37,699 nt of DNA from an uncultured Bacilli bacterium. Lineage in GTDB: Bacteria; Bacillota_I; Bacilli_A; RF39; UBA660. Below the pieces are notes generated by a model. The model saw only the letters and a program-made list of their open reading frames with translations. It searched no databases and was not told where the DNA came from. The DNA is taken from NCBI GenBank assembly GCA_949439935.1, contig CASRZA010000003.1, positions 1 to 37,699 of the forward strand. Direction: 5' to 3'. Positions 1-37,699 of the stretch are shown piece by piece. A program made the translations under genes and the position numbers. Within the stretch, counting starts at the first letter, position 1. Each line of letters begins with the position of its first letter.

Positions 1-1
1 T

Positions 2-1045
2 TTTGTGACAAAATTTACTATAGAAGAAAGTACAAAGAAACTAACTACAGAGGAGAAGTTAGCAAATCTTGGAATTAAAATTCAAGAGAGAACTCCAAAC
101 TTTGCAAATCCAGCTACAACAGACGAGACTGCAGATGGCTTGTTCAGTATGGAAGACGACTATGGAGTGAGTTACTATTATAGAGGAACGGCACCGGATA
201 ACTACATCAAATTCGGAAAAAATGCGAGTGGTCAAGATATGTGGTGGAGAATAATCAGATTCAATGGAGATGGAAGTATCAGAATGCAATACGACGGATC
301 AGGTGCATCTGGGTCTAATACATACACGAGAGGTTTTGCTCTGACGAGTCAAGTATGGAATACTAACTATAACGATGCCAAATATGTAGGTTGGATGTTC
401 GGAGGAGCGCAAGGAACAGCAAGTACGAGTAAAGCCCAAGCACAGACGAACGAGACTAACTCAGAGATCAAGATGGCAGTAGACAACTGGTATAAGAGTA
501 ACATAGTAGATACAGGATATAGTAATTATGTCCACGATGCAATCTTCTGTAATGACAGAAGCATACCAGGAAAGAGTCAAACAGGGTGGACAGATGACAC
601 AGGATTAGGATATGGAAAGAATGCAACAGGATATGGAGCGTATGCCAGAAGTGGAGTAGAATCAGTAAACTACAATAACGTAAGACCTCAATTCACATGT
701 CCACAAGACAACGACAAATTCACAGTAAGTGCAGAAAACGGAGGAAATGGAAACTCAACATATCCAGTAGGATTGATCACAGCAGATGAGATAGTGGCAG
801 CAGGAAGTGGAAAATACGGAACGATAAACCAAAGTTATTACTTAGCCAAAGGAAGTTGGTACTGGTCGTTCTCGCCTTACTATACACCTTACGCTGGCGT
901 GTTCAATGTCTACTCTACCGGTGTCTTGAGCCACTACAATGTGTACAACAGCGGTGCGGTCGCTCCAGTAATCAATCTGGGTGCCGAATACTTGAATCAG
1001 TTGAGAGGAACAGGAACTGCAAGTGATCCATTCCGAATAGGATAA
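2..1045 (+). CDS. C-terminal portion of an adhesin-like surface protein with a WWRIIR-NGDGSIR module and a C-terminal 'WSxSPYY...VYSxGxLS...APVINL' lectin-like segment; 5' truncated by window edge
   Basis: Frame is open to the window start (GTG at 5 may not be the real start). Contains WWRIIRFNGDGSIRMQYDG, YPVGLITADEI, SPYYTPYAGVFNVYSTGVLSHYNVYNSGAVAPVINL and GTGTASDPFRI. Confidence 0.75.
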   Translation, partial: FVTKFTIEESTKKLTTEEKLANLGIKIQERTPNFANPATTDETADGLFSMEDDYGVSYYYRGTAPDNYIKFGKNASGQDMWWRIIRFNGDGSIRMQYDGSGASGSNTYTRGFALTSQVWNTNYNDAKYVGWMFGGAQGTASTSKAQAQTNETNSEIKMAVDNWYKSNIVDTGYSNYVHDAIFCNDRSIPGKSQTGWTDDTGLGYGKNATGYGAYARSGVESVNYNNVRPQFTCPQDNDKFTVSAENGGNGNSTYPVGLITADEIVAAGSGKYGTINQSYYLAKGSWYWSFSPYYTPYAGVFNVYSTGVLSHYNVYNSGAVAPVINLGAEYLNQLRGTGTASDPFRIG

Positions 1046-1132
1046 TCGAAGATTGTCCCGAGAAATGAAAAATTTTTAGTACAATCCACGAATATGTTTT
1101 CTTATTTCATGGCAAGAAAATATTCATCCGAT

Positions 1133-1158
1133 AAGATCTCGTCTAGGGATCTTTTCTT
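1133..1158 (+). terminator. Rho-independent terminator-like hairpin after the surface protein
   Basis: AAGATC (1133-1138) pairs with GATCTT (1148-1153), followed by TTCTT. Confidence 0.45.
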
Positions 1159-1165
1159 ATGTAAA

Positions 1166-1189
1166 ACAAAAACCCTTAAAAGGGTTATT
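1166..1189 (-). terminator. Terminator of the sortase gene (minus strand)
   Basis: Minus strand AACCCTTTTAAGGGTTTTTG directly at the sortase stop codon. Confidence 0.65.
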
Positions 1190-2825
1190 TGACTAAGACG
1201 GCATGGACTACTAATCTGTTTTTCCCGTTACTTTGACAGGTCGACAGAGTAAGGATTTTATCGTTCTCTTTAATCTCTGCCCCGAAGTCGTAGATCGATC
1301 TCGATCTAAGCTTATCTACAAATGTTAAAAAATCTGTCTGAGTATCAAAATTATTATAAAGATAATCGTTAGTCGCCGCGATCGTATAGATAGAGAAAAT
1401 TCTCCACTGCATATCGCCTTTTTCAGTATTAAAAGTGATATATTGGTTCTCTGCTTTCGTATGCCAACTAGATTTTAAAGTTGCCGAAAGATTCCCGAAC
1501 ATCAACTTAGCTTTCGCAATATTGTGTCCATAAATAACCGTGTTCTGGTCCATATCATAAGCGTTGTTTCGATAGTCCATAAAGACCCAACCTAAAGAAT
1601 TCGAGTTCTTATTAAAGTCGTGATTCAAATAATAACTGTTGTTATTTCCCTGGACGACAGGGTAGTTGACAGTAGTATTATTTACAGTAAGCCATCCCAC
1701 AGTATCTGGATTCGTCTGTTTTAAAACCGAGATGACCTTCGCATAGTTCTTATAATAAGGGCTTACATAATTGTTTTTAGGTTTAGTCGTCGTAGGTGCA
1801 GTAGGTTCAGGAGACTGAGTAGTAGGAGTAGTCGTCGGCTCAGTCGGAGGGGTGGGATCCAAATATTCAAATTCCTCCAATAGATCCGATATGTCGTCGT
1901 TGATAGAATCGATCTCCGTAGAACTCATATAGATGTCATACTCGTTCAATCCATAGCCGATTATACAAGAGAATATGATGACGACGAGCATATACTTCAA
2001 AGTTGTAAAATTCAAAAGTTTCATAAAATTTTCAAATTTATATTCCTTAGTATAATCGATCTTAAACTTGATCTTATTTTGCTTTATATATTTACTCTTT
2101 TTAGCAAATTCCTCGAGGGCTAAAAAATAACTCAAATTATTTTCAGTACCCTTAATCGTAAGAGTTATACTCTTTTTCTTCGCTTCTTTTAAGTGCCTGA
2201 CTATACTTTTAATAAAGTCCATATCTATATATTCAAAATATATCGTCTTTAAATAGTTATTGATCGATAAAAACTGATCGAAATCCTTATAATCGAGATC
2301 TTTAAACTCATAATCTATGACGATCTTTCTTTTATAAAATACGTCCGAATAACTAGTAAGTTTGTTCACTCTCAAGAAATTACTGATATAGAAGACCTCG
2401 ACGCGAGTTTCTATTTTCACACCCTTAGTCGTATCTATTCTTTCCAAAAGATATGTTGGAATGGCATAAAGGTTGATATATCTTAAAGTATCGTTTTTCA
2501 AAATCGCCAAGTGCATCTCATAATCTATGCTGATGTCCGGTTTGATGATTAAATCGGTAATCGTGGGTATGTAATTCAAAAGTTCCAGTGAAGTAATTAT
2601 CAATTCCTCTTGATCGACGATCGCTTTGGTTATATTGTCATTTTTGACCATGACGTTCAAAAAACCAGCGACGAGCTTCAGATTATTCTTGAAATACTTC
2701 GTATCGAAAATCAGATCATCTTTAGATATGATATTTGTATTATTTAAGTTCTTAAACGCGTTGTTTTCGATCTTATAGCCTATAGTCAACGTATTGTCGT
2801 TTATTAAAAATTGGATCTTTTTCAT
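1185..2825 (-). CDS. srtB: Class B sortase with long N-terminal cytoplasmic domain, one TM helix and Pro/Thr linker
   Basis: C-terminal sortase fold motifs: GWLTVNNTTVNYPVVQGNNNSYYLNHDF, catalytic YGHN and TLSTC, late Arg (NGKNRLVVHAVLV). TM YMLVVIIFSCIIGYGL. Linker PTPPTEPTTTPTTQSPEPTAPTTTKP. Confidence 0.85.
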   Translation of the reverse strand: MKKIQFLINDNTLTIGYKIENNAFKNLNNTNIISKDDLIFDTKYFKNNLKLVAGFLNVMVKNDNITKAIVDQEELIITSLELLNYIPTITDLIIKPDISIDYEMHLAILKNDTLRYINLYAIPTYLLERIDTTKGVKIETRVEVFYISNFLRVNKLTSYSDVFYKRKIVIDYEFKDLDYKDFDQFLSINNYLKTIYFEYIDMDFIKSIVRHLKEAKKKSITLTIKGTENNLSYFLALEEFAKKSKYIKQNKIKFKIDYTKEYKFENFMKLLNFTTLKYMLVVIIFSCIIGYGLNEYDIYMSSTEIDSINDDISDLLEEFEYLDPTPPTEPTTTPTTQSPEPTAPTTTKPKNNYVSPYYKNYAKVISVLKQTNPDTVGWLTVNNTTVNYPVVQGNNNSYYLNHDFNKNSNSLGWVFMDYRNNAYDMDQNTVIYGHNIAKAKLMFGNLSATLKSSWHTKAENQYITFNTEKGDMQWRIFSIYTIAATNDYLYNNFDTQTDFLTFVDKLRSRSIYDFGAEIKENDKILTLSTCQSNGKNRLVVHAVLVK

Positions 2826-2889
2826 CTAGTTATCACGTCCCTTATTATATTATCATAAATTTGTTGCTTTTTGTGTAAATATTGCAAAA

Positions 2890-2930
2890 AACACTATATT
2901 TTTTTGTCGAATAGTGTTATATTAGTGTTA
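2890..2930. promoter_or_regulatory. Candidate operator repeats between divergent srtB and surface-protein genes
   Basis: AACACTAT (2890-2897) inverted to ATAGTGTT (2911-2918), plus a further direct copy ATTAGTGTTA (2921-2930). Confidence 0.4.
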
Positions 2931-2947
2931 ATCATAGGGAGTGATAT

Positions 2948-3016
2948 ATGAAATCTGCGTATATTTTGCTTAAAGAAACGAATAATAAAAGAGAAAGAGG
3001 AAAGTATTATGAATAA
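2948..3016 (+). CDS. Candidate 22-aa leader peptide (MKSAYILLKETNNKRERGKYYE)
   Basis: AGGGAG SD-like sequence 5' of the ATG; stop codon overlaps the downstream start as ATGAATAA. Confidence 0.35.
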   Translation: MKSAYILLKETNNKRERGKYYE

Positions 3017-4385
3017 AATTTTAAAAGGACTAAGTGCTTTCGCAATTGCATCTGCGATTGGACTTAATACGTTGACAGTTAATGCTGCAACCACCTGTGA
3101 ACCTGGTGAAACTGAATACACAAACTATTATATGTTCCTAAACGAAGACACAGTCGATTACTTGACAAAAGGTGTAAATGAAGCACCAGCAGGTACGATA
3201 TTCGCCCTATATAATGGTGCTGATAAATATAACGACGTTCCGAACGGTAAAAAGTTAGACGATGGATACGTAAGAATTAAAAGTGGAAACAAAAGTACTA
3301 CTAATTCTAATACGAGCATCGAATGGACAGTAGCAGAATTCTGGCAGAAATACCATAAAGGATTCAATAACATGCGCAGTGACGGTTACGTCTATGAAGA
3401 CACAGTAAACCACGAATCTTACGTTTTCCATAACGAATGGTGGAAATTCGCCGATGAGACGTTTACAAACGGAACTCCGAGAGAACACGTGACTGATGCT
3501 ACGACTAAAGCCTTGCTAAACTATTTGGATAGCAACATCTCGAGCATCGCATCGTCTCCACTTGCAACGAGAGGTACAAACGTTCCAGAAACGTTTATCA
3601 CGATGCCTAACAACATCGGAAGTACCACTTCGAGTCCACTTAGATGGAACGTTGCGAGAAAAATAACGTCATCTGATCTATTAGAAGGTGTACAGATCGG
3701 TACAGGATCTAAGAAAATATGGTCTCCAGCTGCTTACTTCGTCAAATACTGTAAGGCAGATGGTGGAACGACACCTGAAAAAGAAAGAAAGATCACCTAT
3801 GATCCAAACACAACTTCTCAAGTAGCAGGAATGCCAGATCCTAATCCGTTCGTATTTAAAGATGCTTGTACAAACATCTCGACAAATACTCCTACGAGAA
3901 CAGATGGATATACATTCTTAGGATGGAGCAAAACTAAAACAGATACAAAAGGTGACCCAAAATACGCACCTAATGCACAGTACTGTGAGACTGAAGAAAA
4001 CATAACTCTTTACGCTATTTGGAAAGAAGTGGAAAAGAACGAAGATGGTTCGTATACGGTGACATACGATGCAAACGGAGGTAAAAATGCACCTTCTGCA
4101 CAAACTACACCTGACGGATCTTGTATGAACATTTCTTCTGGAAAGCCTACCTTGGCGAACAACAACTTCCTCGGATGGAGTAGAGATCCTAAGGCAAAAG
4201 AACCAGATCCAAGATATGCAGCAGGTGCAGAATACTGTGGTGCAGATGGAAACATCACTCTATACGCAGTATGGCAAGTACAATCTGGTATAAGTGCTCA
4301 CTTTATAGCATTTAGTTTGGTTGCTATAGCTGCCGCAGGAGCCCTAGTAGTTGCCCAAAGAAAAGACTTATTTAAGCAAATATAG
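3009..4385 (+). CDS. Secreted surface protein with two InlB/Listeria-Bacteroides (Flg_new-type) repeats, C-terminal TM and basic tail
   Basis: Signal peptide MNKILKGLSAFAIASAIGLNTLTVNA; repeats ITYDPN...GYTFLGWSKT...LYAIW and VTYDANGG...FLGWSRD...LYAVW; C-terminus VQSGISAHFIAFSLVAIAAAGALVVAQRKDLFKQI. Confidence 0.8.
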   Translation: MNKILKGLSAFAIASAIGLNTLTVNAATTCEPGETEYTNYYMFLNEDTVDYLTKGVNEAPAGTIFALYNGADKYNDVPNGKKLDDGYVRIKSGNKSTTNSNTSIEWTVAEFWQKYHKGFNNMRSDGYVYEDTVNHESYVFHNEWWKFADETFTNGTPREHVTDATTKALLNYLDSNISSIASSPLATRGTNVPETFITMPNNIGSTTSSPLRWNVARKITSSDLLEGVQIGTGSKKIWSPAAYFVKYCKADGGTTPEKERKITYDPNTTSQVAGMPDPNPFVFKDACTNISTNTPTRTDGYTFLGWSKTKTDTKGDPKYAPNAQYCETEENITLYAIWKEVEKNEDGSYTVTYDANGGKNAPSAQTTPDGSCMNISSGKPTLANNNFLGWSRDPKAKEPDPRYAAGAEYCGADGNITLYAVWQVQSGISAHFIAFSLVAIAAAGALVVAQRKDLFKQI

Positions 4386-4397
4386 TAGATTTTTAAA

Positions 4398-4427
4398 AAA
4401 GTGATATTTAGGTATTGCTTTTTTTTT
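4398..4427 (+). terminator. Intrinsic terminator between the two surface-protein paralogs
   Basis: AAAAAGTGATA-tttagg-TATTGCTTTTTTTTT, 11-bp stem with two G-U pairs and a T-tract. Confidence 0.6.
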
Positions 4428-4485
4428 GTTTTTGGTATAGAATAACTACTTGAAAAAGGGAAAGGAATTTTATTAGGGTGGTTAA

Positions 4486-5844
4486 ATGAAAAATTATTTA
4501 AAGTCACTAGCAGTTGGAGCTTTAGCTTTGACGATCGGATTAGGAACAGTGGAGGCAGCGACAGCAACGCAAAAAATAAATACAAATGCATGTGAAACTG
4601 TCTATACAAATTACTATTTCTTCTTAGATGCAAACACAGAAAGCTTTTTTAACAAAAGCGAATTATCACAAATTACACACAATACAGTAGCAGAATACAA
4701 AAATAACTCTTATCAAATAAGAAATTTTGATGCTTATAACATCGGATATGGAGAAGTCGATGTAGCGAGAACTACTACAACTTCTAAAGATGGTATAACT
4801 TCTATGTCTTTGAGCGATTTCTACGACATCGCTTTGAGAGCTTCTAGAACGAGTGGAGGATCATTCACACAAGGTGCGAACAACTATATCTTCGCTCACG
4901 ATTGGTATAGTGTCAACTCAAACGGAACAGCAAACAAAGAACCTGGTTCTCTAAATATTTCGAGCTTGACAAGAAATCAACTTATGAACGCAACAGTAGA
5001 TGCGATTACTACTATGACTAGAGAGTCTAGTGTAAATCCAAGTGCACCAAATCCATTTATCATAAAAGTTTTTAGAAACTATTATGGATATTTGACTGGA
5101 AAGCCAGCTAAAGTAGGTAACTACAATTGGTATTTCCATCCAGCAGTATATTACATACAATATTGTTCTACAAAACAAGATGAACCTGAACAAAAAGAAT
5201 ACAGAATCAATTATCATGAAAACGGTTCAAACGTAACTAATATGCCAAAGAACGAATGGGCTTATGAAGGAGAATGTTTGACTATTTCAAGTAAAGTACC
5301 AAAAAGACCTGGTTATAAATTCTTAGGTTGGTCTGAATCTTCTAAAAAGTTGGAAGATCCTTGGTATAAAGGCGATAGATACTGCGGTAAATATGGAGAC
5401 TTAGACCTATACGCTATATGGGAAAGAGAATCTTATCCAGTAAATCCTTCTATAGAGTATTACAACGTCTACTACAAGCCAAATACGACAGATGTCGTCA
5501 CAGGAATGCCTTCAGATAATAAAGACATACCTAACGATAGAGATGTTTACATCGCATCCAACGTTCCAGTTAGAGCAGGATTCACATTTGTAGGATGGGG
5601 ATTGACTAAAGATACTACTATTCCAGACTACAAAGGTAACGATCTTTACTCAGATAGAAAAGATTTAACTCTATATGCTATATGGGAAAAGAATCCCGAT
5701 CCAATAAAACCTGATCCAAAACCAGAACCTCCAGATAATCCTCAAACTGGTATAGAAGACTTCTTCGTACCTCTAGGTGGAGTAGCTTTGGTTGCAGGAC
5801 TTGGACTAAAATACATGAAAAAACGAATTTATGACAACTTATAA
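4486..5844 (+). CDS. Sortase-anchored surface protein (NPQTG sorting signal) with two InlB-type repeats; paralog of the 3009 gene
   Basis: Signal peptide MKNYLKSLAVGALALTIGLGTVEAA; repeats ending LYAIW; C-terminus DNPQTGIEDFFVPLGGVALVAGLGLKYMKKRIYDNL. Confidence 0.85.
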   Translation: MKNYLKSLAVGALALTIGLGTVEAATATQKINTNACETVYTNYYFFLDANTESFFNKSELSQITHNTVAEYKNNSYQIRNFDAYNIGYGEVDVARTTTTSKDGITSMSLSDFYDIALRASRTSGGSFTQGANNYIFAHDWYSVNSNGTANKEPGSLNISSLTRNQLMNATVDAITTMTRESSVNPSAPNPFIIKVFRNYYGYLTGKPAKVGNYNWYFHPAVYYIQYCSTKQDEPEQKEYRINYHENGSNVTNMPKNEWAYEGECLTISSKVPKRPGYKFLGWSESSKKLEDPWYKGDRYCGKYGDLDLYAIWERESYPVNPSIEYYNVYYKPNTTDVVTGMPSDNKDIPNDRDVYIASNVPVRAGFTFVGWGLTKDTTIPDYKGNDLYSDRKDLTLYAIWEKNPDPIKPDPKPEPPDNPQTGIEDFFVPLGGVALVAGLGLKYMKKRIYDNL

Positions 5845-5855
5845 TAAATTCTTAC

Positions 5856-5881
5856 GATAACTGGTGACAGTTATCTTTTTT
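5856..5881 (+). terminator. Intrinsic terminator
   Basis: GATAACTG-GTGA-CAGTTATC-TTTTTT, perfect 8-bp stem. Confidence 0.85.
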
Positions 5882-5919
5882 CAAAATAAATATATGTAGA
5901 TCAAATTATAAAATATTGA

Positions 5920-6030
5920 TAGAAAGGGCCGAGACTTAAGTAAGCAACCTACATTAATTAAATTATATGATTTACAAGAGTGCTGAGATTCCCTTATGAC
6001 GGAAATAAGAATTTTTCTTATTTCTTTTCT
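5920..6030 (+). ncRNA. Candidate short structured transcript or attenuated leader ending in an intrinsic terminator
   Basis: Outer pairing AAGGG/CCCTT (around 5934 and 5992); terminator GAAATAAGAA-ttt-TTCTTATTTC-TTTTC at 6002-6028. No match to a known RNA family recognised. Confidence 0.35.
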
Positions 6031-6052
6031 TCTAATAAACTATACAAAAAAT

Positions 6053-6081
6053 TTGACAAAGACTATAGTTGATGATAAACT
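6053..6081 (+). promoter_or_regulatory. Sigma-A type promoter for the ABC transporter gene
   Basis: TTGACA (6053-6058), 17-nt spacer, TAAACT (6076-6081). Confidence 0.55.
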
Positions 6082-6171
6082 GTAAATCGCTAGAAAGAAG
6101 TAAATCCCCATGATTTATCTAACAACTAGAAAAAGAGTTTTTTAATATAAAATATAAAAATGGAGGACATT

Positions 6172-7920
6172 ATGAAAAAACGGCAAAAAGAGAACAAATT
6201 AAAGAATTTTAAACTTATCTGGCAATATTTAAAAGGAGATAAAATAAAACTTATAATTTATATCTTTCTCACTATCGCGATGATTACTCCGGCAGTATTA
6301 GGGCCAATATTGTGGGGTAATGGACTAGAAGCTTTAACTAAAAATGATGCAAAAAGTTTCTTTACGATCTTAATTTTATACACAGGTATGTATATTCTAT
6401 TCTATACTTTGTGTATGGTACCACACGATAAACTCCACAATCATCTCGAAGTTAAGTTTATCAAAAGTGTGAGCAAAGACATGTATAAAAAGATCGACGA
6501 TCTTCCTGCAAGAGCTTTCGAAGAAATTGGAGTGGGTGAATTTATCAATCGTCTTTCCAGCGATACAGACAGAATTATAGAACTTTTATCTAAATTGATC
6601 AGGATGACTATCAAAGCATGCGTCATCATATTCGTCTTTATCGCGTGTATCAATGTATCTTGGATTCTAGGACTCGAAATCCTTATATTTGGTCTCATCA
6701 TGGGCTTTATCTCATATAAGTTCTTCCCTAAGATTAAGAAAAGCCAAGAGAAAGTAAAAGAAGAATCGGACAAATATGTAAAACAGGCGACTGAAAACAT
6801 CTCAGGCATCCGCGAGATAAAATCTTTAGGTATCAAAAGAAAAATCGAAAAAAACATTTCAAACATTCTCGACGAACTCTATAAAAATTCGATCAAAATA
6901 AGAAATTATGAAATCACTTATTACAGCTTAAACAATTTAACTTACTTCATTTTACAGTTTATAATTCTCGCGACGAGTGGCTATTTACTATTGCAAGGGG
7001 AACTCTCTTATAGCATGTTTATCATAATCGAATCGTACATCTGGCGAATCGACGACGTCGTCGAATCCATAAGCGACTTCGGTGTAAACTTCAACAAAGT
7101 AGCCGTATCTTTGAAGAGAATCGACGAAATATTGAACAATAGGTTGTACGAAAGCGAAAAGTTCGGGGAAGTCGAACTAAAAGACATCAAAGGTACGATC
7201 GAATTTAAAAATGTATCTTTTAAATACACCGAAGATGAAGAAAACACCCTAAACGATCTTTCACTAAAGATCGTTCCACATAAAAAAATCGCTATCGTAG
7301 GGCGAAGCGGGAACGGAAAGTCGACGATTTTCAATCTGCTCTTAAGATATTTCGATGCGACAGAAGGACAGATTCTAATAGACGGTGTCGACATTAAAGA
7401 ACTCAAAGAAACGTCACTTAGAAAAAACATTTCTATAATAAGACAAAGTCCGTTCTTATTTAACATGTCGATATTCGATAATTTTAAAATGGTAAAGGAA
7501 GACATAACTTTAGAAGAATTAAGGGAAGTCTGTAAGAAAGCTTACATCGACGAATATGTCATGAGTCTTCCAAACAAATATGACACCATAATAGGAGAGG
7601 GTGGAGTCAACTTGTCGGGAGGGCAAAAACAGCGGCTTGCAATTGCTAGAACGCTCCTTTTGGATACAAATATCATCCTCTTCGACGAAGCGACATCCGC
7701 TTTAGATAACGAATCTCAAATGTATATCAAAAAGACGATCGACGACCTGGTAAAGACACACACAATCATAATCGTCGCACACAGACTTTCTACCATCAAA
7801 GATGCCGACGTCATCAACATCATCGACAAAGGACGATTAGCTGGTTCAGGAACGCACAAAGAGCTTTTAAAGACGAACGAAGTCTATAAAAAACTATACA
7901 ATTCTGAAATCGAAGAATAA
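6172..7920 (+). CDS. ABC transporter, fused permease/ATP-binding (multidrug-type exporter half transporter)
   Basis: TM region plus Walker A GRSGNGKST, LSGGQKQRLAIAR, ILFDEATSALD, H-loop AHRLSTI. GGAGG directly before ATG 6172 favours that start over 6160. Confidence 0.92.
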   Translation: MKKRQKENKLKNFKLIWQYLKGDKIKLIIYIFLTIAMITPAVLGPILWGNGLEALTKNDAKSFFTILILYTGMYILFYTLCMVPHDKLHNHLEVKFIKSVSKDMYKKIDDLPARAFEEIGVGEFINRLSSDTDRIIELLSKLIRMTIKACVIIFVFIACINVSWILGLEILIFGLIMGFISYKFFPKIKKSQEKVKEESDKYVKQATENISGIREIKSLGIKRKIEKNISNILDELYKNSIKIRNYEITYYSLNNLTYFILQFIILATSGYLLLQGELSYSMFIIIESYIWRIDDVVESISDFGVNFNKVAVSLKRIDEILNNRLYESEKFGEVELKDIKGTIEFKNVSFKYTEDEENTLNDLSLKIVPHKKIAIVGRSGNGKSTIFNLLLRYFDATEGQILIDGVDIKELKETSLRKNISIIRQSPFLFNMSIFDNFKMVKEDITLEELREVCKKAYIDEYVMSLPNKYDTIIGEGGVNLSGGQKQRLAIARTLLLDTNIILFDEATSALDNESQMYIKKTIDDLVKTHTIIIVAHRLSTIKDADVINIIDKGRLAGSGTHKELLKTNEVYKKLYNSEIEE

Positions 7921-7921
7921 T

Positions 7922-7955
7922 AAAACACCACAGAATCCTCTCTATGGTGTTTTTA
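7922..7955. terminator. Bidirectional terminator between convergent ABC transporter and cold-shock genes
   Basis: AAAACACCA...TGGTGTTTTT inverted repeat. Confidence 0.65.
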
Positions 7956-7958
7956 GTA

Positions 7959-8171
7959 TCAACAATTGACAGATGAAATTTCAGTCACATTGTGAGCTTG
8001 TAAACCTTTTGAAGTTTGAACGAGGTCGAATCTCACGCGTTCTCCTTCCTTCAAGGTCTTATATCCATCCATATTTATCTCAGTATAGTGAACGAAGATA
8101 TCTTCTTCGTTGCCATTGTCTATAAAGCCATAACCTTTCTCATTGTTAAACCACTTAATTGTACTTTCCAT
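7959..8171 (-). CDS. Cold-shock protein (CspA family)
   Basis: MESTIKWFNNEKGYGFIDNGNEEDIFVHYTEI...VRFDLVQTSKGLQAHNV. AAGGAAGGA SD upstream of this ATG, so the 87-aa ORF start is probably wrong. Confidence 0.93.
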   Translation of the reverse strand: MESTIKWFNNEKGYGFIDNGNEEDIFVHYTEINMDGYKTLKEGERVRFDLVQTSKGLQAHNVTEISSVNC

Positions 8172-8320
8172 AAATCTTTTAAATCTTCCTTCCTTTTTAC
8201 TTTTTAGTGCTTGTGAATTCACAAAAACTACCTTGTTTAAACACTAAAAATATAACAGAAAAAAGATGTCTCAGTTAATTATAAATATCGAAATTAAATT
8301 TTCATAGGATTTTCGAGATA

Positions 8321-8608
8321 CTATTGAAAAAAAATAGGTCCATTGTTAGAATACCCCTGTGATGATGAGACTGAATCGTTAAAAGACTTTGCCAATTCTA
8401 ATCCAGTATTTTTCATATCGTAAGTAGTATTTTTTATAGAACTCAGTTTTTGGAAAAAGGCAGGGGCCTTCGATAAGAGAGGTTTAATCTCCCTATATAT
8501 AGGAGCGATTTGCTTAACTATTCCCATAGTTCGCGACAAGCTTCCTAGAATCCTGACCAAAGATAATCCAGAAGTTCCACCCGCGAGAGTATTTAGTCCT
8601 AAATTCAT
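8321..8608 (-). CDS. Small YqfQ/VrrA-like protein (tentative)
   Basis: VKQIAPIYREIKPLLSKAPAFFQKLSSIK resembles the YqfQ 'GPMVKNLPALWKIYKGLK' segment; GTGAACACATATG upstream. Confidence 0.4.
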   Translation of the reverse strand: MNLGLNTLAGGTSGLSLVRILGSLSRTMGIVKQIAPIYREIKPLLSKAPAFFQKLSSIKNTTYDMKNTGLELAKSFNDSVSSSQGYSNNGPIFFQ

Positions 8609-8770
8609 ATGTGTTCACCTAATTAATTATATGTAAAAGACATATACTAATTTCCTATAAAAAGAATATATTATATTAGATTTGACATATCTAGACACGA
8701 TATCGATACTAGTTTTTGCAATTTCTTCAAAACTGTGATATAATCTAGATAATCACGAGGTGAAAAAAAG

Positions 8771-9292
8771 ATGACTCTAGAAGAGATCTTTAACGATAAA
8801 GAATTTATGGATACTATTGAACCTTTTCTGAAAGAAGAAAAGATCCAATCGTTAAAAAATATACCCCATCATGATTCAAACAGACTAGAACACAGTCTTA
8901 AAGTGTCGTACAGTTCTTATAAGTGGTGCAAGAAGATGAAGTTGAATTTCCAAAGCGCTGCCAAAGCGGGGCTTTTACACGACCTTTACTATAATAGAAT
9001 CGAAGAATGCACGACTGTGAAAGATAAATTTTTCTTGTTTACTAACGAGCACCCTGAAGATGCTGTAAAAAACGCCAGTGAGATCTTCCACTTGACTTCA
9101 CTCGAGAAAGACATCATAGTGTCTCACATGTGGCCAGCATCTAAACATATGCCAAAAAGAAAAGAATCTTTCGTCGTAAGCCTTGCCGATAAGTATTATA
9201 GTTTCTTTGAAGTAGGACTCAAATGGAACTATAATCTCTCTTTCATGACAGGCGTATTCTTTATATTTATAATGTATTCAATATTCAATTAG
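8771..9292 (+). CDS. HD-domain phosphohydrolase with C-terminal TM segment
   Basis: HDSNRLEHSLKV...AAKAGLLHDLYYNR...IVSHMWP...LADKYYSF; AGGTGA SD. Confidence 0.75.
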   Translation: MTLEEIFNDKEFMDTIEPFLKEEKIQSLKNIPHHDSNRLEHSLKVSYSSYKWCKKMKLNFQSAAKAGLLHDLYYNRIEECTTVKDKFFLFTNEHPEDAVKNASEIFHLTSLEKDIIVSHMWPASKHMPKRKESFVVSLADKYYSFFEVGLKWNYNLSFMTGVFFIFIMYSIFN

Positions 9293-9313
9293 ATCGAAAA
9301 GATCTTTTTTTTA
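9290..9313 (+). terminator. Intrinsic terminator
   Basis: AGATCGAAAAGATCTTTTTTTT at the 3' end of the HD gene. Confidence 0.55.
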
Positions 9314-9364
9314 TAACTCGATATGTTATAATATGTTTATTAGAGAAGAAGGAGAATAACTAAA

Positions 9365-10144
9365 ATGAATGAAACAGAATTAAAATATCCGATCAAATAT
9401 GCGATCATGCCAGTCGAAGAACAGACTGGTTGGAGGAAAGATATACATGACTTGACTCCTATTTTCACAGTCGTTGCTCACATGGCAGTCAAATGTTACG
9501 TAGTAAATGAAAAAGTAAGTTATCGTAGTGATGGAAATAGTCGCAGTACCTACGACGTAGTTTTCCTATATGATAAACCTGATTGTGTGAGTAAGTTTGC
9601 TCCAGCTCAACCTGAGTTTAGCATTTCTGACAGCTGTACGAACTCAGTTGCAGTAGATACAGTTTTCGATAGTTTTTCGGATGCACAAACGGCCGCGCGA
9701 AAAAAGGACGAAGAAATGTTTGAGCAAGTAAAGCGAATGAACTTGCCACAAAATTATATGGAAGCATTGCCAGTAGATTTGAACAGTTGGTTTAAAGATA
9801 CTTTCGAAGAATATAGAGAAACTGAGGCAATTCTTGAAGAGTTGTCCAAAGGCATAGAGATTACTAAATCATATGGAGAAATTTTGGAAGATCTCATCGA
9901 CAGAATACTTTCTAATTCTAAAGATTTTTATGTTCAGCTCGCGAAATCGCTACCTCTTCAGGAGAGAGTTCTGTTAAGAAGAGCCCTCGATAAAAGGACA
10001 TGTGACAATTGTCAAATAAGAAACTGTCACGTGGACGCAAGCGATAGGGCTGAACTTGTCGAGTGTCTACATTGTGATAATGACGAATTGATAGGTCGTC
10101 AGTTTATTTTAGGGCAAAAAAAAGGGCCACACTCTCATAGCTAA
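9365..10144 (+). CDS. Uncharacterised protein, paralog 1, with C-terminal CxxC-x4-C...CxxC cluster and GRQFILG tail
   Basis: GAAGGAGAATAAC SD; YPIKYAIMPVEEQTGW block shared with the next gene; KRTCDNCQIRNCHV...ECLHCDNDELIGRQFILGQKK. Confidence 0.75.
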   Translation: MNETELKYPIKYAIMPVEEQTGWRKDIHDLTPIFTVVAHMAVKCYVVNEKVSYRSDGNSRSTYDVVFLYDKPDCVSKFAPAQPEFSISDSCTNSVAVDTVFDSFSDAQTAARKKDEEMFEQVKRMNLPQNYMEALPVDLNSWFKDTFEEYRETEAILEELSKGIEITKSYGEILEDLIDRILSNSKDFYVQLAKSLPLQERVLLRRALDKRTCDNCQIRNCHVDASDRAELVECLHCDNDELIGRQFILGQKKGPHSHS

Positions 10145-10182
10145 GTGAAAGTCCCTTTTAGATTAGAATAGGAGATATAGTT

Positions 10183-10845
10183 ATGGAAAAAGACTTTAAA
10201 TTAAATTACCCCATCAAATATGCGATCATGCCGGTCGAAGAACATACTGGTTGGGCCTATGGAATACATGAGTTGGTAAGAGATTACAGCGTTGTGGCTT
10301 ATATAGCCATGAAGTGTCGTATCGTTAAGGAAGTTAAAAAATACTTCCAGGACGGTTCCTTTAAAACTACATATGAAGTCGTATTTTTATACGACAGAAA
10401 AACACTAAACAGCTGTTTCGAGCCTAATAAACCACATTTCAACTTTGACGGCGATTGTACAGATACAGTTGTCGTAGATGCCATATTCGACGACTTTGCA
10501 ACCGCGAAGGACGCATGCATTCCAAAGAACAAAAAAATATTATCTACCGCGATGATGGGTTTATCTCTAGGAGAAGATTTGGAAAGAGAATACAGAGAAT
10601 TACTAGATCATCACGATAAAACTCTCGCTAAATATGGTGCGATCGAAAGTTCTGTCGAGGAAGCGACAAAAGATGAAATCATTTCAAAAGATGAAACGTG
10701 CCAGATCGATCAAAGCGAAGAAGTTGGAGTTGACGAGAGTGGAAAAGAACAAGGATCCGATTGTATAAGTTGGGAAAATCATGAACCAGTCGGCAGACAA
10801 TTCGTTCTAGGACCAAAAAAAGCAAACGATGTTTCTCACAATTAG
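10183..10845 (+). CDS. Uncharacterised protein, paralog 2, with degenerate Cys cluster and GRQFVLG tail
   Basis: AGGAGATATAGTT SD; YPIKYAIMPVEEHTGW; DCISWENHEPVGRQFVLGPKK. Confidence 0.75.
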   Translation: MEKDFKLNYPIKYAIMPVEEHTGWAYGIHELVRDYSVVAYIAMKCRIVKEVKKYFQDGSFKTTYEVVFLYDRKTLNSCFEPNKPHFNFDGDCTDTVVVDAIFDDFATAKDACIPKNKKILSTAMMGLSLGEDLEREYRELLDHHDKTLAKYGAIESSVEEATKDEIISKDETCQIDQSEEVGVDESGKEQGSDCISWENHEPVGRQFVLGPKKANDVSHN

Positions 10846-10866
10846 GTGAGGATTTTTTCGTTTTTT
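10835..10866 (+). terminator. Intrinsic terminator after the paralog pair
   Basis: CTCAC-aattag-GTGAG-GATTTTTTCGTTTTTT. Confidence 0.55.
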
Positions 10867-10867
10867 C

Positions 10868-10895
10868 TTGTCAATTTTCTCCTTTATGCTATAAT
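10868..10895 (+). promoter_or_regulatory. Promoter for tRNA-Arg
   Basis: TTGTCA, 16-nt spacer, TATAAT just upstream of the tRNA. Confidence 0.55.
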
Positions 10896-10908
10896 TATAA
10901 CTAGAGAT

Positions 10909-10985
10909 GTTCTCGTAGCTCAGCTGGATAGAGCACCGCCCTCCTAAGGCGGGTGTCGGGCGTTCAAATCGCCCCGGGGACACCA
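10909..10985 (+). tRNA. tRNA-Arg, anticodon CCT, CCA encoded
   Basis: Cloverleaf read by eye: acceptor GTTCTCG/CGGGGAC, D-arm GCTCAGCTGGATAGAGC, anticodon arm CCGCC-CTCCTAA-GGCGG, T-arm GGGCG-TTCAAAT-CGCCC, 3' ACCA. Confidence 0.95.
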
Positions 10986-11032
10986 TATTAAAAATTAATC
11001 TTTTTAAGATTTTTATAATGGAAGGTGATAAT

Positions 11033-11665
11033 ATGGAATTGTTGGACATTTACGATGAGAATGAAAATCACATAGGAACAGAAGAGCGTAGTATCGTGCA
11101 TAGAGATGCGCTTTGGCACAAGACAGTCCATTGTTGGCTTTATGATAAAGAAGGGAATATATACTTCCAAATAAGAAAAGACAAAGGAAAACTCTATACT
11201 ACTGCATCTGGTCACATAAAAGCTGGCGAGTCAGTCAAAGAAGGTTTTGGTCGCGAGATAGAAGAAGAGATAGGAATAAAAGTCGATTATGAACAAGCTC
11301 GTTTAGTGGACGTCGTAAGATTCATAATGGATAGAGAAGAACCTGATGGCAGAGTATTTAGAGACAGAGCTTTTGCAAACGTCTATGTTCTAGACTTTGA
11401 AAGTCCTATCGAAGAATTTAACTTCGACGAAGAAGAGATCTTAGGCTTAGTAAAAATAGATGCTGTAGAAACTCTAGAATTATTAAAAAGAGAGAACGGC
11501 TCGATAGAAGGAACACTCATCGTTAAAGAAAATGGTAAGAACGTAGCCAAAAAAGAAGAGATACCTTTCGAAAAGTTCCTAGTAAATCCAGGCGAGACAG
11601 CCCTAGGAAAGTATGGAGACGTCTTAAATAAAGTGATCTCGTTGACAGAACAAGAAACTGCATAA
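11033..11665 (+). CDS. Nudix hydrolase
   Basis: Nudix box GHIKAGESVKEGFGREIEEEIGI; GGAAGGTGATAAT SD before ATG 11033. Confidence 0.88.
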   Translation: MELLDIYDENENHIGTEERSIVHRDALWHKTVHCWLYDKEGNIYFQIRKDKGKLYTTASGHIKAGESVKEGFGREIEEEIGIKVDYEQARLVDVVRFIMDREEPDGRVFRDRAFANVYVLDFESPIEEFNFDEEEILGLVKIDAVETLELLKRENGSIEGTLIVKENGKNVAKKEEIPFEKFLVNPGETALGKYGDVLNKVISLTEQETA

Positions 11666-11681
11666 GTTTCTTGTTTTTTTT
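11647..11681 (+). terminator. Intrinsic terminator
   Basis: AACAAGAAACT-gcata-AGTTTCTTGTTTTTTTT. Confidence 0.75.
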
Positions 11682-11749
11682 CAAAAAGGGTTTTGCTTGC
11701 CAAATAAATATGTTATAATTACATAGAATAGAAAAGGTGTGTGAACGAA

Positions 11750-13222
11750 ATGAATCCATCTGGCGAAAAAAAAGATGACTCTTTAATAATAGAAACCAAT
11801 TTTGATGGTCAAGAGAAAACTAATTCTAAATCAAAAAATCCTGAAGATGTTCTTGCACAACTTCAAGCAAACAATACTAAAGTGAGTAAAAAAGCGCAAA
11901 AGACAAAAAAGATTCCTGCAAGACAATTACAAAGATTAGAAAACTTAAGAAAAGAGCTCTTACAATCTATAAACAGTGGATCGGATGAAAGATACGATAC
12001 TCCTCAGACGTTTCAATATAGATCGATGAATCCTGAGGGACGTCTAGAGACTGGCACTTTTATCGGCGTTTCAAAACTAGATATATACACTTTCCTAACA
12101 GGAGAAGGATATACGATATATAGTTTACAGACATCTAAACTTATCAATTTCGTATATGGACAAGCTGGAGGAAAATACAGCAGAATGTCCGTCAAAGACC
12201 TGATCTTCTTCATATCACAGCTAGAGACTTACATTAAATCGGGAATAACTCTTACTGAAGCGATGAGAATTTTAAGTAAGCAGCTGAAAAAAAACAAAAA
12301 ACAACACGCGATAACACAATCGATCGTCTACTATCTTACCATGGGTGAAGCTTTCAGCAGTGCTCTAGAAAAGCAAGTTGGAGCATTCCCACCACTAGTC
12401 ATCAACATGGTAAAAGCTGCCGAGGCTGCTGGTAACTTAGACGAGACTCTCGAAGATCTAAGTCACTACTACGAAGAGATAAACGCTACACAAAAACAGA
12501 TGATAAGCGCGATGACTTATCCTGCAGTAGTAGGTATATTCTCTTTGATAATTATAGCCTTTATTATGATCTCCATCGTTCCTCAATTCGTCGGAATATA
12601 TGCCTCAGCAGGAGCGGAGTTAAATCCACTTACGATATTCGTAATCAATTCGAGTAATTTCTTACAAAAATATATTTGGTACATAGTCGCCGGTATATTT
12701 GGAACTATAGGGTTGCTAGTTTTAGTTTATAAAGGATCTAAAGTGTTTAAGAAGCAGATGCAAACACTTATGATGCACATCCCGATACTGGGACAGATCA
12801 TCATATACAACGAACTTACTATATTTACTAAGACCTTCGCATCGCTTTTGAGAAACGACGTCTTTATAACCGACAGTATTGAGATCCTTTCCAAGATAAC
12901 GAATAACGAAGTCTATAGAGAAATCATGTTCGATACGATGAACAACATAACGCGAGGAGAAAAGATAAGTGAGTCTTTTAAAGACCATTGGGCCGTTCCA
13001 GACATCGCCTATTACATGTTAGTAACGGGAGAGAATACAGGTCAACTTCCTGCGATGATGTCTAAGGTAAGTTCCTATTATCAAGAACAACATAGGGCGA
13101 TCGTCAACTCCTTAAAAGCACTCATCGAGCCCATCTTGATAATCTTCTTAGCGGTCGTCGTCGGAGGAGTTTTGATCGCCGTAGTTTATCCGATGTTCGA
13201 ACTATACGGAAATATCATGTAG
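11750..13222 (+). CDS. Type II secretion/type IV pilus inner-membrane platform protein (GspF/PilC/ComGB family) with long charged N-terminal extension
   Basis: DLIFFISQLETYIKSGITLTEAMRIL, MVKAAEAAGNLDETLEDLSHYYE, AMTYPAVVGIFSLIIIAFIMISIVPQF, LVTGENTGQLPAMMSKVSSYYQEQ. Start may be GTG 11741. Confidence 0.88.
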   Translation: MNPSGEKKDDSLIIETNFDGQEKTNSKSKNPEDVLAQLQANNTKVSKKAQKTKKIPARQLQRLENLRKELLQSINSGSDERYDTPQTFQYRSMNPEGRLETGTFIGVSKLDIYTFLTGEGYTIYSLQTSKLINFVYGQAGGKYSRMSVKDLIFFISQLETYIKSGITLTEAMRILSKQLKKNKKQHAITQSIVYYLTMGEAFSSALEKQVGAFPPLVINMVKAAEAAGNLDETLEDLSHYYEEINATQKQMISAMTYPAVVGIFSLIIIAFIMISIVPQFVGIYASAGAELNPLTIFVINSSNFLQKYIWYIVAGIFGTIGLLVLVYKGSKVFKKQMQTLMMHIPILGQIIIYNELTIFTKTFASLLRNDVFITDSIEILSKITNNEVYREIMFDTMNNITRGEKISESFKDHWAVPDIAYYMLVTGENTGQLPAMMSKVSSYYQEQHRAIVNSLKALIEPILIIFLAVVVGGVLIAVVYPMFELYGNIM

Positions 13223-13232
13223 AAGGTACATC

Positions 13233-13994
13233 ATGATCCAATATATATTTATATTTGTACTAGGTTCAGTTCTCGCATCGTTCATGCACGTATACGTCAC
13301 CAGACTCCTAGCCGAACAGTCGATCGTCAAACCACGTAGCCATTGCACGACATGTGGACACACTCTTAGTTGGTATGAACTGATACCGATCGTCTCATAT
13401 GCGATCCAAAAAGGTAGATGTCGAAATTGCAAGGCGAAAATAGGAATCGACTCACTGTTGATAGAAATAATCACAGGTTTACTGTTCGTGGTGACGTTCG
13501 CTATATTCGGTTATACGTTTAAAACGCTTTTAGGATTCGTCATAGTTTTAATAATGATCTCCGTATTTCTAAGCGATTTTAAAGAGATGATAATCTTAGA
13601 TAGCACATTAATAGTAGGAATGATATTGATATATCTTTTGATCTATCTAGATTTAGGACTTTGGAAAGGAATTTACAAGAGCTTCCTCTACGGAGTGTTC
13701 GCCTTTGTACTCATGATAGTGGTCAAAGTTCTAGGAGATGCCGCCTTCAAACGAGATTCACTAGGAGGAGGGGATATAAAACTCGCTTTCCTGATGGGTT
13801 CGATACTTCCATACAATCTATTTCTCATATCGATCGTCATAGGATCTACCTGTGCGCTTCCATATGCTTTATATATATCTATTACCAAAAAGACGAACGA
13901 ACTGGCCTTCGGTCCATTTCTAGTCTTAGGGTTATACTTGACATTCATATTACAAAATCATATTTTAGAATTTTTAAATTTACTCATTAACTAG
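13233..13994 (+). CDS. Prepilin peptidase (A24 family, PilD/ComC-like)
   Basis: CTTCGHTLSWYELIPIVSY...CRNCKAKI Zn motif, LSDFKEMI and GGGDIKLAF catalytic-Asp motifs, multi-TM. Confidence 0.9.
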   Translation: MIQYIFIFVLGSVLASFMHVYVTRLLAEQSIVKPRSHCTTCGHTLSWYELIPIVSYAIQKGRCRNCKAKIGIDSLLIEIITGLLFVVTFAIFGYTFKTLLGFVIVLIMISVFLSDFKEMIILDSTLIVGMILIYLLIYLDLGLWKGIYKSFLYGVFAFVLMIVVKVLGDAAFKRDSLGGGDIKLAFLMGSILPYNLFLISIVIGSTCALPYALYISITKKTNELAFGPFLVLGLYLTFILQNHILEFLNLLIN

Positions 13995-14009
13995 AAAGGT
14001 TTTTTACTT

Positions 14010-14624
14010 ATGAAAAAGAATAAAAATATACCGATGATAATCTTTGCAATGATAATCGTAGTACTTATGGCGATCTCCATCACAGGAGTGATCGACGAAC
14101 AAATAGGAATGTGCATATCGCTATTTTTAGTGATAATATTCACACTTTTAATCGCTGGAACAGCACATAAAAGCGGACTATTAGCTATAGAGATACTGAT
14201 GTTCATATTTATGATCGTAGGAGTTGCGCTTTTCGGCCTAAACGTCTATAACCTTGTCAAAGGTGAAAAAGAATATGAATTTCAGGTAACAGTCACTCCA
14301 AACGAAAGTGTCAAACAAAAATTCTTAACTTTTGATGGATACGACTACTACACCTACAATTTAAAAGATGTAAAAGTTACCATGTCCCAAGACGACAAAA
14401 CATACTCGTTAGAACAGGCTTTTCAAGAAGGTAAGTTAACCCTAGATAAAATCAAATCTCTTATGGTTCCGAATGAAGGAACTGTAGGATACAAAATTTA
14501 CTACGATGGAGGACAGTCGAAATATGAAAATTCGCAATATTCTTTAGTAGTATGCGAAAACAAAAAAGAAGCCATATTTACGACTTACGATTATGTCTAT
14601 ACTGAAGATATGTGTCAAAACTAA
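14010..14624 (+). CDS. Uncharacterised membrane protein
   Basis: Three N-terminal hydrophobic segments and a soluble C-terminal domain; tight spacing after the peptidase gene; AGAAAGG upstream. Confidence 0.65.
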   Translation: MKKNKNIPMIIFAMIIVVLMAISITGVIDEQIGMCISLFLVIIFTLLIAGTAHKSGLLAIEILMFIFMIVGVALFGLNVYNLVKGEKEYEFQVTVTPNESVKQKFLTFDGYDYYTYNLKDVKVTMSQDDKTYSLEQAFQEGKLTLDKIKSLMVPNEGTVGYKIYYDGGQSKYENSQYSLVVCENKKEAIFTTYDYVYTEDMCQN

Positions 14625-14995
14625 CGTTTCAAATTTATACCGATCATACTGCCGATCGTTGTAGATGCAATGATGACGAGATAATAAAGTAGTATGTATA
14701 AACTGAAAGATCTATATAATATGAGATTTAATAAAAATAAAATGCTTATTACGATCCCACCGATCTTTAATCCTTCCAAGTAGCCTTTCTTGGAAGTTTT
14801 TTTCCCTTCGATAACTCCTAAAATTAAAGTTATGATGGAGATAACTACAAAGTTGATTTTCACTATCGAATTCAATTTGATCACACCAGTATAGTTAACA
14901 ACTAATAAAATGACTAAGTAGAGTATAAAAGTTCCGAGAAACCATAAAGTCGGCTTTAAATATTTTTTAAGTTTTTCCATATAATTATTCACCAC
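14621..14995 (-). CDS. Small four-TM protein, TIGR04086-like (tentative)
   Basis: MEKLKKYLKPTLWFLGTFILYLV...GVIEGKKTSKKGYLEGLKIGGIVIS. Confidence 0.5.
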   Translation of the reverse strand: MVNNYMEKLKKYLKPTLWFLGTFILYLVILLVVNYTGVIKLNSIVKINFVVISIITLILGVIEGKKTSKKGYLEGLKIGGIVISILFLLNLILYRSFSLYILLYYLVIIASTTIGSMIGINLKR

Positions 14996-15059
14996 AATAA
15001 ATTATAGAGTAAAGCGCTGTAAAATATGATATACTTTTACTTTTTTATATGTTATACTT

Positions 15060-15227
15060 AAGTTATCCAAAGGGTTACATAAAACCGACTAAGTGATGAT
15101 TGGGGATCTAATTGATCTGTGGTGTTGAATACTTGAGTCATCGACTCTTGGCTCCTAAAGCAGATCATGTGATGACCCACCTGGCGCGAGCGCGGGCTTT
15201 TATCACACCCCTTTGGATATTTTTTAT
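15060..15227 (+). ncRNA. ssrS: 6S RNA-like regulatory RNA (tentative)
   Basis: 10-bp closing stem ATCCAAAGGG (15065-15074)/CCCTTTGGAT (15209-15218) plus T-tract; inner TGATCTG/CAGATCA and GAGTC-atc-GACTC pairings giving a rod-like fold; TTATACT -10 upstream; adjacent to tcdA as in the B. subtilis yrvM/6S-1 neighbourhood. Confidence 0.55.
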
Positions 15228-15242
15228 AGGAAGTGTTTTTTT

Positions 15243-15914
15243 ATGTTTGATAGATTGATCACCTTAATAGGGGAAGAGAAACTGAAGAAAATTAAAAGTA
15301 AAAAAGTTCTCGTTCTAGGTTGTGGGGGAGTAGGCGGATATGTGATCGAAGCCCTAGTGAGAAGTGGTATTGAAAACATCACGATCGTAGACAAAGACAC
15401 AGTGGATGTCACTAACAAAAATCGACAGATAATAGCTTTAAATTCTACGATAGGTTTGTATAAAGTCGATGCCATGAAACTCCGTCTAGAGGATATTTCT
15501 GAATCGGTTGAGGTTGATACGATCAAAGATTACATAAAAGAAGATTCTATAAACTCTTTAAACCTCGAGGCATATGATTACATCGTAGACTGCATAGATG
15601 ATACCCCAGTGAAAGTAGCACTTGCAAAATACGCCTTAAAAAACGATTTAAAATTGATCATATCGACAGGCACGGCAAAGAAGTTACACCCAGAACTTTT
15701 AAAGATGACTACTCTAGACAAGACTTCATACGATCCACTTGCCAAGAGAATGAGACAACTTCTTAAAGGCGAGAAGACAAACAGACTGACAGTTTTATCG
15801 AGTGAGGAAGAACCCATTAAAACGGAAGATAACGTTCTTGGAAGCACAGCATTTGTCCCCTCCGTTGGAGGTCTACTCATCGCGAGTTATATAATAAACG
15901 ACATCATAAAATAA
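15243..15914 (+). CDS. tcdA: tRNA threonylcarbamoyladenosine dehydratase (ThiF/E1-like)
   Basis: VLVLGCGGVGGYVIEALVRSGI, DKDTVDVTNKNRQ, STGTAKKLHP, GSTAFVPSVGGLL; AGGAAGTG SD before ATG 15243. Confidence 0.85.
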   Translation: MFDRLITLIGEEKLKKIKSKKVLVLGCGGVGGYVIEALVRSGIENITIVDKDTVDVTNKNRQIIALNSTIGLYKVDAMKLRLEDISESVEVDTIKDYIKEDSINSLNLEAYDYIVDCIDDTPVKVALAKYALKNDLKLIISTGTAKKLHPELLKMTTLDKTSYDPLAKRMRQLLKGEKTNRLTVLSSEEEPIKTEDNVLGSTAFVPSVGGLLIASYIINDIIK

Positions 15915-15931
15915 TAGTTGTCGTTTTTAAG
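15895..15931 (+). terminator. Intrinsic terminator overlapping the tcdA 3' end
   Basis: AAACGACA...TGTCGTTTTT inverted repeat. Confidence 0.55.
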
Positions 15932-15967
15932 TTTCACAAAATTTTATAAATCGATCACCTAATGTTT

Positions 15968-16004
15968 GATATATATATTAACATGTATATTAATATATAA
16001 TCAT
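15968..16004. promoter_or_regulatory. Palindromic candidate operator upstream of the TA-like locus
   Basis: ATATTAA-CATGTATA-TTAATAT within a longer imperfect palindrome tgatatatatattaacatgtatattaatatataatca. Confidence 0.35.
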
Positions 16005-16021
16005 CGACTGGAGGAATGTCT

Positions 16022-16135
16022 ATGATCAAAAAAAGCTTCACGGAGGATATATGTGCATCATTAGAAATGGCTTTAAAAACGAAGAAAAAAAGTAAAAAAA
16101 CAATCACAAAGAAAGAGAAATGCTCGACAAGATAA
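16022..16135 (+). CDS. 37-aa ORF (MIKKSFTEDICASLEMALKTKKKSKKTITKKEKCSTR), probably the N-terminal part of the toxin ORF in another frame
   Basis: Strong SD CTGGAGGAATGTCT before the ATG; overlaps the 16120 ORF, whose own ATG lacks a clear SD. Confidence 0.4.
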   Translation: MIKKSFTEDICASLEMALKTKKKSKKTITKKEKCSTR

Positions 16136-16383
16136 TTTGCATTTTTAAGGAGGGCCTAACTTTTGATGACTTATGTAATAACCCTTTTTATTACCTTTAT
16201 CGCTTTGAGAAACTAAAACACGAAATGAAAGGTTACTATTCTTGTTATCTCTCAAAAAGCGGTGGAGTTATTAGATTGATCTTCAAAATAGATAAAGTTA
16301 CTAACGAAATCGGGCTTATATTTATAACGATGAACCACTATGAGGATTTTAAAAGAAAATTAAAGGAAGGAGTCCTAGTATGA
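16120..16383 (+). CDS. RelE/HigB-like toxin of a type II TA system (tentative)
   Basis: YRFEKLKHEMKGYYSCYLSKSGGVIRLIFKID...IFITMNHYEDFKRKL; ATGA overlap with the downstream HTH gene. Confidence 0.55.
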   Translation: MLDKIICIFKEGLTFDDLCNNPFYYLYRFEKLKHEMKGYYSCYLSKSGGVIRLIFKIDKVTNEIGLIFITMNHYEDFKRKLKEGVLV

Positions 16384-16814
16384 ATAAAATAAGATTTAAA
16401 GATTACTTAAAAGATTATCTAGAACTTAACAATATAACTAATAAAGATTTTGCTGTGAGACTAGGCCTGACCCAAAAACATTTGATCGACATCCTATCTG
16501 GCAAGGAAGATTTATCTTCGAATACGATATCTAAAATATCCATGATAACAGACATTCCCGAATCGTTTATCTATGAAATAGAATCGAATTATAAAATGGA
16601 ATGTGATATAGAAGACTATTTGGATACTCACAAATTGACTATCAGTACTTTATTAAATAAATTCAACTACAAATTTCTGATAAAAAGCGAGTTTTTACCA
16701 TTTACAGATGAAGAGGATAAAACCGAAGTGATGAAAGACATACTGAAATATTTGAGAGTACCTAAGATCGAAAAGATATACGAGATCGACAATGGAATAC
16801 TATATAAAAGTTAA
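16380..16814 (+). CDS. HigA-like XRE-type HTH antitoxin, N-terminal part
   Basis: ELNNITNKDFAVRLGLTQKHLIDILSGKEDLSSNTISKISMITDIPESFI HTH. Confidence 0.7.
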   Translation: MNKIRFKDYLKDYLELNNITNKDFAVRLGLTQKHLIDILSGKEDLSSNTISKISMITDIPESFIYEIESNYKMECDIEDYLDTHKLTISTLLNKFNYKFLIKSEFLPFTDEEDKTEVMKDILKYLRVPKIEKIYEIDNGILYKS

Positions 16815-17414
16815 AACGACAAACCAGAACTCTTAGCTTTATGGTTAGAGAAATGCTACAAAAAAACTTTAAAACAAACTATCGGAAAGTATGCAAAAGA
16901 GAATATAGATATATTGATAGGCAAGATAAGAAATTATGCTTCAAAAAGTAAGTTTGCAGAAAAAGATCTAGTGCGAGACTTTAACGAAGCGGGAATATAT
17001 TTAGTGATAGAAGAAGACATTCCGGGAAGTAAGATAAGAGGAGCTTTTAAAGTTCACAAAGATAAACCGACGATATATTTGACGAAGAAACATAGACGCA
17101 TCGCGGATATTTACTTCGCCTTATTACACGAACTCGTCCACTGTAAAAGCGATTTTAACAGAGCAAAAGCATCTAGTTTTATGTCGTTTGAAAACGAAAA
17201 AAATGATCTCGATACAAAAGCAGATCAAAAAGCTTTTGAATGGATGGTAGATGACGATTATTATTCTAGTGTCGTCTTAAAACCTGGATACAATGTATAT
17301 GCTGAAACTGAGTATCCTAAGAGTTTTGTCGTTTACAGGCTAGCAAATGACGGTAAGATAAAGTACAAAAGTGACGAATATCAATTGTTTAACACGACGA
17401 TAGAAAAAAATTAA
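16815..17414 (+). pseudogene. ImmA/IrrE-type metallopeptidase domain, in the same frame as the upstream HTH ORF and separated from it by one TAA
   Basis: In-frame reading NDKPELLALWLEKCYKKT...IYFALLHELVHCKSDFN (HExxH)...ENEKNDLDTKADQKAFEWM. The ORF track opens it only at TTG 16914. Confidence 0.65.
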
Positions 17415-17633
17415 AAAGTCTAATAGGAACTCTATAAGCTTTTTTTATTTTAGATAGGATCGTTTTTTTCTTCGATCGAATACTTTAGACTGTAAAGAAA
17501 TAGCGATGTGCTTGCGTTTACAACCATTTCAGTATATACTTTTAATATAGGATGAACTCATAAAATAAGTATCATCAAATGTATTAAATCAGATGATGAA
17601 AGACAAAATAATACAAGATGAAAGGAACTTAAC

Positions 17634-19241
17634 ATGGATAATAAAAACAAGAAAACACTATTGGCAATATTAATTTCGATCATAGTAATATCACTAGCCA
17701 TATCGACAGCATATCTGATGACAGACATACTACCTAGTTTAAATGATCCCTTAAATATAGGAGCAAATACAGATAATCTAACTTTAATATATGCAGACTG
17801 TGCAGATGATAATCCATTTCATTGTGAAAACATCAACAAAGATTTATCTCTAGGAGAAAGTGTAGAGAAGACATTTCAAATAAAGAACGAATCTAATAGG
17901 GAACTAAGCTATACTCTTTATTTCAAGCACTTACAAAATACTTTTAAAAACGATGAGTTGGTTTACAAAATAGAAAACATCGACACAGGAGAAGTTCTCA
18001 TAGATACGACACCAGTTCCATATAGAGAAGTTAAAACTGCGAATGTAACGATAAAAAATAGCATAGAGATAGAAGGTAATACTACTCAAAACTATAAAAT
18101 GACAGTAATTTTCTTGAATAAAGGTTACAACCAAAACGAGAATTTAAATGCAAAGTACTCCATAAAACTGTCTATAGTACCAAGCGACACAGTACTATCT
18201 GAATCCATTTCGAATGAACTGATGGCAACACAGTTCAGATATGATTCTGAAGCTGGTGAAAATGTATTTAAAGAGGGTATATGGCAACATAATAAAGAGA
18301 TAAAAAAAATAATCTTTGAAGATACATTAAATCCAAAAGAAAATGCAAGTTATGTATACGACATATCTAGTGTCCAGAATGAAAGTGTAATGGCCTATCT
18401 AGTACCAGATGCAGAAGATAATACAAAATATATCACATATATCCAATCGGATGGAGAAGTTATAGCAAATAGGGATAGTTCAGGTTTATTTTCTGGCTTC
18501 ACGAATTTAGAGAACATAGACAATTTAACAAACTTAAATACAACTAATGTGCTCCTCATGTCTGAAATGTTTTCTGGCTGTAGCTCTTTAAAAACGCTTG
18601 ATTTAAGTCGTCTTGATACAAGCAAAGTTATTGATATGTCTGGGATGTTTGCTGAGTGCAGAAGTTTAACAACGTTGAATCTAGGTAACTTCGACACAAG
18701 CAAATTAATAAACATAGAAAGTATGTTTGCTAATTGTCGAAATTTAATATCATTAAATATAGATAATTTAAATACTAGCAAAGTAACGAATATGAGGAAT
18801 ATTTTTAGTGGCTGTCAAAGCTTGGCAACATTAGACCTAAGTAATTTTAACACAAATAACGTCACTGATATGTCAGGAATGTTTAGTTATTGTAATAGCT
18901 TAATGATATTGAATTTAAAGAACTTTGATACTAGCAAGGTTACAGATATGTCTGGAATGTTTTATGACTGTAGTAGTTTAACAAAATTAAATATAGACAA
19001 CTTCGATACAAGTCAAGTTATAAGTATGAACAATATGTTTGAAGGATGCCGCAATCTAACAACGACGATCACTATAAGAGGAACAAAGTGTACCAATTAT
19101 AGTAAAATGTTTGAAAATGGACCTGGTGTACCTCCTGCAACTATAACTGTAAATTACACGGAAGAAGCCTCTAGCTTAGTAGATAACATGATAGCTACTA
19201 ACACTCAAGGTTATGTAAAAAAAGGTATCAAAGTTTCATAA
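17634..19241 (+). CDS. Membrane-anchored BspA-like/DUF285 repeat surface protein
   Basis: N-terminal TM LLAILISIIVISLAISTAYLM; about seven repeats of the type MFxxCxSLxxLDLSNFDTSKVTDMSG; AAAGGA SD. Confidence 0.85.
   Translation: MDNKNKKTLLAILISIIVISLAISTAYLMTDILPSLNDPLNIGANTDNLTLIYADCADDNPFHCENINKDLSLGESVEKTFQIKNESNRELSYTLYFKHLQNTFKNDELVYKIENIDTGEVLIDTTPVPYREVKTANVTIKNSIEIEGNTTQNYKMTVIFLNKGYNQNENLNAKYSIKLSIVPSDTVLSESISNELMATQFRYDSEAGENVFKEGIWQHNKEIKKIIFEDTLNPKENASYVYDISSVQNESVMAYLVPDAEDNTKYITYIQSDGEVIANRDSSGLFSGFTNLENIDNLTNLNTTNVLLMSEMFSGCSSLKTLDLSRLDTSKVIDMSGMFAECRSLTTLNLGNFDTSKLINIESMFANCRNLISLNIDNLNTSKVTNMRNIFSGCQSLATLDLSNFNTNNVTDMSGMFSYCNSLMILNLKNFDTSKVTDMSGMFYDCSSLTKLNIDNFDTSQVISMNNMFEGCRNLTTTITIRGTKCTNYSKMFENGPGVPPATITVNYTEEASSLVDNMIATNTQGYVKKGIKVS
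18567..19112 (+). repeat. Seven 26-codon (78-nt) DUF285-type coding repeats
   Basis: Repeated MF-x2-C-x-SL-x-TL-(D/N)-L...(D/N)-T-S-K-V-T-(D/N)-M units in frame; Cys at position 5 of each. Confidence 0.8.
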
Positions 19242-19261
19242 ATCGCCAAGGCGATTTTTTA
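19240..19261 (+). terminator. Intrinsic terminator
   Basis: AAATCGCC-AA-GGCGATTTTTT. Confidence 0.75.
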
Positions 19262-19313
19262 TATCTTTTTATAAATACTCATTGTAGGATTTAACTAGAA
19301 AGAAGTGATTCCC

Positions 19314-19685
19314 ATGAAAAAGTCGTCTTATGGAATAATAAATTATAAAGAGTTAATGACAGAAGGATTTGAATACATAGATAAGACTAAGTATTTGAGT
19401 AAGTTAGACAATATAAAAAAACTCTAATTTACTTAAGACCTGGAAGATTCGGAAAGAGTCTATTCACGAGCATGATGTTCTACTATTATGATGTCAATAG
19501 CAAAGATGAGTTCGATACATTGTTTAGTGAAACATATGTCGGAAAGAAAAGTCGAGAACGACGTCAAAAAACTAGTCGAAGATAAGAGACTTGAAGGAAT
19601 AGAACAGCTGGATAGATATAGCCTAGATAAGGAAAATTTAAAGAAATACTTGAGAGATGTCGAATTGCTAGAAAGCTTGGATTAA
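19314..19685 (+). pseudogene. Decayed AAA-ATPase-like (PF09820/DUF1703-type) gene: N-terminal third plus C-terminal tail, frameshifted
   Basis: MKKSSYGIINYKELMTEGFEYIDKTKYLSKLDNIKK then, one frame away, TLIYLRPGRFGKSLFTSMMFYYYDVNSKDEFDTLFSETYVGKK, then in a third segment VENDVKKLVEDKRLEGIEQLDRYSLDKENLKKYL. Confidence 0.7.
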
Positions 19686-19720
19686 TTCCGAGTTTTTAAT
19701 ACAAAAAAAGCGAGACATTC

Positions 19721-22669
19721 TCACTTTTCGATTCCTTCCAATTTGACACTTACGAGTTTAGAGACACCAGACTCTTGCATCGTAATGCCGTATAGAGTAT
19801 TTGCATATTCCATAGTTTTTTTCTTGTGTGTTATCACGATGAATTGAGTTTTATGTTCATACTCCTTCAAATACGTTCCAAACGTGTCGACGTTCGCTTC
19901 GTCTAATGCAGCCTCGACCTCATCTAAAATACAGAAAGGAACCACCTTGACGTTCAAAATCGCAAAGAGTAGGGCGATTGCTGTTAAAGTTTTCTCACCA
20001 CCACTTAGAAGAGTGATGTTCTTAAGTTTCTTGCCTGGAGGTTCTGCTATGATATCGACTCCGGTTTCGAGCAGATTCAAAGGATCAGTTAGTACGAGTT
20101 CTCCGTGTCCACCCTTGAATAGGCGACTGTATACACTCTGAAACTCGACGTTAACCTTGTCGAAAGTATCTTTAAATTCCTGCTCCATAGTCGCATCCAT
20201 CTCGCTGATAATGCCTAAGATATTCTCGATAGACTCCTTTAGATCCTTTCGCTGATCGTCCAAAAATTCATACCTAGTATTTATTCTTTCGAATTCGCTT
20301 ATGGCACCCAGATTTACTTCTCCGAGATCTTTTATGTTCTTCCTTAGAACCTGAACTCTGTTTCTAGTGCCTTCTATATCTTCAGGAACTTCGACTGTAG
20401 CCTTCGCGCGTTCATAAGTGATATTATATTCTTCACTTAGACGCAGAAGTAAATTATCTAATTTAATGTCCATCTTGCCAAGTTTAACTTCGATATCTTT
20501 CAAATCGTTAACTTTGCGATTATATTCAGAGTTCTGTTTCTTGTTGGCAAGTTCTATCTCCGAAAGTTCTGCATTTAAATCAGACTTTCTCTCTTTTAAT
20601 TTATCCAAGGTTGAGACGATTTCATTCTTGATATTCTCTTTTGCATAATATTGTTCTATCGTTTCGTCGAGTTCTTTATCCAACGAACTTGAACGGATAC
20701 CCTCCGTACCTTTGAGCTCATTAGTCTTTGCAGTTATGCTCGAACTCGCAGCTTCGCGATAAGTATTTTTATTCCGTTTAGCTTCATCCAAGGCTACTAT
20801 TTCTTTATCCACTTCGTTGATTCTAGCCATGACGAGCTGTTCTTCTTCGAGAGTAGAATCTAATCTACTATTACAATTGTCTAAGTCCTTAGAAATCCTT
20901 TCGAGATCTGCCGTTAGACTCTTCACATTATTTTTCTCGACCAAAGTATTTTTATTTGCTTTCACCGAACCACCAGTCAAAGATCCACCCGTATGGAGTA
21001 TCTCTCCATCTAAAGACACGACTCTATAAGAATAATTGATCATCTTACCGATTCGATTGAGGGCATCGATGTTTTCTGCAACTACGACATTTCCTAACTG
21101 ATTTAAAATTACAGACTTATACTTTATATCGAAAGATACTAGATCACTAGCGATACCGACGAAGCCAGAATCACCTTTTATTCTCGTCAAAGTAGAATCG
21201 TCTAAATATCTAGGTTTGATGACGTTCAAAGGAAAGAACGTCGCACGACCTTGTTTATTATCTTTGAGGTAACTTATGGCTTTTTTGGCTGCCTGCTCGT
21301 CGTCACAAACTACGACGTTTTGCATAGCACCTAAGACGATATCTATCGCTGTCACATACTTTTCATCTATCTCTAAAAGACTTCCTAAAGTACCATGTAA
21401 CCCAGTTAAACGAGGATTAGTCAATACAGATTTAACAGAGAAGGGGAGTAGACTGTCATTCTCTAAGTTGGCGTTCATTATATCTATCTTATTCTTAGTT
21501 TCGCCCAATACTCGCGTCTTGAGTGCTATCTCGCTCATGAGACTTCCCTTTGTCGCTTCTAGCTTCCTCATGTCGATGTCCAGAGTAGACTTTCTCTCTC
21601 GTGCCTTTTGAATCCGATCATCCAAATCTTTGATCTCTCCATCGAGGGAAGCTAAATTAGACTCCAAAGACTTGATCTCTTCCTTCAAATTTAAGATGTT
21701 ACTCTCTAATTTCACGTCGTCGACTTCATATTTCTTTCTCTCGATCATCAGTTGCTTATTAGCTTCTAATGCCGATAACTCTTCAGTAACTTTAAGCAGA
21801 TTTTGACTCTCTCTATTTATATCAGCTTCTAACTTCAATAATTCGAGTTTCATTTTTTCCTGACTCGCGTCATCCTTAGAATTTGATGCTTCTATCGAAG
21901 ATATCGACGACCTAAGTTCCTCTGCGTTACTCTTCAAACCTTCATATTCTCCGTTTATGTTAGTTATATCGTTGATGAGCAAAGCGATTTCGATACTTTC
22001 CAATTCTTCTTTAAACGATTCATATTTTTTTGCCTTTTCACTCTGTTCGCGAAGGGGTTCTAAATTCACAGAGAGTTCTCCGATGACTAGATCGACTTTC
22101 GATAGATTGTCATTCGTCTTATCTAGACGTTTCAAACTCTCGACTTTTCTTTTCTTATATTTGAGGACTCCTGCTGCTTCCTCGATTATTGCACGTCGTT
22201 CCTCTGGTTTACTATTGAGGATCTCTCCGATTTTACCCTGCGAAATGATGCTGAAAGCTTCTTTTCCAGCACCCGAATCTAAAAACAGGTCGGTTATATC
22301 TTTCAATCTAACTTTTGAATTGTTCAACAGATATTCATTTTCTCCAGAAGTATAGACGATTCTTTTTATCTCTATCTCTTTAAAATCACTGTTCAAATAG
22401 TGATCGCTGTTGTCGAAAGTAAGCGTGACACTCGCGCGAGTCAAAGGTTTTCGCGAAATACTTCCTTGAAATATGACGTCGCTCATCTCCTTAGAACCTC
22501 TGAGCGCTTTCACAGATTGTTCACCTAAAACCCACTTTACAGCATCGACGATGTTGGATTTACCGCTTCCGTTTGGACCGACGATTCCCGTTATACCATC
22601 TTTGATGTCTATCTCAATTTTGTCGGCAAACGATTTAAATCCGCTTGCTTTAATACTTTTAAGTTGCAT
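19721..22669 (-). CDS. smc: Chromosome segregation ATPase SMC
   Basis: Walker A GPNGSGKSNIVDAVKWVLGEQS; hinge GLHGTLGSLLEID...GGSLTGGS; LSGGEKTLTAIALLFA; DEVEAALDEANV. Confidence 0.96.
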   Translation of the reverse strand: MQLKSIKASGFKSFADKIEIDIKDGITGIVGPNGSGKSNIVDAVKWVLGEQSVKALRGSKEMSDVIFQGSISRKPLTRASVTLTFDNSDHYLNSDFKEIEIKRIVYTSGENEYLLNNSKVRLKDITDLFLDSGAGKEAFSIISQGKIGEILNSKPEERRAIIEEAAGVLKYKKRKVESLKRLDKTNDNLSKVDLVIGELSVNLEPLREQSEKAKKYESFKEELESIEIALLINDITNINGEYEGLKSNAEELRSSISSIEASNSKDDASQEKMKLELLKLEADINRESQNLLKVTEELSALEANKQLMIERKKYEVDDVKLESNILNLKEEIKSLESNLASLDGEIKDLDDRIQKARERKSTLDIDMRKLEATKGSLMSEIALKTRVLGETKNKIDIMNANLENDSLLPFSVKSVLTNPRLTGLHGTLGSLLEIDEKYVTAIDIVLGAMQNVVVCDDEQAAKKAISYLKDNKQGRATFFPLNVIKPRYLDDSTLTRIKGDSGFVGIASDLVSFDIKYKSVILNQLGNVVVAENIDALNRIGKMINYSYRVVSLDGEILHTGGSLTGGSVKANKNTLVEKNNVKSLTADLERISKDLDNCNSRLDSTLEEEQLVMARINEVDKEIVALDEAKRNKNTYREAASSSITAKTNELKGTEGIRSSSLDKELDETIEQYYAKENIKNEIVSTLDKLKERKSDLNAELSEIELANKKQNSEYNRKVNDLKDIEVKLGKMDIKLDNLLLRLSEEYNITYERAKATVEVPEDIEGTRNRVQVLRKNIKDLGEVNLGAISEFERINTRYEFLDDQRKDLKESIENILGIISEMDATMEQEFKDTFDKVNVEFQSVYSRLFKGGHGELVLTDPLNLLETGVDIIAEPPGKKLKNITLLSGGEKTLTAIALLFAILNVKVVPFCILDEVEAALDEANVDTFGTYLKEYEHKTQFIVITHKKKTMEYANTLYGITMQESGVSKLVSVKLEGIEK

Positions 22670-22690
22670 GTTCTAATTCCTCTCATCTAA

Positions 22691-23353
22691 TTACTTCTTT
22701 ACAGCCTTATCGTAGGCATCCTTCGCAGCGTTCTGTTCTGCTTCCTTCTTGCTTTTTCCAGATCCACGACCATATACTATGCCGTCGACTACGACATCGA
22801 AAATATAAGTTTTATCGTGGGCAGGCCCATCTTCACTCAGAAGTTTATATTCTAAAGTCTTTTTCGATGTCTGCATCATCTCTTGAAGTAGAGACTTATA
22901 GTCCGAGTAAAAGACGCGATTTTCCTTTATAAAAGGAGTGATAACTTCTAAGACATAGTTCTTAGAGACTTCATACCCACATTCTAAAAAGATGACTCCT
23001 AAAATTGCTTCGAACACATCTGCAACGATCGTCTCGTTCAAATTATGTATCTGACCATTTCCCAATCTGATATAGGGAATAAAACCTACTACTTTGGCAT
23101 ATTCGTAGTTGGCATGTTCACATACATAACGGGCACGCAACTTTGTCATTGCTCCTTCCTTAGAATCAGTATTTAAGTAAAAGTACTCACTCGTGATCAA
23201 CTCCAAAACTGCATCTCCTAAATACTCGAGCCTCTCATACGACTCGCAATTATGTTCATTCGAATAAGAAGTATGCGTAAGTGCTGTCAACAACATCTCT
23301 TCGTTTTTAATTTTGATACCATATTTTTCTAAAAAATTCATGATTGATTTCAC
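22691..23353 (-). CDS. rnc: Ribonuclease III
   Basis: ERLEYLGDAVLELI signature, dsRBD GRGSGKSKKEAEQNAAKDAY; classical rnc-smc order. Confidence 0.95.
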   Translation of the reverse strand: MKSIMNFLEKYGIKIKNEEMLLTALTHTSYSNEHNCESYERLEYLGDAVLELITSEYFYLNTDSKEGAMTKLRARYVCEHANYEYAKVVGFIPYIRLGNGQIHNLNETIVADVFEAILGVIFLECGYEVSKNYVLEVITPFIKENRVFYSDYKSLLQEMMQTSKKTLEYKLLSEDGPAHDKTYIFDVVVDGIVYGRGSGKSKKEAEQNAAKDAYDKAVKK

Positions 23354-23475
23354 ACCTTTCTTTATAATAGTATATTCTCATTATACAACAACAATGGAGA
23401 CTTTTACTAGTTTTATTTTACAAAAAGACGGTTTTATAGTAAAATGTATCTAGTTAGAAGATGGGAATGATTTAA

Positions 23476-24351
23476 TTGAAAAATATATTAAAAAAATTAT
23501 TGTGTCTAAGTTTTGTACTACTTATGATGACCAGTTGTTTTAAAAGAGATGACTTGGAAGGCGTAGATATATTCACGACAGTCTATCCAGTCCAATTCGT
23601 CACAGACTATTTGTATGGATATAATTCTAATGTAAAGTCGATCTATCCAGCTGAAACTGATCTCGGATCATATAAATTGACAGATAAACAGATTGAAGAA
23701 TATTCGAAAGGATCCATATTTGTCTATAATGGACTTTCAGAAGAAAAAGGTATTGCTCGCGACTTGTTAAATAAAAATAAAAATTTAAAAATTATCGACG
23801 TGAGCCAAGGCTTAGATTACAATAGTTCTATCGAAGAACTATGGCTCAACCCGAGCGACTTTCTCATGCTAGCGCACAACATTAAAAACGGATTCGAAGA
23901 ATACATCAATAACAAATATATCATCGAAGAGATAAATAAAAATTACGAGAGTTTAAAGGTTTTGATAAGTTCTTATGATGCTGAATTCCAAATGGTTCCA
24001 GAGAATGCTAAAAATACGACTATTTTGATCGCGAGTGACGCCTTGAGTTTTCTATCAAAATATGGCTTTGATGTGATCAACATAGATGAGTCTCTTGGAG
24101 AAGTGACAAGTACTACAAAAAATAAAGCTAAAAAAGCTATCAAAGATGGGCATGTAAAATATGTTTACATGCTAGACAATCAAGTTGAGACAGAACTCAT
24201 TAAATCTTTCATACAAGAGGGTGCTCAAAAAAATGTCATAAAAAGTATGACTATATTGTCTGAAGATGATGTCAAAAATGGACACAATTATAAAACGATG
24301 ATGCGTGACAACATCGAAGAAATAAAGAGAGAAGTGTACGAAACGAACTAG
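23476..24351 (+). CDS. Lipoprotein related to metal ABC transporter substrate-binding proteins (ZnuA/AdcA-like), TTG start
   Basis: Lipobox LLMMTSC; FTTVYPVQFVTDYLYG; SIFVYNGLSEEKGIARDLL; DVSQGLDYN; SLGEVTS. Confidence 0.7.
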   Translation: MKNILKKLLCLSFVLLMMTSCFKRDDLEGVDIFTTVYPVQFVTDYLYGYNSNVKSIYPAETDLGSYKLTDKQIEEYSKGSIFVYNGLSEEKGIARDLLNKNKNLKIIDVSQGLDYNSSIEELWLNPSDFLMLAHNIKNGFEEYINNKYIIEEINKNYESLKVLISSYDAEFQMVPENAKNTTILIASDALSFLSKYGFDVINIDESLGEVTSTTKNKAKKAIKDGHVKYVYMLDNQVETELIKSFIQEGAQKNVIKSMTILSEDDVKNGHNYKTMMRDNIEEIKREVYETN

Positions 24352-24407
24352 ATTAATAAACAAAAATAATCGCTGTAAACGATGTGCAGATATAGAAAGT
24401 GGGGCCT

Positions 24408-24565
24408 TTTTGCACGAAGAAATCTAATAAAAAAATATTTTTGGCGGTTCTGGTATCAATCATAGTAATATCACTAGCTATATCGACGGCATATTTGATG
24501 ACAGACGTGACACCTAGTTTAAACGATCCTAAGGTTATGTTAAAAAAGGTTTCAAAGTTTCATAG
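24408..24565 (+). pseudogene. Collapsed copy of the 17634-type surface gene: conserved N-terminal membrane anchor joined directly to the conserved 3' end
   Basis: Hand count: 63/71 nt match at the anchor (ATCATAGTAATATCACTAGC...GATCC) and 32/34 nt at 24531-24564 versus 19207-19240 (AAGGTTATGT.AAAAAAGGT.TCAAAGTTTCATA). Confidence 0.8.
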
Positions 24566-24590
24566 AACACTTAGGTTGAGAGAAATATGA

Positions 24591-24941
24591 TCATAATATA
24601 TCGGGTTCGTCGTATCCGATCCACTCTAAATACAAGAGGATTCCACCTCCAACTAGAAACAGAGTCGTCGCAACTACAGTCATGTAGTTTTTTTTATCTC
24701 TGCTTTTAGAAAATTTATTCGATGCGTTTACGAAAAAATAGATGTATACTAAAAAACTTATAGTTAAAAGAATAATGTTTAAATTGTGAAATTCTCTATA
24801 CTTTTTTTGGTCGTGAGTATAGACATAATCTTTTTCTATTTGATTAGATATGATGGCAAAAATGGCGACAAATATATAAGTCGCCCATATGATATCTTCG
24901 CGACCGATTTCGCTCAACTGTTCACTTAAAGGACCTGTCAT
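24591..24941 (-). CDS. Uncharacterised small membrane protein
   Basis: Three hydrophobic segments in 116 aa; coherent ORF without a competing frame. Confidence 0.55.
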   Translation of the reverse strand: MTGPLSEQLSEIGREDIIWATYIFVAIFAIISNQIEKDYVYTHDQKKYREFHNLNIILLTISFLVYIYFFVNASNKFSKSRDKKNYMTVVATTLFLVGGGILLYLEWIGYDEPDIL

Positions 24942-25069
24942 ACTAAAATTATATGAAAAAAAAGTCAGTAAATGTCAAATGTTTGAGAATATCAAAAGAT
25001 ACTCTTTCACTTGCATTTAAGTACTTATAAGTTTATAATTTAACTAATGATAGAGAGGACGAAGATACT

Positions 25070-28000
25070 ATGAAAAAAGTTATGGACGGATGCACAGCTG
25101 CATCTACGATTGCCTATAAATTCAGCGAGGTTGCTAGCATTTATCCGATTACTCCTTCTAGCCCGATGGCTTCGAACATGGATAAATTAAGTTCTGTAGG
25201 AGTTAAAAATCTTTTTGGAGATACAGTAAACGTCATCGAAATGCAATCGGAAGCAGGAGCAGCAGGAACCTTACATGGAGCTTTACTATCGGGAACTCTT
25301 GCTAGTACATTTACTGCCAGTCAGGGACTTCTTTTGATGATTCCTAATATGTACAAGATTGCGGGCGAAGAACTTCCGGCAGTCATGCACGTCGCATCGA
25401 GGACACTTGCAACTCACGCATTGTCAATATTTGGAGACCATAGTGACATATACGCTGTAAGACAGACAGGTTTTTGCATGCTTGCTTCTTCGAGTGTTCA
25501 AGAAGCTCATGATTTGGCAGCAGTCGCACACCTTTCGGCGATCAAAACTTCCCTCCCGTTTCTTCATTTTATGGACGGATTTAGAACTAGTCACGAAATA
25601 AATAAGATACAACTGCTCGAAGACGGCAATCTATTAAAGTTGATCGATCGTGATGCTGTAAGGACATTTAGAGATAAGACACTAAATATAAATAGACCGC
25701 ATTCTAGAGGGATGGCTGAAAATGAAGACGTCTATTTTCAAAGCGTCGAAGCCCGAAATAGAGATTACGAGATCGTACCTAAAACAGTCGAATATTATAT
25801 GGACAAGATAAACGAAATTCAAAATGCCGACTACAAGCCTTTCAACTATTATGGAAGCGATAAAGCTAAATATGTCATCGTAGCGATGGGAAGTGTAACT
25901 AGCACTATAAAAAAGACTATCGAAGCCTTGCATACTATGGGACAAAATGTGGGACTGATCGCCGTTCATCTATATAGACCGTTCAGTCGAGAATATCTTA
26001 TAAGTGTGTTGCCAAAATCGGTTAAAAGAATCGCCGTTTTAGATAGGACCAAAGAACCAGGAAGCATCGGTGAACCGCTGTATCTAGACGTAGTATCTGC
26101 TTTAAAAGATTGCAACATAGAGATATATGGCGGGCGCTACGGCTTATCGTCTAAAAATACGACTCCAAGCGACATATACGCAGTATACGACATGCTAGAA
26201 AATGCCCCTAAAGATAACTTTACTATAGGTATACAGGACGACATTACCAATTTAAGTTTAGAAAAGAAAAACCTCGATATCAAAGACCATACTAAAGAAT
26301 TATTAATATATGGATATGGTTCTGATGGCATGGTAAGTGCTTCGAAAGATCTTTTAAAAATAATAGGCAATCACTCCGAACAATATGTACAAGGCTATTT
26401 CGAATACGATTCTAAAAAGAGTGGAGGTGTGACGATTTCACATCTCAGATTCGACAGTGAACGAATCGATGCACCTTACTATCCAGAACATCCGAATATC
26501 TTAGTCGTGACGAAAGAAAGTTATTTAAATAAATTCGAACTCACAGACGATCTGGCAAACAATGGAGTTTTAATCGTAAATTCTAAGAAACGTTTTGAAG
26601 AAATTCCGATGCTTTTAAAAATTCAAAAGGATATAGTCGAAAAAAATATCACAGTATTTACGATCGATGCAGGAAAAATTGCTGAGAGAAACGATCTAAA
26701 AGGAAAGATCAGTCTCATATTCGAGACGATTCTTCTGAAGCTTTTAGGATTTGATAACTATGAAGAAATTCTTACTAAGAGCATCCAAGAACGATTTAAG
26801 ACAAAAGGCGAGAAAATCGTAAATGCGAATATTAAGTGTGTCAAGGAAGCGATAGTAGGCCTAGTGCCATTTAAGGCTAAGCTCACTCAGGATGGAACAA
26901 CTTTAGATTCGACCGATGTCGTCGATATGATCAACTCTAGAAAAGGAAACGAATTAAAAGTCGGAGATCTGATGAGCTTTAGAACAGGAGAATTTCCAGA
27001 AGGATTAAGCAAGCTTGAAAAACGAACAACAACAGACACAGTTCCTAGCTGGAAAAGCGAAAATTGTATCGAATGTGGCATGTGCTCCATCGTCTGTCCA
27101 CATGCAGTAATAAGGCCATTCGTCGTCGAAAAAGACAGCGACTATGCTGAACACGGGATAAATTTAATAGGAGATAAAGACGATAAATACAGATTCATCA
27201 TAAGTGTCAGTGAAGCGGATTGTACAGGATGCGGCTTATGTATCGATGTATGTCCAGGCAAAAAAGGAGAAAAAGCTTTAGAATTCGGACGTCCCGATTT
27301 AAAGAAACAAAGACTTGCAAACACGCTTTTCAACTTTTACAAAAACCCAACTATGTTCGATAAATTTACTATAAAGGGCTCTCAATTACAAAAACCAAAA
27401 TTTGAATTTTCGGGAGCTTGTGCAGGATGTGGAGAGACGCCATATATCAAACTGTTAACGCAACTCTATGGCGATCGCTTGATGATCGCAAATGCGACAG
27501 GGTGTTCTAGCATCTATGGAGGAAGCGTTCCATCCACTCCCTATAGTATTCCTTGGGCAAATAGCCTCTTTGAGGATAATGCCGAATTCGGCTATGGACT
27601 TCTCAAAGGTACGGAAACTATTCGCAACAGAATAAAAGATATTATGGTCGAATCGCAAGAAAGCGTCGACGAAGTGATGAGAGAACTTTTTAAAGAATGG
27701 ATAGAAAACATGGACAACTACGAGATAACAAAGAAGATAAAGGAAGAATTAAGACTTTGTGACATACCTAATGAGATCGATGAATTGTTAGACTATATAG
27801 AAAAACCGAGTATATGGGCGATAGGCGGAGATGGTTGGGCATACGATATAGGTTTCAGTGGAATAGATCACGTCCTATCTTCGAACGAAAATATCAACAT
27901 CCTCGTCCTCGACACAGAAGTTTATTCTAATACGGGAGGACAAGCTTCTAAATCTAGCCACTTTGGCCAAGTTGCCGAATTTACTGATAATGGCAAAAAG

Positions 28001-28435
28001 ACAGATAAAAAAGATTTATTCAAAATAGCGATGGCTTATCCTAACGTCTATGTTGCAAGCGCATCTTTAGGTGCGAATATGTTCCAGACGATCAAAGCTT
28101 TTAAAGAAGCTGAAGAGCATGAAGGGCCTTCGATAATAATAGCTTATTCTCCATGTATAGAACAAGGTATCAAAAAAGGTATGAACTGCTCTATAGAAGA
28201 AGAACGCCTAGCCGTAGAATGCGGTTACACGATACTTATGAGATACGATGGGGAAACACTCACCATAGATTCTAAAGAACCAGACTTCGATAAATACGAT
28301 AGTTTCTTAGATAGAGAAGTCAGATATAACTCGCTTAAAATTAAAGACGAATCCCTAGCAGAAGAACTTTTGTCGCTTAATAAAAAAGCTGCATCTAAAA
28401 GATACGAATACTATAAAAATTTGCAATCAAAATGA
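25070..28435 (+). CDS. nifJ: Pyruvate:ferredoxin (flavodoxin) oxidoreductase
   Basis: MDGCTAASTIAYKFSEVASIYPITPSSPMA; two [4Fe-4S] motifs CIECGMCSIVCP and CTGCGLCIDVCPG; GACAGCGETPYIKLLTQLYGDRLMIANATGCSSIYGG; GGDGWAYDIGF. Confidence 0.97.
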   Translation: MKKVMDGCTAASTIAYKFSEVASIYPITPSSPMASNMDKLSSVGVKNLFGDTVNVIEMQSEAGAAGTLHGALLSGTLASTFTASQGLLLMIPNMYKIAGEELPAVMHVASRTLATHALSIFGDHSDIYAVRQTGFCMLASSSVQEAHDLAAVAHLSAIKTSLPFLHFMDGFRTSHEINKIQLLEDGNLLKLIDRDAVRTFRDKTLNINRPHSRGMAENEDVYFQSVEARNRDYEIVPKTVEYYMDKINEIQNADYKPFNYYGSDKAKYVIVAMGSVTSTIKKTIEALHTMGQNVGLIAVHLYRPFSREYLISVLPKSVKRIAVLDRTKEPGSIGEPLYLDVVSALKDCNIEIYGGRYGLSSKNTTPSDIYAVYDMLENAPKDNFTIGIQDDITNLSLEKKNLDIKDHTKELLIYGYGSDGMVSASKDLLKIIGNHSEQYVQGYFEYDSKKSGGVTISHLRFDSERIDAPYYPEHPNILVVTKESYLNKFELTDDLANNGVLIVNSKKRFEEIPMLLKIQKDIVEKNITVFTIDAGKIAERNDLKGKISLIFETILLKLLGFDNYEEILTKSIQERFKTKGEKIVNANIKCVKEAIVGLVPFKAKLTQDGTTLDSTDVVDMINSRKGNELKVGDLMSFRTGEFPEGLSKLEKRTTTDTVPSWKSENCIECGMCSIVCPHAVIRPFVVEKDSDYAEHGINLIGDKDDKYRFIISVSEADCTGCGLCIDVCPGKKGEKALEFGRPDLKKQRLANTLFNFYKNPTMFDKFTIKGSQLQKPKFEFSGACAGCGETPYIKLLTQLYGDRLMIANATGCSSIYGGSVPSTPYSIPWANSLFEDNAEFGYGLLKGTETIRNRIKDIMVESQESVDEVMRELFKEWIENMDNYEITKKIKEELRLCDIPNEIDELLDYIEKPSIWAIGGDGWAYDIGFSGIDHVLSSNENINILVLDTEVYSNTGGQASKSSHFGQVAEFTDNGKKTDKKDLFKIAMAYPNVYVASASLGANMFQTIKAFKEAEEHEGPSIIIAYSPCIEQGIKKGMNCSIEEERLAVECGYTILMRYDGETLTIDSKEPDFDKYDSFLDREVRYNSLKIKDESLAEELLSLNKKAASKRYEYYKNLQSK

Positions 28436-28529
28436 CGATGAGATGTTACAAGCAGTAGCCGAGCATCCATCGCATTCCAAATAAGCGTGTATATGAACAA
28501 AAATATGTGGTTTAGGCTTACAAAAAATA

Positions 28530-28558
28530 TTGACTTTTAAAAAAGCCACTAGTATAAT
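28530..28558 (+). promoter_or_regulatory. Strong sigma-A promoter for the pseudopilin gene
   Basis: TTGACT (28530-28535), 17-nt spacer, TATAAT (28553-28558). Confidence 0.7.
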
Positions 28559-28584
28559 GAAAACAGAAAGTAGGGAAAATGTTC

Positions 28585-29127
28585 ATGAAGAATAGAAAAA
28601 AGGCAAATAAGAAAGGTTTCACATTAATAGAATTGTTAGCCGTAATCGTAGTGTTAGCTATTATCATGATTTTAGCCGTTCCTAACATCATCGAATCTAT
28701 GAACAAAGCAAAAAAGAAATCGTTCCAAATGTATGGTGAGAAAATGTTTAATTCTGCTTTACAAGAATATGAATCTAGAAAGATGCTCAATGAAGCGATA
28801 AGTCCACACGTTTTTGAATATGATAGTTCTGGAAATAGAGAATATTGCTATACTTTTGAAGACATTGGTATAAATAGTCCAGGAAACTACAAAGGCTTCG
28901 TTCGTGTCAATCATAGGACGACGACGACAGGCGGCAAATCCGATACGACTTACCAAATCTACTTGACAGACGATGCATATCTTTATAATGGTACATTCTC
29001 AAACGACGTACAAAACAAGATAGATTCTATCTTAAATATCGATTGTGATAAATCTTCAAATGAAGCATGCTTATCGTTGAGTGAAGCTACAGAATTGATG
29101 AAAAAATGTACTGAGGGAACAAAGTAA
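28585..29127 (+). CDS. Type IV pilin-like protein with prepilin N-terminal methylation motif
   Basis: NKKGFTLIELLAVIVVLAIIMILAVPNII; Cys pair in the C-terminal half. Confidence 0.9.
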   Translation: MKNRKKANKKGFTLIELLAVIVVLAIIMILAVPNIIESMNKAKKKSFQMYGEKMFNSALQEYESRKMLNEAISPHVFEYDSSGNREYCYTFEDIGINSPGNYKGFVRVNHRTTTTGGKSDTTYQIYLTDDAYLYNGTFSNDVQNKIDSILNIDCDKSSNEACLSLSEATELMKKCTEGTK

Positions 29128-29158
29128 ACGAACAAAGACAAGTTCTTTACTTTTTTTC
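29121..29158 (+). terminator. Intrinsic terminator
   Basis: AAAGTAAAcGAAC...GTTCTTTACTTTTTTT. Confidence 0.65.
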
Positions 29159-29203
29159 TTTTACAATTTATAATAATGATAGAAGAGTATCGGAGGTAGT
29201 TTC

Positions 29204-30115
29204 ATGTTAACTATAGGATGTCATGTAAATTTTGGCCAAAAACAGTTGAAGGGATGTGTAGAACAAGCACTTTCCTATGGGGCAAATGCTTTCATGTTTT
29301 ATACTGGTGCCCCACAAAATACAGCTAGAAGTCCGATCGACGACTTTCTATCTATCGAGGCTTTAAATATGATAAAAGAAAACGAGATAAAGCTCGAAAA
29401 TGTCATTTGTCATGCTCCATACATCATAAATCTTGCTAATAATAAAGACTTAGAGAAGTATCGTTTTAGTATAAACTTTTTGATAAACGAACTCGAAAGA
29501 TGCGATCTGTTGGGAATCAAATATATCGTACTGCATCCGGGAAGTGCCGTCGGTTTAGAAAGAGACGATGCGATAAAAAATATCATATATGCCTTAAACA
29601 TCGTATTGGATACGACAGACTCAACGATAATTTGCTTAGAAACTATGGCTGGGAAAGGAACCGAAATTGGCACTACTACAAAAGAAATCAAAACGATAAT
29701 AGATGGTATCATAAAAAAAGAGCGCATCGGAGTATGTTTAGATACTTGCCATTTAAACGATGCTGGAGAAGATATAAGTGCATTTGATTCCTATTTAAAT
29801 GAGTTCGATAAGACGATCGGCATCGATAAGATAAAAGCCATCCATATAAACGATTCTAAAAACCCCAGAGGCTCTCATAAAGACAGGCACGAATGTATAG
29901 GATATGGAACTATAGGGTTTGAAAATCTTTTAAACGTAATTTATAATCCGCGGCTAGAAGACATACCGAAAATACTAGAGACACCATATATTGGTAACGA
30001 TGAAGATTCTAAAGAGCGATTATATCCTCCATATAAGTTTGAAATCGAGATGATCAAGAACAAAACTTTTAATCCAAATCTTATGGAAGATATAAGAGCA
30101 TTTTACAAAAAATAG
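29204..30115 (+). CDS. nfo: Deoxyribonuclease IV (endonuclease IV)
   Basis: GCHVNF, HAPYIINLAN, HPGSAVG, CLETMAGKGTEIG, GVCLDTCHLNDAG, HINDSKNPRGSHKDRHECIGYGTIG. Confidence 0.95.
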   Translation: MLTIGCHVNFGQKQLKGCVEQALSYGANAFMFYTGAPQNTARSPIDDFLSIEALNMIKENEIKLENVICHAPYIINLANNKDLEKYRFSINFLINELERCDLLGIKYIVLHPGSAVGLERDDAIKNIIYALNIVLDTTDSTIICLETMAGKGTEIGTTTKEIKTIIDGIIKKERIGVCLDTCHLNDAGEDISAFDSYLNEFDKTIGIDKIKAIHINDSKNPRGSHKDRHECIGYGTIGFENLLNVIYNPRLEDIPKILETPYIGNDEDSKERLYPPYKFEIEMIKNKTFNPNLMEDIRAFYKK

Positions 30116-30146
30116 GATAAATACAAGAAGAAGTAGAGACATTTTT

Positions 30147-30722
30147 ATGAAAAAATTTAAGAAAAACTTCACTATGGTCGGTCTTATAATAATGATTGTA
30201 GGTGTAATGCTTTTTATATCGAATAAAACAGTGATAAGCCAAGAGTCCGAACTGTCTAAAAACTCTTTAATATCGATGTATGTTCAGGATATACATGAAG
30301 AATATCAGATAAACGATTCAAAAGAATTCCCGAGAAAAGGATATAATCTAAATTTAGAACGAAGCAAATGCTCCAATGGTGGAATTCTATCTCAAGATCC
30401 TGAAACATTAACTATAAATATGACATCAGAGAATTCTGAAAGATGTACACTATATTTCGATATGACAATTTATCGCGTCACAATAATGGTTGACGATCTC
30501 GTAATTCTCAGGGGTAATTTTCAACAAGGTGAAACTCTATCATCAATATTGTCAGATATATCAGATCCTTCGAAAGAAGGTTATGTATTCGAAGGATGGA
30601 CCATAGATGGAGTACTGGTCGACCTAGATAAGGAATTAACTGGCGATGTTACGATTACACCCCGATGGAAACCTATAGATCCTGCCGAGCCAGAGATTCC
30701 TATAGATCCTGACTTTGAATAA
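30147..30722 (+). CDS. Membrane-anchored extracellular protein with one InlB-like repeat and Pro-rich C-terminus
   Basis: N-terminal TM TMVGLIIMIVGVMLFI; SKCSNGG...ERCTLYFD; GYVFEGWTIDG...ITPRWKP; ends DPAEPEIPIDPDFE. Confidence 0.65.
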   Translation: MKKFKKNFTMVGLIIMIVGVMLFISNKTVISQESELSKNSLISMYVQDIHEEYQINDSKEFPRKGYNLNLERSKCSNGGILSQDPETLTINMTSENSERCTLYFDMTIYRVTIMVDDLVILRGNFQQGETLSSILSDISDPSKEGYVFEGWTIDGVLVDLDKELTGDVTITPRWKPIDPAEPEIPIDPDFE

Positions 30723-30809
30723 TCCGTTTAATAAACGATCTCTTAAATAAAACCTTTTTAAACTGCATAAAACTCAGCTATCTTGCCATAATATAAATGG
30801 TGAAAATAA

Positions 30810-30992
30810 ATGATTAAAAACATGAGCAAAAAGACAAAATGTGCTTCCATATCTTCGAGTGACGACTATAGAGTTCTTACTGATAACCTTACAAATCCTT
30901 ATTGCTACAATTTTGGTAGAGTATTAAAGAAAAGCAATTCTAATACTTTTCAAAAACTTCATAACAAAATTAATACCGAATTTCTAAAATGA
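30810..30992 (+). CDS. Small unknown protein (60 aa)
   Basis: GGTG SD-like sequence upstream and a terminator (AAATGAC...GTCATTT-TTATTTTTT) overlapping the stop. Confidence 0.4.
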   Translation: MIKNMSKKTKCASISSSDDYRVLTDNLTNPYCYNFGRVLKKSNSNTFQKLHNKINTEFLK

Positions 30993-31022
30993 CGATTTTT
31001 AAATTTGTCATTTTTATTTTTT
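30986..31022 (+). terminator. Intrinsic terminator
   Basis: AAATGAC-gatttttaaattt-GTCATTTTTATTTTTT. Confidence 0.6.
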
Positions 31023-31109
31023 GGCAAAATTTTATAAAGTTTTGTAAACTTTCTCTCTATATTAAAAAAATAAAATAAGTTATAATGTATTATACAGGGA
31101 GGTAATATT

Positions 31110-31391
31110 ATGTTAAACGATCAAAAATTGAAAGAATTGATGAAGGAAAAGAATATAAAGAGCAAACTACAACTTGCAAAATTGTCGAAGATTCCTTATT
31201 CGACGCTGATCTACATGTTTCAAGGACACGACATGCAAGTAAGTACACTCGTAGAGCTTTCAAAATTCTTCGGTGTTCCGATCGATCATTTAATAAGTAA
31301 AAATTATGGCGTGATCAATATTACTGAAAAAGGGAACAACTACATCGATACGAGCAGTATAATCGAAGCAACTGTGTCAACCATGATGTAA
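31110..31391 (+). CDS. XRE-family HTH regulator
   Basis: LKELMKEKNIKSKLQLAKLSKIPYSTLIYMFQGHDMQVSTLVELSKFFGVPIDHLIS; GGGAGG SD. Confidence 0.85.
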   Translation: MLNDQKLKELMKEKNIKSKLQLAKLSKIPYSTLIYMFQGHDMQVSTLVELSKFFGVPIDHLISKNYGVINITEKGNNYIDTSSIIEATVSTMM

Positions 31392-31474
31392 TATGATTGC
31401 AAAGTATGTGTCGAGTGTGCTATAATACTTTCCATAAGGGAGCACATCCCTGTGAAGTATAAGGAAGAGGTACT

Positions 31475-32011
31475 ATGGAAAGAATAGTTTTAACTATCGG
31501 GGGATTATTTAGTTCTTTTGGTTGGGGCGACTTATTTTTCTTCGTCGTAACTTTACTGCTATTGTTGCTTTTAGTTTACATAGTCTATCTAATAAAAGTC
31601 GACGATGATGAGGAAGAGGGCGATTTGAGTCAGATGCTGTCCGTAGCAGACGACAAGATAAGCCTGCCGAAACCGAGCGTCAACCAAAAACCGCTAAGCA
31701 AAATAGTCGACGAACTAGAAACGGATTACAGTCCTAAACCTATCGATCTCAGCGAGTATGAAAAAGAGATGGAAGATACTGCAATCATAAGTTACGACGA
31801 ACTTGTTCAAAGAGCATCTACAGCGACAAACATTTATTACGATGACAACTATGAAAGCGGTTTCGATGACATCGTAGTTCAAAAAGTTGACAACAAAGAA
31901 AGCAAGACACAAGAACTCGTCAATCTTCCTAAAGCGATCATGATGAGTTATGAAAACGAAGAAGCTTTCTTATCGGCACTAAAAGTACTACAAAAAAACT
32001 TAGTTAGATAG
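31475..32011 (+). CDS. Single-pass membrane protein with acidic cytoplasmic/extracellular domain, unknown function
   Basis: TM DLFFFVVTLLLLLLLVYIVYLI followed by DDDEEEGD-rich tail; GGAAGAGG SD. Confidence 0.65.
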   Translation: MERIVLTIGGLFSSFGWGDLFFFVVTLLLLLLLVYIVYLIKVDDDEEEGDLSQMLSVADDKISLPKPSVNQKPLSKIVDELETDYSPKPIDLSEYEKEMEDTAIISYDELVQRASTATNIYYDDNYESGFDDIVVQKVDNKESKTQELVNLPKAIMMSYENEEAFLSALKVLQKNLVR

Positions 32012-32027
32012 ATTCTAACTATTTTTT
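32001..32027 (+). terminator. Intrinsic terminator/attenuator immediately upstream of mtaB
   Basis: TAGTTAGA-tagat-TCTAACTA-TTTTTT, perfect 8-bp stem, followed by mtaB SD GGGAGG. Confidence 0.7.
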
Positions 32028-32043
32028 CTAGGGAGGTTTTACT

Positions 32044-33333
32044 ATGAAATTTTCGATTATTACGCTAGGATGCAAAGTAAATAGCTATGAGAGTGATTAT
32101 GTTAAAGAGAAGTTTAACGAAGCTGGTTACAGTGAAGTCAAATTACAAGAAGAGCCGGATGTAGTAGTCATCAACACGTGTTCTGTTACGAATCAAAGCG
32201 ACGCAAAAAGCAGGCATATGATAAGACTTGCAAAAAGAGAGTCAGAAAATGCCATAATCGTCGTATGCGGCTGCAGTGCAGAAAATCACAGAGAAGAACT
32301 CCTATCTTTAGGAATAGACATTTTGATAGGAAATAAAGACAAGTCTAAGATAGTCACCTTAGTAGAAGAATTTAAACAATCTAAAAAAACGATCTCTAAA
32401 TTTTACGATATGTCGAAAGTTCCTTTTGAAGATATGATGTTGAAGAACGAAAGCGACAAAACCCGAGCGTTCGTTAAAATCCAAGACGGCTGTGACAACT
32501 TTTGTGCCTACTGCATAATACCTTACATGAGAGGAAATTTGAGAAGTAAGGATATCGACGTAGCAACTAAAGAGATAGAAGAACTCGTAAAAATGGGACA
32601 CAGTGAGATCGTCCTCACGGGCATCCACACAGGTTCATATGGTCGAGGACAAGACTATGATTTGGTCGACCTGATTAGAAGGATTAGCCAAATCGAAGAT
32701 TTGAAACGAATAAGGATCTCTTCTATCGAAGTTACTGAGCTCGACGACAAATTTTTAAACGAGCTTGCACAGAATCCTAAAATATGTGACCACCTTCACA
32801 TTCCCCTCCAAACGGGAAGTGACGAGATTTTAAAACACATGAATCGTAAATACGATACAGAGTATTTTTACAACAAGATCCAAACGATAAGAAGCATAAG
32901 GCCGAATATAAGCATAACTACTGATTTGATCGTCGGTTTTCCATACGAGTTAGAGGAAAACTTCGAAGAAACAGTACGTTTTATCGAAAAAGTCAGATTT
33001 ACTAAAATTCATACATTTCCATTTTCCTTAAGAAGTGGCACTAAAGCTGAAGAAATGAAAGATCACTTCGTCGACGAAGCGACAAAAAAACGAAGAGTAC
33101 ATACGATTTTAGAATTATCGACTAAATTGGAAAAAGAATACTATTCACAGTTTATCGGTAAAACCTTAGATGTCATCGTAGAAACAGGTGAGGAGTCGAA
33201 CCTTAAAGGCCATACTTCAAACTATATTCTCGTACATTTTAAAGGCCGTATTAAGCCTGGCAAAACGGTGCTGGTAAAAATCGATTCTCTTGACGGTTTA
33301 ATTGTAAATGGAGAGATAGAAAAAGTTGAATAA
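32044..33333 (+). CDS. mtaB: tRNA (N6-L-threonylcarbamoyladenosine(37)-C2)-methylthiotransferase
   Basis: ITLGCKVNSYESD, NTCSVTNQSDAKSRHMIRLA, radical SAM CDNFCAYCIIPYMRG, LTGIHTGSYG. Confidence 0.93.
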   Translation: MKFSIITLGCKVNSYESDYVKEKFNEAGYSEVKLQEEPDVVVINTCSVTNQSDAKSRHMIRLAKRESENAIIVVCGCSAENHREELLSLGIDILIGNKDKSKIVTLVEEFKQSKKTISKFYDMSKVPFEDMMLKNESDKTRAFVKIQDGCDNFCAYCIIPYMRGNLRSKDIDVATKEIEELVKMGHSEIVLTGIHTGSYGRGQDYDLVDLIRRISQIEDLKRIRISSIEVTELDDKFLNELAQNPKICDHLHIPLQTGSDEILKHMNRKYDTEYFYNKIQTIRSIRPNISITTDLIVGFPYELEENFEETVRFIEKVRFTKIHTFPFSLRSGTKAEEMKDHFVDEATKKRRVHTILELSTKLEKEYYSQFIGKTLDVIVETGEESNLKGHTSNYILVHFKGRIKPGKTVLVKIDSLDGLIVNGEIEKVE

Positions 33334-33374
33334 TTCTGTCAAAAAAATTATACTAATAATAGGTGATTTTGATG

Positions 33375-34040
33375 GGTAACAGATTAACTAGGACATTTGA
33401 TGCAACTTATACATCCAGAGACAAAAAAAAGCACAAATTAACCGTGCGAATCTACCATCGCCTCGGTTCGTTCGGTCTATCGATAGGGCTCATCAGAAAT
33501 AACAAGATCTATTCGCTCTGCACTGGTGAAAACGCTCACAAAAAAACTAACAAATTAGATGGTCAAGATCTAACCAAAGATCTCGAATTGATAGAAAAAA
33601 TAATCGAAAAAAATGACGAAATCGTACAGAGCCTAAACTCCAAAGACAACAGAATTGTCGAATTAGAAAGTTACTTTTACGACTATCTCATAAATTCAAC
33701 CGCGGCGAGCATAGCTAAAAAACCTAATAAATCTAATAAAGAGCAAAGCCTTTTTTATAAAAAAGTACTATTTGGAAATCCAAAAAGTACTAAAGAGACA
33801 GATGAGAACAGCATCTATGGAGCATATATAGAAGCATATTTAAAGTTTCACGAAAAAAGCGATCCTTCCGACGAAGAGAAAGAAGCTTACCTAAAAGATC
33901 TTCTATCTTTAGAGGAAAAAACGAATGTCGAACTGAACCTAGGCGGCTCGATTCACGTCGTGGTACCTTATTCAGATTATAGGACATATTTGGAACAAAA
34001 AACTACGATGGCCGAAGGCAGAAAAGAGAACTTTATTTGA
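33375..34040 (+). CDS. Uncharacterised protein (possibly from the upstream in-frame start at 33363)
   Basis: Continuous ORF MGNRLTRTFDATYTSRDKKKHKLTVRIYHRLG...; AGGTGATTTTG SD before ATG 33372-33375 region. Confidence 0.6.
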   Translation, partial: GNRLTRTFDATYTSRDKKKHKLTVRIYHRLGSFGLSIGLIRNNKIYSLCTGENAHKKTNKLDGQDLTKDLELIEKIIEKNDEIVQSLNSKDNRIVELESYFYDYLINSTAASIAKKPNKSNKEQSLFYKKVLFGNPKSTKETDENSIYGAYIEAYLKFHEKSDPSDEEKEAYLKDLLSLEEKTNVELNLGGSIHVVVPYSDYRTYLEQKTTMAEGRKENFI

Positions 34041-34171
34041 AGTTTTTTTCTTTGCAAAACGTTTTAATTCATCTACGAGTTTGTACTATAGGCTAGATCT
34101 CTAAAATAGAGTACCCACTTGAGCTTTAGTCTTTCTTCTGTTAAAATGTTCCTAGAAGGGAGTATCTACTA

Positions 34172-36358
34172 ATGGAATACATCAAAGGAAAATTTAAAAA
34201 AACTATATACGAATCTACTGATGGAAATGGCTATAAAATAGGTCTTTTCAGAGTAAAGGAAGCAAGCGACAAACTCCAAGAAGAACTTGCGAACCACACA
34301 GTTACATTCACCGGATACTTCTACGAGTTAACCGTCGACGAAAACTACATTTTTTATGGAAACTATGTCGAAAACGGAAAATACGGCTTTCAATTCCAAG
34401 TATCTTCTTATGAGCACATCAAACCGGAAGGCAAAGATGCCGTCGTCGACTTTTTATCTTCCAGTTTAGTCAAAGGATGTGGCGAAAAAACCGCTGAGCA
34501 AATTGTAGAACTTCTAGGAGATAAAGCTTTGGAGAAGATCAAAGAAGACAAAAGTTGTCTACTTTTAATTCCTAAAATGACGGAGAAAAAAGCTGATAGC
34601 ATATACAATTCGATAATAAAATACCAAAACAGTGACGAAGTGATAATATACCTAACTAAATTAGGATTTACTATGAAAAACGCCATGAATCTTTTAAACG
34701 TCTATGGTATGAGCATCAAAAGCGTTCTCGAGGAAAACGTATACTCGCTGATAAACGAAATCGAGTTTAAAACTTTGGACAAAGTATACTTTAATTTAAA
34801 AAACGAAACCGATGAAAACAGAATAGAGGCTTGCATAATCGAATCGCTGAAAGAACTATCGTTCGAAACGGGAGATACATACTCATATAAAGAAGAGATA
34901 CGAACGAGACTGGCTAATTTTGACATCGTATTAACGGAAGAAGAGTTCGACGAATACATAGATAGGCTAAAAAATCGCCGAGAGATAAAGATACTCGACG
35001 ACCGATATTTTCTATACGGATATTACAAGATGGAAAACAACATAGCAGAATCGTTGCACGAAATTAACGACAATAAACCGAAGAAGATCTCTAAGCTCGA
35101 CGAGAGGATCGAAGCGTTCAGTCAAGCTAATGGAGTCGTCTATAATGGCGACCAAAAACGGGCGATCAAGATGGCCTTAAGCGAAAACATCACTATAATA
35201 ACTGGAGGTCCAGGAACAGGTAAGACGACTATTGTAAAAGCCATCGCAGGACTCTACATAGACACGCACGAATTCAGCGAAAAGATCGCTCTAGAAGAAC
35301 TAGCATTACTAGCCCCGACAGGGCGAGCTGCTAAAAGACTAAGCGATTTGACAGGCTTACCTTCGATGACCATCCACAGATATTTAAAATGGGATAAAAA
35401 TACCGGAAAATTCGAATATAACGAATATAATAAACGGATGGAAAAACTCATCATAATTGATGAAACTAGCATGATAGACACCGAACTGTTCGACGCTCTG
35501 TTAAAGGGGATAAATCATTCGTCTAGGTTGGTAATAGTTGGAGATGACAACCAACTACCAAGTGTAGGACCTGGACTCATATTGACAGATCTAATAACGA
35601 GTGAACTGTTTAACCATGTACCATTAAAAGAGATCTATAGACAAAGTTCAGGGTCTTCCATACCATATCTATGTTTAAACATTAAAAACCACGATCTAGA
35701 AGAAGAATCCATATCGAAAAAGGAAGATTTTTCCTTTCTAAACGTAGACGTTCACATGGTAAAAGATACCATCAAAGAAATTTGTAAAGTTTCGATAAAA
35801 AAGGGGATCGACGTCAACAATATCCAAATTTTGGCACCTATGTATAAAGGAGAAAATGGCATAGATAATCTAAACGTCATCCTACAGGGACTTTTTAACC
35901 CCGCATGTAAAGAAAAAAGCGAGATAAGGATAGGAGAAACTTTATTTCGCGTGGGGGATAAAGTCTTACAGTTAGTAAATGACCCGGATAACAACATTTA
36001 CAACGGAGATATCGGATACGTCATAGAAACAAATGCAGGTTCAAAAGATAAACTCCTCGTCGTCAATTTTTATGGAAATGCCGTCTTTTATAAGCGAGAA
36101 GACCTCATAAATTTAAAGCATGCTTATGCGATTACTATCCATAAAAGCCAAGGAAGCGAATTCGATCATGTCATCATGCCGATCACGATGAACTATGGTC
36201 GTATGCTATACAACAAACTACTTTACACTGGCATTTCTCGTGCAAAAAAAAGTCTCACTCTGCTCGGAAGTCCGCAGGCTTTCTATATGGGTACAAATAA
36301 CGACTACAGTTTAAATCGAAAAACCAATTTAGTCGAAACTTTGATGAATAAACTATAA
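34172..36358 (+). CDS. recD2: RecD2-like ATP-dependent DNA helicase (SF1B)
   Basis: GGPGTGKTTIVKAI Walker A, LAPTGRAAKRLSDLTGLPSMTIHRYL, IIDETSMID, VGDDNQLPSVGPG, AYAITIHKSQGSEFDHVI, LYTGISRAKKSL. Confidence 0.93.
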   Translation: MEYIKGKFKKTIYESTDGNGYKIGLFRVKEASDKLQEELANHTVTFTGYFYELTVDENYIFYGNYVENGKYGFQFQVSSYEHIKPEGKDAVVDFLSSSLVKGCGEKTAEQIVELLGDKALEKIKEDKSCLLLIPKMTEKKADSIYNSIIKYQNSDEVIIYLTKLGFTMKNAMNLLNVYGMSIKSVLEENVYSLINEIEFKTLDKVYFNLKNETDENRIEACIIESLKELSFETGDTYSYKEEIRTRLANFDIVLTEEEFDEYIDRLKNRREIKILDDRYFLYGYYKMENNIAESLHEINDNKPKKISKLDERIEAFSQANGVVYNGDQKRAIKMALSENITIITGGPGTGKTTIVKAIAGLYIDTHEFSEKIALEELALLAPTGRAAKRLSDLTGLPSMTIHRYLKWDKNTGKFEYNEYNKRMEKLIIIDETSMIDTELFDALLKGINHSSRLVIVGDDNQLPSVGPGLILTDLITSELFNHVPLKEIYRQSSGSSIPYLCLNIKNHDLEEESISKKEDFSFLNVDVHMVKDTIKEICKVSIKKGIDVNNIQILAPMYKGENGIDNLNVILQGLFNPACKEKSEIRIGETLFRVGDKVLQLVNDPDNNIYNGDIGYVIETNAGSKDKLLVVNFYGNAVFYKREDLINLKHAYAITIHKSQGSEFDHVIMPITMNYGRMLYNKLLYTGISRAKKSLTLLGSPQAFYMGTNNDYSLNRKTNLVETLMNKL

Positions 36359-36396
36359 GATTTTGCCCATACTAATAGTAAGTAAGGAGAGATTTT

Positions 36397-36543
36397 ATGA
36401 AAAAGAAAATGAACATGCTTGTCCCAATCGCTTGTCTATCTGTCGGTGTGGGTTCACTTATGTACTCATATATGAAAATGCACCCAGTAAAAACGGCGAT
36501 GGTAAAAGCTGACGTTAAAAACATGATGAAGGACTTGAAGTAA
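36397..36543 (+). CDS. 48-aa small membrane protein, absent from the supplied ORF track
   Basis: ATG after TAAGGAGAG SD; MKKKMNMLVPIACLSVGVGSLMYSYMKMHPVKTAMVKADVKNMMKDLK; terminator-like AAGGACTT...AAGTCCTTTT at the stop. Confidence 0.6.
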   Translation: MKKKMNMLVPIACLSVGVGSLMYSYMKMHPVKTAMVKADVKNMMKDLK

Positions 36544-36557
36544 AGTCCTTTTAAGCT

Positions 36558-37553
36558 ATGCCGAAAAAATTACTCGATAATTTATACTATCTCTCCTGGC
36601 TTATTATCGCTCTCTTGGCAATTTTTCTATTTAGACTGATAAAAATATATGACATTTTCTGTACGTTTTTTAAAATAGTCTTTCCGGTCATTTTTGGTTA
36701 TATCTTCGCTTGGATACTAAAACCGCTGATGACTAAACTAGAACGAAAACTTAATCGAAAAATATCGATCGTCTTAATCGTTTTGACGTTTATAGTTTTT
36801 TATTTTTTGATAATATGGAAACTTATTCCGATTTTCCTAGAAAATGCTTCAAGCTTATTGAGCATGATCGAAGAATATCAAACTAAACTCTCAGAGTATC
36901 CATTTTTAGAAGGACTCAAGGACGTTAAAACCATCGATATCAATACACTTTTAAGCTCGTGTGGAAACTTGATCTCTTGGCTAATCGAATTCGTTTTGAT
37001 CCATATATTCGGATTCTACATGCTCTATACTTACGATTCTATAAATTCATTTCTTCGAAGTTTAATACCACAAAAATACAAAAGAATAGTCTTAGAATAT
37101 GTAAGAAAAATGTCTATTAACATGAGAATCTACATCAAAGGAACCTTATTAGATACTTTAATATTGTTCATAATTTCGAGTATCCTTTATCTCATAATAG
37201 GGTTAGATTATGCGATCATACTGGCAGGTTTCTCGGCAATTACAAATGTCATTCCATTCGTCGGTCCTTACATCGGAGGAATACCTGCTGTCTTAGTCGG
37301 GTTAGGCACAAGTGTCGATCTAGGTTTAGTGACATTGGGTGTCATAATCTTCGCACAGACGATAGAATCTAACATCATCAATCCGATGATCATGAGTAAA
37401 TGTATCAAAGTTAATCCGATATTGATCATCATTTCTCTTTCCATAATGGGTAAATTTGCCGGTTTATTAGGTATGATCTTCGCAGTGCCTATCATAATCA
37501 TATTTAAACTGACTTATGAATTCACAAAGAAATATAAAAAATTGGCGAATTAG
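36558..37553 (+). CDS. AI-2E family transporter (PF01594-type membrane protein)
   Basis: VFPVIFGYIFAWILKPLM; FSAITNVIPFVGPYIGGIPAVLVGL; QTIESNIINPMIMSKCIKVNPILIIISL; GLLGMIFAVPI. Confidence 0.88.
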   Translation: MPKKLLDNLYYLSWLIIALLAIFLFRLIKIYDIFCTFFKIVFPVIFGYIFAWILKPLMTKLERKLNRKISIVLIVLTFIVFYFLIIWKLIPIFLENASSLLSMIEEYQTKLSEYPFLEGLKDVKTIDINTLLSSCGNLISWLIEFVLIHIFGFYMLYTYDSINSFLRSLIPQKYKRIVLEYVRKMSINMRIYIKGTLLDTLILFIISSILYLIIGLDYAIILAGFSAITNVIPFVGPYIGGIPAVLVGLGTSVDLGLVTLGVIIFAQTIESNIINPMIMSKCIKVNPILIIISLSIMGKFAGLLGMIFAVPIIIIFKLTYEFTKKYKKLAN

Positions 37554-37608
37554 CATTACAAAAATTACTTTCTAGTGATTTTTTTCTTTTGACAAAAATG
37601 CAAAACCA

Positions 37609-37663
37609 TATGAAAAAGTGGCAAAAACAGAACATCTGTTCAATATTTCGACATTTTTTCATA
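37609..37663. other. Nested inverted repeat in the terminal intergenic region
   Basis: 12-bp pairing TATGAAAAAGTG (37609-37620)/CATTTTTTCATA (37652-37663) enclosing AACAGA-ACA-TCTGTT (37626-37640). Confidence 0.45.
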
Positions 37664-37699
37664 AAAAAATGAGAAAAATGAAAGTTTTCCGGAATAATA

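Follow-up and report, generated by a model that had tools for sequence, protein, structure and literature searches.

Remnant of a surface-protein gene that keeps its two ends but lacks the middle: a probable pseudogene in an uncultured Bacilli bacterium

In the genome of an uncultured Bacilli bacterium, a 239-nt gap between two convergent genes holds what looks like the beginning and the end of a surface-protein gene with its middle missing. Is this the scar of a deletion, or do members of a surface-gene family exchange central cassettes by way of conserved 5′ and 3′ arms, as an earlier sequence-only reading had put the choice? The window, that is, the whole 37,699-nt stretch of DNA that was analysed, is contig C3, one of 109 in a fragmented genome of 1.43 Mb (G000; 91% complete), and comparisons between species used one genome per species. 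The features needed to follow the argument are listed here; we refer to the locus as the relic and to the intact paralogue as 17634, after its first position.

17634–19241, + strand: intact paralogue 17634, an N-terminal anchor module followed by DUF285 (BspA-like leucine-rich) repeats (PF03382, E 2e-55)
23476–24351, + strand: ZnuA-like metal-binding lipoprotein, left neighbour (PF01297, E 1e-31)
24352–24590, + strand: the whole relic, which fills the gap between the stop codons of its two neighbours
24390–24413, + strand: leader remnant, ribosome-binding region ATATAGAAAGTGGGGCCTTTTTGC, aligned to other leader copies
24414–24416, + strand: original start codon, changed to ACG (the 11 other leader sites have ATG or GTG)
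24417–24530, + strand: 5′ coding remnant, membrane anchor ending in NKKIFLAVLVSIIVISLAISTAYLMTDVTPSLNDP
24530–24531, + strand: deletion junction, at which the frame shifts (~1.45 kb missing relative to 17634)
24531–24564, + strand: 3′ coding remnant, out-of-frame terminal codons with stop from a gene of the 17634 type
24591–24941, − strand: small membrane protein, right neighbour, convergent (orthologues 38–44% identical in G002, G003, G006 and G008)

The sequence-only reading had matched the anchor stretch to 17634-family DNA at 63/71 nt and a 34-nt stretch to the last codons of that gene at 32/34 nt, with an out-of-frame join at 24530/24531; both counts were reproduced exactly and the join was borne out. 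In full alignment, the 5′ piece (24456–24529) matches 17676–17749 at 65/74 nt (E 1e-21), and the 3′ piece (24531–24564) matches 19207–19240 (E 1e-9). The best ungapped matches in 60 randomised windows, in which dinucleotide content was kept on average, reached 39/74 and 23/34, which rules out chance for both ends. The 5′ coding remnant is also 72% identical over 105 nt to a second paralogue (contig C24, 1407–1511). A search of the genome with 24380–24600 found both ends joined at one place only, the relic itself, and brought out a third homologous piece that the earlier reading had missed: 24390–24434 matches the leader and start region of a different set of genes. Only the last 24 nt of that leader are kept, the promoter and tandem repeats being gone. 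A short mobile (MITE-like) element, considered as a candidate for the locus, was ruled out by the single joined copy, and neither terminal repeats nor a target duplication could be clearly made out.

The gap between the ZnuA-like and small membrane-protein genes is empty in four species of the same genus: in G002 and G006 it does not exceed about 20 nt, and in G003 and G008 it runs to a few tens of nucleotides (up to about 50). The simplest account of 24352–24590 is therefore that of an insertion in this lineage; the small membrane-protein gene is absent from G004. In G006, one gap away from the position of the relic, a complete surface gene from a different subfamily lies between the small membrane-protein gene and that for pyruvate:ferredoxin oxidoreductase (L105, 2900–4687), which indicates that surface genes do settle singly in the intergenic gaps of this region.

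The intact paralogue is a clear member of the DUF285 (PF03382) BspA-like surface proteins of Mycoplasma and related bacteria, exceeding the Pfam cut-off at 186 bits; the relic itself is not a member, its ORF giving no DUF285 match in Pfam, since the whole DUF285 region has been lost. Over the 35 codons shared from 24426, relic and paralogue differ by 14.5 silent changes in 27 sites and 7.5 replacement changes in 78 sites, a dN/dS of ~0.11 (binomial P 0.0002 against neutrality; the stretch is short and the ratio rough). This ratio suggests that for most of its separate existence the copy was functional, and that its collapse is comparatively recent; the codon comparison thus indicates that the gene ancestral to the relic was once under purifying selection.

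Taken together, these sequence comparisons make it very probable that the relic is a pseudogene of a leader-driven 17634-type surface gene whose middle has been lost. To either side of the join, across which the middle is missing, the sequence is homologous to an intact gene; the frame is broken, and the signals for expression are gone (an ACG in place of the start codon, no leader repeats and no promoter). The leader piece marks the ancestor of the relic as a gene that had been under regulation. Bacterial pseudogenes with internal deletions are alike in their kept ends, lost middle, broken frame, lost regulatory elements and absence of the site in relatives, and differ from the relic in nothing essential. 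Under this explanation, a 17634-type surface gene bearing the shared leader would have come to lie between the ZnuA-like and small membrane-protein genes in this lineage; for most of its history the gene would have been functional. Its promoter and leader repeats would then have been lost and its start codon changed to ACG, and an out-of-frame deletion would have removed nearly the whole coding sequence, so that about 40 codons survive from the start and about 11 from the end. Direct observation covers the homology of the three pieces, the missing start and shifted frame, the site empty in four species and the bias towards silent changes; we infer both the order of the losses and their origin in illegitimate (short-homology) deletion subsequent to insertion. 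The assembly, 91% complete, contains no intact 17634-type gene with the shared leader, and a fusion of leader and anchor before the collapse is therefore possible. Upstream of the C24 paralogue lies a sequence that resembles the leader (TATAGAAAGTAGG), possibly by chance.

Most likely the relic now does nothing. An open frame does span the anchor (24399–24590, 63 aa, GTG start), and the past purifying selection on the anchor could be read as a sign that a short membrane peptide is still made. However, this frame would start within the old ribosome-binding region and has no ribosome site of its own, its tail is out-of-frame sequence, and there is no promoter-like site on the + strand between 24250 and 24650, all of which leaves a surviving peptide very improbable.

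The second half of the choice with which we began is that the relic is the empty state of a cassette-exchange (antigenic variation) system. Silent-cassette systems of antigenic variation include Borrelia vlsE and Mycoplasma vlhA, and the likeness to them lies in a surface-gene family with shared N-terminal modules: the N-terminal family is large in this genome and genus, its members carry different C-terminal domains, and the relic keeps both ends. Exchange through conserved arms calls for such arms at both ends of the cassette across the family, and the arms were not found. With up to three mismatches, the 3′ stretch occurs at three places in its own genome (17634, the relic and contig C93, where no surface gene lies ahead of it) and nowhere in eight congeners, and other family members, in this and related genomes, end differently, with unrelated C-termini; a conserved 3′ arm as a family feature is thereby ruled out. 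Nor is the 5′ end specially preserved: when 17634 is set against C24, the nearest intact paralogue, conservation in the anchor does not exceed that of the next ~250 residues, and identity runs evenly at 63–76% of nucleotides over the whole N-terminal domain. The rarity of the 3′ stretch, the differing C-termini and the evenly conserved anchor mean that there is no pair of conserved arms. A variable central cassette was looked for at the site of the relic, where the gap is empty in the four other species; the relic holds no cassette, start codon or promoter, and the site bears no sign of exchange. We therefore regard the cassette-exchange explanation as very improbable. Of the two possibilities raised by the sequence-only reading, it is the deletion scar that stands, given that both ends come from a single type of gene, that they are joined out of frame, that start and promoter are lost and that the site is empty in relatives; the scar is one of ordinary gene decay, and no cassette-exchange system is needed.

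That the joined ends are an artefact of assembling or binning a repeat-rich metagenome genome is highly unlikely as well: the assembly is fragmented and many of its contigs end in leader repeats, but the relic lies deep within a contig of 37.7 kb, gene order is conserved to its left and right, and no other copy has the same sequence, which excludes a chimera put together from known copies.

The tail of 17634 resembles a normal end of a DUF285 protein (LVDNMIATNTQGYVKKG, compared with LVDKMVATSTNGKVVHG in G010). Both at 17634 and on C93 (L014, 3218–3354), a terminator and an AAA-ATPase-like gene follow on from the 3′ stretch (82% identity over 137 nt), and on contig C29 (L187, 1–122) the end of the 3′ stretch and the same AAA-ATPase-like gene lie beside an unrelated gene. 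A 17634-type tail standing without its gene before the AAA-ATPase-like gene looks as if both genes had once moved as a unit or, alternatively, as if the AAA-ATPase-like gene carried the tail along with it. This second gene has itself collapsed within the window:

19313–19685, + strand: AAA-ATPase-like (PF09820) start joined to a PDDEXK_9-type end, middle missing

The copy on C82 (L013, reverse strand, 562–1042) has likewise kept its ends and lost its middle, with a different extent of deletion; internal loss with both ends kept is thus not limited to surface genes.

The value of the relic is that of a signpost, its first 24 nt having led to the leader, which deserves a look of its own. The leader forms the 5′ ends of about a dozen surface-protein genes and has a promoter (TTGACA/TAGAAT) followed by AAGGTCCGGATAAA(A)CAC (17/18 bp) in one to four tandem copies, then ATATAGAAAGTAGGGCCTTTTNNC and the start codon. 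Its pattern has 12 matches in the genome and none in a reversed control, the contigs bearing it including C6 (L012), C10 (L095), C15 (L015), C18 (L010), C28 (L011), C43 (L016), C62 (L096), C66 (L097), C67 (L098) and C82 (L013). Genes of at least three N-terminal types stand behind it, and its presence before a 17634-type anchor accordingly fits a portable control element. Elsewhere, the pattern was not found in eight congeners, nor the tandem repeat in the other 144 family-level genomes searched, nor the exact pattern in 84,980 species genomes and IMG/VR (near-identical records may fall outside this last search). Neither the searched leader-bearing loci nor the part of the window surrounding the relic gave an Rfam match, and a known RNA family was therefore rejected for the leader.

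Complete arrays ahead of genes that are intact, or open to the limit of the contig, have four repeats in all seven cases; where a complete array holds only one repeat, as in two cases, the gene behind it is truncated, and C19 has one repeat plus a leaderless fragment. The repeat units are alike within a locus, being of AAACAC, AAAACAC or AAAGCAC type, a pattern suggestive of arrays that gain and lose units. In predicted folds the repeats pair two by two, and an odd repeat pairs its AAGGUCC with the GGRCCUU at the ribosome site; the probability that GGRCC is unpaired is predicted at ~0.0 for odd and 0.5–0.66 for even repeat numbers. None of 300 sets of shuffled repeats reached the observed difference between odd and even, a weak control in that shuffling also destroys the palindrome. 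On these folds, and purely as a prediction, an odd copy number would hide the ribosome site and an even one would free it, an unusual kind of phase switch if true; binding of a protein to the palindrome TCCGGA in the DNA is a live alternative. It is conceivable, though on present modelling rather unlikely, that the relic dropped out of a species-specific, phase-variable surface regulon in which repeat parity switches translation and loci with at most one repeat (the relic has none) would be silenced and free to decay.

Several contigs (C7, C10, C28, C56, C66 and C77) end inside leader repeats, and the linkage of promoter to gene is putative there; C66 and C77, both of the AAAGCAC type, may be two halves of one locus. 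The window itself begins within a surface gene (5–1045) of the 'WWRIIRFNGDGSIRMQYDG' family, to which many leader-driven genes belong.
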